The notes under the pieces: generated by a model
What the model was told of the DNA's origin: nothing
Database searches by the model: none
Seen by the model: the letters and a program-made list of their open reading frames with translations, nothing else
Source of the DNA: Fabrea salina
Taxonomy: Eukaryota; Ciliophora; Heterotrichea; Heterotrichida; Fabreidae
Assembly (NCBI GenBank): GCA_022984795.1
Contig: JALIHJ010000017.1
Location: forward strand, 241,952 to 305,951
DNA: 64,000 nt
Direction of reading: 5' to 3'
Made by a program: the position numbers and the translations under genes
Part shown: in pieces, positions 1 through 64,000 of the stretch
Layout: every line of letters starts with the position of its first letter
Numbering within the stretch: position 1 is the first letter of the stretch

Positions 1-447
1 AAAAGACTCCTGTTTGCAGCTAGCCTCATACTGCTAAGTGAGTTTCCACTAGTTCAGGGAGTAGTTAACTTACTACTGATGCTGGGGTTTGTGGTATTCT
101 TAGTAGTTGTTAGACCCTACAAAGACAAGGTTACTCAGGCAATATCCTTCATTGTAGAAACTGGAGTAACTCTGATCTTTGGACTAGTACTTTACTACCT
201 ACAAGAAGACTTAGAGGGCTGGGGGAGCACTCTAGAAACAGCCATACTATGGATTTCAAACAGCCTCATGATCATACAGTGCCTAGGAGCTGTAGCAGGG
301 CTGATTGCAAAACTCTACTCCTGCTGCAGAAAGACAACTCCAGTAGAAGACATAAGCACCCAGCAAGAAACAACAGTAGTTCAACAAAGCAGTCCAAAGT
401 CCACACCAGAAGCATGTGACTCCCAAAACCCTAATATTGATAACTAA
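1..447 (+). CDS. C-terminal part of a multi-pass membrane protein
   Basis: The frame is open from the first base to TAA at 445-447, so the gene starts outside the window and only the last 148 residues are seen. They hold about four hydrophobic segments. An RPYKDK motif follows the second and is followed by a FIVETG helix. A CC-containing juxtamembrane stretch and a hydrophilic, Gln/Thr/Pro-rich cytoplasmic tail end the protein. The RPY...E arrangement after a transmembrane helix recalls the C-terminal TRP-like bundle of large ciliate surface proteins, but that is only an impression and no family is assigned. The next gene begins 50 bp downstream. Confidence 0.6.
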   Translation, partial: KRLLFAASLILLSEFPLVQGVVNLLLMLGFVVFLVVVRPYKDKVTQAISFIVETGVTLIFGLVLYYLQEDLEGWGSTLETAILWISNSLMIIQCLGAVAGLIAKLYSCCRKTTPVEDISTQQETTVVQQSSPKSTPEACDSQNPNIDN

Positions 448-497
448 TACTCTGAAGGATTTGGAATCCAACACCGGACAACTCTGAGCTAATAAAT

Positions 498-2168
498 ATG
501 GAACTTTTAACTAAAAGCGCAATTCCGGAAATAGCCCGCGGAAAGTCTTACTTCGACTTGCAGCCCACTCTCCAAGTAATTGGCATCAAACCCATGAAGG
601 ACGGGCACCGAGTAGTTTTGTCAGACGGAGAGTACTTCGACCAGTTCGTAGTTAGTTCCCAGAACCCCAGTCTGAACCCCGAAACAAGACTTAAGGTAAA
701 CCAACTTGTGTTGGTGCAGAAGTACGAGTGGGTTGACTACGGAGACAAAAAAGCAAAGTTCATAGACGCTTACAGTCCTGGAGCAGAGTTTGGCGAGAGA
801 GTAGGCAACCCAACATCCATTGACAAAGTGGATTTGGAGTCCATTCAGCGCTCTGCCCAAAGGGACTCTGCAAACTACGTTCCCATCAGAGGACTCACCA
901 CAAGTACCTTTGACCTAGCGATGAAACTCAGAGTCACCAAGAAGTCAGACATAAGGCACTGGAACAACGACAGAGGCTCTGGGAAGTTGTTTAACGCCAA
1001 CCTGCTGGACTCTTCAGGTGACGAAATCCAAGCCTCGTTCTTCAACGAAGCAGCAGACATGTTTTACAACACTCTTGAAGAAGACAAAGTTTACGTGTTC
1101 AAAGGCGGAAGGGTCAAAATGGCCAACCAAAGGTTCCAAGTGGTCAAATGCGACTACGCTCTTACCTTCGACCAGCACTCTTCAATCACACAAGCTGAAG
1201 ACTCAGGAGAGATCGAGAAGGAAAAGTTCAGTTTCGTGAAGATCAAAGACCTGCCCGAGAAGATCAGAAGTGTTGTGGACGTTTGCGGAGTAGTTACCTC
1301 TGCAGGAGAAGTGGCTGAGATTACCTCTAGAAAAGGAGACCAACTCAAAAAAAGGAACCTCGCTCTGACTGACGACAGCCTAAGGTCAATTGAACTCACT
1401 CTTTGGAACAAAGACGCCGAAAACGAAATGCTAGATGCTTCAGTGGGAAGTGTAATGGTTGCCAAGGGAGTTAGGGTGAGTGACTACCAGTCTTGCTCAC
1501 TAAGCAGTGTGAAGGACACCACCAAGATCATGTTCAACTTAGCTATTCCAGAAGTTATGGCTCTGTGCAACTGGTACCACAACTGCTACAAGTCAGAGTC
1601 AGCACTCAAAATCACCGAAAAGCAAAGCTACGGAGACAGGTTCGCTTACAAGTCGTTCCAGGAAATCCGGGACGCCTACGAAGACGGTCCTGACCAAGAA
1701 GACCAAGTGAGAGTTTCAGGGTTCATAGGCTACATCAGGAAAGAAGAACCCTCAAACATCTGGTACACCGCTTGCAAGAACTCAGAAACCTGCAAACGCA
1801 AAGTAGTTAAAGAAGCTGACGGGTACTACAAGTGCGAGAAGTGCAAGGACAGCTTTGCAGAGTGTTCTTACTGCTACATGGCTTCTCTGAAACTCCAAGA
1901 CCACTCAGGGGCCTTTTTCGTTACGTGTTTCGACAACACAGCCGAAAAGATCATAGGCCATTCAGCCTCTTACATGCAGCACCTTTCCGAAACTGACATG
2001 GAGTCCTTCAACAACATACTAACAGCCCCCATTGGCAGAGAAATAGAAGGAGTCCTGAAAGTGCAAGCCAAAGACGGCAAAGCCAGAGGCAACCTCATGG
2101 CCATTCTGGAAAGCGAGCCCAAAAAGTCCCTGGAGGGCTACTTGGAAGAACTCGAAAAGTTGTTTTAG
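498..2168 (+). CDS. RPA1: Replication protein A large subunit (RPA70)
   Basis: Large subunit of the heterotrimeric single-stranded-DNA-binding protein used in nuclear replication, repair and recombination. The 556-residue protein has an N-terminal OB-like region (about 1-110), two central OB folds (about 130-370, DBD-A and B) and a C-terminal DBD-C. DBD-C carries the diagnostic zinc ribbon: YTACKNSETC followed 14-18 residues later by CEKC, and then VTCF after the ribbon, as in human RPA70. Length is slightly below the usual ~600. The start ATG lies in CTAATAAATATGG, the A/T-rich start context seen throughout the window. It ends in TAG, 42 bp before the cullin. Confidence 0.93.
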   Translation: MELLTKSAIPEIARGKSYFDLQPTLQVIGIKPMKDGHRVVLSDGEYFDQFVVSSQNPSLNPETRLKVNQLVLVQKYEWVDYGDKKAKFIDAYSPGAEFGERVGNPTSIDKVDLESIQRSAQRDSANYVPIRGLTTSTFDLAMKLRVTKKSDIRHWNNDRGSGKLFNANLLDSSGDEIQASFFNEAADMFYNTLEEDKVYVFKGGRVKMANQRFQVVKCDYALTFDQHSSITQAEDSGEIEKEKFSFVKIKDLPEKIRSVVDVCGVVTSAGEVAEITSRKGDQLKKRNLALTDDSLRSIELTLWNKDAENEMLDASVGSVMVAKGVRVSDYQSCSLSSVKDTTKIMFNLAIPEVMALCNWYHNCYKSESALKITEKQSYGDRFAYKSFQEIRDAYEDGPDQEDQVRVSGFIGYIRKEEPSNIWYTACKNSETCKRKVVKEADGYYKCEKCKDSFAECSYCYMASLKLQDHSGAFFVTCFDNTAEKIIGHSASYMQHLSETDMESFNNILTAPIGREIEGVLKVQAKDGKARGNLMAILESEPKKSLEGYLEELEKLF

Positions 2169-2210
2169 TATGTTATCCATAAATTAAGTGTCTCTGATAA
2201 AGGATAATAA

Positions 2211-4445
2211 ATGTCAGGCATAGATGATGGAATGAATAGAATCAGAAGGGAACTTATCGAAAATCTCTTCGAGTACCTAGACACAGGGGTCTTTAACAAC
2301 CGGTCAAACGAGACTTACGTAAAGGCTTATGGAACAGTGCTTGAACTAGCTGACCAAGAAGACTTCTCAGAGTTGCTTTACAACTACTACATTGACACCA
2401 TCAAAAACTATACTATTGAAAACGTCAAAAAAAGCTTATCAGAGCAAACAGGGGAAACCTTCCTCTCAAACCTAGTGAAGCGCTGGGAGAATCACAAGAT
2501 CCTTGTTTACTGGATGCGGAAAATATTTATGTACCTGGACAAGTACCATGTTAAAAACACGCAGTCTACTCCTTTGTTCCAAGTAGGCTTAGAAATATTC
2601 CGGGAAGAAATCTTTGAAGGAATTGCAGGTCACTTGAGAGGGGTAATAATTGAACAAATTAGGAAAGAAAGAGAAGGCCAGTTGATTGACAGGAACCTTT
2701 TAAAAGAAGTACTGCTGTGTTTCGTGCAGGTGGGATTAACTGAAGTTTCGATTGAAAAGATCATAGAAAAAGGTGATGACGGCAAACGGGAAAAAATAGT
2801 TTGGAAAGGAACAAAACACCTAGAAAGGTACAAAGACTTGTTCGAAACCTTCTTTTTGAGTGACACACAGGAGTACTACAGAAGCAAGTCTGCAGGGTGG
2901 ATATCTTGTTTGTCGTGTCCTGAGTACATAAGTAAGGCAAAAAAGGTCCTTGAAGAAGAAGAAGACAGGGCTGAAAAGTACCTTGACCACTCAACCATGA
3001 ACCCTCTCTTGGCCATTGTAGTTGAAGAAATAGTCACTAAGCACGCTTTAACCCTCACTGAAATGGAAGGAACAGGCTGCCTAGACATGTTCAAGCACAA
3101 AAAACTAGATGAGCTCAGAAACATGTACCTGGTGTTCAAAAGAGACGAGCAAACTCTTAAGTACATGACTTCCAAAATGAACCCTTACATTGAAGTCAGA
3201 GGTTCCAAGATCGTCGAAGACGAAAAACTCCAACAAGACGCTATTGAGTACACAAAAGCCCTTTTGGAGTTCAAAAGTGAAATCGACGCTATGGTTGAGT
3301 ACTCATTTGATAACCACTCAGTTTTTCAGAGGTGTAGGGATTTAAGTTTCCAGAACTTCATGAACAAGTGCCAGTTTTCTGCCCCTTACATTGCTTCTTA
3401 TGCTGACCACGAAATGAGGAAAGGCCTCAAAGGAGTTAGCGAAGCTGAAACTGACCAAAGACTTGAAGCTTTGATAAAGCTGTTTTTGTGTCTGAATGAC
3501 AGAGACGTGTTCATCAGGAACTACACCAGGTACCTCTCTAAAAGGTTACTTGACGGCACTTCTATAAGTGACGAAGCCGAAGAAAAGATGATTTCCAAAC
3601 TCAAAGTGGAGTGTGGTCACAACATTGTGAACAAGATTTCTAGTATGTACCAAGATATCGCTTTGTCGTCTAACTTGATGGAGGAGTTCAAAGGGCTGTC
3701 CCACCGAGGCTCTCCAGGAGGAATTAACATGACTGTCCAAGTGCTCCGCAGTGGGTGCTGGCCAGAGCAAAGTTCGGAACCCTGCATTATTCCTCCTGAA
3801 CTAGAAACGTGCACTAAGGCTTTTCAGAACTTTTACCTAAACAAGCACCAAGGCAGGAACCTGACTTGGCTGTTAGGTTTTGGAACTGTGGAAATAGGAA
3901 CCAACTTTGCTAAAAGGAACTACACTTGCATAGTCAATCCTTACCAAGCAGCTATCTTGCTGTTGTTCAACAGCGGGGACAGCTACACTCTGGCTGCTAT
4001 AAAAGAAGCCACCAAGCTCAGTGACAGAACTCTGAAAGCCCACGTTCTAGGGTTTTTCAACCCCAAAATGAAGATTCTTCAGAAGTCCAGCAAAGGAAAA
4101 GTGCTTAACGACGAAGACCAAATCACAGTAAACAGTGACTTCCACACCACTTCTTTGCGAGTGAACTACGTGCCCAAGAAGGTCAAGAAGTGCGAAAGCA
4201 ACACCAAAGAAGAAGAACAAGCCATTCAAAGTGAAAGAAAGAACATTCTCGACTCAGTCATTGTGAGGATAGCCAAAAGCAGAAGAGTCATTAAACACCA
4301 AGAACTAGTAGCTGAAGTAATCAGACAAGTCAGTCACTTCAGGCCTCAGCCCACCATGATAAAAACTCAGATTGAAAGTTTGATCCAGCGCGAGTTTCTT
4401 GCTAGGGACGAAAAAGACAGGGCTACTTATAACTATATTCCATAA
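2211..4445 (+). CDS. Cullin, scaffold of a cullin-RING ubiquitin ligase
   Basis: Scaffold that joins a substrate adaptor at its N-terminal cullin repeats to an RBX RING subunit at its C-terminus. The protein is 744 residues, the usual cullin length. The cullin-homology signature KRLLDGTSIS is present near residue 440. The C-terminal winged helix contains IVRIAKSRRVIKHQELV, in which Lys689 aligns with the NEDD8-acceptor lysine. The tail RATYNYIP resembles CUL1/CUL3 ends. Which paralogue it is cannot be settled by eye. COP9 subunit 1, part of the machine that removes NEDD8 from cullins, is encoded 4 kb downstream. The start follows GGATAATAA. Confidence 0.93.
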   Translation: MSGIDDGMNRIRRELIENLFEYLDTGVFNNRSNETYVKAYGTVLELADQEDFSELLYNYYIDTIKNYTIENVKKSLSEQTGETFLSNLVKRWENHKILVYWMRKIFMYLDKYHVKNTQSTPLFQVGLEIFREEIFEGIAGHLRGVIIEQIRKEREGQLIDRNLLKEVLLCFVQVGLTEVSIEKIIEKGDDGKREKIVWKGTKHLERYKDLFETFFLSDTQEYYRSKSAGWISCLSCPEYISKAKKVLEEEEDRAEKYLDHSTMNPLLAIVVEEIVTKHALTLTEMEGTGCLDMFKHKKLDELRNMYLVFKRDEQTLKYMTSKMNPYIEVRGSKIVEDEKLQQDAIEYTKALLEFKSEIDAMVEYSFDNHSVFQRCRDLSFQNFMNKCQFSAPYIASYADHEMRKGLKGVSEAETDQRLEALIKLFLCLNDRDVFIRNYTRYLSKRLLDGTSISDEAEEKMISKLKVECGHNIVNKISSMYQDIALSSNLMEEFKGLSHRGSPGGINMTVQVLRSGCWPEQSSEPCIIPPELETCTKAFQNFYLNKHQGRNLTWLLGFGTVEIGTNFAKRNYTCIVNPYQAAILLLFNSGDSYTLAAIKEATKLSDRTLKAHVLGFFNPKMKILQKSSKGKVLNDEDQITVNSDFHTTSLRVNYVPKKVKKCESNTKEEEQAIQSERKNILDSVIVRIAKSRRVIKHQELVAEVIRQVSHFRPQPTMIKTQIESLIQREFLARDEKDRATYNYIP

Positions 4446-4455
4446 TTTAAGCAAC

Positions 4456-4650
4456 ATGGGTAACTGCTTTAGAAGCCAAGAAAATGAGTCGGCGACTAAA
4501 ACTAAAAACAAGCAAGAAGACCTAGCTTTCACTTTTGCAAGTCCTAACCAAGTTCCTCAAAGCAACTTGCTTCCTACTTTTGCTGAGCCTAGTTTTTTTT
4601 CAGATAAGGGCTCAAAAAACACTCCTGACCAATGCGCTGGAAAGACTTGA
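4456..4650 (+). CDS. Small MGNC-type lipidated protein, 64 aa
   Basis: A short ORF begins 11 bp after the cullin stop. It starts MGNCFRSQ: Gly2 fits N-myristoylation and Cys4 fits palmitoylation, so the product is probably a membrane-tethered peripheral protein. The rest is polar and disordered (Lys/Asn/Ser/Pro). The same frame is open upstream inside the cullin, but the ATG at 4456 is the natural start because it opens the lipidation signal and follows TTTAAGCAAC. It ends in TGA, 28 bp from the stop of the convergent gene. There is no recognisable family. It could be a chance ORF, but the spacing and N-terminus favour a real gene. Confidence 0.55.
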   Translation: MGNCFRSQENESATKTKNKQEDLAFTFASPNQVPQSNLLPTFAEPSFFSDKGSKNTPDQCAGKT

Positions 4651-4678
4651 AGCTTATGTTCATTACAGTGTTAATTAT

Positions 4679-6403
4679 TCAATGTTTGCTTTTGAAATGA
4701 GACTTTGCAAGTTTGGAGCTTGAAGAAATGTTGGAGCTTTCTTTTTTAGAAGATGCTTTGGGTCTGTGGAGCTTCTTTTTGTCTGAAGGGTGGAGTTTAG
4801 CAATGCTTGACTTGATTTTTGTTTTGCCTTTTTTGATTCGATTGTAGTGGTGGTCGTAGTACCTAGAAGACTTGCAGGATTCTTCAGTTTGTTTGGAGTT
4901 TTCATTAACTTGTTTTCCTGAAACTACTATTTCGGGCAAACTAATTTTGCTAAATGAGGGTCCGTTCCTGTTTTTGGGGAACTCAAGGACTTTTTTGGCT
5001 TGCCAAACTGGTCCTTTTCTGGGCGAGTTGTTAAAATGAGGAGTTGAAAGGATTTTGTTAGACTTTGTAAAGTCGTATACAGTTGAAGTGGAGACGTTCT
5101 TAGAGGGATTCAAAGTAAACCTAGGTGAGAGAGACTCTTCGTTTTCGGCATACCTAGACTCGACGCTTTCTAAGTGGTGGGGGTCTAGTTTGTTAGCAGG
5201 GGAGTCTGGTGCACTGTCTGGCTTGTCTAAGTTTCTAGGGCGGGGTGTAGACTTTTTGTAATTTTCTTCTTGAATGGCTTCTGGGAGTTTGGGCTTTGCT
5301 TCAGAGCGTTCGGACAAGTAAGACTTTCCCAGAACAGGGAGTTTTACCTTTTTCTGGACTTCTAAGATTCTTTGCTGGGGTTGGCTTAGTTGGGCCCTAG
5401 AAGGAGTCTTTACACTTTTCCTTTTAGGCACTAAAGGAGACTTGGGGTCTTTTGGAGGTTCATTGAGTATATTGATGCACTGGGCCAAGACGTGTGTTTT
5501 GTCAGGGTTTTTTGCGTGTTCAAGCATGTCTAGGATTCTGTTGTCTCCAGGAAAAAACACCGATAGTAGTTCTTTACAGTGGTTTTTAACGTCACTGATA
5601 AAAGAAAAATTCTGTTGGTACCAGTTTGAAAAAGCTATTTTGTAGTTGGTTTTTTTTAGGTTGTTTAGTATTTTAAAGAACTTATCTGAAAAGGCACAGA
5701 TGCTTTCCCAGCTTTTTAACTCAGAGCTTTCTAGGGTGTCTCCAGAACTTGAGTTGAGTATTACACTATTTAACACAAACACAAAAGTAAGGGTGTCTAC
5801 TTCAGTAACTTCTTGAAAAACTAATTCAACTAAGATCTTGGAAAAGTCTTCAAATTCCATTTTGCCTTTGGTGAAGTTGAAGTGCTTGAACGACTCAAAA
5901 AGTTCTTTTTCTTTAGAATTCTCAGCATTTATGAATTTGTTCCACTCGTCCCAAACCTTACAAAGAACCTCTTCGTACTTGAAGTTGTGTCTAAAGCACT
6001 TAAGCATAGCTACTCGGAAGTCTTTGTAGTGCGAATAAGCAATGACTTGCCTTGAATGCTTTTCCACTCCTACAGTATCTGGTTTAAGGATTGCCCAAAG
6101 TTTTTCAGCTGAGTCCTGAAACAAGGGGTGGAAGCTCACAGTTAGCTTTTTGTGTCCAGAGTAGGGGTCTTTCTGTTTGTCTTGTAAGTTGTTTACTATT
6201 TTGTGTTGAATTGACAACAATGAGTTCTTAACAGAAACCTCACTTTCATGAAAGCTCACAAACGAGTTTGCAGAGTTGTATATAGAGTTGTCTCCTGCTT
6301 TGCGCCGGCGGCTCTCTATTGGCGAAAAAGCATCGAAGTAACTCTTGGAAGCTTTGTTAGTAGCAGTAAGTGCTCCTCTTGCCAAGTTTTCGTATTCGTA
6401 CAT
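4679..6403 (-). CDS. Unknown 574-aa protein with a disordered basic C-terminal half
   Basis: Not recognised. Residues 1-290 look globular and mostly helical, rich in Phe, Trp and Tyr (for example LCKVWDEWNKF and FEDFSKILVELVFQEV). The second helix pair reads like a degenerate EF-hand or calponin-like unit without a calcium loop. Residues 290-574 are Lys/Ser/Pro-rich and probably disordered, ending in a very basic tail. It stops with TGA. Its start is 17 bp from the start of the divergent EF-hand gene at 6421, with TTTTAATTAAAG between the two ATGs, so the pair must share one regulatory segment. Confidence 0.75.
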   Translation of the reverse strand: MYEYENLARGALTATNKASKSYFDAFSPIESRRRKAGDNSIYNSANSFVSFHESEVSVKNSLLSIQHKIVNNLQDKQKDPYSGHKKLTVSFHPLFQDSAEKLWAILKPDTVGVEKHSRQVIAYSHYKDFRVAMLKCFRHNFKYEEVLCKVWDEWNKFINAENSKEKELFESFKHFNFTKGKMEFEDFSKILVELVFQEVTEVDTLTFVFVLNSVILNSSSGDTLESSELKSWESICAFSDKFFKILNNLKKTNYKIAFSNWYQQNFSFISDVKNHCKELLSVFFPGDNRILDMLEHAKNPDKTHVLAQCINILNEPPKDPKSPLVPKRKSVKTPSRAQLSQPQQRILEVQKKVKLPVLGKSYLSERSEAKPKLPEAIQEENYKKSTPRPRNLDKPDSAPDSPANKLDPHHLESVESRYAENEESLSPRFTLNPSKNVSTSTVYDFTKSNKILSTPHFNNSPRKGPVWQAKKVLEFPKNRNGPSFSKISLPEIVVSGKQVNENSKQTEESCKSSRYYDHHYNRIKKGKTKIKSSIAKLHPSDKKKLHRPKASSKKESSNISSSSKLAKSHFKSKH

Positions 6404-6420
6404 ACTCCTTTTAATTAAAG
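6404..6420. promoter_or_regulatory. 17-bp shared divergent promoter segment
   Basis: The 17 bases lie between two oppositely oriented start codons (ATG at 6403 on minus, ATG at 6421 on plus). The core TTTTAATTAAA is A/T-only and nearly palindromic. Any promoter elements for either gene must be here or inside the neighbouring coding sequences. That the segment acts as a promoter is inferred from position alone. Confidence 0.4.
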
Positions 6421-8271
6421 ATGCTTGACTTGATCAAATTCGGATTTAGCAGAACAAGCCCTAGGAAAGAAACCCTGAACCTCGCAGAAATAGCTGAAGA
6501 AGACGAAGTCAAGGACGAACTTGAGAGTTCAAAAGTTTCGCAAAAAACAAACAGACTTAAAACTCGCAAAAAAGCTATTAAACCTATCAAAAAGAAACCA
6601 GAAATCAAGCTTAACTCGTCTTTCAAGAACCCAACTTCTAAGTCTGAATTCAAAATTCAAGAAATTAGAAGTCTAACACCTACTATAAACAGCATTCTGC
6701 CTAACATTTCGAGATCCAAAACCTTGTTTTTACAAAACCCTCCTCAGCCTCCTCCTAAAAGACTCTCTGAAGAGCTACTTCGTTACAAATCTCACTCTAA
6801 CACTCTCAGCTCCAAAAGCAGACTAGGAAGCTCCAACAGTAGAATGAGTTTAGCCAGTAGAATTGCAAGAGGCAAACCCAACAAAAACAACTTCTTCAAA
6901 AACCGCTTTTTAAACCCCAACGACTCCAACTTACAAAAAAAGTTCAAAAGGATCTGTCAGAAAAAAACCATCGAAGAATGTTTTGTTACAAACGACTTGT
7001 TTCAAAAGTACCTTGAAAAAAGGTACCCTGAACACGTTGCTTCAGTTCTGTCTTCTAACTTCAACTTAAGCTTTGCTGACTTTGAAGGGTTTTTGAACGA
7101 AGTAGACAGGTTCGTCAGTTCTCACAAAGAAAAACTACTCTATATAGCTTTCCAAGTGTTTGACTTTAACCGTGACAAGTTTGTGTGCTACGAAGACGCT
7201 TGTTCAGCTATTGAACAAACAAAGTTCAACTGCTACGACTACGACTTGATAGAGATCAAAAAACTACTTGAACTCAAGAAACAAGGAAAGTTAGGACCTA
7301 GCAAACCAGACTTTAGAAAAAGCTTCATGAACTTCTTAATCATAAACTCCAACCCTTCCCAGATTCTCCACAAGTTTTCTAAACCCCAAACTAGACAAGA
7401 CGCCATTAACTTCCAAGACTTTAAAAAGATGAACTACAACTTCCTTCCTCAGATCATTTTGGACTTTGTCAAGTACATCACCAAAATAAACCTACTTAAA
7501 GCTTTTGGAGTCAGGGATGAAACCCCCCTTTTACAAAGGGAACCCAGTGAAGAAACCATTATTAACTCTAAAGAAGTAGAAGGACAGACCCAGCAAAGAC
7601 TAAACTACTTAAAAGAACTTTCAGATGCGATGGCACTCTACTCTTTAGAGAGTGCTTATGACTTACTTGCTAAGTTCAAAGCTCTTAAGTGCAACCGAGT
7701 CAAAAACTCCAACGTGATTTCTAAAGACTCACTTAGAAAAAGGTTCCCCAGTATGTTTGGAGTGAAGTGCAAATACTTAGCTGAAAGGATTTACTACTAC
7801 TTAGCTGGGCCAGAAGTAAACGACATCGACAAAGCTACGTTTCTAAGGATGGTCTACCCCTTCTTAACTGGCCACAAAAAAACAACTGAAAGGTTTGTGT
7901 TTAGTTTGTATGACTTTAGAAATGACAAAGTACTTACAGCAGATGAAATCTACCAAATGTTTGCAGGGCTTCCAGTAGGTTCGCATGCTTACAATGAGTG
8001 CAGCCTTGTAGTTAACGAAGCTGTTGAAATCCTTTTTCAAAGGAGTTACAAATCCACCATAAATATCACTCCTGACAGGTTTTCTAAACTAGTTCCGAAA
8101 AGCGTCATCTTAGAAAGTTTCTTGGAGTTCCTGAGTAAGCCTTACCAAGAACTTCCTGTGTGCCAGGAAAACTTTGCTTCCACAGAACTGTCTAAGCGAG
8201 AAATTAACTTTAGAAAAACCAGTATATCGTTCTTAAAAACAGCTTCTCAATTTTCTTATAGAGACAACTGA
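6421..8271 (+). CDS. EF-hand domain protein, 616 aa
   Basis: Probable calcium-binding structural or regulatory protein. Residues 1-190 are basic and disordered. Two EF-hand-like units follow. FQVFDFNRDKFVCYEDA (about residue 242) has D-x-N-x-D and an acidic residue at loop position 12. VFSLYDFRNDKVLTADEI (about residue 499) has D-x-R-x-D-x-V and an acidic end. The first fits a canonical loop well and the second is weaker. It ends in TGA at 8269-8271, only 19 bp before the next start. Many ciliate axonemal and cortical proteins have this build, but no specific homologue is claimed. Confidence 0.8.
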   Translation: MLDLIKFGFSRTSPRKETLNLAEIAEEDEVKDELESSKVSQKTNRLKTRKKAIKPIKKKPEIKLNSSFKNPTSKSEFKIQEIRSLTPTINSILPNISRSKTLFLQNPPQPPPKRLSEELLRYKSHSNTLSSKSRLGSSNSRMSLASRIARGKPNKNNFFKNRFLNPNDSNLQKKFKRICQKKTIEECFVTNDLFQKYLEKRYPEHVASVLSSNFNLSFADFEGFLNEVDRFVSSHKEKLLYIAFQVFDFNRDKFVCYEDACSAIEQTKFNCYDYDLIEIKKLLELKKQGKLGPSKPDFRKSFMNFLIINSNPSQILHKFSKPQTRQDAINFQDFKKMNYNFLPQIILDFVKYITKINLLKAFGVRDETPLLQREPSEETIINSKEVEGQTQQRLNYLKELSDAMALYSLESAYDLLAKFKALKCNRVKNSNVISKDSLRKRFPSMFGVKCKYLAERIYYYLAGPEVNDIDKATFLRMVYPFLTGHKKTTERFVFSLYDFRNDKVLTADEIYQMFAGLPVGSHAYNECSLVVNEAVEILFQRSYKSTINITPDRFSKLVPKSVILESFLEFLSKPYQELPVCQENFASTELSKREINFRKTSISFLKTASQFSYRDN

Positions 8272-8290
8272 CCTGTTAATAGAATTAAAT

Positions 8291-9514
8291 ATGAGTCTTA
8301 GCAACTATCCTCCTATCAGCCAAGCTCAAAGGTACCTTTTCATTGCCGAAAAAGCTTCAGAAAAAGGCTCAGAGCTCCAAATAGACGCTTTGAAACAAGC
8401 ACTCACGGTGGCTTACGAAAATAACATGCCTTACTACTACAGCAAAGCACTTAGCATCCTAAACAACCTGTACGGAGACTCCAGTGAAGTCCCAGTGCTC
8501 GCACCTGAAAAGCTCAAAGAATGGGAAGACCAAATCAGGTCTAAAGCAGACAGAATAGAAGTTGCTATAAGTCACGCTAAAAACGCAGGGCTCAAAGACT
8601 CCATGAGAATGAGCATAAACGAACAAGGCGACTTGTGGTACAGTGCTGGAGACCCTAGCCAAGCCCTCAGAACCTACTTAAGGGCCAAAGAACTTCCTTT
8701 CTCTAAAGAACAGCAGTTTGAGCTTTCCTTTAAACTAGCTAAGTCAGCTTTGTTCCAAGGTAACTTAGCTTACGCACTGAACAGTTCCCAAAGAGCTGTG
8801 GGGTTAGCTGTTACCTCCGAACTCCAAAGAAGCCATGCTAACCTGCTCCTAGGTATCTGCTTGATGCTGAGCAATAAACCCAATGAAGCCGGCAGGGCCT
8901 TTTCAAAACTCTCGGAAGTTATGAAGGGCCAGCCTAACGACTTTGTGACGGACGAAGACATTGTTATTTACTTAGGCATCTGTGCTTTGGCTTCGTTTGA
9001 ACGCAAAGAAATCCGTGAAGAAGTGCTCAGGAACAAACACTTAAGAAGCTTTATGGAAGAACAACCCACAGTAAACGAGTTACTTGAAAGTTACTTGTCC
9101 AACAGGTACGACGAGTTAGTTTATGGACTGAACGAATTGAAACCCCGCTTAGCTAAGGATATTTACATAGGTCCTGTACTCGAAGACATGTACTCAGCTA
9201 TACACAACAGGTGCGTCATTCAGTTCCTCAAGCCTTTTAAAAGGGTTAAAATAGAAACACTAGGAAAAGCCTTTTGCTGCGACTCAGTTGAAATGGAAAG
9301 AAGAGTTGCGAAGCTAATTATGGACGGGAAAGTCCAAGCCAAAATAGACAGTCATAACAAAGTTGTAGAAGCAACTTACTCCGATGAAACTACTCTTGCT
9401 TACAGAAGGGCCCTTAGTATGGGAACCAACTATTTAAGGAACACCGAAACTGCTTTGCTACGAATGAGCATGATACAGCAAAAACTTGTTTTAAAGGAGC
9501 CTAGGAATAATTAA
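8291..9514 (+). CDS. CSN1: COP9 signalosome subunit 1
   Basis: Subunit of the eight-protein COP9 signalosome, whose deneddylase activity recycles cullin-RING ligases. The 407-residue protein has an N-terminal TPR-like helical part (about 90-220) and a C-terminal PCI winged helix (about 230-360). The signature region LEDMYSAIHNRCVIQFLKPF, then LIMDGKVQAKIDSHNKV, closely follows CSN1/GPS1 rather than proteasome lid subunit Rpn7, its nearest relative. It is slightly shorter than animal CSN1 (~490). Start context is AGAATTAAATATG. A cullin, its functional target, is encoded on the same strand 4 kb upstream. Confidence 0.88.
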   Translation: MSLSNYPPISQAQRYLFIAEKASEKGSELQIDALKQALTVAYENNMPYYYSKALSILNNLYGDSSEVPVLAPEKLKEWEDQIRSKADRIEVAISHAKNAGLKDSMRMSINEQGDLWYSAGDPSQALRTYLRAKELPFSKEQQFELSFKLAKSALFQGNLAYALNSSQRAVGLAVTSELQRSHANLLLGICLMLSNKPNEAGRAFSKLSEVMKGQPNDFVTDEDIVIYLGICALASFERKEIREEVLRNKHLRSFMEEQPTVNELLESYLSNRYDELVYGLNELKPRLAKDIYIGPVLEDMYSAIHNRCVIQFLKPFKRVKIETLGKAFCCDSVEMERRVAKLIMDGKVQAKIDSHNKVVEATYSDETTLAYRRALSMGTNYLRNTETALLRMSMIQQKLVLKEPRNN

Positions 9515-9521
9515 TACTAGT

Positions 9522-10157
9522 ATGTTAATAAGTTTGTTGTTAGTGGGGTGCTACGCCATGGACTGTGTGCCTTACGAGTGCATAACTCTAGGCACTAACA
9601 TCTGTGCAAGAAAGTCTTACCAAACCGTTATGATCAACTCTGCAACCTGCCAACCAGGGTTTAGGTGCAGTTTACAAGAAGTTAAGAACTGGCACTTTAC
9701 CGCTGAAATTGATTCTTTGACGCAGTGTGAAGAAGATGTAGTCAACCCTGACTACGAAAGAGAAAACTATGACTATCTCTGCGGAGAAAGAAAGCCCAAA
9801 AAGGAGTTTGCAAGTGGCAACTTGCCTAAGCAGTGCAACAGCAACACTGACTGCCTTTTAGAAGATGGAACTTACACAGAGTGTATATGTGGACTTGATG
9901 GTAAGGCTTACTGTGTACCTTCTTGGGACTCCTCAGCTTTTGATGACTTTTGGAGTCTTTGTGACCAAGGCATTCAGTTCAGGGACCTATACTACTGGGT
10001 TCTTTACAAAAGAAACTACGCTAGCTTTGTAAGTAAGGTCGACTGTGCTTTGATGCTTTTCCAAGAACTGAATGCTATGGGCCGCTACTTAAGTATTTTG
10101 CCAGTCTCAGGTTCTACTTGGTTGGGGGTTTCGTTGTTACTAGTCATCTTAAGTTAA
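9522..10157 (+). CDS. Cys-rich secreted or GPI-anchored surface protein
   Basis: A 211-residue protein of unknown family that begins 7 bp after the CSN1 stop. A short signal peptide (MLISLLLVGCYA) is followed by a Cys-rich ectodomain with about 16 cysteines, several in close pairs (CIC, CNSNTDC), which suggests disulfide bonding outside the cell. The C-terminus is a run of small and hydrophobic residues (SGSTWLGVSLLLVILS) with no cytoplasmic tail, as in GPI-attachment signals. It converges with the gene at 10172, stop to stop 14 bp apart. Confidence 0.75.
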   Translation: MLISLLLVGCYAMDCVPYECITLGTNICARKSYQTVMINSATCQPGFRCSLQEVKNWHFTAEIDSLTQCEEDVVNPDYERENYDYLCGERKPKKEFASGNLPKQCNSNTDCLLEDGTYTECICGLDGKAYCVPSWDSSAFDDFWSLCDQGIQFRDLYYWVLYKRNYASFVSKVDCALMLFQELNAMGRYLSILPVSGSTWLGVSLLLVILS

Positions 10158-10171
10158 TCCGCTTAGTTAAG

Positions 10172-10573
10172 TTAGTCCGTGAAATAGAAGTAGTCATAAG
10201 CGGTGTTGTCGTAAGCCCTCATAGAGCACATTCCACATCCGTAAATAAAAAGCAGCCAGGGAATGAGGTGGAGCTTCCCACTGACTTGTTTCCAGTAAAG
10301 GTGCTCAAACCACTCTTTAGTGAAAGGCTTGCGGATGTAGTTGTGGTTCATGTGGTGTCTTGAACGTTGGTGCAGAATGATGCCTTTTCCGTAAGAGTAG
10401 TCCATAAGCCAGTGCCTAGCAAGAGGGTGTACGTCAGTTCCAGTGTTCATAGGGAACCTCCAAGACCTCTGTTTGTAGTTGCCCCACTTGTAGTAAGCAG
10501 TGTTGTTGATAGTTGGTTCGATCCATTTAAGAGTGCCTCCTCTAGGAGGATTCAACCAGTACCTAGCTGACAT
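10172..10573 (-). CDS. Small Trp/Tyr/His-rich protein with one membrane segment
   Basis: A 133-residue protein, not recognised. It is unusually rich in Trp, Tyr and His, and one hydrophobic stretch (HLIPWLLFIYGCGMCSM, about residues 101-117) could cross a membrane. The composition is like small accessory subunits of mitochondrial respiratory complexes in ciliates, but no specific match can be made. It is the last gene of a tight five-gene minus-strand series, starting 11 bp after the stop of the coiled-coil gene. The start context is ATTTAAACATG. Confidence 0.65.
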   Translation of the reverse strand: MSARYWLNPPRGGTLKWIEPTINNTAYYKWGNYKQRSWRFPMNTGTDVHPLARHWLMDYSYGKGIILHQRSRHHMNHNYIRKPFTKEWFEHLYWKQVSGKLHLIPWLLFIYGCGMCSMRAYDNTAYDYFYFTD

Positions 10574-10584
10574 GTTTAAATTAC

Positions 10585-11829
10585 CTAAGGCGAGAACGAA
10601 AGATTCAGCCGATTTGTTTGATGGTTCTTTTTGAGAATAGGAGTGTACCCTCGGTAGTTCTTGGTACTTGAAAGACTTGGAGGAGTTTTTTGTATGAACT
10701 TCTTGACTTGCAGGGACCCTCTTTTTCTATGCAGAGGAGGAGTGCTTTCTAGTGGAGAAGCTAGTTTGTCTTGCAAGTACTTTTCTAGGGCAAAACACTG
10801 ACTGCCTTCAACTGCAAGTAGTTTTCCTTGTTCTAGCTTGACTTCTACCTTAAGTGGTCCAATGTGGAAAAGACTAGACTCACAAAACTCAGTTCTCAAG
10901 TTGAGTTTTTGTGCACAGTTCTGGACTAGCGTTTCTAGGGTTTCCTGAACATTACCGAAAGAAAACCTAAAAGAGTCTTCTTGGTCTTGGTTTCGGACTT
11001 CAAGCGACTCTAAGTAAGATACTCTGGAGTTGAGACTGGCGTTTCTGCTTTGAGTGAGTTGGAGCTGCTTAAGGGTTTCTTTGTAGAGTTGGTTTTGTTC
11101 TTCAAGGGCAGTTTGGGTTGTGTTGAGAAGTTCTTTGTAAGGCACCAAGGGGGAGTTTTTGGACCTTTCAAAGTCCAAAGTTTCCTTGGTAGTTTTGAGT
11201 TTGGACTCCAAAGAGCGTTTCTCGTGTTCAAGTGTTTGCAGAGAAACCATCAAGTCTTGTTTTTGGCTAGAAACTTCTAAAAGTTTGTTTTGCAAGTAGT
11301 CTTCTTTTTTAGAGAAGTTTTGGAGTGCTTCTGTGTACTTTTGTTCAAGCAAATCGTACTGCTCGATTATTCCAAGTTTAGTTTCTCCGTTATTTTTAAG
11401 TAGGTTTTCTTGGAACTTGTGGATTTCTTTTTGGAAGTACTCGTTGGTTTTGCTTAGTTTTTCTAAGAGACCAATTCTTTCTGACTCTGACTTTCTTAAG
11501 TGGTTCCTGAGTTCCCTGGATTCTTTGTAATCGTAAAAACTTGAAAACTGCAGTTCTGGAAACCTAAACCCAAGCACAACGTGTCCTTTGTCACTGGGCT
11601 TTTTTAGCTCAAAAGTGTCTTGACTTGAAAACTTAATAGGGAACTCAGCGAGTACAGTTCCTCCGTGAGTTGCTTCTAGTTTACAGAGTTCCACTTCTTC
11701 TAGAGTTAAGTTGTAGACTTCTTGAGGGTTAACGTTTAAGTAGTTCCCATCTGTTAACTTTATTCTAAAGCTAACTGTGTCCAGTCCTTCAAACTCAGAT
11801 CCTTTAACTGAAAACTCTACTTTTTCCAT
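10585..11829 (-). CDS. Coiled-coil protein with a beta-rich N-terminal domain
   Basis: A 414-residue protein. Residues 1-105 look like a compact beta domain of C2-like or MSP-like character (FSVKGSEFEGLDTVSFRIKL). Residues 105-285 form a long coiled coil with regular heptads of Leu, Glu, Gln and Lys. Residues 285-350 look like a second small folded unit, and the basic Ser/Pro tail is disordered. It is probably a cytoskeletal or basal-body-type structural protein, by architecture only. Its ATG (11829-11827) follows the TAA of the methyltransferase gene with no base between. Confidence 0.75.
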   Translation of the reverse strand: MEKVEFSVKGSEFEGLDTVSFRIKLTDGNYLNVNPQEVYNLTLEEVELCKLEATHGGTVLAEFPIKFSSQDTFELKKPSDKGHVVLGFRFPELQFSSFYDYKESRELRNHLRKSESERIGLLEKLSKTNEYFQKEIHKFQENLLKNNGETKLGIIEQYDLLEQKYTEALQNFSKKEDYLQNKLLEVSSQKQDLMVSLQTLEHEKRSLESKLKTTKETLDFERSKNSPLVPYKELLNTTQTALEEQNQLYKETLKQLQLTQSRNASLNSRVSYLESLEVRNQDQEDSFRFSFGNVQETLETLVQNCAQKLNLRTEFCESSLFHIGPLKVEVKLEQGKLLAVEGSQCFALEKYLQDKLASPLESTPPLHRKRGSLQVKKFIQKTPPSLSSTKNYRGYTPILKKNHQTNRLNLSFSP

Positions 11830-12483
11830 TTATGTGGGAGTTAGTTTAATTATGTGTCTGGTACTTGCTACTTCTTGTATTTCTTCTACGGTTTCTGCTT
11901 CGAACCCCCAGTTTTGGGCTTCTTTTATAAAGCTTTCACTGCCTCCGCCCACTCCGAAGTAAAAAGCTTTGCAAGCTATTAGAGCAACCCCTTCACAGCT
12001 ACTCTTAATAGCAGTTAGGAGTTTCTGGTAGTTAAGTGGGTTGTATATAGTTTCGCTGCTCAGAATAAGCCCGAACTTGCCTAAGTGCGACATGTCCTGC
12101 CACTCCCCTGCCAAAAAAGTCCCCTCTAAACTTCCGCAGTTAGCCTTTACGTTGTTCATGGTAGCGTACTCAAGGACTTCTTTGTTGAAGTCCTGGAATA
12201 CTACTTGGGCTCCTTGCTGCATGCAGTAAATTCCAGGCAGTCCATGGCCGCAGCCTAACTCTAGAACTCTCTGAGGAATCCTTATTGTTTTGAGGTATCT
12301 CAGCAGGTCTATTGAGCACTCCCAAATACGAAGTCCGCCTTCATACTTGCCTGGCTCTAAGTCTGAGTTAGGTGGGAGTCCTACTTCTGTGTTGTCTACT
12401 TGAAAGTACTTCAAGCCTTCTTTTTCTTGGAAAGTGTGTGTTTCTTTAGGCGTGTTAACTTCTACCAAGCCAGCAAAATTCAT
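11830..12483 (-). CDS. METTL18/HPM1-type histidine protein methyltransferase
   Basis: SAM-dependent methyltransferase of 217 residues. GGLRIWECSIDLLRYL is the family-typical entry helix. The SAM-binding motif I is LELGCGHGLPGIY, and motif II ends in VVFQDFNKEVL. These match METTL18 / yeast Hpm1, which methylates a histidine of ribosomal protein uL3. The family's N-terminal tail is short here. The TAA stop (11832-11830) touches the ATG of the next gene, and its own ATG starts 2 bp after the previous stop, in CTTTTAAATATG. Confidence 0.85.
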   Translation of the reverse strand: MNFAGLVEVNTPKETHTFQEKEGLKYFQVDNTEVGLPPNSDLEPGKYEGGLRIWECSIDLLRYLKTIRIPQRVLELGCGHGLPGIYCMQQGAQVVFQDFNKEVLEYATMNNVKANCGSLEGTFLAGEWQDMSHLGKFGLILSSETIYNPLNYQKLLTAIKSSCEGVALIACKAFYFGVGGGSESFIKEAQNWGFEAETVEEIQEVASTRHIIKLTPT

Positions 12484-12485
12484 AT

Positions 12486-13217
12486 TTAAAAGTTATTGAT
12501 CTTGTCTATCATGGAAAAATTGTTGAGTGTCCAGACTTTTTCGCCGTAAGTAGAAGCTGGCTTAACTACTAAAGATTGTTCCTTTGGCTCTTCGTTGGAG
12601 TTTACAATGCTAGAAATGGGCTTTTTGTTACTTCTAGGCATAGGTACGTAAGCTTTTCTGTTTTCAATGCTTCTGCTGACTAGTCCTTGGCGCTTAGGTT
12701 CAACTACTTTAACGGGGCTGGTTGAGTAAATTTTCATAGATGACCTGGGACCAAGTCGGATAACCTGGGGTTTGTAACGGGGGTTCCGAGGACTGAACTC
12801 TTGGTTAGTTGCTGTGCAGGGACGACTGAATCCTTTTGGTTTTCCCTTAACTTCTTGCTTAAAGCCTTGTTTCTGAGAAGAAGACCTTTTGTTAGAGCTG
12901 AATATTGACTCAATGTTTTTTCTGAGGGTGTTTTTGTCAGGGGAGTCGTTAAGTTGGTTTGCTCTAACAGAAGAATTAGGCTTAAAGGAGGGCCTTGCTG
13001 CAGAGTTGGCTCTTTTATTTGAAGTTGTTTGTGTGAACAACCAAGGCCGTAGAGTTTCTTTTTTTTCAATGAAAGAAAAATTAGGTTTTTGTGGAGTCTG
13101 GGGCATCCTGGTGTACTTCCGGTTAATGAGTGCTTTGGGAGTGACTGGCTTAAAGAAAGTAGCGTTTTCTAGTATTAAGGCAGATTTATTCAGACTTACA
13201 TGTGAACAGTTTGACAT
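12486..13217 (-). CDS. Basic disordered protein, 243 aa
   Basis: Not recognised. The protein is Lys/Arg/Ser/Asn/Pro-rich throughout with scattered short motifs (RMPQTPQKPNFSF, RPWLF, YVPMPRSNKKP). It has no hydrophobic segment and no clear fold. Such proteins are common in ciliates as cortical or microtubule-associated components, but nothing here proves that. Its ATG (13217-13215) follows directly on the TAA stop of the EF-hand gene (13220-13218) inside the word CTTATAAATG. Confidence 0.65.
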   Translation of the reverse strand: MSNCSHVSLNKSALILENATFFKPVTPKALINRKYTRMPQTPQKPNFSFIEKKETLRPWLFTQTTSNKRANSAARPSFKPNSSVRANQLNDSPDKNTLRKNIESIFSSNKRSSSQKQGFKQEVKGKPKGFSRPCTATNQEFSPRNPRYKPQVIRLGPRSSMKIYSTSPVKVVEPKRQGLVSRSIENRKAYVPMPRSNKKPISSIVNSNEEPKEQSLVVKPASTYGEKVWTLNNFSMIDKINNF

Positions 13218-13706
13218 TTATAAGTTTAGTGAAAGTAGCTTTACAAAAGAAATGTAGTCAATTAGTCCTTCTTCGTCTTTTTGGGACCGGTTGATGGTTT
13301 GGTTCACCAGACGCATAGAGAGTTTCAGTTTACTGAGGATCTTAGTGCACAAGAAGTTTATTTCTGAGCGAGCTAACTTGCCCTTTCTGTCTAAGTCGTA
13401 CAAGTGAAACAGGGCTAGTAAGTCGTCCTGCATGTTTAATTGGTGGACTTTTCTAACAGTGATTTGCAGGAACTCATTAAGAGATATGCCTTCTTCTTCG
13501 TCTTCTCCAGTTTCCTTTTTGTCTAGTTGTCTGAGCATCCGGTTAATTTCGCCCTGGGACAGTTTGAGTCCCAAGCACTCGTAAGCTAAGTGCAGGTCTG
13601 CAACACGCAGTTTGCCTGTGCTTTTTCTGTGGAACCATTTGTAAGCTTTCATGATTTCATTGATCTCATTAGGGTTAATGTGAAACTTTGAAAAGTCAGA
13701 CTCCAT
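13218..13706 (-). CDS. Calmodulin/centrin-like EF-hand protein
   Basis: A 162-residue protein with the four-helix-pair size of calmodulin and centrin. The first unit (MKAYKWFHRKSTGKLRVADL) has the EF-hand helix-loop-helix outline but a weak loop. The third (FHLYDLDRKGKLARSEI, about residue 106) has D-x-D-x-K-G-x-L and a terminal acidic residue, so it may bind calcium. The others are degenerate, with an acidic insert (GEDEEEG) in the second. It heads the five-gene minus-strand run and starts 7 bp from the divergent Bax-inhibitor gene. Confidence 0.8.
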   Translation of the reverse strand: MESDFSKFHINPNEINEIMKAYKWFHRKSTGKLRVADLHLAYECLGLKLSQGEINRMLRQLDKKETGEDEEEGISLNEFLQITVRKVHQLNMQDDLLALFHLYDLDRKGKLARSEINFLCTKILSKLKLSMRLVNQTINRSQKDEEGLIDYISFVKLLSLNL

Positions 13707-13713
13707 TTATAAG
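13707..13713. promoter_or_regulatory. 7-bp divergent intergenic segment TTATAAG
   Basis: Only seven bases separate the two start codons: CAT at 13704-13706 for the minus gene and ATG at 13714 for the plus gene. They contain the palindrome TTATAA, so both genes are preceded by the same TATAA word, read in opposite directions. Position implies that each gene's 5' untranslated region is absent or begins inside the other gene. Confidence 0.5.
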
Positions 13714-14430
13714 ATGCAGGAACCTGGTCCTTGGTCTGAAAGAGATTATGAAGCTTTTAGAATAGAATCTGACCGACTTGGCTTTATAAGGAAAGTATAC
13801 TCCATTTTGTCAGCCCAACTTCTGTTTACAGCGTTTTTGTCGCTGTTTGCGTTTTTAGTGGAGCCTTACAGAGAATTTTTACAAGAAAGTTTATGGTTTA
13901 TAATCATTTGTTTAGTGGGGACAATAGTAACTGTACTGTTGCTGTTCTGTGTTCCTTCTTTGGCCAGAAAGTACCCCACTAACTTTATGCTGCTTACACT
14001 TTTTACCCTTTTTGAAGGTTTGCTTTTGGCTAGTTTTACCTCTTTCTTTGAGCCACTTGACGTGGTTTTGGCCTTGTTTTTAACAGCAGGTCTCACGATT
14101 GTTTTGACTGTGTACGCTTTCACCACGAAAACTGACTTTACAAGGAAGACTGGACTGATCTTAGTTCTGAGTTTTAGTTTGTTGACACTAGGTTTGTTGT
14201 TCATAATAATACCTTCAAGGACCCTGACTTTGGTAAGCTTCACTTAGATTCTAGCCCCAATCATCATACTAGTGTACGGAATCTTTTTGGTGATTGACAC
14301 TCAACTCATTGTAGGAAAAAAGCGCCATGGTTTAAGTAACGATGATTACATACTCGGAGCAATAATGCTTTACATAGACATTATAGGGATATTCGAGTAT
14401 GTGCTGATCCTTATTGGCGGAAGGAGGTAA
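13714..14430 (+). CDS. Bax inhibitor-1 / TMBIM family membrane protein (one intron)
   Basis: Seven-helix membrane protein of the BI-1/LFG family, which affects calcium leak from internal membranes and cell-death control in other eukaryotes. Unspliced, the frame stops at 14247. Removing a 15-nt intron (14233-14247) restores it and adds the family-defining last helices: LVYGIFLVIDTQLIVG, then DDYILGAIMLYIDI and a short tail. The spliced product is 233 residues, the normal size. The N-terminal RIESDRLGFIRKVYSILS is also typical. The continuation across the intron is strong evidence for splicing. Confidence 0.92.
14233..14247 (+). other. 15-nt intron in the BI-1 gene (phase 0)
   Basis: GTAAGCTTCACTTAG. 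Its removal joins 173 codons to a conserved downstream exon. A is at position 10. If retained, its own terminal TAG is an in-frame stop. Confidence 0.93.
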
Positions 14431-14464
14431 CTAATTAAGTTCTTTTAATTCTCTTTATAAAAAT

Positions 14465-17400
14465 ATGCTGATTCTGCTGGCAACCTTACTATTGGCAAAG
14501 GGCGAAGAAATGCTGGAGGACGGAGTTCCTAAGCAAGGCAACATCGAAAGTATGCAAGGAGGTAGCGAACACTACTACTTCCGGTTAAACAGAATAGCAG
14601 GGAACAAAGACATCACTATTTCAGTCACCACTTTTTCAGACTGGTCAGACCCTGATATCTTTGTTGCAGAGGGAAGAGTACCAACTGTTCAGAACTACGA
14701 CTACAGCTCCGTGGCCTGGGGCATGGGAAGTGTCATCATTCCTAGCTTCGAAGTAAAGGCTAGCCTAGACTACAAAGTACTTGTTCACTGCTACTCGTCC
14801 TGCAGGTTCGAAGTAACTTTTTCTTATGTGGAAGAAATTGCACTTACAGAAGGAGTTCCTCAAACTGGTTTCCTCAACAGGGACTTGACAGCCATTTACA
14901 AGATGAATGTTACTCAGGACGTGGAAGAAATCCGCGTCAAAGCTGAAGTCAGCTACGGAAAGATCAAGATGTACGCAGCTCGGGAAGAAGAGCCCACTCC
15001 AGATAACAGCTTGGCAGTAGTTGACACGTGGCACAACGGGAAAGAGTTCTTTGAAGTCAGACCTAAAAAAGGCCTTTACAGGTTTTCAATTGTAGCGCTT
15101 AACAATACTCAGTACACAATTACTGCTTCTAGTGGAAACGCAACAGTTTTTATGCTGCAAGCTTCAGTGCCTGCTTCAGGAAGGGTGCCTCATGGAGAAA
15201 TGAACTTTTACAAGATCAATGTTGACTCAGAAGAAGAAACCCTAACTATCAAACTGACTCCTTTCTCAGGGGACCCCGACTTGTACATCAAAGCCGGGGA
15301 ACTTCCTACTAAACTTGACTTTGACTTCGAGTCTGTGATGTTTGGCAACGAAACTTTGAGTATCACTCCTGAACAAAGAAGTGAACTGGGCCACAAAACA
15401 GGGGACTTCTTCATTGGAGTTTACGGGTTTTCAGAGTCTTCTTACATGCTCACAGCAAGAATCAACTCAAACTCCTTGACACCCCTAAGTGCAGGGATTC
15501 CCCTTACAGGCTACGTTGAGAAACAAGAAATCGACCTTTACTACATGAACGTACCTGACGGTTTGCAACTAAACATCACTTTCCACTTAAGTCCTAGTCA
15601 CGGCAACCCTGACCTCTACGTTAAGTTTTGCAACAAGAAACTTTCTGAGTGCAGGTTCTCTGAAGAAGAAATTGCAGACCCAAGTAACCACAACGTGCAT
15701 GTGTCAAAACACTCCTCGGGTTCTGACCAAGTGGACATTCTGCACACTCCTGAAAAGTGCATAAACCGTAACAGGTGCAAGTACATTGCTGGAATTCTAG
15801 GCATGAGTTATGAAAGAAGCGAGTACGCAATCCTTGGCAACTTCAACAACTCAAACGAACTTATTTTAAGGGAAGGAAGACCCATGACTATGGCTGTGCA
15901 GAACGGGTTCCGTTACTTCAAGTTCACTCTGTTCAACGAGTCAGCTGTTGAAGTGAGCTTCACCCTAACTCCTATTTCGGGCGACTCCGACCTTTACTCC
16001 TCCACTGAGGACAAACCTTCACTTATGAACTTTGACAAAAAGTCTTCTCACAACAGCTTAGAAATCGACTCTTTGACCTACGTCAGGGGAAGAGACCGCG
16101 AGTCACTAGTAGGCACTTACCACTTAGGAGTTTTCTGTTCCAGCCAGGCCACCTTCACCATTGTGGCCTACCAAAAACTCCCAGGCAAAAACTCAACTGT
16201 GCAAATATACCCTGGACACCCCCAAAAAGACACTGTGTACAACATGACTGATTCAGACTACCGAATATACTGGTTCCCTGTGCACTTCCAACCAGAAACC
16301 AAGCAAAACATGCAAATCACTCTGACTCCTATCACTGGGGCCTTTTCAGTGTACGTAGCAAACAACTTAGGGAACCTAGACTGGCAAAACGAAATCTTTT
16401 ACTACAACTGGAGAGACCATCCTAACTCAGGTGACCCAGTGAACGTAGTGAACATCAAAACCACCGACCCTTGCTACGTACTGGACAGCACTTACCTGAT
16501 TCTTGTGCAAGCTAATAGGTTCAGCGTTAACGGCACTGCCACTTACTCAATTACTTACAACATTGGAAACGGAACAGCAATGCTTACGGAGGACGTTCCT
16601 TACAGAGGCCAAGTTATAAACAACGAATACAACTACTTCACTTTCCCTATCCACGCTAACCACGAAGACATTACTTTCAGCGTAACAGCTTTGTCAGGCG
16701 ACCCTGATATTTACATTTCAGTTGACCCTGAAAACACCAAACCTACCAAACAGAAAAACGACTTTAGAAGCAACAACTTCGGCAGCGAAACCTTAACTCT
16801 CACTTGGGAACAAGGCCTTAAGGAAAAGTGCCCTGACCTTCCTGACGAATACCATCACGGAGACCCCGTTAACTGCATGATTTACATTGGCGTGTTTGGG
16901 TACAGTGCTTCTACTTACACCATTAGAGTCCACACCTCCAAAAACTTGCCTAAAAGACTTGCAATGGGACACTTGCAGTCAGGAGAACTCAATAGAACTG
17001 AGTACGACTTTTACTACATAACCACTTCGCCAACCAAGCCACTTAAGGTGACTCTGCAGCCTTTAACAGGAGACCCTGACTTATTTTTGAACGTGTTCAA
17101 CTACCAAGAAGTGGGCACTGACCCGAAGTCTTGGGAAAGGCCAACTAAAGACAGCTTTATGTACGCTTCAAGAGCTACTACTCTGGAAGACTCTGTTGAA
17201 CTGTCAAGTCAAAACTTAACTAGCATTTGTCCCGGCAACACTTGCTTAGCTTTGATTTCTGTGAACTGCTTCGCTGAGTACTGCAGGTACAGTATCATGG
17301 CTGAAGAAGAAAGCAACTTAACTAGTTTAGTTGAAGGCGACCCTAAGTACGGCCACGTCAAACAAGGAGAGTACATGTACTTTTCTTATTACTGCGACAA

Positions 17401-19660
17401 AGAAGACAACGACTTACTGTTTCTTTTAACTCCCATCAGTGAAGGAGACCCTGACTTGTACGTTTCTAAAGGACGCGGAAACTTCCCTACAAGTTCCAAC
17501 TACACCTGGCGTTCTATTTCTTGGTCTGGTGAAAGCATTTTGATCAAGCCTGACGACACTGGACTAGGAGGAGGTTCTATGAAAGGCACTTACAACATTG
17601 CTGTGTACGGGTTTGTGGACACTTCCTTTACAATTAAGGTTACCAACCACCCTACTCCAGTTACTCGGATAGTTTCAGGACAACCTAACTCAGGAGCACT
17701 TGGAACTAACTCTGTGGAATACTACTCTTTTTACAACTCCAACGACACAGACATTCTGATTACTCTGACGCCTAACTCAGGCACTGCCTTTTTAAGAGCC
17801 AACCCTCAAGACGAACTAACTCAAGAACTCTACGAAAACCTTCCAACTCAAGAAAACTACGTGTGGTCTAGTGTCCAAAACGAGAACAAGTACATCATTG
17901 AAATCAAACAAAACGACCCCCATTTCTGCATGTACTGCAACATCTTAATAGGAGTGTTTACAAGCGACTCAGAGTGTTCTTACAGCATCACAGCTAAAAA
18001 CGAACTCCACCCAACCTTACTTCAAAACGGAGTGCCTGTAAGAGCTGAGATCCAGGAAACCGAAGTGCACTACTACACCTTTGAAATCAAAAGCGAAACG
18101 GAATTTGACATTTCACTGGTAGCTTACTCAGGAGACCCCGATATTTTTGTGTCCAAACAAAAAAACGTGCTTGATTCCTTTAAGTGGCAAAGTTTGAGCA
18201 CTGAAGAAATCAACCACATCACGATTACTCCTGAAGACGAAGAGTTTATAATTGGAGTTTACTACATTGCAGTTGAAGGCTTTACAGGAGGGTCTTACTC
18301 CTTAACTATGCACACCAGAAAGTCTTACGTAACACTTATAGACGGGTGGCCTCAAACTTACAGCATTGCTTACGACAGCAAAGACCACATTTTGTTCCAA
18401 CTGATTTCAAGCCAAGAGTCCAAAGGCAACGCTTACTGTGAACTGACTCCACTTTCAGAGGACTTTAAGCCTTCCCTGTACACTTACTTCTACCCTGCTA
18501 ACGAAACAAGGTCCATGAGCCCCCCTGACTCCTACCTTTACGAATTTAAGTACGAAGAAAACGATTACGACAACATGTACAACAAAGTTAAGTTCAACTT
18601 GGACATGACTGGCAAGTCTGGGAAGTACAGAATTGGAGTCTACGGAAACCAAGCAGAAGGTCACTCGCGCAGAGAAATGGGCAACTTTGAGTTTTACTGC
18701 ACAACTTCAATGCACTCCACTATCCTCAGAGTAGGCGATGTCCAGTACGACGTGTTTGACAACCGGTTCAAAAAACGAAGTTACGAAATCAACGTAAACG
18801 AAAAAGGAAAACTAGAACTCTTTGCAATCCCTTGTGGAGGCAAAATCAAGCTAGAAGTTTCCAGCAACTGGACTCTTGCCAACGAAGATATTCCTGACGT
18901 AGAAGTCACTCGAATGACTGACGGCAGAATCATAGGCTCCATAAACCACGCAAAAGGCAAGTACTTCGTAACAGTTTCTTCTTTGATGAACAGCCAACTG
19001 TTTAGCGGCTCAAGTTACCAACTCACTTCAAGGTTCACCAAGCAAGGAGAGTCCACCCAGCCACTGATATCCCCAGGCAACGAAGGAATTCTCAGCTGGG
19101 AAAGAAAAGGCGGTTCAAAAGTTGAGTTAAAGTGGAACCCAGTTTACTACGAAAACGGAAAACCTTACCAAGAAGAAGTTGAGTACAGAGTTTACTTCAC
19201 TGATGAAGAAAAAGCCAACATGGTTACTACCTGCGGTATGTACAGTGCCGAGCTTCTAGGAATAGCCACTAGCCTCAAAAACACCCATAAAACCCAAGTT
19301 ACTGTTGAACTTCCAGAGGAAAAAGGCTTTGTGAACGTGATGGCTGTGCTGCCTGAAAGCCAAAACATGCTTCTGCGGTATGTTTCTTACGACCCTACAG
19401 AAGTAGTTGTAAGTGCAGGCCACAGAGGCATTGCAACCACTGTGTTTTGGGTAGTGGCAGTGCTGCTTTTCGTCTCTATTATGGTGACAACTTTACTCTA
19501 CAAGAAGTTCAGAACAGTTCAACAGCAACTTGAGTATGAAATGTCAGACGTCAGGAATGTGGCTTCTGTGTCTTCGGGCAACTTGAACGCAAGCAACTTG
19601 TCTGCTGCTCAGAGAAAGCAAGCCTACAACCCTTTGTTCGACCAGAGCGACACTTTATAA
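14465..19660 (+). CDS. Giant type I membrane protein with repeated PPC-like domains
   Basis: A 1731-residue protein with a signal peptide (first ~13 residues) and an ectodomain of about a dozen beta-sandwich repeats of ~115 residues. Each is centred on a G-D-P-D-[LI]-[YF] motif, seen near residues 61, 268, 380, 505, 744, 865, 993 and 1222, with degenerate copies between. Each repeat then has a W/F-S-S segment and a G-x-Y-x-I-x-V-Y-G-F strand, the pattern of bacterial pre-peptidase C-terminal (PPC) domains. One transmembrane helix lies at about 1658-1679, followed by a ~50-residue cytoplasmic tail. It is probably a cell-surface or secretory-pathway receptor or adhesin; the ligand is unknown. 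Confidence 0.85.
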   Translation: MLILLATLLLAKGEEMLEDGVPKQGNIESMQGGSEHYYFRLNRIAGNKDITISVTTFSDWSDPDIFVAEGRVPTVQNYDYSSVAWGMGSVIIPSFEVKASLDYKVLVHCYSSCRFEVTFSYVEEIALTEGVPQTGFLNRDLTAIYKMNVTQDVEEIRVKAEVSYGKIKMYAAREEEPTPDNSLAVVDTWHNGKEFFEVRPKKGLYRFSIVALNNTQYTITASSGNATVFMLQASVPASGRVPHGEMNFYKINVDSEEETLTIKLTPFSGDPDLYIKAGELPTKLDFDFESVMFGNETLSITPEQRSELGHKTGDFFIGVYGFSESSYMLTARINSNSLTPLSAGIPLTGYVEKQEIDLYYMNVPDGLQLNITFHLSPSHGNPDLYVKFCNKKLSECRFSEEEIADPSNHNVHVSKHSSGSDQVDILHTPEKCINRNRCKYIAGILGMSYERSEYAILGNFNNSNELILREGRPMTMAVQNGFRYFKFTLFNESAVEVSFTLTPISGDSDLYSSTEDKPSLMNFDKKSSHNSLEIDSLTYVRGRDRESLVGTYHLGVFCSSQATFTIVAYQKLPGKNSTVQIYPGHPQKDTVYNMTDSDYRIYWFPVHFQPETKQNMQITLTPITGAFSVYVANNLGNLDWQNEIFYYNWRDHPNSGDPVNVVNIKTTDPCYVLDSTYLILVQANRFSVNGTATYSITYNIGNGTAMLTEDVPYRGQVINNEYNYFTFPIHANHEDITFSVTALSGDPDIYISVDPENTKPTKQKNDFRSNNFGSETLTLTWEQGLKEKCPDLPDEYHHGDPVNCMIYIGVFGYSASTYTIRVHTSKNLPKRLAMGHLQSGELNRTEYDFYYITTSPTKPLKVTLQPLTGDPDLFLNVFNYQEVGTDPKSWERPTKDSFMYASRATTLEDSVELSSQNLTSICPGNTCLALISVNCFAEYCRYSIMAEEESNLTSLVEGDPKYGHVKQGEYMYFSYYCDKEDNDLLFLLTPISEGDPDLYVSKGRGNFPTSSNYTWRSISWSGESILIKPDDTGLGGGSMKGTYNIAVYGFVDTSFTIKVTNHPTPVTRIVSGQPNSGALGTNSVEYYSFYNSNDTDILITLTPNSGTAFLRANPQDELTQELYENLPTQENYVWSSVQNENKYIIEIKQNDPHFCMYCNILIGVFTSDSECSYSITAKNELHPTLLQNGVPVRAEIQETEVHYYTFEIKSETEFDISLVAYSGDPDIFVSKQKNVLDSFKWQSLSTEEINHITITPEDEEFIIGVYYIAVEGFTGGSYSLTMHTRKSYVTLIDGWPQTYSIAYDSKDHILFQLISSQESKGNAYCELTPLSEDFKPSLYTYFYPANETRSMSPPDSYLYEFKYEENDYDNMYNKVKFNLDMTGKSGKYRIGVYGNQAEGHSRREMGNFEFYCTTSMHSTILRVGDVQYDVFDNRFKKRSYEINVNEKGKLELFAIPCGGKIKLEVSSNWTLANEDIPDVEVTRMTDGRIIGSINHAKGKYFVTVSSLMNSQLFSGSSYQLTSRFTKQGESTQPLISPGNEGILSWERKGGSKVELKWNPVYYENGKPYQEEVEYRVYFTDEEKANMVTTCGMYSAELLGIATSLKNTHKTQVTVELPEEKGFVNVMAVLPESQNMLLRYVSYDPTEVVVSAGHRGIATTVFWVVAVLLFVSIMVTTLLYKKFRTVQQQLEYEMSDVRNVASVSSGNLNASNLSAAQRKQAYNPLFDQSDTL

Positions 19661-19664
19661 CTAA

Positions 19665-21665
19665 TTAGGATACCGTAACTACTTTGGCTAAGTTTGGAGG
19701 CTGGTCAGGGTTCATGCCTCTTGCAATGCTGAGGTAGTAAGCCATGAGTTGCAGTGGAACTACTGAAAGCAAAGCTGTAAGCATTCCGTTTTCTTCAACT
19801 TCAATGATCTTATGAGGCCTTGTTCTGCTGGTCACTAAAGAAGAGTCTGGAGTTATAACTATAGTTTTGGCCTCTCTACTCATCACTTCTTCCAAAGCAG
19901 TGTTCATCAGTTCAGTGTTTTCGTCGTTTAAAATGATTAGAATAATAGGAGTTCCTTTTCTAATCAGCGCGAAAGGACCATGCTTCAAAGCACCTCCTTG
20001 GTAGCCCTCTGCATGCACTCCAGTGACTTCTTTGATCTTAAGAGCGCCTTCTTTAGCAATGGACTCTCCTAGTCCCCTTCCCAACACAAAAATGTGCTCT
20101 TCGTCCTTTAGTTCCTGGGCCAAGCCCTCTATTTCTTTTTTGGTCATTTCAATTACTGAACCTACTTGCATAGGCAGTCTTAAAAGAGAGTTCACAATGT
20201 CTTTGCGGCGGCCCGAGTCTTGAGGTTTCAAGTTTGCAGACAGCCACAGAGCTATTTGAGTCAGCACTACACAGGAGTTCATAAAGCACTTAGTGGAGGC
20301 CACAGCAACTTCTCTGCCTGCATTCATGTAAACTCCGTGTTGCGTGAGTCTTGCTAGTTGAGACCCAACTACGTTCACAACTGATAGCACTGGCACGTCT
20401 CTTTCCAAAAGCATCTGGCAAGGGTTAACTATGTCCCTAGTTTCTCCTGACTGCGAAATCGCTATGACTCCTGGGTTTTGTTTAGGAATGTCGTACTCAG
20501 TCATTTCAGACCCGTCTATTACTTGGACAGTGTTCAGAATTCTCAGGTGCTTCAGAATATGCGACCCGAACAAACTTGCAAACTCCGAAGTGCCGCAGCC
20601 TAGCAACACAAGGTTTTCTACACCCAAAAACTTTTCTTTGATCTCATCCAAACCTCCCAACTTAGCAGAGTCCTGGGTAAGTCTAGCTCCGTGGTTCAAA
20701 GCCCTGGCAATGGCTTCAGGTTGCTCTATGATTTCTTTGATGGTCCAGTGAGGGTAGTCTCCTTTGGAAACGTGCCCTTGGTCTTTATGAATCACTTCAA
20801 CTCTGCCTTCTCCCAACGACTTCTTAGGACTTAGTGTCATGATTTCTCCGTCCTTCAACTGAATGTACCGACTGGTGAATTTGCTAAAAGCTGCAGCTTC
20901 GCTTCCAACATAGTACCCGTCATCTCCAATTCCAATGAGCATGGGACTGCCTTTACGCGCCACAACTAAGCTCTGGGGGTTCTCTTTTTCCATGATAACT
21001 AGGCCCCAAGTTCCAGTTAGTTGTTCTAAAGCAGCACTTACAGCTTTTTCTAAAAAGTAGCCTTCGTCAAGGTAGATCCCAACTAACTGGGCAATCAGTT
21101 CAGTGTCAGTTTCAGACTTAATAGGAATGTTTTTTTCACTAAGGATTTGGTATATATCCTTGGTGTTTGAAATAGTTCCGTTGTGCACTACAAACACTCT
21201 GTTTTTGTAGTCACTGTGAGGATGAGCGTTCACATCAGTTTTAGCTCCATGAGTAGCCCACCTAGTATGGCCAATCCCTATTTTACTTTCTTTGTGCTTT
21301 TGGGGAACGTCAGCACTTAGCTTTTTAAGGGAGTCAGAAACTTTGAATGGATCAGAAGCATACTTAGTGACTACCACATCTGAGTCTTTGAAAGTAGCAA
21401 CTCCTGTAGAGTCGTAACCTCTGTTCTGCATTTGCTGTAGGCCTTCTAAAAGCACCTCAGTCGCTATTGGCCTTTCTCCTACGTACCCAATTATTCCGCA
21501 GCTCTCCAGAAACTTTTTTCTGTTTTCGAAGCACAGAACTCCTCCTGCAAGTGCCAAAAGCAACTTGTGGTTGACTTTCAGAAGACTTTTAGTTCCGAGA
21601 GCTCTTGAAGAAGGACCTGAACTCCGGAAGTTTCTATAAAACTTTCCAAGTCTCCAAAATTTCAT
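19665..21665 (-). CDS. glmS: Glucosamine-6-P synthase (GlmS type) with N-terminal extension
   Basis: Converts fructose-6-phosphate and glutamine to glucosamine-6-phosphate, the entry to hexosamine and chitin/glycan synthesis. It has a glutaminase domain (CGIIGYVG, HTRWATHGA) and two SIS isomerase domains (SQSGETRDI), plus the C-terminal NLAKVVTV. Without the extension it is ~611 residues, the bacterial GlmS length, and lacks the linker insert of animal GFAT. The catalytic Cys, normally residue 1 after Met removal, is Cys56 here. The first 34 residues are Arg/Lys-rich without acids, then comes a hydrophobic run at 35-46. This looks like a cleavable bipartite mitochondrial presequence. Confidence 0.9.
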   Translation of the reverse strand: MKFWRLGKFYRNFRSSGPSSRALGTKSLLKVNHKLLLALAGGVLCFENRKKFLESCGIIGYVGERPIATEVLLEGLQQMQNRGYDSTGVATFKDSDVVVTKYASDPFKVSDSLKKLSADVPQKHKESKIGIGHTRWATHGAKTDVNAHPHSDYKNRVFVVHNGTISNTKDIYQILSEKNIPIKSETDTELIAQLVGIYLDEGYFLEKAVSAALEQLTGTWGLVIMEKENPQSLVVARKGSPMLIGIGDDGYYVGSEAAAFSKFTSRYIQLKDGEIMTLSPKKSLGEGRVEVIHKDQGHVSKGDYPHWTIKEIIEQPEAIARALNHGARLTQDSAKLGGLDEIKEKFLGVENLVLLGCGTSEFASLFGSHILKHLRILNTVQVIDGSEMTEYDIPKQNPGVIAISQSGETRDIVNPCQMLLERDVPVLSVVNVVGSQLARLTQHGVYMNAGREVAVASTKCFMNSCVVLTQIALWLSANLKPQDSGRRKDIVNSLLRLPMQVGSVIEMTKKEIEGLAQELKDEEHIFVLGRGLGESIAKEGALKIKEVTGVHAEGYQGGALKHGPFALIRKGTPIILIILNDENTELMNTALEEVMSREAKTIVITPDSSLVTSRTRPHKIIEVEENGMLTALLSVVPLQLMAYYLSIARGMNPDQPPNLAKVVTVS

Positions 21666-22154
21666 TATAAACTACTTAAAACCTACAGCATTCCAAGGGA
21701 AAAACTCAGGAAAATCGCAAGAAAACTCTTCAAACCAAGGGAATCACTCATCTACCACCTAACACTAGAGTCAGACAAACTAGAAGACGAAAGGACCGCC
21801 ACGACAAACAAAAGCAAAAATCCATTAAGTAGTAAACACAATTTCATAAAACCAGAAAGATTCTACACGAAGAAACAACTGGTCCACACCCATAAATCAA
21901 GAACCGAACGGAACTAGAGGAAAAGAACGAGAAAAAACGACAACCCAACCAAAAAACTACCCAAGACACGAAGCAGAGGCCTAGAAAACGGTACAATGAC
22001 GCTCCCAAACACAAGAACACGAACGGAACTCAAGAGGAAAAGACGGCAGAAGAATGACAACCAACCAAAAAACTACCCAAGCCCAGAGGCAACGGTACAA
22101 CAATTCCAATAAATAAATAAATAAAATTAATTAAGAATTCATTGATCACATAAA
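21666..22154. repeat. Non-coding 489 bp with an imperfect ~90-bp tandem duplication
   Basis: No supportable gene. Two related segments lie at about 21901-21998 and 22015-22101. Both run GAACGGAAC, then a GAGGAAAAGA stretch, then CCAACCAAAAAACTACCCAAG, then CAGAGGC and CGGTACAA, with small indels. The plus strand is A/C-rich and T-poor, so the minus strand is T/G-rich like the subtelomeric blocks near 59.8 and 62.7 kb. An AATAAATAAATAAATAAAA run follows at 22107-22125. It could be a non-coding RNA, an old inserted subtelomeric fragment or a regulatory region; nothing decides. Confidence 0.5.
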
Positions 22155-22511
22155 TCAAGACTGCACTACGTCTTCCCGAAACGAAGATACAACCTCAACA
22201 ATGTCTTCAAAGTCCTCCCCAGAAACTTCAAATTCCTTAAGAGTCTCCACAAAGTTGTCATAAAAAATCTGGAAGTGGGCGTCCTTTACATTCATGTTTC
22301 TATGAACCCTTCTGATGGATGTGAAGAAGTGTTCATCACCGTTACCTAAAGCAGCTCTTAGCAAACTAGAGTTCATAGACTTGATCCTTTCAACGTCAAT
22401 TCCAGAAAAAAAAGCCTCAAGGGTGTCGTTGTTCATATTTCTTTGGTAAAACTTGTCCAGAAACCTGTTCCAGAAGCTCTGGCCGCCGTACTTCTCAAAC
22501 AACCCAGCCAT
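22155..22511 (-). CDS. Truncated (2-on-2) hemoglobin, group I-like
   Basis: A small heme protein of 118 residues, the full length of ciliate and bacterial truncated globins. KYGGQSFWNRFLDKFYQR gives the conserved Gly-Gly and the B-helix Phe-Tyr pair (Tyr22 at B10, an O2/NO-ligand stabilising position). LRAALGNG matches the E-helix glycine motif, and RRVHRNMNV supplies the proximal His70. Roles in ciliates include O2 or NO handling. It ends in TGA. Start context is CATAAATAAATG. Confidence 0.88.
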   Translation of the reverse strand: MAGLFEKYGGQSFWNRFLDKFYQRNMNNDTLEAFFSGIDVERIKSMNSSLLRAALGNGDEHFFTSIRRVHRNMNVKDAHFQIFYDNFVETLKEFEVSGEDFEDIVEVVSSFREDVVQS

Positions 22512-22550
22512 TTATTTATGAGAGAGCGCATGTAAGCATTGCTTAGTTAG

Positions 22551-22880
22551 TTAGTAAGTAACTCCAAAGATCATAACTATGCAATACATAGAAGCGTTTT
22601 CCCATTTGATAGAAGCACTTCCGTCTTGGTTGCAGTCCCAGTAGCAAGTTGAGCTCATGTGCATTCCTGCGTCTCCTTTCTGGAGGATCATTACAGTCAC
22701 GCAAAACTTAAAGTTCGAGGAAAGGCTTTTCAACTCCCTAATGAGATTCTCTGAAAGCGTGGAAGTCCATTCTTGAACAGAGTCCTGGTCATACTCCTTG
22801 GTATTCAAGTATGAGCCTATTTCCTTGTTTGTTAGTTCTGTTATTGACTCCTTCAAAGCTGAAAAACTTTCCTGTTGCAT
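22551..22880 (-). CDS. Tctex-type dynein light chain
   Basis: A 109-residue protein of the DYNLT/Tctex-1 family, a homodimeric light chain on the dynein intermediate chain in cytoplasmic and ciliary dyneins. The conserved strand order is visible: FKFCVTVMILQKGDAGMH, then SSTCYWDCNQDGSASIKWEN, then MYCIVMIFGVTY at the C-terminus, with N-terminal helices before. It is the normal family length. Another dynein-pathway gene, Arp1 of dynactin, lies 16 kb downstream. Confidence 0.9.
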   Translation of the reverse strand: MQQESFSALKESITELTNKEIGSYLNTKEYDQDSVQEWTSTLSENLIRELKSLSSNFKFCVTVMILQKGDAGMHMSSTCYWDCNQDGSASIKWENASMYCIVMIFGVTY

Positions 22881-22962
22881 AAAATTATGGCTATAATGCT
22901 AAACACTTAATTTTTTAATACTGGGCATTTTGCTTAAGTACGACTTACGGAGCATTGATTAA

Positions 22963-24073
22963 TTAAGAGGCCGGAGTAAAGGTTTTAAAGAAACTCTCGG
23001 TTTCAAGAACTGCTCTATACCTCGGATAATGCGGGTTGCCATGGGCTAGCGAATCAAACCCAGCCTGAGCGTCTGCGAAGGGGTAAACCTCTGTTTTAGG
23101 GAAGATGTTGTGCAGACAACAGAAGTCCAGCATTTCACTCAACTCTACTCTAGATCCCACCAAACTAGGTTTGAATTCAATGTGGTTGAACAAGAAAGGC
23201 ATCAAGTTGAAGTTGAAGTTATGCCCTCTTTCAGGGACTCCAACTACGTTGTAAATGCCTCTTTTCTTCAGAAGCATTGCATCAGCAGTCAAGTCGATAC
23301 TTGTAGAAGTGTTCATCAGAAAGTCAAAACTTCCCATGGCGTTCTTGACTTGCTCAGGGTCTTTGGAGTTCAAGAAGTGGTGGGCTCCGAAACTGCGGGC
23401 TTCTTCTTCTTTCGAAGGTGAAGTTGAGATAGCTGTTACCTCGCATCCCATTTTATTGGCAAATTGGATTCCTAAATGCCCAAGTCCTCCAATTCCTACT
23501 ATAGCTACCTTCATTCCTGGAAGCACGTTCCTCTTCAAAGGAGCATAAGTAGTAATACCAGCACAGAAAAGTGGAGCAGCTTCGCCTGGAATGTTTTCAG
23601 GCATATGGAAGAAGTACTTGGCTTTGGCCTGGAAACTTGTAGCATAACCACCGAAAGTGGGGGTCATAGGTAGTTACTAGTTTGCTGCAGCAGTTATCTC
23701 TGCCAATTCTACAGTGAGCGCAATTGTCACAGCAATCTCTGAGAGTTCCAAACCCAACCCTGTCTCCCTCTTTAAAGTTAGAAACTTTTTCACCTACTTT
23801 TTCAACTACCCCAATCATTTCGTGGCCAGGAACACAAGGAAAAGCCACTCCATCGCTCCAACTGCAACTGCCAATGAAAACATCAGTATGGCACTGGCCT
23901 GAATGGGTAATCTTCATCCTGACTTCGTCGTCTAGGAGAGGAGGGTGCTTGAAAGGAAGAGGTGTCAAAGTAGTTCCAGGCTCCATAACTGCCATAGCCA
24001 CTGCGTCAGCGTCGTCTCTACTGCAAGGAATAGGTGCTCTATCCCCTAATTCTTGATAAGTGTCCTTAACCAT
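22963..24073 (-). pseudogene. Frameshifted copy of zinc alcohol dehydrogenase
   Basis: Tandem copy of the intact gene at 24112-25233, read in two frames: 24073 to about 23660, then ~23660 to 22963. Compared with the intact copy there is one extra base near 23653-23656 (CCGAAAGTGG against CCAAAGTGG), just after the structural-zinc lobe. A 9-nt deletion near 23710 removes three residues including one of the four structural-zinc cysteines (NCAHC against NCAGCEQC). The rest of both halves is still free of stops and very similar, so the damage is recent or in part an assembly error. Confidence 0.8.
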
Positions 24074-24111
24074 TTATTTATAAAACTAAAAAACATTTCT
24101 AGAATGCTGAA

Positions 24112-25233
24112 TTAATTAGAAGCTGGAGTAAAGGTTTTAAAGAAACTCTCGGTTTCAAGAACTGCTCTGTAGTTGGGGTAGTGAGGGTTTCCGTCAGCTA
24201 GTGAATTCATAGCTTTTTGGGCCTCCGCGAAGGGGTAAACCTCTGTTTTGGGGAAGATGTTGTGCAGACAACAGAACTGAAGCATTTCAACACACTCTAC
24301 TCTAGATCCCACCAAACTAGGTTTGAACTCAATGTGGTTGAACAAGAAAGGCATCAAGTTGAAGTTGAAGTCGTTTTCTTTGCCAGGAATTCCAACTACG
24401 TTGTAAATGCCTCTTTTCTTCAGAAGCACTGCATCAGCAGTCAAGTCGATCCTTGTAGAAGTGTTGATCAGAAAGTCAAAACTTCCCATGGCGTTCTTGA
24501 CTTGCTCAGGGTCTTTGGAGTTCAAGAAGTGGTGGGCTCCGAAACTGCGGGCTTCGGCTTCCTTGTCAGGAGAAGTTGAGATAGCTGTTACTTCGCATCC
24601 CATTTTATTGGCAAACTGAATAGCCAAGTGTCCAAGTCCTCCAATTCCAATGACGGCCACTTTCATTCCTGGAAGTACGTTCCTTTTCAAAGGAGCATAG
24701 GTTGTTAAGCCAGCACAGAAAAGTGGAGCAGCTTCACCTGGAACGTTTTCAGGCATATGAAAGAAGTACTTAGCTTTGGCCTGGAAACTTGTAGCATAAC
24801 CACCAAAGTGGGGGTCATAAGTCAACTGGAGTTCAGGACAGCAGTTGTCTTTGCCCACTCTGCACTGTTCGCATCCTGCACAGTTTTCACAGCAGTCTCT
24901 AAAAACTCCAAATCCAACTCTTTCTCCTTGTTTGAACTCAGTAACTCTGTCACCTACCTTTTCAACAATTCCTACGATTTCATGGCCAGGAACACAGGGG
25001 AAAGCCACGTTGTCGTGCCAACCACAAGTAGCTACAAATACGTCGCTGTGACAAAGACCAGCGTGGGTGACTTTAATTCTCACTTCATTTTCTAGAAGAG
25101 GAGGGTGCTTGAAAGGGAGCTGAGTCATTGCAGTGCCAGGCTCAGTCATAGCCCAGGCTACTCCATCAGCTTCTTCAATGCTGCAAGGAATAGGTGCTCT
25201 GTTGCCCAATTCTTCGTAAGTGTTCTTAACCAT
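24112..25233 (-). CDS. Zinc-dependent alcohol dehydrogenase, CAD/YahK-like
   Basis: NADP(H)-linked medium-chain alcohol dehydrogenase of 373 residues, of the cinnamyl/aryl-alcohol dehydrogenase type. The catalytic zinc ligand region is HAGLCHSDVF, with GHEIVGIVEKVG after it. The structural zinc cysteines are NCAGCEQCRVGKDNCC, all four present. The Rossmann nucleotide loop is GIGGLGHLAIQFA. The start motif is ACTTATAATG. A damaged duplicate lies 38 bp downstream on the same strand, so this is the copy likely to be functional. Physiological substrate is unknown; aldehyde detoxification is common for the family. Confidence 0.92.
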   Translation of the reverse strand: MVKNTYEELGNRAPIPCSIEEADGVAWAMTEPGTAMTQLPFKHPPLLENEVRIKVTHAGLCHSDVFVATCGWHDNVAFPCVPGHEIVGIVEKVGDRVTEFKQGERVGFGVFRDCCENCAGCEQCRVGKDNCCPELQLTYDPHFGGYATSFQAKAKYFFHMPENVPGEAAPLFCAGLTTYAPLKRNVLPGMKVAVIGIGGLGHLAIQFANKMGCEVTAISTSPDKEAEARSFGAHHFLNSKDPEQVKNAMGSFDFLINTSTRIDLTADAVLLKKRGIYNVVGIPGKENDFNFNLMPFLFNHIEFKPSLVGSRVECVEMLQFCCLHNIFPKTEVYPFAEAQKAMNSLADGNPHYPNYRAVLETESFFKTFTPASN

Positions 25234-25314
25234 TATAAGTATTCTTGGTGCCAGTGGTTTTTTTCTGGGGTGGGGGACAGCAAGTTAAGGTTCTTAGAAA
25301 AATGTTAATGGAGC

Positions 25315-26373
25315 TTAATCCAAATTTAACTTAGGACCCTCAGCGTTAAGGAAGAACGGCTCTATGTACGCTGAGTTAATTTCATCCACAGTGTTAGGCT
25401 CCCAGTTAGGACGTGCTTTGCTTTTTTTAACAAGTTTGTTTTCCACCCCTGTAGCGTAAGTGCTTCTTCTATGAATAGTTAACTGAATAACTAAGTTATA
25501 CTCCTGCTTTAAACAGTCTTTGTAGCTTAAGTGTTTGCCTCTGTTGAAGGACTCAAAGGCCAAGTACAAGGATAAAGGGCAAACTTCATGTAAAGTTTTG
25601 AGAGTTTTCTGGGCCCACTCAGAACGCATGCTTCCTAACTTCTCAAAAATAAAATCTACCGAGGTTTCGGGTTTGAAGACTTGCTTGATTTCGTTGAGTA
25701 TAGGAAGTATTTGGGACTCACCAGGGTCTGGGAATTTATGGTAGGCTTCTAGAATTGGCCTGGGGTCTGAAGACTGCTCTAGTTCCCTGATCAAAGCTTC
25801 ATAGTCCTCCACATAGTACTGCGCCAACCCGAAAGTGAAGCAGTCAACTCCTTTGAGACGAGCACCTGCCATGCTTAAGTAAAGACCTAATTCAGGGGGG
25901 TCTAGTCTCGACAAGAAGTAAGAAGCCCCTACGTCAGGCACATAGCCAATGTGGGTTTCAGGCATTGCCCAAAGGGTTTTGGGAGTAGCTACTCTTAAGT
26001 TGCAGCCCATAGTTAGGCCTACTCCACCTCCCATCACAATGCCATTCTGCACAGCAACTCTGTCTTGAGTTAAAAGAGACAACTTGTAAAACAAACTGAA
26101 CTCAAGCATGAAGAACTCAGCAGCTAAGTGAGGGTTGTCCATTACGTACAAAACATCTCCTCCTGCGCAAAACGCCCTTCCTTCTCCAGTGAAAATTAAA
26201 GGCAAAGTATGGGACTTGGAGTGGTCAGCAATAGTATGCAAAGAAGCATGCATGTCGCGTGTAAAGGAATTCAACGACTCTGGTCTGTTAAAAGTGATTT
26301 TCCAAGCATTAGGTTTAGGCTCGAAACGCACCTGAGGCGAAAGTTGACTTTGGATATTTTCCATTCTCTTCAT
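25315..26373 (-). CDS. HIBCH: 3-hydroxyisobutyryl-CoA hydrolase-like
   Basis: Crotonase-superfamily enzyme of 352 residues that hydrolyses 3-hydroxyisobutyryl-CoA in valine breakdown, usually in mitochondria. Visible are ITFNRPESLNSF, the oxyanion-hole segment EGRAFCAGGDV and the HIBCH-diagnostic GIVMGGGVGLTMG with MPETHIGYVPDVGASYFLS. That combination separates it from enoyl-CoA hydratase. No clear mitochondrial presequence is present. Two in-frame ATGs (residues 1 and 4) are possible starts. It is divergent from 26396, with 22 bp between. Confidence 0.9.
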   Translation of the reverse strand: MKRMENIQSQLSPQVRFEPKPNAWKITFNRPESLNSFTRDMHASLHTIADHSKSHTLPLIFTGEGRAFCAGGDVLYVMDNPHLAAEFFMLEFSLFYKLSLLTQDRVAVQNGIVMGGGVGLTMGCNLRVATPKTLWAMPETHIGYVPDVGASYFLSRLDPPELGLYLSMAGARLKGVDCFTFGLAQYYVEDYEALIRELEQSSDPRPILEAYHKFPDPGESQILPILNEIKQVFKPETSVDFIFEKLGSMRSEWAQKTLKTLHEVCPLSLYLAFESFNRGKHLSYKDCLKQEYNLVIQLTIHRRSTYATGVENKLVKKSKARPNWEPNTVDEINSAYIEPFFLNAEGPKLNLD

Positions 26374-26395
26374 ACTGTGAGTTATAAACCATTAA

Positions 26396-27034
26396 ATGCT
26401 TAGCGAAATTGAAGCTTTGGGGTTTGAAGTCACTAACGTAGGGAAGCGGATCAAGTCCTCCAAACAAAGGTACTCCTGGAGACTGAACATAAGTGAGTCC
26501 CAAACAACTGTAGACCTGTTTAACTCCAAACTCTCCAAAAGACTTAAACTCTTTGTGGACAGTCAACTCATGTTTCAAGAAAAGAAAAAAAAGTCAGAGC
26601 AAACCAGGTTCTACTTCAAGTGGAAAGACCATAACTTCATACTGCTCCAACAAGGCAAAACTTTTGAACTTAGAGTAGACAACGTGAGTTTTTCCCACCT
26701 TCAACTCAACTACAAAACAAAAACCGAATTTGAGTACAGCACTCCTCAAGAATCCCAACCTCCCAACCCTTTTGATGTCTATTATAAACAAGCAAACACC
26801 CCCCAGTTAAGTCCTACACCTTCTGCTCTTGCACGAAGCAACTACTCAGCTTCAAACCTCTTCGTGAAACCCAAAGTCAAAAGAACCAAAATTGATATTC
26901 CTGAAGACTTGTTTGCAACTCCCCAAAATAAAAACTTAATTAAGCACAAGAGTGCAAAGCAGTTCACTACTCTGAACTCACCTGAAAACAAAAGCAGTTA
27001 CAAGTTTCTTTCTGCTTACAGGCCTGGTCCTTAA
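26396..27034 (+). CDS. Unknown 212-aa protein with a beta-rich N-terminal domain
   Basis: Not firmly recognised. Residues 20-105 alternate short strands with conserved-looking aromatic positions (RYSWRLNISE, LFVDSQLMFQ, FYFKWKDHNFILLQQGKTFEL, RVDNVSF). This reads like the beta-sandwich of FAIM-type proteins (W-x-F...VDG...F-x-W-x-x-H-x-F), but the resemblance is by eye and weak. Residues 110-212 are Pro/Ser/Asn/Lys-rich and disordered. It converges with the coiled-coil gene at 27041, with 6 bp between stop codons. Confidence 0.6.
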   Translation: MLSEIEALGFEVTNVGKRIKSSKQRYSWRLNISESQTTVDLFNSKLSKRLKLFVDSQLMFQEKKKKSEQTRFYFKWKDHNFILLQQGKTFELRVDNVSFSHLQLNYKTKTEFEYSTPQESQPPNPFDVYYKQANTPQLSPTPSALARSNYSASNLFVKPKVKRTKIDIPEDLFATPQNKNLIKHKSAKQFTTLNSPENKSSYKFLSAYRPGP

Positions 27035-27040
27035 GTTTGG

Positions 27041-27523
27041 TTAATTAGTTAATTTCCTTAATTTATCCTCGGTTTTGATCCTTTGCAAGGTTTCTTTCCT
27101 GAGTTTGTCTTCAAGGATTTTGATGTAGTTCCCGGAACCTTCACTCATGTTGGAGCACCTGAACTTGGCTTCTCTTAGTTCCTTTTCAAGGCTTTTGAGA
27201 ACAGGGTTCGCTTTAGACCTAAACTTTCTTTTAGGAGGACTTGAGAAGTTTTTAGTTTTAGAGTTGTTGTCTTTTTTGGGGCTCTGGTCTTGGGCGTAGT
27301 GGGCGTTCCTTATGTGCTTGGTTCCTCCAAAGCAGTAACCCAAGTTGTACTGGAATGTTCTATAGTTGCCGTTGCAGCCTACTTCGTAGGGTTTAAAGGA
27401 CTTAGAGGTCTCATTGACTTTGGGAAACTCCGAAAACGTGTTGTAGAACTGAGTTTTGCGGGTTTTTTCTTGAAAAACCCTTTGTTTCCAAGCCAAGTGT
27501 TCCGAATTGAACGTTAAAGACAT
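27041..27523 (-). CDS. Small basic protein with C-terminal coiled coil
   Basis: A 160-residue protein, not recognised. Residues 1-75 contain aromatic short motifs (EHLAWKQRVFQEKTRKTQF, YRTFQYNLGYCFGG). Residues 75-110 are a Lys/Ser-rich linker, and the last 50 residues form a heptad coiled coil (LEKELREAKFRCSNM, YIKILEDKLRKETLQRIK). It may be a microtubule- or basal-body-associated protein; that is speculation from shape. The ATG is preceded by TCCAATAA. Confidence 0.6.
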   Translation of the reverse strand: MSLTFNSEHLAWKQRVFQEKTRKTQFYNTFSEFPKVNETSKSFKPYEVGCNGNYRTFQYNLGYCFGGTKHIRNAHYAQDQSPKKDNNSKTKNFSSPPKRKFRSKANPVLKSLEKELREAKFRCSNMSEGSGNYIKILEDKLRKETLQRIKTEDKLRKLTN

Positions 27524-27581
27524 TTATTGGATTATAATAGCAGAAGAACTATGGAATGTATTGCTTTAAGGCCAATAATAA

Positions 27582-30203
27582 ATGTCAGAAAAGTACTTGT
27601 TGACTTACGAAGAAGCTAAGGAAAGGAAACACAACGTAGACAGCCCCCAATACGAACTTAAGTTGTGCCTGACCAAAGGAGACCACTTCGCAGGGTACGT
27701 CAAAGTGAACTTTGTCCTCAGGCATCCAGGAAGCAATGTTTGGCTTGACTTCTGTGGCAAAAGCGTAAATGCTATCAAAGTTAACGAAGCAAACAAAGAA
27801 GTAGACTGGAAGGACAACAGAATCACTCTGCACGACCTAGTTGAAGGCCACAACACTGTCGAAATTTGGTACGAAAACAAGTACTCCAACGACGGCTACG
27901 GACTCCACAAGTACGTAGACCCTGCAGACAACGAAATCTACTGCTACACCCAGTTCGAACCCTTTGCAGCTAACCGCCTGTTGCCTTGCTTTGACCAACC
28001 TGACTTAAAAGCAACACTTAACCTGTGGGTGACAGCTCCCGCTGACTGGATTGTTGTTGCAAACGAAAATGCAACTGAAAAAACCACCCCAGACCTTTTC
28101 TCAGACCCTCCACCTCGTCCTTCTGACCAGCCCACTCCGACTGAGCCTGAGACACTTCACATCTTCCCCACCACTCCTAAAATCAGCACTTACCTCTACG
28201 CTTTAGTAGCAGGCGGCTACGAAGAGTTCCGCAAAGACGAAAACGACGTGCAGATTCCACTGGGACTCTTCTGCAGGAAGTCCATGAAACAGTACTTAGT
28301 GCCCGAAAGGTACTTCCACTGGACTGTCGAGGGGCTGAAGTTTTACAACGACTTCTTTGGAATCAAGTACCCTTTCAACAAGTACGACCAAATATTTGTG
28401 CCTGAGTTCAACATGGGCGCTATGGAAAACGTGGGTTGCGTTACTTACCGAGACCAGTACATATTTAAAGACCCTCCTTCCTACGTGCAACTCATCAGGG
28501 TGTGTGATACTTTCTTGCACGAAATGGCACACATGTGGTTCGGGAACTTAGTGACTATGAAGTGGTGGGACGACTTGTGGCTCAACGAAAGCTTTGCTAC
28601 TTTTATGTCTCACTTGTGTGTGGACTTGCAACTAGGAAGTGAGTACCCTAGTTCCTGGAGGGAGTTTTTGGGGATGAAGGGTTGGGGGTATGCAACTGAC
28701 CAACTCAGCACTACTCACCCCATTTCTACTCCTGTAAGGGACACTAACGAAACTGAGTCGAACTTCGACGGGATTTCTTATGCTAAAGGCTCATCCGTGC
28801 TGAAACAGCTTTACTTCTTAGTTCAGCACAACACCTTTAAAATGGCCATTCAAAAGTACATGAACGACTTCCAGTTTAAGAATGCTGAGTTCAGTGACTT
28901 AATTAAGTACATAGCTGAAGAAACAACCTCTGCTGGACTGGGCATAGACATCCACGAGTGGGCAGAAAGCTGGGTCAAAACAGCAGGCTTGAATGAAATG
29001 TTGCCTATTATAGAAAAAGACGCAAGTGGCAAAGTAACAAGGTTTGCCGTTAAACAAACACCTGCTCTTGCAGAACACCCAACTTTAAGGAACCACAAAA
29101 TCATTGTGCAGGCTTGGGACGCTAACGCCAACTCACTCATAAACGTTCCAATTCAAATACAACCTCAAGAAGTGACTGAGTTCACAGAACTCCAAGGCTT
29201 GGAAGTTGCTTGTGTGCTTTTGAACGTAGGAGACTGGGGCTACTGCAAAATCCGCATTGACGAAGAGTCACTTGAGTTCTTCAAAAACAACCTGTGCAAG
29301 ATCCAAGACTCACTTAGCAGACAACTTGTTTGGAGAGCTTTGTGGGACATGACTCGGGACATCAGGATTTCTGCTGTGGAGTTTTTAGACGCTGTGAAGC
29401 AACAAGTCCCCCAAGAAACCCTACCCGAAATCTGCAACTACGTTTTGGAAATATCCACTTCGGCTTTGTCCAACTACATTCCAGACGAGGCCCAAGAAGC
29501 AGAAGCCAAGGTGATGCTTAAACTCGTTCTAGACAAAGTAAGGGAGCACTCTGACAAGCCAGAAGCACTTATCTTCCAAAAAAGAGTTCCTTTCTTCATA
29601 AAACACCCTGAAGATATCAGCATGGGGATCTCTTGGGTGACTTCTAACGACACTGGCATTCCTAACTACACACTTGGACAACTTGACAGGTGGGCTATTA
29701 TCAAGAAGTACTCTGCACTGACTTCAGAGGCCAAAGAAATTGTTGAGCAAGAAAGACAAAAAGACAACAGTGACTCAGGCCACTTGTCTAAGTTGTTCTG
29801 TGAAGCTGCTTACCCTGAAGCAGGTGTGAAAGAAGAAGTTTGGAACAGAGTAGTTAACAGTGGCCACGAAATGAGTAGGTACGAAAGAGAAAACGCAATG
29901 GCTGGGTTCAACATAAGAAGACAAAAGTCCTTGCTGGGGTCCTACACAGACAAGTACTTCGAAACTGCTCTAGAAATACTTAACTCAAGAGACAAAGAGT
30001 TCAGCAAAGACTTTTGCGAGTGCATGCTTCCTAGGTACGCAGACGAAGGAGAAGTAATTGAGAAGATTAACGCTTTGCTTCCTAAACTCCCACAAGACAG
30101 GTTTGAAGTTATCAGGCACTACAAAGAAGAAACTGACTTCTTGAAAAAGTACAAAGCAGGCAAGGAACTCTCAGCCAAGGTACTTAGTGAAAGAGGCCAA
30201 TAA
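27582..30203 (+). CDS. M1 family zinc aminopeptidase
   Basis: Removes N-terminal residues from peptides, probably in the cytosol since no signal peptide or transmembrane anchor is seen (puromycin-sensitive aminopeptidase-like). The 873-residue protein has the substrate-binding exopeptidase motif GAMEN near residue 280. The zinc site HEMAH (first His near 312) is followed 18 residues later by NESFA. The catalytic Tyr region GISYAKGSSVL follows, then the helical ERAP1-C-like domain. All key residues are present. Start context is CCAATAATAAATG, and 17 bp separate its stop from the next ATG. Confidence 0.94.
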   Translation: MSEKYLLTYEEAKERKHNVDSPQYELKLCLTKGDHFAGYVKVNFVLRHPGSNVWLDFCGKSVNAIKVNEANKEVDWKDNRITLHDLVEGHNTVEIWYENKYSNDGYGLHKYVDPADNEIYCYTQFEPFAANRLLPCFDQPDLKATLNLWVTAPADWIVVANENATEKTTPDLFSDPPPRPSDQPTPTEPETLHIFPTTPKISTYLYALVAGGYEEFRKDENDVQIPLGLFCRKSMKQYLVPERYFHWTVEGLKFYNDFFGIKYPFNKYDQIFVPEFNMGAMENVGCVTYRDQYIFKDPPSYVQLIRVCDTFLHEMAHMWFGNLVTMKWWDDLWLNESFATFMSHLCVDLQLGSEYPSSWREFLGMKGWGYATDQLSTTHPISTPVRDTNETESNFDGISYAKGSSVLKQLYFLVQHNTFKMAIQKYMNDFQFKNAEFSDLIKYIAEETTSAGLGIDIHEWAESWVKTAGLNEMLPIIEKDASGKVTRFAVKQTPALAEHPTLRNHKIIVQAWDANANSLINVPIQIQPQEVTEFTELQGLEVACVLLNVGDWGYCKIRIDEESLEFFKNNLCKIQDSLSRQLVWRALWDMTRDIRISAVEFLDAVKQQVPQETLPEICNYVLEISTSALSNYIPDEAQEAEAKVMLKLVLDKVREHSDKPEALIFQKRVPFFIKHPEDISMGISWVTSNDTGIPNYTLGQLDRWAIIKKYSALTSEAKEIVEQERQKDNSDSGHLSKLFCEAAYPEAGVKEEVWNRVVNSGHEMSRYERENAMAGFNIRRQKSLLGSYTDKYFETALEILNSRDKEFSKDFCECMLPRYADEGEVIEKINALLPKLPQDRFEVIRHYKEETDFLKKYKAGKELSAKVLSERGQ

Positions 30204-30220
30204 GTAATAGTTTGAAATAA

Positions 30221-30919
30221 ATGTATAAGAAAAAGAATATTAACTCACTAAACCTTTTGGACACAGACAACTTAGTACTTCGCGAGAACTTTAAGGCAAC
30301 TGGGTCTTGTATAGGAATGTTTCAAGCAAAAGAAGAAACTAGAACTGCCCATGTTCTGCACTCCAATCCCCTTATAATAGGCACTTTCACATCCCAGGAC
30401 TCAGGGCACTTCTACCCAGACTCGCCTCCTTACCAAGGAAAGTATGCAGAGTGCACAGCTTTGGGAAGACACGAGTCAGGGTACACAGCAATGCAGTGCC
30501 AAAGTTTAGGCGGGGAAACTATACACCTAGAAGTAGCCACTCCCTCACTTGCTCCAGGGGAAAACCCTTACAAAGTAGGGTACTCAGAAGGCACAAAGTG
30601 CGTTTCAAAAGAGCACCAAGGAAGTTCTATGGCAGGAGGCATACTAAGTTACCAAGCTACTTCTGAGTTCTTTTCTGTGTTAACTGAAGACTCAGAAGTA
30701 GGTGTGGAGGAACTTGCCCCTTTTTACGACAAGTTCGTCTGGCCAGTTGCTAACTTGTACTTTAAAAAGCTGAGGCAAAAGTACTTCACTTACTTCAGAG
30801 AGTGCGAAGCTCTTAAAAACCAAAGGTTCAGTGGCAGTGAAGGCAACCGAGCAAGGACTATGGACTTTTCAACTCGTTGGGCGAAGTTCTCAATATTCCT
30901 GTCGAACTTGTTTAAGTAA
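30221..30919 (+). CDS. Unknown 232-aa soluble protein
   Basis: Not recognised. The middle (residues 45-150) is Gly/Ser/Thr/His-rich with several conserved-looking turns (TSQDSGHFYPDSPPYQGKY, GYTAMQCQSLGGE, HQGSSMAGGILSYQ). This suggests a beta-structured fold or an enzyme core. The C-terminal third is helical (FVWPVANLYFKKLRQKYFTYF). There is no signal peptide or membrane segment. The ATG at 30221 sits in GAAATAAATG right behind the aminopeptidase gene. Confidence 0.65.
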   Translation: MYKKKNINSLNLLDTDNLVLRENFKATGSCIGMFQAKEETRTAHVLHSNPLIIGTFTSQDSGHFYPDSPPYQGKYAECTALGRHESGYTAMQCQSLGGETIHLEVATPSLAPGENPYKVGYSEGTKCVSKEHQGSSMAGGILSYQATSEFFSVLTEDSEVGVEELAPFYDKFVWPVANLYFKKLRQKYFTYFRECEALKNQRFSGSEGNRARTMDFSTRWAKFSIFLSNLFK

Positions 30920-30943
30920 CAGCTATAACTCTAATGTGTTATA

Positions 30944-31531
30944 TTAGGATAAAGTTGGGAAAGCATTTGCGTCTTCAACCTTAGGTGGTTGTTGCTTTCT
31001 GGGCTTCTTACCGCGGGGTTTTTCTTCGCGCCTTTCTTCGCCACGTCTGGGTTTGCGAGGAGGGCCTCTGGGAATTCTGAACCCGGTGAGTGTTTCCTTA
31101 GTTTTGGACTCTTCTTCTTCCTCCTCGACTCCTAGGAACTCACTCATAGTTAAGAACTGCTCCTTTGGCTCTTCGGGAGCTTCTTCTTCACTCATGGGTT
31201 CTTCTGCAGCTTCCTTGTCGGCACCCATTTGGCCCCAGTTGTGGGCCCCAGCTCCTTCTTTTTTGGTTTCGCGGCCTCTTCCTGTGCGGGATTTCCTGTC
31301 TGACGAGGGTGGAGCTTTTCTTTTGTTGTCTTTTTTGGAGTATTCCTTAGGAACTTCCTTAGATTCCTCGGGGTTCCCTTTAACATCACCAGGTTTGTTT
31401 CTGATTTTAGCGGGACGGGAGGACTTTTCTTCATTTTGTGGTTTTTGGGCAAGTTTTTTGATGGGCTGGGGGAGGTCTTCTTCCTCGTCTAGAAGAGCAA
31501 AGATATTACCAGATTTTAGCGTCTGCGCCAT
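30944..31531 (-). CDS. SERBP1/Stm1-like ribosome- and RNA-binding protein
   Basis: A 195-residue member of the HABP4/SERBP1/Stm1 family, which binds ribosomes and mRNA and can hold 80S ribosomes inactive. The N-terminus MAQTLKSGNIFALLDEEED matches the Stm1-type opening. The family core GRGRETKKEGAGAHNWG is present, followed by an acidic linker (MSEEEAPEEP, SEFLGVEEEEEE) and an Arg/Gly/Lys-rich tail. The frame is open 10 codons further up, but the ATG at 31531 is preferred because it opens the family motif and follows TAATTTTA. Confidence 0.85.
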   Translation of the reverse strand: MAQTLKSGNIFALLDEEEDLPQPIKKLAQKPQNEEKSSRPAKIRNKPGDVKGNPEESKEVPKEYSKKDNKRKAPPSSDRKSRTGRGRETKKEGAGAHNWGQMGADKEAAEEPMSEEEAPEEPKEQFLTMSEFLGVEEEEEESKTKETLTGFRIPRGPPRKPRRGEERREEKPRGKKPRKQQPPKVEDANAFPTLS

Positions 31532-31651
31532 TAAAATTATACAAGTTAAAATGAATACCACTTAGCTTTACTTAAGTTATGTTTTTGTTTGCCAGTTTTT
31601 AGTCAAGTGGATTAAACTCTTTTATTTGTTTAGGACTTTAAGAGTATAATA

Positions 31652-31702
31652 ATGGAACAGCCACTAGATGTTATTATTACAGCACTTCCACTCAAACAGT
31701 AA
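31652..31702 (+). other. Possible 16-codon upstream ORF before TFIIB
   Basis: ATGGAACAG...CAGTAA gives 16 codons ending 6 bp before the TFIIB start. Its ATG is in AGTATAATAATGG, which matches the start context of real genes here. If the TFIIB transcript includes it, it could lower translation of TFIIB. The transcript start is unknown, so this is weak. Confidence 0.25.
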
Positions 31703-31708
31703 TTAAAA

Positions 31709-32602
31709 ATGTCAATGAAAGAGTGCTACGACTGCTACGCTGTAGACTCCTTTGTGGTGGACTACCGCGAAGGAACAGTCGTCTGTCAGAGTTGCGGCTG
31801 TGTCCAGGAATCGCACTTGATTTCTGAAAATTCTGAGTTACGCACTTTTTCAAAGGAAACTTCTTCTTTAGGCGAAGACTCCAGCAATCGAATAGGCGGT
31901 CGGGCAAACAGTTTGCTTTCAGACCAGGGCCTTTCCACCCACGTTTCAGGAACCAGTAACGACATAGCTTTTTGGACTAAAAAAATAGGCACTTCAGGCT
32001 CTGATAAAACACTTTTAAAAGGTTTCCGCAACATACAGGATTACTGCCACACCCTCAACCTTAACGAAAAGGTTGAAGAAGAAGCCAAAAAGATTTTCAG
32101 AGAAATCAGTGAAAAACGTGGTCTAAAAGGCAGACAGCACTTAGCAGTCATTGCTGCGTGCATCTTCATTGCAGCAAGGAACACTAATCAGTCCCGCAGT
32201 ATCAAAGAGTTGATTTGCGTAACTAGTTTGATGAGAGGAGACCTACACAGAAGCATCAGTTTAATTCAAAAGCACACGCCCAGTCGGGGCAACTTAACTC
32301 CTGCTGCTGAGTACGCTCAGCAACTTTCAGTGCAAATGAACCTGTCCCACAAACTGCAAAAAGTAGCTAGGTGTTTAGCCCAGAGGTCCAATGAAAAAGG
32401 ATACGTAACTGGAAAGAACCCCATGAGCGTTGCAGGGGCTGCAGTTTACATGACTTGTGTTCTTGCTGGAATGCCTAAAACTTTCAGTGAGGTAAGTCGT
32501 GCTTCTGCTAAAAAGGACGTCACTATTAAGAACTGCTACAAAATAATGTGTAAATATCAAAAAGAACTTCTAGTAGGGTTAGAGAACTTCTGTTATAAAT
32601 AA
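31709..32602 (+). CDS. Transcription factor IIB
   Basis: General RNA polymerase II initiation factor that bridges TBP-DNA and the polymerase. The 297-residue protein has an N-terminal zinc ribbon (CYDCYAVDSFVVDYREGTVVC with CQSCG) and a B-reader/linker (RTFSKETSS). Two cyclin folds follow: GRQHLAVIAACIFIAARN in the first, and GKNPMSVAGAAVYMTCVL in the second. Length is near the 300-345 typical of the family. The sequence fits TFIIB better than BRF or Rrn7 because it lacks their C-terminal extensions. TAF1, another Pol II initiation factor, is 4 kb downstream. Confidence 0.93.
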   Translation: MSMKECYDCYAVDSFVVDYREGTVVCQSCGCVQESHLISENSELRTFSKETSSLGEDSSNRIGGRANSLLSDQGLSTHVSGTSNDIAFWTKKIGTSGSDKTLLKGFRNIQDYCHTLNLNEKVEEEAKKIFREISEKRGLKGRQHLAVIAACIFIAARNTNQSRSIKELICVTSLMRGDLHRSISLIQKHTPSRGNLTPAAEYAQQLSVQMNLSHKLQKVARCLAQRSNEKGYVTGKNPMSVAGAAVYMTCVLAGMPKTFSEVSRASAKKDVTIKNCYKIMCKYQKELLVGLENFCYK

Positions 32603-32640
32603 CTGTAAAGCTATTCCTAGAGACATTTACTTCAATTTAA

Positions 32641-33429
32641 ATGGAAGAACCCTCAAAGAAAGCACTTGAATACGAACTCCTTCTTAAGAAAAAGTCAGAC
32701 CATTGCGAAGCCCTAGAAACTCAAGTTCAGCAACTCAAAAAGAAAATCCGCTCCAAAGAAGAAAGCAACTCCCAAGTCAAAAACAAACTCTCCAAACTAG
32801 AAAAGAACTACAACTCTCTTTTTTCGTCCTACAAAGAACTTCTCTCTGAAAACGAGTCACTCAAAAACAATTTAAACCAACTCAAGTCAACAAAGAAACA
32901 AGAAAAAACCCAACTCCAAACTACAATTGCAAACCTGCAAAACTCCCTTTCCCAAACAACTAAGCAACTCCAAACAACCACCAAAGACCTAGAAAGGACC
33001 CAAAACATACTTGCCAACCGGGAAGAAACCATCCTCAGCAGAGACAAGGAAATCTCTCTTTTGAAAGAAGACTTCGCTAACCAAAGCCAAAGGTTCAGAG
33101 AAACCGAAACTAAACTCCAAGAAAACCTCAACACTCTCCAGCAAAAGCTGAAGGAAAAACAAACTGAACTACTTAAGTTCCAAAACAACACCCTTGCTTC
33201 TGAAGAAGCCATCAAGTTGTTCCACAAAATCCTCCACTACAAGCATAACGAAATCAACCGTGAAAAAGTGTAAGTTTCAATCAGAATAAGGAAGGAACTT
33301 GAGTTCAAAGAACTTAACCTCAGCCAAGAACTCAAAGCTACCCAGCAAGAACTCAAAGCTGTTAAGTTCGCTCATGAAGAGTCTTCTCTCATTGAAAGAC
33401 GCCTTCATGCTTTGTCTAACTTTTTCTAA
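32641..33429 (+). CDS. Long coiled-coil protein (one intron)
   Basis: Spliced length is 257 residues, almost entirely coiled coil with clear heptads of Leu/Gln/Lys/Glu (for example LETQVQQLKKKI, LQTTIANLQNSL). Unspliced, the frame ends at 33273. Removing the 15-nt intron 33270-33284 keeps the heptads running to TAA at 33427-33429 (FKELNLSQELKATQQELKA). It is a structural or tethering protein of unknown place. Its stop is one base from the stop of the convergent TPR gene. Confidence 0.85.
33270..33284 (+). other. 15-nt intron in the coiled-coil gene (phase 2)
   Basis: GTAAGTTTCAATCAG. It is supported by continuation of the coiled-coil frame. A is at position 10. If retained, the reading frame meets TAA at bases 2-4 of the intron. 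Confidence 0.88.
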
Positions 33430-33430
33430 G

Positions 33431-34117
33431 TTACTTTTTATACCGCTTATATAAGAATATCCCTATTCCGACCACAGCTAAAGTTGTAGCTAACATATGT
33501 ACACTCCACTTACTCATGAACTCTCCCAAGTCAGTTCCTCCAGCCATGTTTTGGAGTTGTTGTTTGGTGGCTTCTACCTGCTGTTTCCTTAAACTTGTTA
33601 TTTCCTGGAACATAGTAGCTGTTCTCTGGTCTTTGGGGCTTAGTTTCTGTGCACGGATAATAGTAAGTAGGGCTTTTTGGGTCTCGGACTTCGCCAGCAA
33701 AGAAATGCTTAGGTAGACTCTGAGCTTAACACTTTTGGGAAACATTAAAAGGCCGATTTCGCAAAAAGACCTTGCTGAGTCAAAGCACTCCATTGCTATG
33801 TAGGTTTCTGCTAGTTTGGTGACTAAGTCCAACTTCAAAATGTCCAGGGCTTCTTTTAAGGAATTTTTTTCGTTGGGAATGCTTTCTAGGGCTTTTAAGT
33901 AATTTTCAAGTGCTTCTTCAAAACGTTTTTGCTGGAAAGAGCAGTCTGCTTTTTCTTTTAAGTTGTGAAGTTCCAACAAAGCTTTGTACTCAGAGTCATC
34001 TGAAAAGCTGCTTAAGTTAGACTCTAAGTCGTAAACTTCTAAGTGCTGATCTGAAACACTGCTTTTTTGTTTTGGGCCTAAGACCCAGTTTATCCAACAC
34101 TGGCAATTTCCATCCAT
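33431..34117 (-). CDS. Tail-anchored TPR protein
   Basis: A 228-residue protein with two to three TPR helix pairs (about 50-160: ALENYLKALESIPNE, LAETYIAMECFDSARSF, ALLTIIRAQKLSPKDQRT). A single hydrophobic helix at the C-terminus (MLATTLAVVGIGIFLYK) is followed by RYKK. This is a tail-anchored arrangement for the mitochondrial, ER or peroxisomal surface, as in FKBP8- or Fis1-like proteins. No peptidyl-prolyl isomerase domain is present. Partner proteins are unknown. Confidence 0.8.
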   Translation of the reverse strand: MDGNCQCWINWVLGPKQKSSVSDQHLEVYDLESNLSSFSDDSEYKALLELHNLKEKADCSFQQKRFEEALENYLKALESIPNEKNSLKEALDILKLDLVTKLAETYIAMECFDSARSFCEIGLLMFPKSVKLRVYLSISLLAKSETQKALLTIIRAQKLSPKDQRTATMFQEITSLRKQQVEATKQQLQNMAGGTDLGEFMSKWSVHMLATTLAVVGIGIFLYKRYKK

Positions 34118-34154
34118 TTTACTTAGTTCACATACTTCCGGCTTTCGTCAGTGA

Positions 34155-34409
34155 TTAAGTGTCTTTTAAATCGTTACAAATTTTTTTAACTACTGTTTCT
34201 TGAAGTTCACTTATCTTTCTCATTAAGAATATAGAGCGATTATACTTGGGCCTACAAAGCCTTTTTTCAACTTCAGACAAAACAGACTGAATCTTTTGAC
34301 TCGAAAAGTCTTCTCCTTGAGAAAGGTCGTTTATTAAGTCTTCTATTTCTACCGGACAAAACACACTTGACCTGAATGGACAAACGCCGTTCTTGTCTTT
34401 TCTCTTCAT
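34155..34409 (-). CDS. Small helical protein, 84 aa
   Basis: Not recognised. The N-terminus is charged (MKRKDKNGVCPFRSSVFCP), followed by two predicted helices (VEIEDLINDLSQGEDF and SEVEKRLCRPKYNRSIFLMRKISELQ). The start is in TTTAAATAAAAATG, six bp after the stop of the E3 ligase gene at 34416 on the same strand. Length and context support a genuine small gene. Confidence 0.6.
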   Translation of the reverse strand: MKRKDKNGVCPFRSSVFCPVEIEDLINDLSQGEDFSSQKIQSVLSEVEKRLCRPKYNRSIFLMRKISELQETVVKKICNDLKDT

Positions 34410-34415
34410 TTTTAT

Positions 34416-36176
34416 TTAAAATTCTTTGTAGTTATCTTTAAGGTTTCTACAAACAGCGCATCCTAAAGCAAACTCTTCGCCGTTAGGAGGGTGCTTTACT
34501 TTCAAAGGGCACTTTGAAGGTCCTAGGCACTTTTGGAGTTCGTCTCTTTTCTTCCTAGTTAAATAGTCTCCGTTGTTCTGCCTCGTGTGGCAACTATCGC
34601 AAAAGTGTGTGTTTCCCCAGCAAAACCACGCTGAAACACTGCAGCAAAACTTGCACTTAAACTCTATAAAGTCTTTCCCGTGAGTAGGACAGTCAGTTCC
34701 CTGCATTCCTATTGCTGAGCACGCTGGACAAACTAACTCTGACTGGTCGTAGTGGTCTCTGTCTAGATTTTGCTCGCACTCTTTTTTGCCTCCAAAGTAA
34801 GGCTTTTTGCACTTAAAACACTCATAGTAAGACAAGCGGTCCAAAGCGTACTTCTCCCGTTGGTTGTAGTAGTGGTCTCCAGGAGTAGTGAGTCTGGAGT
34901 CGTTTTCCATTCCTTCAAACTTAAGTCGCTTAAGGGCCTTTTCTCTGATGTCGCTGAAGAGTTCCAAAATGCTGTCCATAAGCGAAGTGATGTGGGAACT
35001 GTCAGGCACGTGAGCCCACTCCTTGCACGAAGGGCATTTGGCAAAGTTAAAAGTAATCCTGGGACCTACCCACCTTTTTTCTAACTGAGTAATTAAACAG
35101 TGGTAGTGAACTATGTGTCCACAAATCATCTGCACAGAGGGAGCTGCGCCTAGTCCTTCTATAAAACATATACTGCAGAAGTCGTGCTCGTTGTTGGAGT
35201 CTCTGCAGTTTTCGTTCAAGCAAGGCAAGCACCTGTGTTCGTTCTTTACGCCATAGCAATGGTGCCCGCAACTGAGTCTCTGTCTGCAGGAGTTTCTGCG
35301 TCTAGACTTGCACTCTTTACTTTTGCAGACTTTTTTTTCCGGTGAAATTTGTTTCTCGCAGTACCTGCACTTATTGGAACTCTTGAACTCAAGGTACTCC
35401 TTGCAGGTCTTGCCTAAGTGGTAAGGGTCTGCTTTGCACTTAGCACAAAACACTTTGTTGCAGTTGCTGCACCTGAAGCGGTACTTAGACATGTTCCGGG
35501 CAGCCCTGGCAGAAATAGTGTTACCTGTATCGTCTTTGTAGCTGCTGTCTACGTTGCCAGGCTCCAAAATTGAACTGATTCCGCACGAACAGTTAACAAG
35601 TATCCCCCCTGAGGTTTCAATGAAGTCCTTGATGCTTTTTTCTTTGAGTTTTTCTAGTTCTTGGTCTCCCACCAAGTCCTTCATTTCTTCTATTGCAAAG
35701 CAGTAGTCACAACCTAGCTTAGGACACTCCACTACATTTTCGGAGGGGTACTGAGCCCTAATAGCTTCTATAGCATGTTCTCTGCACATCAAGTGACAGC
35801 ACTCAGGGAAAAACATATCAACCATGTCGTAACGCATTTCTGAACAGAGCTCGCACTTAACCGCGTCACTTTCAAACAGCTTTGCTTCTTCTTGAATGAA
35901 TCCTATGTGCTTATTTTCTTCAAGTGGAATGGGCCTTTTCTTGGCAGGGAATTTGAGTTCCGGAGGCTCAGGAAGTGACTTTTTAGGTTCTTTGAAGTCA
36001 GCATACAAAAGTGCTTCGCACTCCAAGCGGAGTAATTGCGTGGAGTTGTTCATAGCGATTTCTTTTGCTGTCTGGTAGAGTCTGGAACTCCTGCGCCATG
36101 TCGGACAGTTAATTAAGTGCTTAAATCCTGTTCCAGGATCTAATTCTATTCCGCAGTAACATCTCAAGCTTTCCAT
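34416..36176 (-). CDS. E3 ligase: RING1-IBR fused to MYCBP2-like RCR domain
   Basis: A probable ubiquitin ligase of 586 residues. The N-terminal part has a zinc-binding CRCYCG-like opening, then a RING1-like unit at 108-156 (CELC...CCHLMC...CPKLGC) and an IBR-like unit at 196-260 (CSC...CSNCNKVFCAKC). The C-terminal third is the RING-Cys-relay domain otherwise known from MYCBP2/Highwire/RPM-1: RING at 334-384 (CSICFIEGLGAAP, CGHIVHYHC, RWVGPRITF, CPSC). The tandem-cysteine part follows at 450-578 (CFKCKKPYFGG, EFKCKFCCSVSAWFC, THFCDSC, HPPNGEEFALGCAVCRN). The usual RBR RING2 is replaced by it. No SPRY/PHR or RCC1 parts are present. Confidence 0.85.
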   Translation of the reverse strand: MESLRCYCGIELDPGTGFKHLINCPTWRRSSRLYQTAKEIAMNNSTQLLRLECEALLYADFKEPKKSLPEPPELKFPAKKRPIPLEENKHIGFIQEEAKLFESDAVKCELCSEMRYDMVDMFFPECCHLMCREHAIEAIRAQYPSENVVECPKLGCDYCFAIEEMKDLVGDQELEKLKEKSIKDFIETSGGILVNCSCGISSILEPGNVDSSYKDDTGNTISARAARNMSKYRFRCSNCNKVFCAKCKADPYHLGKTCKEYLEFKSSNKCRYCEKQISPEKKVCKSKECKSRRRNSCRQRLSCGHHCYGVKNEHRCLPCLNENCRDSNNEHDFCSICFIEGLGAAPSVQMICGHIVHYHCLITQLEKRWVGPRITFNFAKCPSCKEWAHVPDSSHITSLMDSILELFSDIREKALKRLKFEGMENDSRLTTPGDHYYNQREKYALDRLSYYECFKCKKPYFGGKKECEQNLDRDHYDQSELVCPACSAIGMQGTDCPTHGKDFIEFKCKFCCSVSAWFCWGNTHFCDSCHTRQNNGDYLTRKKRDELQKCLGPSKCPLKVKHPPNGEEFALGCAVCRNLKDNYKEF

Positions 36177-36194
36177 TTTATAGGGGCTTAATAA
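36177..36194. promoter_or_regulatory. 18-bp divergent promoter segment
   Basis: The bases TTATAGGGGCTTAATAA separate the start of the E3 ligase (minus) from the start of TAF1 (plus). TTATAG faces one gene and TTAATAA the other, the same A/T words seen before most starts in the window. The regulatory role is inferred from position. Confidence 0.4.
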
Positions 36195-39100
36195 ATGGAC
36201 AGTTCACATGAACAATCAGACTGGCAAGACATGCAAAACTTAATATTTGACAGAGAGGAACTAGTGATACCTGTTTCTTCTTCAGAAGAGTCTAGTTATT
36301 CGAAGTCTCCTTCTACAAACGAACACTCCAACCTCTCAAGACTTCCATTTTTCACCAAAACTAACGGAGAAACTATTGTTTTGTTTACAGAACTTTACTA
36401 CAAACCAGAAAAAACCCAGAAAGACTACAACTTCATCAGGAAGAGAAAACGCTACAAAACCCAGTTACTGGAGTTCCACACAGAAGTTAAGCAAGTTCCG
36501 CCTTTTCTTCAAAAAAAATGGAAACCTAGGTTCAGTGACAACTACGAACAAAAACAACTCCAAAGACTCTTAAAAGAGTTCCCTAAGTTCCAAGTCGACT
36601 GGTGGTTCCCTCACGAGTTACCCTCGAAGCCACTTACTTTTCTTCAAGACTGGGAACACAAAGTCCAGTTAGGCAACTCAAACACTCCAAAGCCTAAAAA
36701 ACGCAGTTACCTAGTAACTAAAAAACAAAACCAATACTTAAGAGTTCCTCAAAACAGACCGTGCTTCCCTGTTAACTACCAAGGGAACTACCAACCTCCT
36801 AAGCAGAGCTCAGTAGGAGTTTTCCTCAATGAAGTTTCTAGAAGTAAACAACAAGGCGACTACGTTTTTGGGTTTGAAGACGTGCGTTTTGGCTTCTATG
36901 AAACACCTGTTAAAAAGCACTACCCTTCCAAAGAAGCCACCCAAAGCACTTCCAGAAACACAAGGTTCTTTTCCAGTCCCAACTTTAGCACAGCCAACCA
37001 CCCTAATTTATTCCAAATTACCTGCAAGCCCCAACCAATTCTCCCTAACATAAATCCTTACTACAAAGAACCCTGGGAAGGTCTAGCCTTTTTAAACAAG
37101 TTTAACCCACTCCACCAAAACTTGCACAGAAAGTTTTCAAAGAGCTACCTTGGCTTTGGAAACAGCCAGCTTTTGTTTAAAACCCAGCCAGAACCCAGCT
37201 TTTCTGAGCAAAAGTCCTACGAGTGCCCTGACCAAAGTGTTACTGAAGAGCACTCCTACTTAGACTTACCTCACTCAAACATAGCTTACTTGAATTCTTA
37301 CTTTAGAACCCCTGTGAAAAGCCTCGAGAGTTTCCATAGACCATTTTTTACCATTAAGAAAAAGTTCTGCCCCAAAAATAGCCCTAAACTAACTCCAAAC
37401 AAGCACCCTGACCCTTTGTCTTACACTAAACTAAAAGACTTTCCAGACATTTCATGCAAAGAGTCTAACTTTATTTTAATTGAGTACGTTGAACAGTACC
37501 CTTTGCTACTCAACATACAGGGAATGGCTGGTAAGTTAGAATTTCAGAGCTTTCTAGAAAACTACTCCCTTGTCTTTGAAACCCAACTTTGCAAGTCAAG
37601 GGTTTACAAACACTCCACTAGTGACTTACTTTTAATAAGGAACCAAGAAAGCCACGGAGAACAGTGGTTTATCAGGGAAATTCCTAAGCTTTTTGTGTCA
37701 GGGCAACTGTTTCCGAAACTTAAAGTTTACATGCCAGAAAGCAAAGAAGCAACTAACTTTTTCAACCTGAAAACCCAGCTCCACATCACCAAGTTGCTTC
37801 AGTCCTACAAAAAGTTCACTACAAGTGACCTTGTAGCAAAACTGAACCTCAACAAACATAAAGTAGTTGCTTGTTTGAGGCTTCTCCAGTGCACTAAAAC
37901 AGACAAAAAGCACTGGTCCCTTCCCCACAACTTCAGTGACGCAGAGGGCAACTACACTCCTGAAAACTTGTGCTGCTACGAAACTATGGAAGTCTACCAA
38001 AAGCACTTAGAACTTTCAGGAATTTCAATAACTAACTTCAACAGGTTCAAAAGCGCTGCTTACAAGTTGCTAGAGGAAACTCAGGACCTTAGGCAAAGAA
38101 GAGTGATTAGCTGCATTATCAACAAAGTTTCAAATGCTCCTTGGCACTTGTCTAGTAACTTTTTAGACTTTATGAACGGGAAATGCTGCATAGAAGTCAA
38201 AGGGCCATCTGATCCTACCAATGGTAAATGCGGAGTATCTTTTGGACGACTAAAAAATTCCTACAAAAAAAAAGAAATTCAGAAGTTAATGCAAAAAGCC
38301 ACTGAAAGAGAAAAAGAGTTATTGGGAAAAGGAGTAGTGAGTGAAGAGGATGAGTTATTTGTGTCTGAGTCTGAATTGAGTCAAAGCAGCATTGACGAAC
38401 AGCACGAACTGCAACTACTTACTGAAACTTTAAACAACTTCAATAAGCCTGAAGTCAACAGAAAGCTTCTTAAAAGAGTAACTAAAATGCCACTGCCTGA
38501 CGGAACTATAAAAGTAACTACTGAGTACTTCAGTGACAAAAAGTTAATTGAAGAGTACTACCAAAAACAAATTGACCAAACTTTAAAACAAAAAACAAAA
38601 GAAAAGTGGGAAAAAAAGTTCATGAAAACCAAACTTCCAAAGTCCCAGAAAACTCAGAAGTCACACAAAACCAAGAAACCCAGTGAAGCAAAGAAACTTG
38701 AAAGGAAGGTGAAAAACCAAGAAAAAAAACAAAGAAAAGCACTTGAAAAACAGAAACAAGAAGATGAGTGGAAAGAGTTTTGCTTGAAAGCAAGGGACTC
38801 AGGAGCTCTTTTGTTCAACACTGGCAGGAACGAAAACATCACTTGCAGCACATGCAAAATGAAGGGACACAGAAGCAACAACAAAAAAGTATGTCCTCTC
38901 TACGGAAAAGTAACAGTCCCTTCCAAACGCAAAAGACCAAAAACCAAACAAACCACCTTGAGTTTCAACCACACAAAAACCAACTCTAGACTCACTCCCC
39001 AAAAGATCTTCAAAATGATTTTCAACAACATCGAAAGCCTTGATAAAAACCGGCAAGTAAGTAACTTTGCTTCAAAAGTCAGAGCTAACGGGAACCCGAA

Positions 39101-39329
39101 AATCACTCTCCAATCAATAGGCATTAAAACCAAGCACCAACAGTACTCTGAAGCATTTGAGTTCCTTAGTGACTTAGAGTCTTTGAAGGGGTACATTTTG
39201 GGGTTCTACGGCAAAGACCACCCCTGTGCAGAAGTTATCCAAGAAATGTATGATACTGCTTTAACTCAACTGCAGGACTACGAACTAGTCACTCCAGAAG
39301 AATCCGAGGAAGACTCTGATTCTAATTAA
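36195..39329 (+). CDS. TAF1: TFIID subunit TAF1 homologue
   Basis: Largest TFIID subunit, contacting TBP and core promoter DNA. The 1044-residue protein has a long disordered N-terminal half. The TAF1 core (DUF3591) covers about 470-720, including VSNAPWHLSSNF (near 645) and FMNGKCCIEVKGPSDPTN. A charged helical linker follows, then a zinc knuckle near 882 (CSTCKMKGHRSNNKKVCPLY). The two C-terminal bromodomains of animal TAF1 are absent, as in yeast and other lineages. It ends 4 bp from the convergent Arp1 stop. Confidence 0.88.
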   Translation: MDSSHEQSDWQDMQNLIFDREELVIPVSSSEESSYSKSPSTNEHSNLSRLPFFTKTNGETIVLFTELYYKPEKTQKDYNFIRKRKRYKTQLLEFHTEVKQVPPFLQKKWKPRFSDNYEQKQLQRLLKEFPKFQVDWWFPHELPSKPLTFLQDWEHKVQLGNSNTPKPKKRSYLVTKKQNQYLRVPQNRPCFPVNYQGNYQPPKQSSVGVFLNEVSRSKQQGDYVFGFEDVRFGFYETPVKKHYPSKEATQSTSRNTRFFSSPNFSTANHPNLFQITCKPQPILPNINPYYKEPWEGLAFLNKFNPLHQNLHRKFSKSYLGFGNSQLLFKTQPEPSFSEQKSYECPDQSVTEEHSYLDLPHSNIAYLNSYFRTPVKSLESFHRPFFTIKKKFCPKNSPKLTPNKHPDPLSYTKLKDFPDISCKESNFILIEYVEQYPLLLNIQGMAGKLEFQSFLENYSLVFETQLCKSRVYKHSTSDLLLIRNQESHGEQWFIREIPKLFVSGQLFPKLKVYMPESKEATNFFNLKTQLHITKLLQSYKKFTTSDLVAKLNLNKHKVVACLRLLQCTKTDKKHWSLPHNFSDAEGNYTPENLCCYETMEVYQKHLELSGISITNFNRFKSAAYKLLEETQDLRQRRVISCIINKVSNAPWHLSSNFLDFMNGKCCIEVKGPSDPTNGKCGVSFGRLKNSYKKKEIQKLMQKATEREKELLGKGVVSEEDELFVSESELSQSSIDEQHELQLLTETLNNFNKPEVNRKLLKRVTKMPLPDGTIKVTTEYFSDKKLIEEYYQKQIDQTLKQKTKEKWEKKFMKTKLPKSQKTQKSHKTKKPSEAKKLERKVKNQEKKQRKALEKQKQEDEWKEFCLKARDSGALLFNTGRNENITCSTCKMKGHRSNNKKVCPLYGKVTVPSKRKRPKTKQTTLSFNHTKTNSRLTPQKIFKMIFNNIESLDKNRQVSNFASKVRANGNPKITLQSIGIKTKHQQYSEAFEFLSDLESLKGYILGFYGKDHPCAEVIQEMYDTALTQLQDYELVTPEESEEDSDSN

Positions 39330-39333
39330 TTAA

Positions 39334-40479
39334 CTAAAAAGACCTAGTGTGGAGAATCCTTTTGCCTTCGTCCTCGTACTCTTGTTTCTTAATCCACATG
39401 TTTTTGAAAGCTGCAAGTGTAGACAGAATCGATCCTCCTAACCAACAAGTTAGTTTCCTTTCTGGCGGAGCTGTTATTTTAATTTTGATTTCTTTGGGAG
39501 ACATTTTGCGCAAGTCACTCAAAAGTCTTTCACCAAAGCCAGGCATCATAGTTGTTCCGCCTGCCAAGTAAATACTGGAATACAAAGTTTTCCTCAAGTC
39601 AATGTCAGCTTTTTGGATTGCGTTGAGAAGACACTCCTGAACTCCAGAGTACTCTAAACCCACTTTGTCAGGAGAAAACAGAATTTCACTAGCACGGTAC
39701 TTTTCTGCACCTAAGTTTATAGGCCTTCCGTCTGGCAGCAAGTAAGCACTAGCGTTCTTTGTAGGGTCGTCGAAGTAGTTGTCTTCGCTGCTGTAGATGG
39801 TAGCTACGTAGCAGTTTTTCTCTTTGATCTGGCGTACCACTTCGAACTCAGCAGAAGTGTGGAAGATGTAACCTGCACGTCTCAGCAAAAGCATTAAGTG
39901 GTCAGTCACGTCCCTTCCTCCCAAGTCAATCCTCGTGATTGAATGGGTCAGAGCAAACCCGTCGTAAACAGGCACTGCGTGAGTTACTCCGTCTCCGCAG
40001 TCCAAAACCACTCCTGTGGTTGCACCAGAAGCGTATAAACTGAGCACAGCTTGCGCTGAAAAAAAGATCCCAGGCACGTTGAATGTTTCGAAAAAGATCT
40101 CGGCAGCCCTTTCACGGTTGTGGACTGGGTTCAAAGGAGCTTCAGTAAGAAGCACGGGGTGGTCTTGAGGCATCGTTTGCAAAGAGTTGTAGATGTAGCG
40201 CCAAATATTTTCCATGTCAGTCCAATTCTCTACAATTCCGTGACTAAGTGGGTGACGAATCTTAAGGAGCCCTCTGTTCTGCTCGGCTTCAGTGCCTACG
40301 TAGTACTCAGGTTCATGCATGCTCCCAGGCAGCACCTTTTTGTACTTGGGCCTTCCGACATAAGATGGAAACACCAGGGAGGGTCTTTCTTCCCCAGCTA
40401 GCCCAGCCTTCATTATTCCGCTTCCGTTGTCGATTACCAGAGGCTGCTTAAAGATATAGTCAAAAAAGGGCTCTACCAT
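39334..40479 (-). CDS. Actin-related protein 1 (centractin) of dynactin
   Basis: Forms the short filament of dynactin, the dynein activator. The 381-residue protein opens with QPLVIDNGSGIMKAG (phosphate loop 1) and has YVGRPKYKKVLPGS. The Arp1-like HPVLLTEAPLNPVHNRERAAEIFFETFNVP, TTGVVLDCGDGVTHAVPVYDGF, IDLGGRDVTDHL and AGGTTMMPGFGERLL are all present. The loop GSMHEP and the C-terminus KKQEYEDEGKRILHTRSF fit Arp1 better than conventional actin, which ends KCF. A divergent actin cannot be fully excluded without a tree. Confidence 0.85.
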   Translation of the reverse strand: MVEPFFDYIFKQPLVIDNGSGIMKAGLAGEERPSLVFPSYVGRPKYKKVLPGSMHEPEYYVGTEAEQNRGLLKIRHPLSHGIVENWTDMENIWRYIYNSLQTMPQDHPVLLTEAPLNPVHNRERAAEIFFETFNVPGIFFSAQAVLSLYASGATTGVVLDCGDGVTHAVPVYDGFALTHSITRIDLGGRDVTDHLMLLLRRAGYIFHTSAEFEVVRQIKEKNCYVATIYSSEDNYFDDPTKNASAYLLPDGRPINLGAEKYRASEILFSPDKVGLEYSGVQECLLNAIQKADIDLRKTLYSSIYLAGGTTMMPGFGERLLSDLRKMSPKEIKIKITAPPERKLTCWLGGSILSTLAAFKNMWIKKQEYEDEGKRILHTRSF

Positions 40480-40488
40480 TTCTTTTAT

Positions 40489-42423
40489 TTAACTTGAATG
40501 ACCGTGTTTATTAGAAAACTCTAAGTACTCCCTAATGAGTTGAGGCGTAATTCTCGGAGAAACTCTGTTCCTTGCCTTCAAAAAGTCTTCTTTGGAAACT
40601 TCTGTAGTTTGGATGTCCCGAGTCAATGCGTTGATTCCTGCCTCTCTGGCTACTAAGGACACTTCTGCCCCAGAGAAACCTTCCATTCCCTCTGCAAGTT
40701 CTTCTAAGTCTACTTGTTCTGCCAAAGGCATTTTCCCAGTGCAGATTTCCAAAATCTTCAGCCTGGCTTGGGAGTCCGGCGGAGGCACGTAAACCATTCT
40801 GTCAAACCTCCCTGGCCTAACCAAGGCTTTGTCAATGAGTTCAGGCCGGTTTGTAGCTCCTAGTATAGTTACGTTCTTCAAAGCTTCTATTCCGTCCATT
40901 TCGTTCAACAAAGTGCACAGAACTCTTTCGTTAACTCCGACTTCAGAGCCTTCTCTTTGCGAGCCCATTGCGTCTAGCTCGTCTATGAACACGACTGAAG
41001 GTGCGCAGGTCCGGGCTTTCCGAAAGATTTCCCTTATAGACTTTTCAGTGTCCCCTACGTACTTAGAAAAGAGCTCAGGCCCCTTAATAGCTATAAAGTT
41101 CAAAGAGGACTCTGTAGCAATGGCTTTGGCCAGCATAGTTTTAGAGCAGCCTGGAGGCCCGTACAGCAAGAGTCCTTTGGGAGGGTTCACACCAAGTCTT
41201 TCAAAAGCTTCAGGGAACTTCAGTGGCCACTCAACAGCTTGCTGCACTTGAAGTTTCACTTCGTTGTAGCCTCCTATTTCGTGCCAGTGAACTTTGGGAA
41301 CTTCCACAACTATGTCTCTCAACGAAGAAGGAGACACCTCTGACAAAGCTCCTTTTATGTCACCGATTGTTACGTTCAACTCTCCGTTTTGTTTGAAGCG
41401 CTGAATTGCACGCATTCCAGCTTCCCTACACATACTCACTAAGTCAGCTCCTACGAACCCGTGAGTTTGCTGAACTACCCAGTTTACTTCTTCTTCACTA
41501 AGACTCACTTTCTTCATTTTCTGAAACATCAGACTTATGATGTCTTTTCTGTCTGAAGCACTGGGTACAGGAACTTCTACTTCCTTGTCGAACCTGCCTG
41601 GACGCCTAAGTGCACTGTCCAAAGAGTTAGGTCTGTTGGTAGTGGCAATCACTAACACTCTGCCCTGGATTGAATCCATCGCTGTTAAAAAGGTAGTTAC
41701 TATTCTTCTCTGGTACTCTTCAGAGCTTTCCCGTGAAGGACATATAGAGTCTATTTCGTCAATCAAAACAACCGAAGGAGTTGAAGACATTGCTTCTTGG
41801 AAGATTTCTTGAACTTTGCTTTCGCTTTCTCCCACGAACTTACTGAATATAGAGTTGTCCAGCCTTACAAGGTTAGCACTGGCCTTTTTGGCAAGCCAAG
41901 AAGCTATAAGTGTTTTTCCGGTTCCAGGAGACCCGTAAAGAAGAATGCCTTTAGGAGGAGCAATGTTTAACTCGGAGTAGACTTCTGGATTCACAAGGGT
42001 CATGCTAACTAGTTCTTGCAGAGCTTCTAGTTGGTGGTGGAGTCCTCCTATAAGTAGTTCTTCCTCCTTTTCAGGTTCTTCACTCACAGGGACTTCTGGC
42101 ACCAAAACATTAATCTGTGTTCTAGGTGGGATTTACTTTTTGGTAATGAGACAAGGAAGTTGTTCTTTCAAAGACAACTCTTCAAACTGCTCTTCCAAAG
42201 GAACTTCCAGTGAAAACTCTTGGGGAACTCCGTAAATACTCACTTTCGTAGTTGAGTTCCTAACTACAGTTTGGCCTACTAAGTTCTGGGCTAAGTAAAG
42301 TTGGAGCATTCGGTTCGACAACTAAGTAAGGCTTACCTTTGCTAGTTTAGGCGAAACCTCCAAAGGAGTAGCATTGATTTGTTTGGCCTCCGGAAGAGTT
42401 TGGGGTTTAGTCCCTGAAGACAT
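40489..42423 (-). CDS. AFG2/SPATA5-like double AAA ATPase (two introns)
   Basis: A 634-residue hexameric ATPase that in other eukaryotes releases Rlp24 from pre-60S ribosomes. The first AAA domain has GSPGTGKT and VVLIDEID. The second has the unusual Walker A GPPGCSKTMLAKA that marks AFG2/SPATA5, with VVFIDELDAMG and ATNRPELIDKALVRPGRFD. The long uninterrupted exon starts near 42105, but two 15-nt introns (42322-42336, 42122-42136) extend it to an ATG at 42423, adding an N-terminal domain of ~100 residues. That is shorter than in human SPATA5. The ATG is preceded by a TATT word shared with the plus strand. Confidence 0.9.
42122..42136 (-). other. 15-nt intron 2 of the AAA ATPase gene (phase 2)
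   Basis: GTAAATCCCACCTAG on the minus strand. It joins LITKK to TQINVLVPEV in frame. A is at position 10. Retention gives TAA at intron bases 2-4. Confidence 0.88.
42322..42336 (-). other. 15-nt intron 1 of the AAA ATPase gene (phase 0)
   Basis: GTAAGCCTTACTTAG on the minus strand. It follows 29 codons and joins LAK to LSNRMLQLYL. A is at position 10. Retention gives an in-frame terminal TAG. Confidence 0.85.
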
Positions 42424-42485
42424 AAATATGGTAAGTGACTCACATTACTTTTAATATATGGCGCGAGCACTTTAAACTCACCATT

Positions 42486-43880
42486 ATGTTTTTTAGTACT
42501 CAACACTCTAAGCACAGAAGGTACGCTACCTACAACGCAGCTTCGCCACTAAGAGAATTCAAAACGCACAGTGGAAAGCGTTCAATGGATTGCCAACCTG
42601 CTTCAGGGAAGTCTACACAGAGTGGAGGTTCTTCTCCCCGGATACTGCTAGAGTGCGAAGAAACCTTTGAAGACCTTAGCTTCTGCCTTGAGTCTGTAGA
42701 AGTAACAGCAAAGGGTTCTCCTTCTTTTATTTCAGAGATCCACGGCGTGCAGCCACCTCCTCCTGAATTTGAGCAGGTTGAATTCAAAGAAGAGGAAACT
42801 ACTTCCAAAACTCTTTGGAAGCCTAGGAACAAGAAGTACTTGGACAGTCTTGTAGAGTCAGAACTCAGTTATATGCCCAACCCCTACGCTTTGCACACCC
42901 TCCAGAGCCAAATCACTCCTAAAATGCGCGCCATTCTCCTGGACTGGATGACTGAAGTCTGTGCTGAATTAGCACTTAAAAGAGAAACTCTTTACTTAGC
43001 AGTGTCTTACGTAGACAGACTCTTGTCTACCAAGCAAAACGTAGGCAAAGACGAATTCCAACTAGTAGGCCTGGCAGCTATGAGCATAGCAGCTGAAATA
43101 GAAGAAATCTACCCACCCAGTTTGTCTGATTGGGCCAAAACAGCTGAGAACGGCTACAACACTTTGCAAATCAAAAAAATGCAAGTGCAGATTTTCAAGC
43201 ACCTAGAGTGGAAACTCCTTCCAGGGACTCCCTACAACTTCCTTTCTTGGCTCATGAATGAGTGGGACAACTTCATCGAGTTCCACTTCGGCTGTGTGCA
43301 GTGCAACAACTTAGACGACCTCAACGAACTTTTAGGAGACGAAAAGAAAAAACAAACAGAACTGTTTGAAAAAAGATTCATTGTATTTAAGTACGCTAAC
43401 CAATCTGCCTACAAACGCTACAGAGAAACCATGCAAATCCTCGACACCACAATTTTGGACTCAGGGGTTTTGTTGTACCAACCTAAAGTACTGGCCGCTG
43501 CGGTTTTTTATTTAATGATAAGCAAGTATTTCTACGAATCGCAGTACAGTCTTTTATACTACAACGGCCCACAGTCTAGTTTCATCAAACACGAAGACGA
43601 TGAGGTAGACCAAGAACTTAACTTTGAAGGAGCCTCCGTAGTCCAGGATCTTTACGCGGGGTTCGTCAGTGCTGCACTTGAGATCCACCACATCCAAGAA
43701 ATTTACTCAGCTGTTTCTTTTGTGCACCACTTTCTTCAATTAAAAATAGCCTTTGACTTACCAGTAATTTGCAAAATCCAACCTAAATCACGCTTGGAAA
43801 GTCACTATGAAGAGTTTTTGTCCTACCAGACCCATAATAAAAACAGTATTGCCCTTGTTAGTAATAAATTAAATTCATGA
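42486..43880 (+). CDS. A/B-type cyclin
   Basis: Regulatory subunit of a cyclin-dependent kinase, 464 residues. The cyclin box N-fold carries MRAILLDWMTEVCAELALKRETLYLAVSYVDRLLS (the MRAILLDW motif) and QLVGLAAMSIAAEIEEIYPP, with the conserved Lys/Glu pair for CDK contact. A C-terminal cyclin fold follows after an acidic insert. The ATG at 42486 is preferred because the frame upstream has no ATG, only a GTG. Two tiny ORFs (42428-42454 and 42458-42475) precede it. The stop TGA overlaps the ATG of the next gene (ATGA at 43877-43880). Confidence 0.88.
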   Translation: MFFSTQHSKHRRYATYNAASPLREFKTHSGKRSMDCQPASGKSTQSGGSSPRILLECEETFEDLSFCLESVEVTAKGSPSFISEIHGVQPPPPEFEQVEFKEEETTSKTLWKPRNKKYLDSLVESELSYMPNPYALHTLQSQITPKMRAILLDWMTEVCAELALKRETLYLAVSYVDRLLSTKQNVGKDEFQLVGLAAMSIAAEIEEIYPPSLSDWAKTAENGYNTLQIKKMQVQIFKHLEWKLLPGTPYNFLSWLMNEWDNFIEFHFGCVQCNNLDDLNELLGDEKKKQTELFEKRFIVFKYANQSAYKRYRETMQILDTTILDSGVLLYQPKVLAAAVFYLMISKYFYESQYSLLYYNGPQSSFIKHEDDEVDQELNFEGASVVQDLYAGFVSAALEIHHIQEIYSAVSFVHHFLQLKIAFDLPVICKIQPKSRLESHYEEFLSYQTHNKNSIALVSNKLNS

Positions 43881-45064
43881 AATTGGTAAAGTTTCTTTCC
43901 TTAGGAATTGGATTAGTTTTTTGCCTCAACTTAGTTTTGCTGAGCCTTACTTTCCACACAAACCCAACTTCTCTTCCCAGAGTCAACTACTTCATAGCGG
44001 CTAACTACTTCAACAGCGAGGAGAGTCTCCTTTACTCTTTGCCTCAGATCGAAAAACTCGTTAACTACCTTTACTACGACGATAATGTTTTTGTGAGCTT
44101 CTTTGAAAATGGAAGCCAAGACACCACTAAGCAACTCCTAGCTGACTTCCAAAACCGACTCAGAGTCCCTAACTCCATCATCACTTGCAACTTAAACGCC
44201 ACAAACAACTGGGGCAAAGACTCTATCCTCAAAGAAACTATTGCCAAAAAGATAACCATCAAAAACTCTGCCTACAGGTACAGGAAAATGGCCCAACTCA
44301 GAAACATAGCTTTAGAACCTCTTTTCAGCCACAAGTTCAAAAACCAGGCCCCTGTGAAAGTAGTTTTCCTCAACGACATTTTCTTCAAAGCTGAGGAAAT
44401 ACTTAGCTTGATAAACACAAAAAACGGAGACTACGACATGGTTTGTCCTTTGGACTACTTTTACTTGTTCTACGACGTACTAGCAACTAGAGACATCGAA
44501 GGTTACTGGTTTTCTGGGTACTACCCCCACACAAGACACGAGGAGTCCCAAGAAGCCCTTAGAAAGGAAGAGCCCTTCCAAGTTTACTCTTGTTGGAATG
44601 GAGTAGCTGTCATGGACGCCAAACCCTTCACTGACCATGGAGTAAGGTTCAGGGGAAGGAATTACCAATCCACTTGCGAGTGCACTCAAAGCGAGTGTTT
44701 ACTCATAGCCAAGGACTTTAGAGAACTGGGGTTCAGCAAAATCTACATAAATCCTTCAGTTAAAGTGAGCTACGAGTGGAAGTACTACAAACTCCACAAC
44801 ACACCTATTCTTTCTCAACTAGTCAACTGGTGGCAGTCGAACTGGTTCGAACTTGAAAAGGGTCGAAACCAAAAAGGAGTAGGCTGCAGTATGCCTCCTT
44901 ACTGGGAACCAGAAAGTCCTAGTTACTACATGAACAGCACTTGCTCTGTGCCTTTCAACGAGAAGTTCCCACTTAGGCCTTGGAGTTCAGAAGACTGCAA
45001 CCGAGAGCAAAACTACGAAGTTCGGGCATTTGAAAGAATTAAAGAAGTTTGCGACTTATATTAA
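43877..45064 (+). CDS. GT69-like glycosyltransferase (CAP59/CMT1 type)
   Basis: Type II membrane protein of 395 residues: a signal anchor at about 7-28, then a lumenal catalytic domain like the fungal alpha-1,3-mannosyltransferases of family GT69. Visible signatures are NVFVSFFENGSQDTT, RKMAQLRNIALEPL, KVVFLNDIFFKAEEILSLI and YDMVCPLDY, then YSCWNGVAVMDAKPF and SECLLIAKDF. The N-D motif of FLNDIFF is the likely metal/nucleotide-sugar site. It probably acts in the Golgi; donor and acceptor are unknown. The ATG overlaps the TGA stop of the cyclin gene. Confidence 0.85.
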   Translation: MKLVKFLSLGIGLVFCLNLVLLSLTFHTNPTSLPRVNYFIAANYFNSEESLLYSLPQIEKLVNYLYYDDNVFVSFFENGSQDTTKQLLADFQNRLRVPNSIITCNLNATNNWGKDSILKETIAKKITIKNSAYRYRKMAQLRNIALEPLFSHKFKNQAPVKVVFLNDIFFKAEEILSLINTKNGDYDMVCPLDYFYLFYDVLATRDIEGYWFSGYYPHTRHEESQEALRKEEPFQVYSCWNGVAVMDAKPFTDHGVRFRGRNYQSTCECTQSECLLIAKDFRELGFSKIYINPSVKVSYEWKYYKLHNTPILSQLVNWWQSNWFELEKGRNQKGVGCSMPPYWEPESPSYYMNSTCSVPFNEKFPLRPWSSEDCNREQNYEVRAFERIKEVCDLY

Positions 45065-45073
45065 CATGGTTGA

Positions 45074-45811
45074 TTAGAACTTGCCCTCAATCGAGTTGGA
45101 GTATTTGTGAGTTCTTTTAATGCTGTTGGGGCGGAGTTTCAGGGGTGGTTGGTAGTAGGGGTTTTCTGGCAGTTTTTTAATGCTTATCGTTCTTTTTGAG
45201 TACTTGTTAGAGCGAAAAGGAGATCTGTCGGGGGTTCTTTCGCGGAAAGTGTAGATTGGCGTTCTAGACCGAGTAGCATCACTTTTGGTGCGATTGTGCG
45301 AAAGAACGTTGTAGTAGCTAGGCTTTTTCATGGGGGTGGGTTTCTTTATTTTGGCATAGATTTTCTGTTCCTCGTAGTTATTGGGGCGTTTTCTAACTAG
45401 GAATTACATTTTCTTGACACTGTCTTTCGTGGGGAGTGAGGAGTATATTGAAGGGGCTTCAGCTATGGACTTGTTATTCTTTTGAATTAGCGGAAGTGAC
45501 TTTTCAAGGGTAAGCTTTTTTCTAGTGTTCCTTGAACGCGAGTTTGACCTAATGACCTGGTTGGGCGAAAGCTTTTTAGCTAGTCCTTTTAAGTTTCGAG
45601 GAAAAACGTAGTTGGCATTGACCTTTGACTTCTTGAACTTGGCTTCAATTTCTTGTCTTATGATAGAATCAATGTCCGTGTTGAACGATATTTCTTGCAG
45701 GAAGCTGTTGTTGCACTCAGTGCAACTAGAGTCGCCTCCAGGACTCTTGGCCCTTTCTGAGTCGAAGTTGGTTTTAGTTCTTCTGTGGAACTTAAGATCT
45801 AGCTTTGACAT
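45074..45811 (-). CDS. Basic disordered protein, 240 aa (one intron)
   Basis: Two fragments (45811-45408 and 45392-45074) join through a 15-nt intron into one frame without stops. The product is rich in Arg, Lys, Ser, Asn and Pro. It has repeated basic-Thr/Ser-Pro style motifs (RRTKTNFDSERAKSPGG, TRSRTPIYTFRERTPDRSPF) that could be phosphorylation sites. It has no fold or family that I recognise. It converges with the GT69 gene, 9 bp from stop to stop. Confidence 0.72.
45393..45407 (-). other. 15-nt intron in the basic-protein gene (phase 2)
   Basis: GTAATTCCTAGTTAG on the minus strand. It joins VKK to KRPNNYEEQKIYAK in frame. A is at position 10. Retention gives TAA at intron bases 2-4. Confidence 0.85.
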
Positions 45812-45928
45812 TTTTTCTTGAAACTTATAAGAAACCAGGCAATATGCTCACTAACTCCAAAGCCGTTGAGTCCATATTTCCGACAAGAACTGCCAAAAAT
45901 GTAAATGACTTCTGAAAATCAGTTAATA

Positions 45929-46720
45929 ATGCTTTTAGAAATGCTATTGATTTGGGTGCTCAGGGTGTTCATTTGTGAAAGTAAATATGGGTCCAGGGAA
46001 CTTTCCAGGGGTGCAGAACTAGCCTGGACTTTTCCTAACCCAACCACTATTCAGTTTGACTTGTACATTCCTAGTTACTTTTTAGAAAACTTCGGGTGGA
46101 TTGGAGTTGGGTTCTTGGACATGAACTCTAACTCCAACCTAAGTGACCTGTCCCTAATTAAGTTTTTCGAGTTCGAAGTAGAGGACAGGTACTCTGTAAG
46201 TTATACGTACCCAACAGAAGACTCAGAAAATGGAGGTTCAGACAATATAGACAGCTCTGAACAACTCTCCAGCAACTTAGTAAAGTGGACCAAACCGGCA
46301 AAAACCCAGGACTCTTTGGATGTAAAATACACCCAAAACAATATTTATGAACTCTGGTTGGTTTACGGATTTACTGGAGCTTACGGAATACAAGACATAC
46401 AAGAAGAGAACCAAAGCAAATATAAACTTGAGTTAACCTTGGACACTAAGGGAAGCATTAAAAGGTTCGAAGACATTAAGCTAGGCAAAATCGATCCTGA
46501 AGAGACTCAAACTGAGTTGGAGTCCGAGTTGAACGAAGAAAAAATTAACACTGAAAACAGTTTGAAACCAGAACAAGCTATAGAAAGTGGTGAGGAAACT
46601 GCACAGGAAGTTGAGGAACAACTAAGTCCAGAAGAAGTTACTTCTGAAGACCAAATACAACAAGAACAAGTAAGTTCAGCTACTTACTTGGTTACTACTT
46701 GTTTACTCTACTTTTTGTAA
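45929..46720 (+). CDS. Secreted DOMON-like protein, likely GPI-anchored (copy 1)
   Basis: A 263-residue protein with a signal peptide and an N-terminal beta-sandwich that resembles a DOMON domain. It has ELAWTFPN...FDLYIPS, GWIGVGFLDM, a DLSLIKFFEF strand and KWTKPAKTQDSLDV with YELWLVYGFTGAYG. A Glu-rich linker and a C-terminal hydrophobic run (TYLVTTCLLYFL) without a tail suggest GPI attachment. The frame opens 8 codons earlier (45905). The ATG at 45929 is preferred because it sits in GTTAATAATG, like copy 2, and gives a clean signal peptide. A small ORF (45844-45915) overlaps upstream. Confidence 0.72.
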   Translation: MLLEMLLIWVLRVFICESKYGSRELSRGAELAWTFPNPTTIQFDLYIPSYFLENFGWIGVGFLDMNSNSNLSDLSLIKFFEFEVEDRYSVSYTYPTEDSENGGSDNIDSSEQLSSNLVKWTKPAKTQDSLDVKYTQNNIYELWLVYGFTGAYGIQDIQEENQSKYKLELTLDTKGSIKRFEDIKLGKIDPEETQTELESELNEEKINTENSLKPEQAIESGEETAQEVEEQLSPEEVTSEDQIQQEQVSSATYLVTTCLLYFL

Positions 46721-46794
46721 ATAACTGTAAATTTTCCTACTAAAAAATTCCTCCATTTTAAAGATTTGGGCCAATTCAATGGGAAGTTAATAAT

Positions 46795-47763
46795 ATGACT
46801 TTAGTCAAGTTTTGTATTTTAATTCTGGGAATAGCACTCTGTCAAGCTAATTACGGCAAAATGAAGCTTCAAGGAAACTTAGAATTAGCTTGGTCCAAGC
46901 CTAGACCTTCTTTAATGAGGTTTGTGCTTTATGTACCTGACTCTTACCTGCAGAAGTACGATTGGTGCGGCGTAGGACTCAAAAAAGCCAGCACCAAGTC
47001 CAAAAAGATCGACTTGTCAGTAATTAACTTCAAAGAGTTTTCGGTTGACGATAGGTACGCTTTAGACTACGGCTACCCAATTAGAGACACAGACGCTGAC
47101 GGAGAAAACAACATTTTAAGAGCTGAAAAAATAGGAAAAAACCTTTTTTCCTGGACAAAACCCGTAAGGGCAAAGGACCCCTATGACTCCGATCACAGAG
47201 AGGGCGAAAATTACACCTTTTGGTGGATTGCAGGTACAATGGGCGCACTTGACGCTGAACAGTTCAACGAGAAAAACCAGTTCACAGCAAACTTCAACAT
47301 GGTCATGGACAACGAAGGAGACATCGAAGACTTCGAAAACTCTATATTGGCTAGAGAAGTAAGGGACAGTCCTGAAGAAGTCCTTAAAGAAGCAGAAATT
47401 ACACTACTTGAAGATGAAATGACTGAGCTTGGAGAAGAGTTGAGTAGTGAAACATTGGAGTCAGAAATGCTAGTTAAGGAAGAACTTATGCTTGCTGATG
47501 AATTGATGCTTCAAGAAGATAGTGTTGAAGAAACCAAAGAAACTGAAAAGGAGGAGAAAGACGATAAGGAAGAAGACACAGAAGACGATAAGGAAGACAA
47601 AGAAGACGATAAGGAAGACGACAAAGACGAAGGCAAGAAAACCATAGAGCCTGAAGAAACAGAGTCTGAAATCATGGAGGACACAGAACTCAATCAGAAC
47701 GAAGACAACGCTGAAGTGTTTGGAGTGTGCTTCTCATCAATTTTGGTTTTTTTAAATATATAA
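46795..47763 (+). CDS. Secreted DOMON-like protein with acidic tail (copy 2)
   Basis: A 322-residue tandem paralogue of the preceding gene. A signal peptide (MTLVKFCILILGIALCQA) is followed by LELAWSKPRPSLMRFVLYVP, DWCGVGLKKA, a SVINFKEFSVDDRYALDYGYP strand and FSWTKPVRAKDPYD with FWWIAGTMGA, the same order of motifs as copy 1. Residues 180-300 are extremely acidic, with KEDDKEDDKE repeats at about 262-285. The C-terminus is hydrophobic (VFGVCFSSILVFLNI), fitting GPI attachment. DOMON domains in other proteins bind heme or sugars; no ligand residue can be named here. Confidence 0.72.
   Translation: MTLVKFCILILGIALCQANYGKMKLQGNLELAWSKPRPSLMRFVLYVPDSYLQKYDWCGVGLKKASTKSKKIDLSVINFKEFSVDDRYALDYGYPIRDTDADGENNILRAEKIGKNLFSWTKPVRAKDPYDSDHREGENYTFWWIAGTMGALDAEQFNEKNQFTANFNMVMDNEGDIEDFENSILAREVRDSPEEVLKEAEITLLEDEMTELGEELSSETLESEMLVKEELMLADELMLQEDSVEETKETEKEEKDDKEEDTEDDKEDKEDDKEDDKDEGKKTIEPEETESEIMEDTELNQNEDNAEVFGVCFSSILVFLNI
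47561..47640 (+). repeat. In-gene GACGATAAGGAAGA microrepeat
   Basis: Repeated GAYGATAAGGAAGA units code for Asp/Lys/Glu repeats in the acidic tail of the DOMON-like copy 2. This is a low-complexity, likely length-variable tract that copy 1 lacks. Confidence 0.6.
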
Positions 47764-47772
47764 ATAGCTTTG

Positions 47773-48888
47773 CTAACAATTATTCATGAAATCCAGCACA
47801 ATGAAAGTGATTTTGGGGTTCAGGTGCCTAAGGTACTCCCAAAACTGGACTTGAGTATTTGAGTCTAAGTTGTGGGTTTGCATAAAGTCTTTGATTGAAT
47901 TAAGGTTTTTGAAGTCCAAAGGCTGGGAACTAAGCCACTCTAAGTTTGGTTGGATTTTAGTGAACAACAGAAAAGCCAAAGTAAGGTCTTCGGGAGAAGG
48001 GCTGGGCACTTCAAGCAACCCTTGGTAGGGCACAAAGTTCTTTTCTAAGTTGTTAAGAGTCAAAAGGTCATTAGAGTTGTTAAGTTCCCTCAGAAGCAAA
48101 GGGTTGCACTTTTTATTGTACACTAAGTACTTAAGTATTTCTTTTTTGGAACACAAGTTAGATTTTGGGGGTTTCACGGCTAAAAAAGCACTGTGAACAA
48201 TAGAGTAGTGATAACTGGAAAGTTTGCCTGAGGTTTGAGAAGTCTAAGTAAGCATTACTCTTTTTCTGTAAGTAATTGGGTTGGGTCTTGAGTTGAGTTT
48301 AAAGTTCTTTATATTTTCACAAACGTAAGTTTGGGGTTCGTGCTTCATAAGCAGTTCTTTAAAGGGATTTTCTTCAGCAAGAATTACTACCAAACTATCA
48401 ACTTGGTAAGACTCAAGTTCTTCTAAGCGGTTTAGTTTTTCTTCAACCAAGCAGTCTGTAACTTCTGGGCTCATTGACTCCTCGCCTGTAAACAGTGTTA
48501 TTCCTTTAACCAAACACGTCAGCAGAATCACTAACTCAGACCTAGTCAACTGGTCGTCTCTGTCAAAGTCGAAAAGGTTGAAAAGAACTACTTAAGCATT
48601 ACACTTGAGTTTGTTGTACCAGTGAGTCCGAGTGTAGACAACAACTCCACTCATGAAGTAAAGCATGTTGACGTACTCTTTGTTTGCAGCGAAGGAATAA
48701 GCTACAGTGGAGTGATTCTTTATTCCCACTTGTTTGAGCATTTCGTCAAACACGTCTGTCCCAACAAAGTGGCAGTTTTTGAACTTTAAGTTTTCGTTCA
48801 GGTCAAACAAAAGCTTTAACTTAGAGATTGTGAACTGAAATATTGGGTTGTACTCAAGTAAAACTTCGTTGCTTGCAAAGTTCCCCAT
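47773..48888 (-). CDS. N-myristoylated EF-hand protein (two introns)
   Basis: Three fragments join through two 15-nt introns (48588-48602, 48244-48258) into a 361-residue protein. It opens MGNFASNEV, a myristoylation-type N-terminus. The first junction creates the EF-hand FLFNLFDFDRDDQLTRSEL, with D-x-D-x-D-x-Q-L-x-x-S-E, a good calcium loop that exists only after splicing. The rest is helical and unassigned (SFAANKEYVNMLYFM, VILLTCLVKGITLF). Size and N-terminus recall neuronal-calcium-sensor or calcineurin-B-like proteins, but only one clear loop is visible. Confidence 0.85.
48244..48258 (-). other. 15-nt intron 2 of the EF-hand gene (phase 0)
   Basis: GTAATGCTTACTTAG on the minus strand. 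It joins TYRKR to TSQTSGKLSSYHY in frame. A is at position 10. Retention gives the terminal TAG in frame. Confidence 0.88.
48588..48602 (-). other. 15-nt intron 1 of the EF-hand gene (phase 1)
   Basis: GTAATGCTTAAGTAG on the minus strand. It splits a codon in the E-helix of the EF-hand. A is at position 10. It is the only phase-1 intron in the window; retention gives an in-frame TAA at intron bases 9-11, which contains the position-10 A. Confidence 0.93.
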
Positions 48889-48932
48889 TTAGAATATGTT
48901 ACTACCACCAGTGGTTCTTCCAATTTACTTTA

Positions 48933-49286
48933 TTAAAGCAAGCTTTTATCAGCAGTTTGGCGAGTCCTGATGGTTTTCCTAAGTCCTGTGAGTTCGTCCC
49001 TTTCGTCCACTTTGATCTTTAAAAAGGTGTCTATAACCTCTTGGGGAGTTCTGTGGTCTGTTTTGAAAGCCTTTGCGTCAGAAGTTTGGTTAGTTTGAGG
49101 AACTAAAGGCTTAACATCTTCGTGGGGCGACTTCAAAATATTGTAGCAAGTCAATGCAAAGTGCTCCCGTACGCACTCCCTTAAGTCTTCGTCATTAGTT
49201 TGTATTCCGTAGAGAGCTTCGTACCTCTTCAAAGAGCCCCAGGAAAGTTTCGAAAAGTCCACTACAGGACGGATCTCTTCGCTCAT
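48933..49286 (-). CDS. SAP30-like Sin3-binding protein
   Basis: A 117-residue protein. Its N-terminal half matches the Sin3-binding helical domain of SAP30: VDFSKLSWGSLKRYEALYGI then DLRECVREHFA, equivalent to the L-R-R-Y-x-x-x-F-x-L...V-x-x-H-F pattern. SAP30 links the Sin3 corepressor to histone deacetylases. Animal SAP30 has an additional zinc finger, absent here. The start is the ATG at 49286 in CTATAATAATATGAG. The frame is open further up, but only inside the preceding gene. It begins 7 bp after the CBM20 gene stop. Confidence 0.75.
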   Translation of the reverse strand: MSEEIRPVVDFSKLSWGSLKRYEALYGIQTNDEDLRECVREHFALTCYNILKSPHEDVKPLVPQTNQTSDAKAFKTDHRTPQEVIDTFLKIKVDERDELTGLRKTIRTRQTADKSLL

Positions 49287-49293
49287 ATTATTA

Positions 49294-49686
49294 TTATAGT
49301 TTTTGCCAAACGTCTTGCTTATCAAACAGCACTTTACAACCTGCCTGGGTGCCTTCCTGAACCTTAAATTTCCTGTTAAGTCCTTCTTCCCATTTACAAG
49401 TCCCGTTGGGACGCAAACAGACGTATTTGTACTCGAAGTCCTTTAGTTCTCCTTCTGAAATTGGAATTGATACTTTCCAAATGTTGTTGGGGTTCCACTC
49501 AAGTTCCAGTCCTTTAAAAACGTCCCAGTTGCCCAAGAAGTCCTGGTCTCCCGTTATAACTATCTTTTCCCCAAACTGGGTGTCGTAGTGGATCGTGAAA
49601 TTCAACTCGTATACTTTACAACTTTGGAGTTTTTGGGTCTTCTTAATAGCCTTCTGCAAAGCTTCATCGAAGTTCCAAGAGTCCAT
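49294..49686 (-). CDS. Stand-alone CBM20 starch-binding domain protein
   Basis: A 130-residue protein that is little more than one carbohydrate-binding module of family 20. FTIHYDTQFGEKIVITGDQDFLGNWDVFKGLEL carries the GNW motif at the first binding site. W-NPNNIWKVSIPI and FEYKYVCLRPNGTCKWE form the second, and the N-R-x-F segment ends the domain. There is no signal peptide, so it is probably a cytosolic glycogen- or amylopectin-binding protein, or an adaptor bringing a phosphatase or kinase to polysaccharide. It is followed after 7 bp by the SAP30-like gene. Confidence 0.88.
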   Translation of the reverse strand: MDSWNFDEALQKAIKKTQKLQSCKVYELNFTIHYDTQFGEKIVITGDQDFLGNWDVFKGLELEWNPNNIWKVSIPISEGELKDFEYKYVCLRPNGTCKWEEGLNRKFKVQEGTQAGCKVLFDKQDVWQKL

Positions 49687-49700
49687 TTATAATTAAGCTA

Positions 49701-51305
49701 TCAAATCCTTGCGTACTTTTTGTAGTGGCTCTTGGAAATCCTCAGTAGTTTTGTTGGTTCTAAGTGCAAATTACGGTTTACATATGCAGAAAAATCAGGA
49801 ATGTAGGGTTGATTAAGGTTCAGTAAGCAACTAGTTCCCAGACACCTGTAAGGTCCGTACTCAGTTACAAGTTTTTCTTCGCCTACCTCCAAATCCAGAG
49901 ACCCAGAAAGCACAATATGGAAGTGCTGGGACTCCTTTCCCTTTAAGTAGATTTCTCTTGAGGGAACTTCATCGTCGTCTGAGTCTTCGGACTGTGAAGT
50001 CCTAGATTCTTCTACTTCCGAGTTGTCTTTTCTCAACACTACTTGTTCCACACCCACAGAGTAGTCTTCGTTCCCATTTAAAACAATCAGTTTGGATTTC
50101 CTCAGTAACTTTTTGAGCCTTTTTCTAGAGATGCAGTTGGCTTTGAAAGGCTCTATGTTGACTGAAAGGAAGGAGCGAACAGCCTGCAACTCCTCTGCAG
50201 AAAGCACTTCAGACACGTAGTAACTCGAAAACAAGTACATGCAGTTTCTTTGCTCGATGTTTTTGTTTTTGGTTCTGAGCCGACTTACATCATGTTCATC
50301 CTGGATGTCTTCTTGGATAAGGGCTTCCAGTACGTCTTCTAGAGTCACAATTCCTACTGGAACGTAGTAAGGGTCTGTTTTTCCTTCACTAACTACGTCT
50401 TGCACTATTGCAATGTGGGAGTAACCCTTTTTGAAGGACTGAAGCACGTCTTGGAGTTTTTCAGATGAGTTAACTGTGACAGCTGGCCTCAAAAACATTT
50501 GCTTTAGCCTCCACAGCTTAGAAAGTTTTTCCTGGTTCACAAACATCAAGTCTTTAGAAAGCAGTATTCCTATGATGTTTTCTTTTTCGCCTTCGTAAAC
50601 TGGGATTCTGCTGAAACCCCTCATGTAGATTTCCTTGATCAGTTCCACTGTAAACTTTTGTTTGGAGTCGATCATGAAGGTTTCGGACAAAGGACGCATG
50701 ATTTCCTTGACTCTTTTTTCTGCAAAGTCCAAAGCAGCTGACAGAATCACTTTCTGTCTAAGGTCTATGCGTTCTTCTCTTTCGTAAATGCTGAACAGAG
50801 CTTTCATCTGGGTTTTCGTAAACTTGGTCCCAGGGTCTTCCCCCAGAATCAGGTCCAAAACTGCACTTATGGGCTTAGCAATTATGTACTCAACTACAAT
50901 CAGCAACTTCACGATGTGTCTGACTTTGGCCCCAACCACCAAACCATACCTACTGCACAAAGCCTGGGGAGCTATTTCCCCAAAAACAACAATAAGTATA
51001 GTTGAAAGCAAAAACCCTATTGTGCCGTCTGTGAAGTCTGCAAGGATAATTGAAAGTGCAGCATTCACAGCAACGTTGCCTATCAGGAGAGTGCACAAAA
51101 GCAAGTTGCCCTTTTTGCGCAAAGGAGCTATTTTAGAAGCATTGAACGACTGCTTCCTGCTTTCTTCGTCTGTAACCTGTTGTTCAATTAGAACTTGCAA
51201 GTGGGCATTGTCAAGTCCAAGCAGTCCAAGAGTCAGTCCCGAAAACATCCCTGAAGCAAGCACCAAAAGCACTATAATTGGAATTCGCCAAATAAGGTCT
51301 GACAT
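49701..51305 (-). CDS. CNNM/CorC-family divalent-metal (Mg2+) transport protein
   Basis: A 534-residue membrane protein. The DUF21/CNNM transmembrane domain lies at about 1-165 with family motifs SGLTLGLLGLD, LLIGNVAVNA and FGEIAPQALCSRYGL. An acidic-helix bundle and a CBS pair follow at about 195-340 (VKEIMRPLSETFMID, VGIVTLEDVLEALI). A C-terminal cyclic-nucleotide-binding-like domain lies at about 440-534 (FHIVLSGSLDLEVGEEKLVTEYGPY). This is the full CNNM layout without the N-terminal extracellular domain of animal members. It ends TGA, directly followed by TAG. Start context is AACCATAAATG. Confidence 0.92.
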   Translation of the reverse strand: MSDLIWRIPIIVLLVLASGMFSGLTLGLLGLDNAHLQVLIEQQVTDEESRKQSFNASKIAPLRKKGNLLLCTLLIGNVAVNAALSIILADFTDGTIGFLLSTILIVVFGEIAPQALCSRYGLVVGAKVRHIVKLLIVVEYIIAKPISAVLDLILGEDPGTKFTKTQMKALFSIYEREERIDLRQKVILSAALDFAEKRVKEIMRPLSETFMIDSKQKFTVELIKEIYMRGFSRIPVYEGEKENIIGILLSKDLMFVNQEKLSKLWRLKQMFLRPAVTVNSSEKLQDVLQSFKKGYSHIAIVQDVVSEGKTDPYYVPVGIVTLEDVLEALIQEDIQDEHDVSRLRTKNKNIEQRNCMYLFSSYYVSEVLSAEELQAVRSFLSVNIEPFKANCISRKRLKKLLRKSKLIVLNGNEDYSVGVEQVVLRKDNSEVEESRTSQSEDSDDDEVPSREIYLKGKESQHFHIVLSGSLDLEVGEEKLVTEYGPYRCLGTSCLLNLNQPYIPDFSAYVNRNLHLEPTKLLRISKSHYKKYARI

Positions 51306-51410
51306 TTATGGTTATTTTACCAGAGAATTAGACTGGAGTTACTAGAAATAGTTGAAACTCTAGTTTAAATTGTTAATTTTTCTATACTGTTCCATTTTTT
51401 GCTTGTAACA

Positions 51411-53822
51411 ATGAATAAAAAAGACACCGACAGTGACTCTTCTGCTGTGTTTGGCGAAGCAGCAGAATCGCCACAGAATTCGCGCCCAGAAAGCCAAGTA
51501 CAAAACGAACTCTACAGGTTCATAGCTCCTCCCAACCCACTCATTCCAAGGAACAACCACACAGACACAGAACCCAGAGCACATTTAAAACTAATGTAAG
51601 CCTTAGGTAGCCCCATGCAACGCTTAGAAGGCACAGAAGTTTCCCAGTCGCAAAATCTAGTTCCAAATGCTCCCAAGTCTAAGTTCGTGACTCCTTCAGT
51701 TACTTTCATTTCCGTTTGCGAAGACAAGTAAGCATTACTTAGGAAATCAACCATTGTTTACAGAAGAGACCCAGATCCCAAAGGCAGCGTTTACAACTCC
51801 AGTATTTTGGATTTGAAGAAAGTTTTGAAATGCTCTGAACGGTCCCGTGGAGTTGCCATAAACGAAGCACAGCAAATCGAACCTAGCTATGTCCCCTCGC
51901 CTGGAGAACAAACCCTTGTTTTCGAAAGCAGGTTCGAAAGCGGCAACCTTTCCATGGCAATTAAGGTTTCAGACCACGAGTACAATTTAGTGCTTCAGAA
52001 CGACGTCAACAGCATGGGACACACACAGTGGTTCTACTTCAAAGTTGACAACACTACTAAGGGCCTAAACGTTAAGTTCAACATGATCAACTTAGGTAAA
52101 CCTGATTCTTTGTTCAACCACGGAATGAAGGTTTTAGTTTACTCAGAAACAGAAAACAAACTCAACAGCACAGGTTGGTTCAGAGGAGGTGAAGACATCA
52201 GTTACTTCGCCAACGGGATCCGCAAACCCAACAGCAACAAAACTTACTACACCCTTAGTTTCAAGTACATGTTTGGCCACTCTGGAGACTCGGTGTTTTT
52301 TGCCTACTCCTTTCCTTACACCTACTCTGACCTAATGACAGACCTGAGCAGCTTAGAAAAAGACCCTGTGAAGTCGCAATTTTTCAACAGGCGGCTGCTT
52401 TGTTACTCTTTGGGAGGAAACAGGTGTGACTACTTAACTGTGACTTCCTCTGCTTCTCCTGACGTGATGAAGAAAAGAAAGGGAGTAGTTATCTCTGCAA
52501 GGGCCCACCCAGGCGAAAGCGTGGGGTCCTGGATGATGAAGGGAGTCATAGACTTCCTTACAGGCAACTCCCGTGAGGCATGTCTCCTCAGAGAAAACTT
52601 CATATTTAAAATTATACCTATGATTAACCCGGATGGAGTTATCAACGGAAACTACAGGTGCAGCTTGGCAGGCTGCGACTTAAACAGAAGGTGGAAGAAC
52701 CCCTCCAAAACACTACATCCCATCATTCACTCTGCTAAAAGGATGATAAAGTCTTTTTGCAAAGAAAGAGAAGTAGAGTTGATCTGTGACTTGCACGGCC
52801 ACTCCAGAAGAAAGAACGTGTTTATGTACGGCTGCAACATACCTGACAAGCCTGAACTCACCAGAACTTTTCCTTACATACTTTCCAAAGTTTCTCCATT
52901 TTTCGCCTACAACTACTGTGCTTTCCGGATGCAGAAGTCAAAAGAGTCCACTCTCCGCATTTCCCTCTTCAAGGACACCAAGATCCCATTTGTCTATACG
53001 CTTGAAGCGTCTTTTTGTGGTCCAAATTTCGGAGCTTACGAAGGGCTCCACCACACCACACAAGACTTGCAAAGCATTGGAAAACACATTTGTCTGTCTT
53101 TGCTAGTCAACGCAGAAATTGAAGTGCCCCAATCTCCCGAACCCCAACCCAACCCTGAAGGCCACGTTCCGATTCTCACCAACATCAAAAAAAACGAAAT
53201 CGTCAACGAACTACTAAACAACAAAGAACTCCTTGAAGACAACGGAGAAGACTCTTCAGGCAGCGACTCAGACCCTTCAGAAGACAACTTGGAACCTGAA
53301 GTCTTTTCTGAGATTCTTCCCATCAGTCCTAAGAAAAAGTCCCCCGAAAAGAAAAAACGCCCCATCACTACAAAGAAACGCAACAAGTCCATAAGGTCAA
53401 TCAACATCCCTCTTAAAAAACGTGAAGAGCTCCCTCCTCCCAAGTGCACTAACTGCAACGAAGTTCTGGCTCCCAACCACGTGTGTCCTAAACCCAAACC
53501 AAGAACTCGTCCAACTATGAGGAGGAACTTGTACTCAACTTCACAAGCCTATTACAATGCAGCTGGAAAAAAGGTAAGGGATCAAGCCACCCAAACTCCT
53601 AACTCCACCCAAATGCGGACTGCCTCTCCTGACTCCAAAACCCGTTCTGTTTCGCAACGCACAACTCCCAAAGACCCCAGAAGGCCCGAAAGAAGTTTCC
53701 AAAGCAACTACTCAAGGAACCTAGGCAACTCTGGAGAAGCAAGCACTGCTTTTCCCAACATAGCCAAGAAGTACCACCACCCCTTGCCTTCTTGGAAGTT
53801 ACCTGACTTCAAAAAGTGTTAA
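51411..53822 (+). CDS. Cytosolic M14 carboxypeptidase, tubulin deglutamylase type (two introns)
   Basis: A CCP/AGBL metallocarboxypeptidase, which trims glutamates from tubulin tails. Without splicing the frame is broken after 61 codons. Introns 51596-51610 and 51728-51742 join three exons into 793 residues. After an N-terminal beta domain (about 140-310) the catalytic domain has ISARAHPGESVGSW (zinc ligands near His356 and Glu359). It then has NPDGVINGNYRCSLAGCDLNRRW, LICDLHGHSRRKNVFMYGC (third ligand near His452) and TLEASFCG (catalytic Glu near 522). The basic Pro/Ser C-terminal tail is disordered. It ends one base before the next ATG. Confidence 0.93.
51596..51610 (+). other. 15-nt intron 1 of the carboxypeptidase gene (phase 2)
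   Basis: GTAAGCCTTAGGTAG. It joins HLKL to IPMQRLEGTEV in frame. A is at position 10. Retention gives TAA at intron bases 2-4. Confidence 0.88.
51728..51742 (+). other. 15-nt intron 2 of the carboxypeptidase gene (phase 2)
   Basis: GTAAGCATTACTTAG. It joins SVCED to KKSTIVYRRDPD and leads into the long catalytic exon. A is at position 10. Retention gives TAA at intron bases 2-4. Confidence 0.9.
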
Positions 53823-53823
53823 A

Positions 53824-55092
53824 ATGGATAAATCAGCTAAATCTCAAGTAGTTATCTTTGTACTTAGCTTCATGTGCACTGTAGCTAGGCACTCAGCAAT
53901 GGAAGGTTGGTACATGGCCAAACCAGAAGTTGATGGAAAACTAGATTTCTCTCCTAGTTTTTTAGGTTTGCTAGACAGTGCCTTTCTGTTGTGCTACGCC
54001 ACTGGAAACTACGGAAGTGGCATACTTGCTGACAAGTACAGCATCAGGTATGTAGTTCCAACTGGAATGCTTTTAAGTGCCTTTTTGTATCTGGGAGTTA
54101 TTTTCTGCAGCTTTGCTTCACTAGGAAGTAAAACCCTGTTTTTGGTTTTGTTTGCACTGATGGGACTTTGCCAATCAACTATCTGGCCTGGAACAGTAGC
54201 TATCATGGGGAACTGGTTCAGCAAGGAGAAAAGGGGAAGAGTCATGGGGTTTTGGTCCACAAACGCAGCTGCAGGTAATATAGTGGGCTCTCAGTTGTCT
54301 GCAATTTTTTTTAGTTTTGGAGTCAGATGGGAAGTAGTGGGCTTGATACTAGTGACTCAACTAGCAATTGTAGGCCTTTTGTTTTTGTGGATGGCGAGGG
54401 ACAGACCCTCTAACGAAATCTTGACAGTTGAGTCCAACAGTGACGAAGAAACTAAGGCTGAAGAACAACTAGGGTTTACAGGCTCTTGGCAACTCCCTGG
54501 AGTAAGGCCCTACGCTTTTTCTTTTGGGTGCGTCAAAATGCTCAACTACGGAGTCATGATGTGGCTTCCTTATTTTTTGGTAGTCAAAATAGGACTTGAA
54601 GGAGAGGTTGAAGGGTCAATCACAAGCTCTTACGACGTTGGAGGAATTCTAGGGGCCATTTTGGCAGGTTATCTCAGCGACAAAGTACCGCAAAGGTGCA
54701 TAGTTCTAGTTCCCATGCTGGTGTTGTCCATTCCAGTCTTGTTTTTATTCCGACTAGGAAACGAAGAAACTTACTACATCTTTTTTGTGCTAGTTCCTAC
54801 ACTCGGAGTTCTGGTCAACGGGTCCTCAGCTATCATTTCTTCAGCTGTAGCAAACGACTTGGCCGATGCTAGAGCTATGAGCACTGTAGCAGGGATCATT
54901 GATGGAAGTGGAGGCATTGGTGCTTCTTTGGGCCAACTCATAATAGGAGCTCTTCAAGAGTATGGCTGGAACAGTGTGTTTTACTTTATGATGGTTATTG
55001 CTTTCTTTTCAGTGTCTGCACTCAGTCCTATGACACTTAGGGCTTTTATAACTTCTAGGAGTTGCCACCTTGAACTTAAACACTTAAGCTAA
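53824..55092 (+). CDS. SLC37-like sugar-phosphate/phosphate antiporter (MFS)
   Basis: A 422-residue, 12-helix major-facilitator transporter of the organophosphate antiporter group (bacterial GlpT/UhpT, eukaryotic SLC37). Visible are the first-helix CTVARHSAMEGWYMAKP, the MFS loop GSGILADKYSIR, ALMGLCQSTIWPGTVAIMGNWF and KEKRGRVMGFWSTNAAAGNIVG. The second-half ILAGYLSDKVPQR and IDGSGGIGASLGQLIIG are also present. It probably exchanges glucose-6- or glycerol-3-phosphate for phosphate across an internal membrane. Its ATG is one base after the TAA of the carboxypeptidase gene. Confidence 0.9.
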   Translation: MDKSAKSQVVIFVLSFMCTVARHSAMEGWYMAKPEVDGKLDFSPSFLGLLDSAFLLCYATGNYGSGILADKYSIRYVVPTGMLLSAFLYLGVIFCSFASLGSKTLFLVLFALMGLCQSTIWPGTVAIMGNWFSKEKRGRVMGFWSTNAAAGNIVGSQLSAIFFSFGVRWEVVGLILVTQLAIVGLLFLWMARDRPSNEILTVESNSDEETKAEEQLGFTGSWQLPGVRPYAFSFGCVKMLNYGVMMWLPYFLVVKIGLEGEVEGSITSSYDVGGILGAILAGYLSDKVPQRCIVLVPMLVLSIPVLFLFRLGNEETYYIFFVLVPTLGVLVNGSSAIISSAVANDLADARAMSTVAGIIDGSGGIGASLGQLIIGALQEYGWNSVFYFMMVIAFFSVSALSPMTLRAFITSRSCHLELKHLS

Positions 55093-55184
55093 AAGTTAAC
55101 TACAGAAAGGTTTTACACTCTTTAAAACATTGATGCAAACCAGCTCATTGGAATTTATGGGATGACTAAAAAGATTTAACTATA

Positions 55185-56408
55185 ATGATGTCGAATAAGC
55201 AACTGCTGTCAGAAGCTTCTCACTTTTACAAAGTGTCCAAAGTACTGGGAAAAGGTGCTTTTGGAGTAGTTTACGAATGCATTTCCAAGAAGACAGGCGA
55301 AGAGTTAGCTGTCAAAGTTATCAGAAAACGCCACTTTTCTGAAAAACAAATTTCTCATTGCCTCCAAGAAGCTGATCTTTTGAGTACACTGCATCACCCT
55401 AACATTGTAAAGTACCACGGTGCACAAGTCACCGAATCTTTCATCTTTCTGGAGATGGAACTCCTGAAAGGCGGTTCTTTGAAGGAACTCATTCACCAAG
55501 GAAGTTTACCAGAGAAAAACTGTGCTAAAATCATGAAGTACTTGTTTTCGGCTGTGGCTTACCTCCACAGGCAAAACGTTCTACACAGGGACATAAAGCC
55601 CGACAACATAATGTTCGGGAACTCCAAAGATTCCAGTTCTTTAAAAATCACGGACTTCGGACTCAGCACTAAGTTCAGTATAGAGCAACAGTGCAAAGAC
55701 AAAGCAGGAACGTGCATATACATGGCTCCCGAACAGCTGTTGGAAGGGAGTTTAAACATAGGAGTAGATATTTGGAGTTGCGGAATCATCTTGTATGAAA
55801 TCATCACAGGCGAGCACCCTTTGTACTCGAACCAGACTTCCAGCGCTTACCTCCAGAAACTCAAAAACATCAACTGGAAGTTCCCTCCTAGTTTTCCAGA
55901 ACTCGCTAAAAGTCTGTTCTTGAAGTGTACAGAAAAACTTCCCATTGAAAGGTACTCAGCTGAACTAGCTCTCCAGCACCCCTGGATCACCAGCAAAAAC
56001 ACTAGGATTCCACGCACTCACCTTCAGCAAGTAAGGGAGTACCAAGATAACTTCAAGATGAAGACCATTGCAAAAGCTGCTTTGCTTATTTCACTAGTTT
56101 GTTCAGAAAACAAAGTTAAGTTCAACAAAGAATATAGTGCTTTCTTAAAGGGAGAACTACCTCCAAAGAACTTACCAACAACTCCATCAGAGGCCTTTAA
56201 GTCCCCAAGACAATCCTCAAACCATCTTTCAATCCCCACTACCAAACCTCCCTCTACTTCCTACATATCACGCAGAAGGTCCTTAGATCCTAGGAAATTC
56301 GTAGTGCTTCCCAAAATTTCAAGTCGCAAACTCTTGAAAACTCCTTCTCCCAGGTCTTTCAGGTTCTTAACTACTAAATCGAATCGCTTAGACTTTCAAA
56401 AATTATAA
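55185..56408 (+). CDS. CAMK-like Ser/Thr protein kinase
   Basis: A 407-residue kinase with all catalytic elements: glycine loop GKGAFGVVY, Lys44 in AVKVIRK, alpha-C Glu62, HRDIKPDN (Asp136), DFGLS (157-159), APE-type YMAPEQ and DIWSCGIILYEI. The sequence resembles the kinase domains of calcium-dependent kinases, but no EF-hands follow. The C-terminal ~110 residues are Pro/Ser/Lys-rich, apart from a short helical segment (MKTIAKAALLISLVCSENKVKF) like the hinge that precedes EF-hands in CDPKs. Two ATGs are adjacent at the start (MM). Confidence 0.92.
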   Translation: MMSNKQLLSEASHFYKVSKVLGKGAFGVVYECISKKTGEELAVKVIRKRHFSEKQISHCLQEADLLSTLHHPNIVKYHGAQVTESFIFLEMELLKGGSLKELIHQGSLPEKNCAKIMKYLFSAVAYLHRQNVLHRDIKPDNIMFGNSKDSSSLKITDFGLSTKFSIEQQCKDKAGTCIYMAPEQLLEGSLNIGVDIWSCGIILYEIITGEHPLYSNQTSSAYLQKLKNINWKFPPSFPELAKSLFLKCTEKLPIERYSAELALQHPWITSKNTRIPRTHLQQVREYQDNFKMKTIAKAALLISLVCSENKVKFNKEYSAFLKGELPPKNLPTTPSEAFKSPRQSSNHLSIPTTKPPSTSYISRRRSLDPRKFVVLPKISSRKLLKTPSPRSFRFLTTKSNRLDFQKL

Positions 56409-56501
56409 ATTAGTAGCATTTTAGTACTTTATAATTAATTTCAACTGCCTGAAACGACTACCCAAACAATTATTCTAGTTTAAAGCCAATCAACATAATT
56501 A

Positions 56502-58247
56502 ATGGGAAAATTTTCAATAATAAGTAGGCATATAGTTCTCACTGGCAATCAGCAGTTCCACCCCAAACTACCAGTTTATGGAATTATACTGATTGACGAA
56601 GAAGTTATCGAAGACGTGGTCCTCATTCAAGAAGATGTTCCTTCCAAAATTGTAGCTGAAAAGTACGCCGACTGGAACCCTCTTGATTACAGTGACTACT
56701 ATGTGTCCCCAGGCATCATAGATCTGAACGCAACAAGAACTTGGGAATCCTACTCTGACTTAACAAAGGCCGCAGTCTCGGGAGGAACTTGCTTTTTACT
56801 CCAAGACTCACTCAAGACCCAGAATTCTGATCAGTTGTTTTGTGATGTTGCAAATATTCCAACTATCAGCGATGAAAACGCTTGTGACATTGATGAACTT
56901 CTCAAAGGAGCTTTTGCTATGAAAGCCTACAACTTTCCGCCTTCGGGAGACTACAAACCTTTAATAAACCAAATAGAATTTGTGACGCAGAAACTTTTAA
57001 ACCACAGCATTCCTTTGCTTTTTGACCCAACAGCTCCCAATCAAAGAATGATTTTGCAAGCTTCGCCTTTCCGCACAGAAACTTTAGATAACCGAATCAA
57101 CAAAAAACCCTCCCGAAACTCCCAAACCAACACCTTTGCTGGGGCCTTTCCAGACCCAATTGACTCTGGAGTGGATGATTCCCCTAAGGAAAATTACGGA
57201 ACTGTTAGTTCGCCTTTTGGGTGTTGCACCCAAGCACCAAAAGTTAAAGACCCATCCTCAGCCCTTTTAGTGCCAAACACTCTAAGACCACCTCAAAGAC
57301 GCAAAACTTACACAATCTTTGATGACCTCAACAGAAGAATCAGAGAAAACCAAGACAACATCCAGAACCTAAGTCACGCCGAAATCCACACTTACAATGC
57401 ATCAGGGGCAACCTCTTTTGATGCCAAAAAGTCCAACTTCAGCCAAAGACTCAAAAGACCTCCTCCTCTGTCAATAAAAAAAGCAGAAACAAACAAAGAG
57501 AAGCTATACATATATTACTTAGCTAACTTCCCTTACACGTGGGAAGTGTCTGGGGTGGATAAGATTCTTGAATCCATGCACCCTCAATCCAAAATTCACA
57601 TCATTAACGTGTCTTCTGCTGCAGCTTTAAACAGAGTGAGGCAAGCCAAGAAAAACTTCAAAAACTTAACAAGCGAAGTGGGCTCATTGCACCTTTGCTT
57701 TACTAGTGACTCTGTGAAAGAAGGTGACACCCGATTCAAAAGCCACCCCCCAATCAGAAACACAGCTAACTGCAACTTGCTCTGGGAACTTTTGAAGTTC
57801 AAGGGAATAGACTCTATTAGTTCCCAGCACCACTATGTTCCTTCAGAGTATAAAACAGATAACTTCCAGATAGCACTAAGGGGAATCAGCAGTATAGAGT
57901 TCACTATGCAAATTCCCTGGACTATTTTAAACGTTCCTGTTAAAACCTCTGCCAACTTCGAACATTACTTAATTAGACTCAGCAAGTGGCTATCCTTGCA
58001 GCCAGCTAGCATTTTAGGTTTGAAAAACAGAGGCTCCATTGAAAAAGGCAAGTTAGCAGACCTAGTAGTGTGGGACCCCTATGAAAAGGTGAGTGATGCT
58101 ATGAGTTTTTATGGCAACTCCAATCCTTTTGTATCCCAGCAGTTACTTGGAACCATACACAAAGTTTTTGTAAGAGGAAAACTAGCTTTCGAAGACGGTG
58201 CTTTCAATCCCTTTGGCAGAGTTGTTAAGAGATCTAACTTACTCTAA
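56502..58247 (+). CDS. Amidohydrolase-fold protein (allantoinase/DHPase-like), metal site lost
   Basis: A 581-residue protein with the cyclic-amidohydrolase frame. An N-terminal beta part is followed by VSPGIIDLNATRTWESYSDLTKAAVSGGTCFLLQDS, where family enzymes have P-G-x-x-D-x-H-x-H. Both metal-binding His are replaced, by Asn and Thr. The C-terminal SLQPASILGLKNRGSIEKGKLADLVVWDPYEK is the well-conserved allantoinase/dihydropyrimidinase ending. A 150-residue Ser/Pro/Asn-rich insert (about 190-340) interrupts the barrel. It is probably not a hydrolase; compare the non-enzymatic CRMP family. Confidence 0.82.
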   Translation: MGKFSIISRHIVLTGNQQFHPKLPVYGIILIDEEVIEDVVLIQEDVPSKIVAEKYADWNPLDYSDYYVSPGIIDLNATRTWESYSDLTKAAVSGGTCFLLQDSLKTQNSDQLFCDVANIPTISDENACDIDELLKGAFAMKAYNFPPSGDYKPLINQIEFVTQKLLNHSIPLLFDPTAPNQRMILQASPFRTETLDNRINKKPSRNSQTNTFAGAFPDPIDSGVDDSPKENYGTVSSPFGCCTQAPKVKDPSSALLVPNTLRPPQRRKTYTIFDDLNRRIRENQDNIQNLSHAEIHTYNASGATSFDAKKSNFSQRLKRPPPLSIKKAETNKEKLYIYYLANFPYTWEVSGVDKILESMHPQSKIHIINVSSAAALNRVRQAKKNFKNLTSEVGSLHLCFTSDSVKEGDTRFKSHPPIRNTANCNLLWELLKFKGIDSISSQHHYVPSEYKTDNFQIALRGISSIEFTMQIPWTILNVPVKTSANFEHYLIRLSKWLSLQPASILGLKNRGSIEKGKLADLVVWDPYEKVSDAMSFYGNSNPFVSQQLLGTIHKVFVRGKLAFEDGAFNPFGRVVKRSNLL

Positions 58248-58328
58248 TTAACTTGCCTATTCTTTTGCTTGTTTTTAGGACCTTAGAGTATTTAGGGTCT
58301 CTTATCTATAAACTTTGTTTAGTTTATT

Positions 58329-59543
58329 TTACTTGAATTGCTTAAGGTCCTTGACTTGTTGTCTGCTTATGTCGTAGAAGCACCCAGCAATGCCTGCTCT
58401 GTATTCAACTGACTTCTTCATCTTAAATGACTTCTGCCCATTCTCAATTCCTTGTTTGTATTTCTTAAGTACTCCTTTCTGGAAATTTTCTAAAGAGGCA
58501 TTCCAGTTGTCAATTTCTAATAAGAACTCAGCTAAGCTTTGGTTCATTTCCTCAATTCTGAACCCAAATAGCTGAGACTCTAAGTGGTTACCCATTTCAC
58601 TTTCTTGAGTCTCTTCTAAGGTGTCACTAGGTGTTCTTTTCTGAGGAAGTTTGACCTCTTCGTTGTAAGTTTCTTGAATCATTCTGATTCTTTTGCAGGG
58701 CTTTTGCGGACTGAGTTCATACCAGTTTTCCTCTTTCTGAAAACGATGCAATATGTGGCCCAGTTCGTGTATTAGAGTGCTTTCGAATGAAACCTGCTTG
58801 ATCATACGCTCGTTTCTACTGCCTTTGGTTGTGTAATCATATTCTTTCGTTAGGACAACATGATTGCCCAGCACGGAGACTCCTTGCACTCCTTCTGGAA
58901 GCTCATCGCAAAAGTAAGAATCTTCCTTCAAGTTCTCCAAAACTTCAGTAACTCTTGCTCGCTTCAGTTCTTTAATTCTTTTTAGTGCACTTTTGAATGC
59001 ATTAGTTCTGATTATCCTGGCTAAAAACTCAAACATTTCAGTGGGTATTCTCTCTAATGACTCTACAACCAAGTTAGTGTAAGGCTTTACATTGCATCTC
59101 ATGTCATGCAAAAGCGCAGTAACCCAGAAAGAAACCACTATCCTTCTTTTGATTTCTGCTTCTTCTGTAGTCTCATTTAGGTCTCCTAGCAAGGAGTTTC
59201 TCCGTATTGATCTTACATACTTGTCTAAGACATCACCAATTGGCATCTTCTCTCTTTGGAAGTACTCCAAGTCTTCATTGATTATTTGGCTGTTCTTGTA
59301 CACAGCCAGGAATGCCAGGACTTTGATTGCATTATCCCTTTCGAGTACTCTGAGTCCCTTGTAATTCTTGGGGACTTTGGATAGACCAAGTGGCTTTTTG
59401 AGTCTATCCACTTCCTGATTAAACACTCCTAGAGTCTCTTCATTCATGTCACTGTTGAATAGTCTCTGGAGTGCACAAATGTACTGAGTGAATGAGTCTT
59501 TGCACACCTCTGAGTCTAATGCAAGTACTGGGTTACTTTCCAT
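58329..59543 (-). CDS. HELGH-motif protein, possible zinc metallopeptidase
   Basis: A 404-residue, mainly helical protein. The one clear motif is STLIHELGHILHRF, a gluzincin-type HExxH preceded by hydrophobic residues, near residue 264. A possible third ligand is a Glu in the helix EMGNHLESQLFGF about 60 residues later. There is no signal peptide. The C-terminal helices are charged (LLEIDNWNASLENFQKGVLKKYKQ). The family is not recognised. It lies in the gene-poor subtelomere, and a decayed copy of its 5' part lies at about 63047-63330, suggesting membership in a subtelomeric gene family. Confidence 0.75.
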   Translation of the reverse strand: MESNPVLALDSEVCKDSFTQYICALQRLFNSDMNEETLGVFNQEVDRLKKPLGLSKVPKNYKGLRVLERDNAIKVLAFLAVYKNSQIINEDLEYFQREKMPIGDVLDKYVRSIRRNSLLGDLNETTEEAEIKRRIVVSFWVTALLHDMRCNVKPYTNLVVESLERIPTEMFEFLARIIRTNAFKSALKRIKELKRARVTEVLENLKEDSYFCDELPEGVQGVSVLGNHVVLTKEYDYTTKGSRNERMIKQVSFESTLIHELGHILHRFQKEENWYELSPQKPCKRIRMIQETYNEEVKLPQKRTPSDTLEETQESEMGNHLESQLFGFRIEEMNQSLAEFLLEIDNWNASLENFQKGVLKKYKQGIENGQKSFKMKKSVEYRAGIAGCFYDISRQQVKDLKQFK

Positions 59544-61143
59544 TTATATAAAGACTAAGGATAGACAATATGAGTTTGATTGCTTGTATGTAGAAGCTAA
59601 AATACTGAATGAAGAGCTATGCTAATACAGTCTTTTATTGCTAGGGTTCTTAAATCCAAGCTTAAAGCATTGACACTGTAATAACTTACATGCTTTAGAA
59701 TTAAACTCAAAGTTAAGAAAGTTTATTGAGTTTGGGTTGTTGTTAGGCCCCTGAGTTGAATTAGTAGGTCTTCATTTAGGGTGTTGTTTCGTCTTTCTGC
59801 TTGTTTTTGTGTTCTCTTTGATCTTGAATTTCATCCAGAGCAGTAGTGTTTCCTTTCTTACTTTTGAGTGAGTTCCTGATTTTCCTTCTTAGTTGTTGTC
59901 TAGAGTTACTCCTTGCTTTGCGATTTTATGCAGGTTCTCTAGGGCTTTGGGCTAAGTTTTGTTTGTAGGTTATTTTTCCTAGCCCAAGTGTTCGTTTAGA
60001 TGCTACAACAACTCTCTAAACCTGAAAATCAATCAAAAGTCTTCACGTCTGACTTCAGTAGCTAGGTACACACTAGTTTTACCAAGTCAATCTAGTGCTT
60101 CTTATATTCTTTATTCTGTGTTCAAACTACTCCTCAGTCTCAGAACTGTGTTTCTGACAACCTGGTTTTTCACTGTTTCCACTTTGGTCTCTAGGATCAC
60201 TTTCTACTACCCTTTGTTTCCACTCCTAAGCATAACTCCAGCAAGACCTCTATTTATTATACCTAAACTAATAAATCAGACTGTGATGTGCATGAGTTTG
60301 TGTTCAACTGTAAGAATCAACAAGTCAGCAAGTAACCAAGTGTTCATGAAGCATGATGTCTTGTTCAGAACTCTATAGTCAAACAGATCTAAGGTTTACT
60401 GAGTTCCTATCAAAGGATTGACTTTGGAAGATTACTTACTACCAGTGAAAGCTTGTTTCTAGAACCAGTAGAAAGTTATCTCAGAATATTGGTCCCTTAT
60501 AAATCTCTTTCAACTTGGGTTTAAGAATTGCTTAAATTCTGTCCTAGGTGTTAAGCACTAGTTCCCAGATGTGTCCGATTAATTCACAAACAATAGCTAC
60601 TTGAAAACTCGAGTTCCAAGCAACCAAAGCAAGAGTAGCCAATAAACTACTTAAAGTTTAACCTTATTAAGAACTAATTCTAGTTTCCTTAAAGTTTTTA
60701 TCCTCAGACCTTTTCTGGTACTGCCTGATAAATGGAACCTAGGCTGATTGTTAGTGGAAGTGAGGATAATACTGCTGTCTAAGCTTCTGCAATGCTATAA
60801 GTCAGTCTTGAATTGTCTTCGTTGGTTGCTTGCTTTGCTTGCACTTCTCAAAGCCTAATCTTTTCTTCGCATTTTGGTTGCTAGCTTAGTGTACAATTTG
60901 ATGCTCTTGAGGTTCTGGTTAGTTGCTCACAGTCCTTACTTCTATGCCTTAAGTTCTGGCTTCTCTCCGGTAGTATGTCACCATCTGACCATTTCCCGCT
61001 CATACTTTATTACTACTCCCATACTATCACCTTTAACCTTAGCTTTCCACGTTTACTTATCTTCAGCCTTTTGTGTGCTGTTCAAGGTTAGGTCCAGCCC
61101 CCTAGACTTCTTAACTCAGTCAAACTCATATCCCCCTAATTCA
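59544..61143. other. Subtelomeric non-coding region, 1.6 kb
   Basis: No convincing gene. The longest ORF (60118-60378) has no start context, no family and a random composition. The segment 59740-59960 is T/G-rich with a telomere-like TTAGGGTGTT at 59776-59785 and the words GTTTCGTCTTTCTGCTTG and TTTGATCTTG. These recur in the block at 62.6-62.8 kb. The rest is ordinary A/T-rich DNA. This stretch contrasts sharply with the near gap-free coding DNA before 58.3 kb. Confidence 0.6.
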
Positions 61144-62547
61144 ATGGCTAATAAAATGTTCAGTCGAGTCGTCCGCAACTTTGCTAAAATCAGAGTTCCT
61201 CAAGGGTTATCGGGAGAGTTGAAGCTCTACAAGGGCAATTGGCAACTAGTCAGCAAAGGCGAGCCAATTGCCCTCATCGGAAGCCAAACTCTAAGAGCCG
61301 AATCTTCTGGGCTCATAGTCAGCCAACTTTCCCAAGAAGGTTCCCCGGCAATCGAAGGAACTCAAATCTACCGGTTCTTCGACTTCATGTCTTGGGCCAA
61401 AATGCTCCTCTACATTTCTTCGCCTTTAGTTACGCTATACCTAGTTCAAACAGAACTAGAACTCAGGCACCCTAGAAGCACTTCTAGAAAAATCAAAGAG
61501 ACTCTGACTCAACCCAAGCTAGCACCAGAAGTAGAAGGTCCCTTGATTGAGAATCCCCAACTCACTCAGGAGTGGATTAACCACCTTGAAAAGCCTATCC
61601 GAAGGGGGGTTGATGTGGTCTACGGACCCAAAGGCATAGGCAAGTCTACCTTTATGGAGAGACTTTGCCATGTGCTTAGCAACCCTCAAGTGCTCAAAAA
61701 GTACTCAGACACTAAGACCCAGTTTGTTTCTGTGTACTTCGACTTGAAAGAACAAAAAGAGAATCTATGGCTGAACCTTTACTCAGTTTTGGGAGCTGAA
61801 GGTTACTCAAGAAATAACAAAATTATGCTCGGAGACTGTCTAAGAGACCTAACTGAGCAAGGAAAAAAGCCAGTTCTCATTTTCGACAACGTGCAAGACA
61901 TCCTAAAAGGCGACTACAAATCTTCAGAAGGGGCTTGCTTGATTAAAGAACTGGTGATCGACTTTGCTGGAAAGAGGCTAGCCAAAGTCATCCTGGTAAG
62001 CAGTGACCAGCATCTTCCAGCACGAATTAAATCCCTCAGCATAATTGATGAAGGATCTGATGTCAAGAGTTTCCCATTCAGTTATCCAGAAGGAGAAGAA
62101 GTCACCAACTGGATGAAGCAAGTAGCAGAAATGGAAAGCAGGTCAATGACAGATGAAGACCTGCAGTTGTACTTGAAGCACCATGGCTCACTCAGAGATT
62201 TCAAGGACTTCTGCTCCAACTACAAAGACATGACCTTGAGGGAATACTTAGAGGCAATGATTTATATAAGACTAGACTCACTGAATGGAAAACTTGAAAA
62301 GTGGGAAGTTAAGGAATCCGAATTTAAAGATTTGCTTAAAGTCCTATGTAGAAACTCAAGTATGAGGTTTCCTTATAGGATGAAAGGCATGTTTTCAGAC
62401 TTGCTTGAGAGCAATTTAATCAGAATGTGCACTGAATCCCGAATCACTTTCAACTCTAAGCTCTCTGAGTCAGTTTTGAGAGTTTACTGTGGAGAGCCTG
62501 GAGACTCGGAATTTCTAAAAGAACTAATTAACAAGTTAACCAGTTAA
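61144..62547 (+). CDS. Mitochondrial-looking P-loop ATPase with N-terminal lipoyl-like domain
   Basis: A 467-residue protein. Residues 1-20 (MANKMFSRVVRNFAKIRVPQ) form a basic, acid-free presequence typical of mitochondrial import. Residues 24-78 read like a biotinyl/lipoyl barrel (KGEPIALIG, LRAESSGLIVSQLSQEG, AIEGTQIYRF) but without an attachment lysine. A hydrophobic helix at ~85-102 (MLLYISSPLVTLYLV) precedes a STAND/AAA-type NTPase domain: Walker A GPKGIGKS at 161-168, Walker B PVLIFDN near 243-249, and a helical C-terminus. The frame is open 90 codons upstream, but that part is low in coding character. ATG 61144 is chosen. Confidence 0.75.
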   Translation: MANKMFSRVVRNFAKIRVPQGLSGELKLYKGNWQLVSKGEPIALIGSQTLRAESSGLIVSQLSQEGSPAIEGTQIYRFFDFMSWAKMLLYISSPLVTLYLVQTELELRHPRSTSRKIKETLTQPKLAPEVEGPLIENPQLTQEWINHLEKPIRRGVDVVYGPKGIGKSTFMERLCHVLSNPQVLKKYSDTKTQFVSVYFDLKEQKENLWLNLYSVLGAEGYSRNNKIMLGDCLRDLTEQGKKPVLIFDNVQDILKGDYKSSEGACLIKELVIDFAGKRLAKVILVSSDQHLPARIKSLSIIDEGSDVKSFPFSYPEGEEVTNWMKQVAEMESRSMTDEDLQLYLKHHGSLRDFKDFCSNYKDMTLREYLEAMIYIRLDSLNGKLEKWEVKESEFKDLLKVLCRNSSMRFPYRMKGMFSDLLESNLIRMCTESRITFNSKLSESVLRVYCGEPGDSEFLKELINKLTS

Positions 62548-63046
62548 TAGCTCTTGAGTCTCTTTTATTTATTTATTAGAATTGGTGCAAGCCGTTTAGG
62601 CATCTGAAATGGATGAGTGATTCGTCACTTTGGGCTAGGGTTTTGTTTAGGGTGTTTTTTGCTTTTTACTTCTTTTGTAATCTTTCTTGTTGTTTCGTGT
62701 TTCTGCTTGTTTGACTCGTTTTTGATCTTGCTCTTCAACCATAGTAGTAATGCTTGGTTTAGTTGTTAGTTGGATAGCTCTTCTGATCTCCTAGTGGTTT
62801 CTCTTCGATTTGGGGTTTCTTTCTTCTCTCTTAGCTGTTTTCGATGTGCTTTTAGGTTTTCTGAGTTTTGCTTTGATTTTATCTTTTTGCTCTTCTTTTG
62901 AGGTTTTGCTTTCCTTTTTGGTCTGTTTTCTCTTGAGTCAGGATTAGTTCTTCTTCATCCCTGATCTAGATGACTCAGGTACTTTTCTATGAGCTTCATG
63001 CTTTTGTGGGGTCTTGAATTTGCATGAGTATTTCTGCTATTCTAGT
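62548..63046. repeat. Subtelomeric T/G-rich block
   Basis: T-rich, A-poor plus strand with repeated words TTTCTGCTTGTTTG, TTTTTGATCTTGCTCTTC, TTTTGCTTTGATTTTATC and a telomere-like TTAGGGTGTT at 62647-62656. It shares order and wording with 59740-59960, so the two are diverged copies of one subtelomeric element. No ORF of note. Confidence 0.55.
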
Positions 63047-63330
63047 GGAAGTACTCCAAGTCTTCATTGATTGCATTATACCTTTAAAGAATTCTGAGTT
63101 CCTTGTAATTCTTGGGTACCCACTTCCTGATTCAATATCTTCATTCAGAGTTTGATTGCTGTGTATATGTAAAAGCTACTTTCTGGATTGCTATTAGAGT
63201 GTTAGGTTCTTAATTTCCAGACTTAAAGAACTAGAACTATTCTTGGATTTATTACTTCACAATCCTTAGTTGAATATGTCCACTGTAATACACTGCTAAT
63301 TCGACACTATTGCATGCTTCAAGATTAACT
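63047..63330 (-). pseudogene. Decayed copy of the 5' part of the HELGH gene
   Basis: This segment aligns collinearly with 59258-59706 (the first third of the HELGH-motif gene plus its upstream region). Anchors are GGAAGTACTCCAAGTCTTCA at 63047 and 59258, then GATTGCATTA, CTTGTAATTCTTGGG, CACTTCCTGATT, TCTTCATTCA and GAGTTTGATTGC, then the CATGCTT...GATTAACT end. It is shorter (284 against 449 nt) through several internal deletions, has many substitutions and no open frame. Confidence 0.75.
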
Positions 63331-63507
63331 ACTAACACACTCTATACTAACTTCTATTACCCATACTCAACTACCGTCTTTCTTTACTACATGCTTACTT
63401 ACTAACTCCACATTCATATTACTATATAACACCTCATGTAACTCTGTTTGATATACTTAGATATTAGCCTACTGTTTCTATTCAACTCTTGACAATCTAT
63501 TGTTCAA
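63331..63507. other. Short A/T-rich telomere-proximal spacer
   Basis: Between the decayed gene copy and the telomere the plus strand is C/T/A-rich and G-poor (runs such as ACTACTAACACACTCTATACTAAC). This is the opposite strand bias to the telomere itself. No gene or repeat is evident. Confidence 0.4.
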
Positions 63508-64000
63508 GGGTGTTAGGGTGTTAGGGTGTTAGGGTGTTAGGGTGTTAGGGTGTTAGGGTGGTGTTAGGGTGTTAGGGTGTTAGGGTGTTAGGGTGTTAGG
63601 GTGTTAGGGTGTTAGGGTGTTAGGGTGTTAGGGTGTTAGGGTGTTAGGGTGTTAGGGTGTTAGGGTGTTAGGGTGTTAGGGTGTTAGGGTGTTAGGGTGT
63701 TAGGGTGTTAGGGTGTTAGGGTGTTAGGGTGTTAGGGTGTTAGGGGGTTAGGGTGTTAGGGGTGTTAGGGTGTTAGGGTGTTAGGGTGTTAGGGTGTTAG
63801 GGTGTTAGGGTGTTAGGGTGTTAGGGTGGGGTGGGTGTTAGGGTGTTAGGGTGTTAGGGTGTTAGGGTGTTAGGGTGTTAGGGTGTTAGGGTGTTAGGGT
63901 GTTAGGGTGTTAGGGTGTTAGGGTGTTAGGGTGTTAGGGTGTTAGGGTGTTAGGGTGTTAGGGTGTTAGGGTGTTAGGGGTGTTAGGGTGTTAGGGTGTT
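63508..64000 (+). repeat. Telomere, (TTAGGGTG)n
   Basis: An array of about sixty octamers runs to the edge of the window, with the G-rich strand reading 5' to 3' toward the end, as expected at a right chromosome end. The complement is CCCTAACA, the repeat reported for Stentor and Blepharisma. A few variant units occur: an inserted GTG near 63560, TTAGGGGG near 63743, an extra G near 63760 and 63978, and GGGTGGGGTGGGTG near 63826. Confidence 0.96.

Follow-up and report, generated by a model that had tools for sequence, protein, structure and literature searches.

RBR ubiquitin ligases owe their thioester chemistry to the RING2 (Rcat) domain, the part of these proteins that forms the thioester with ubiquitin. 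For MYCBP2, a review describes a relay of ubiquitin between two cysteines, a Cys-His-Glu triad and a hydrophobic pocket for the methyl group of threonine (PMC9527308), and the domain list of a second article places RCC1, PHR and RING-Cys-relay (RCR) parts in one chain (PMC4806438). Among the literature matches listed, which were titles and abstract starts with few subscription papers covered, those on the RING-Cys-relay included no protist enzyme, none linked MYCBP2 with protist orthologs or with ciliates, and the combination of MYCBP2 with Tetrahymena returned unrelated papers only, going by their titles and the opening lines of their abstracts. Protein databases may well contain annotated homologues.

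The gene described here belongs to a heterotrich ciliate, whose genome was searched in full as assembled (18.33 Mb, 103 contigs). It lies in a window of 64,000 nucleotides, the whole stretch of DNA analysed, with which contig C12 (305,951 bases) ends on the right. Judging from its domains, the product is likely to be a compact RCR-type transthiolating ubiquitin E3, with its activity predicted from that of MYCBP2. The architecture read from the sequence, an RBR front half joined to an RCR within a compact E3, is unusual (Table 1).

Results

The gene and its genomic setting

The gene is read on the minus strand as one frame running from ATG to TAA, with 586 codons and zero internal stops, and both the length and the coordinates given in the sequence-only reading are exact. 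A divergent gene, encoding a DUF3591-matching protein that we take to be TAF1-like, lies 18 bases from the start of this frame, and a short ORF read in the same direction follows 6 bases after its stop codon, so that the frame fills its slot. The window also contains genes for a TFIIB-like protein (31709-32602, plus strand), an actin-family protein (39334-40479, minus strand) and a protein with two AAA ATPase matches (40489-42105, minus strand).

CCCTAACA repeats open all seven contigs inspected, and the complement of these telomere repeats is found at the right end of the window; C12 is therefore capped at both ends. These observations bear on the idea that an assembly or annotation artefact has fused two genes, which draws on the fact that the frame is known from assembled DNA. 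The continuity of the frame and the telomeric nature of both contig ends lessen this concern, and the closeness of the adjacent ORFs speaks against it as well, making such an artefact highly improbable.

Telomeres of this kind and introns of 15 nt are traits of heterotrichs. A loose scan of the window for GT..AG stretches did not single out 15 nt (12 at this length, with 4-19 at each of the others between 12 and 30), and a stricter scan, made after the looser one, revealed an excess of 15-nt introns of the GTA..TAG type (5 vs 0-2 at each of the 18 other lengths between 12 and 30). Within the 586-codon frame there are eight GT-N11-AG stretches, of which the sole GTA..TAG one, at codon 335, is read as coding because it covers RING residues common to the human protein. 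The stretch at codon 6, beyond the human-aligned part, may be an intron.

Regarding the chromosome ends of this genome, a 63-base probe for 18S rRNA gave nine matches, on C15, C26 (two), C36, C41, C48, C51, C55 and C92. On C55, C41 and C51 the match is 2.5-5.3 kb away from where the contig starts, and rDNA units thus seem to be placed near chromosome ends.

Table 1. Features of the gene and its product, with positions in the window.
Feature	Residues	Coordinates	Strand	Basis or remark
Whole gene	1-586	34416..36176	-	586 aa, single open frame
N-terminal C-x-C...H-x3-C cluster, possible small zinc site	6-24	36105..36161	-	Sequence alone
RBR-type RING1, divergent, eight candidate ligands	108-156	35709..35855	-	Ligand set and joint profile; weak alone
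IBR, with insertion between two ligand pairs	196-258	35403..35591	-	Pfam IBR, profiles
Cys-rich segment at expected RING2/Rcat place	270-324	35205..35369	-	Ten Cys, three His; without Rcat pattern
RING of RCR	334-384	35025..35177	-	30/52 identical to human
Tandem linker region	385-452	34821..35024	-	21/46 identical over human 4443-4490, part of linker
Tandem-cysteine (TC) domain	453-578	34443..34820	-	68/129 identical to human
Upstream relay cysteine (human C4520)	C467	34776..34778	-	Alignment
Catalytic Glu (human E4534)	E480	34737..34739	-	Alignment
Downstream esterification cysteine (human C4572)	C519	34620..34622	-	Alignment
Catalytic His (human H4583)	H530	34587..34589	-	Alignment

The RCR module

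A phmmer search of PDB sequences matched residues 330-579 with the RCR of human MYCBP2 (6t7f, E = 7.3e-77; 5o6c, E = 8.6e-77), which bears out the full RCR module recognised in the sequence-only reading. In a pairwise alignment, 123 of the 241 aligned residues are identical (51%), and the RING, the tandem linker and the TC domain follow one another as they do in the human protein. Both relay cysteines are kept, together with the catalytic Glu and His. The module retains 22 of the 23 human cysteines and 29 of the 33 cysteines and histidines taken together, which argues against a decayed module.

We take C4520 and C4572 to be the relay cysteines of MYCBP2, and E4534 and H4583 to be its catalytic Glu and His. 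In this regard, setting the numbering by C4520 puts a Glu, a Cys and a His at positions E4534, C4572 and H4583, which lends support to this numbering. The threonine pocket, which we presume to be made up of F4573, F4578 and F4586, departs from that of MYCBP2 at one or two of these three positions: W520 takes the place of F4573, F525 corresponds to F4578, and F4586 stands opposite G536 in a gapped stretch.

Unlike MYCBP2, the protein has 586 residues and carries RING1-IBR in front of the RCR. Neither PHR nor RCC1-like domains were detected in it, a Pfam search of the whole protein at E values up to 10 having returned IBR, two RING models and Trm112p only. The whole protein finds itself alone in the genome and is therefore single copy. 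The TC part matches itself and one stretch on C27 (E 0.014); this candidate for a second TC gene was rejected, since its ORF resembles a C2H2 zinc-finger protein instead.

PHR domains are nevertheless encoded elsewhere in the genome (ten matches in five ORFs), with a TC match in none of the five. Some of these ORFs, on C66, C48 and C12 (222875-224791), share with MYCBP2 the presence of a RING and a PHR domain, but they are separate genes in which the RING is N-terminal and TC gives no match. Two of them, L045 on C66 and L046 on C48, are similar ORFs of about 1000 aa that begin with the RING, show by eye a possible B-box-like stretch and contain four and three PHR matches, respectively. The third follows an RCC1-repeat ORF on C12 (locus L047; 221519-222811, or 20-1312 of the locus, and 222875-224791, or 1376-3292), from which it is separated by 63 nt in the same frame, about 52 kb from the RCR gene. 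As the RCC1, PHR and RCR matches fall in different ORFs, the parts that MYCBP2 holds in one chain sit on separate ORFs here.

The RING1-IBR half and the place of RING2

Residues 1-106 gave no Pfam match. The resemblance to RBR ligases of the Ariadne and parkin kind begins after this region and consists of a RING1 that ends in C-x4-C, a spacer and the ligand set of an IBR. The candidate zinc ligands of RING1 are C108, C111, C126, H128, C131, H134, C151 and C156, and the spacing of its final pair recurs in 8 of 15 aligned RBR proteins of the same genome. Those 15, which were used for the profiles, come from 25 other IBR loci, of which 20 ORFs were retained by zinc-ligand pattern. The pattern for RING1, spacer and IBR, drawn up with the window protein and its paralogues in view, occurred in 0 of 5000 shuffled sequences and in 10 of the 20 same-genome IBR ORFs.

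Pfam IBR (PF01485) scored 23.2 bits at residues 175-258 of the whole protein, just below the cut-off of 24.3, and 25.7 bits on the fragment 100-265, above it. The joint RING1-IBR profile built from the 15 ORFs gave 13.8 bits over residues 107-192 and 13.4 over 227-258, compared with 6.1 bits for the best of 200 shuffles; it also gave 13.7 bits at 333-463, over the RING of the RCR. With hhalign, the same profile reached a probability of 91% over residues 107-258 (E 1.1e-6), vs 1.6% for the best of 40 shuffles and 8.4% for the RCR. The RING1 profile alone scored 3.5 bits at 107-156, below the top score among 200 shuffled sequences (6.3), and preferred the RING of the RCR (9.8 bits); the evidence for RING1 is consequently the ligand set together with the joint match. 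When residues 100-265 were compared with PDB sequences by phmmer, no match was significant, the best being the FYVE domain of WDFY3 (E 0.015), followed by RNF31 (E 0.2), which we take to be HOIP. AlphaFold2 run without an alignment returned pLDDT values of 33.3 for the whole protein and 38.2 for residues 100-265, too low to give a usable model. Taken together with the single frame, the profile and Pfam IBR results uphold the earlier proposal that an RBR-type RING1 and an IBR are joined to an RCR in one chain.

The protein differs from RBR ligases in that RING2/Rcat, and hence the RBR catalytic cysteine, is not detectable. The Rcat profile of the same genome gave at best 3.4 bits, a score that 200 shuffled sequences exceeded with up to 5.1; hhalign on residues 255-335 gave 0.2%; and the Rcat core pattern, present in 16 of the 20 same-genome IBR ORFs, is absent here. 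The cysteine-rich segment found in its place (270-324) was assigned to no family by Pfam or phmmer, residues 255-335 had no significant match among PDB sequences (phmmer, best E 0.086), and the segment 264-330 finds itself alone in the genome. The missing RING2 had been noted in the sequence-only reading, which also saw in one chain the architectures of two thioester-type E3s; this second claim is not supported, since the thioester part of the RBR architecture was not found. Two other RING1-IBR ORFs of the genome, L006 and L035, likewise seem by eye to be devoid of RING2. Animal PHR proteins may also bear a cysteine-rich knuckle right before the RING, which residues 297-324 would resemble here, and, if so, the conserved unit starts ahead of residue 330.

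Discussion

As predicted from its domains, the chain is one thioester machine, the RCR, preceded by the front half of an RBR ligase from which the catalytic portion is missing. Given that RING2/Rcat was not found, the RCR alone would be expected to bear ubiquitin as a thioester. The RING at 334-384 would bind a UBE2D-type E2~ubiquitin, from which ubiquitin would pass to C467 and then be relayed within the chain to C519. By analogy with MYCBP2, C519 would then transfer it to a hydroxyl group (Thr/Ser) and not to lysine, with H530 and E480 assisting. The RING1-IBR half, being devoid of RING2, should form no thioester itself; its most probable role is an accessory one, in which it could bind ubiquitin or a second E2~ubiquitin, hold the substrate or regulate the RCR.

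Counting against this reading are the partial retention of the threonine pocket, the shuffle-level score of RING1 alone, the lack of a significant PDB match for residues 100-265 and the low pLDDT values. The altered pocket, along with the fact that activity is predicted from likeness to MYCBP2, also lends something to the notion of an ordinary RING E3 that acts on lysine and in which the TC domain is structural and non-catalytic; this is nonetheless quite unlikely, as both relay cysteines, the Glu and the His are kept. A somewhat better, though still low, chance may be given to a more RBR-like scheme, in which the RING1-IBR half would be the E2 receptor: RING1 would load E2~ubiquitin and hand ubiquitin to the cysteines of the RCR, with TC replacing Rcat. 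The order and spacing of RING1, spacer and IBR are kept and a catalytic module comes after them, as such a scheme would have it, but RING1 is degenerate in sequence and the RCR retains a RING of its own, well conserved with respect to the human one, which does that job in MYCBP2.

Two origins may be envisaged for an RCR-type E3 of this architecture. It comes close to an even chance that RING-TC predates animals and was first borne by small proteins, being gained only later by animal PHR proteins through fusion with RCC1 and PHR parts. The RCR of this genome, free of PHR and RCC1 in its own chain while other ORFs carry those domains, and its 51% identity to human across the whole module fit such a history; on the other hand, only two lineages are compared, the viral and genome contig scans brought up no relative, and the loss of a giant N-terminus, or a transfer, would leave the same picture. 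Alternatively, and somewhat less probably, a heterotrich ancestor came to carry an RCR of the animal type downstream of a RING1-IBR gene that had lost its RING2, whether through horizontal transfer or as what was left of a vanished PHR-like protein. The high identity to human over a deep split, the single copy and the other same-genome IBR ORFs that seem by eye to be without RING2 would all suit an acquisition. Codon third-position GC, however, does not separate the RCR from the rest of the gene (0.44, 0.55, 0.62 and 0.50 along four parts, the RCR being the part with 0.50 vs 0.44-0.62 for the other three), and its unremarkable value gives no sign of recent arrival.

Single-protein and profile scans of the viral and genome contig collections, which hold viruses, bacteria and archaea, found no homologue; this absence is silent on eukaryotes. 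Four degenerate motif scans of the viral contigs found no homologue either, and a tblastn search with the RCR gave no match in phages. Seven loci brought up by one of the motif scans were discarded as spurious, the lowest tblastn E value among them being 2.8.

The findings suggest that the RCR module also occurs outside animals and in proteins of modest size. A compact RCR in a single-celled organism, free of the PHR and RCC1 parts to which it is joined in animals, would show the ubiquitin relay to have a greater age or mobility than expected from its role in neurons. If active as predicted, the protein would moreover be a small, naturally occurring enzyme with which the structural and chemical side of hydroxyl ubiquitylation could be studied. 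We regard as speculative, and rather doubtful, the broader idea that RCR ligases form an ancient class among eukaryotic enzymes, whose first members were small and derived from RBR ligases, with RING-TC replacing RING2 and with a RING1-IBR that still cooperates by engaging two E2~ubiquitin or ubiquitin sites, the neuronal giant MYCBP2 being a late animal elaboration.

An FBXO45-like substrate receptor was also considered, and SPRY domains gave 16 matches in the genome.
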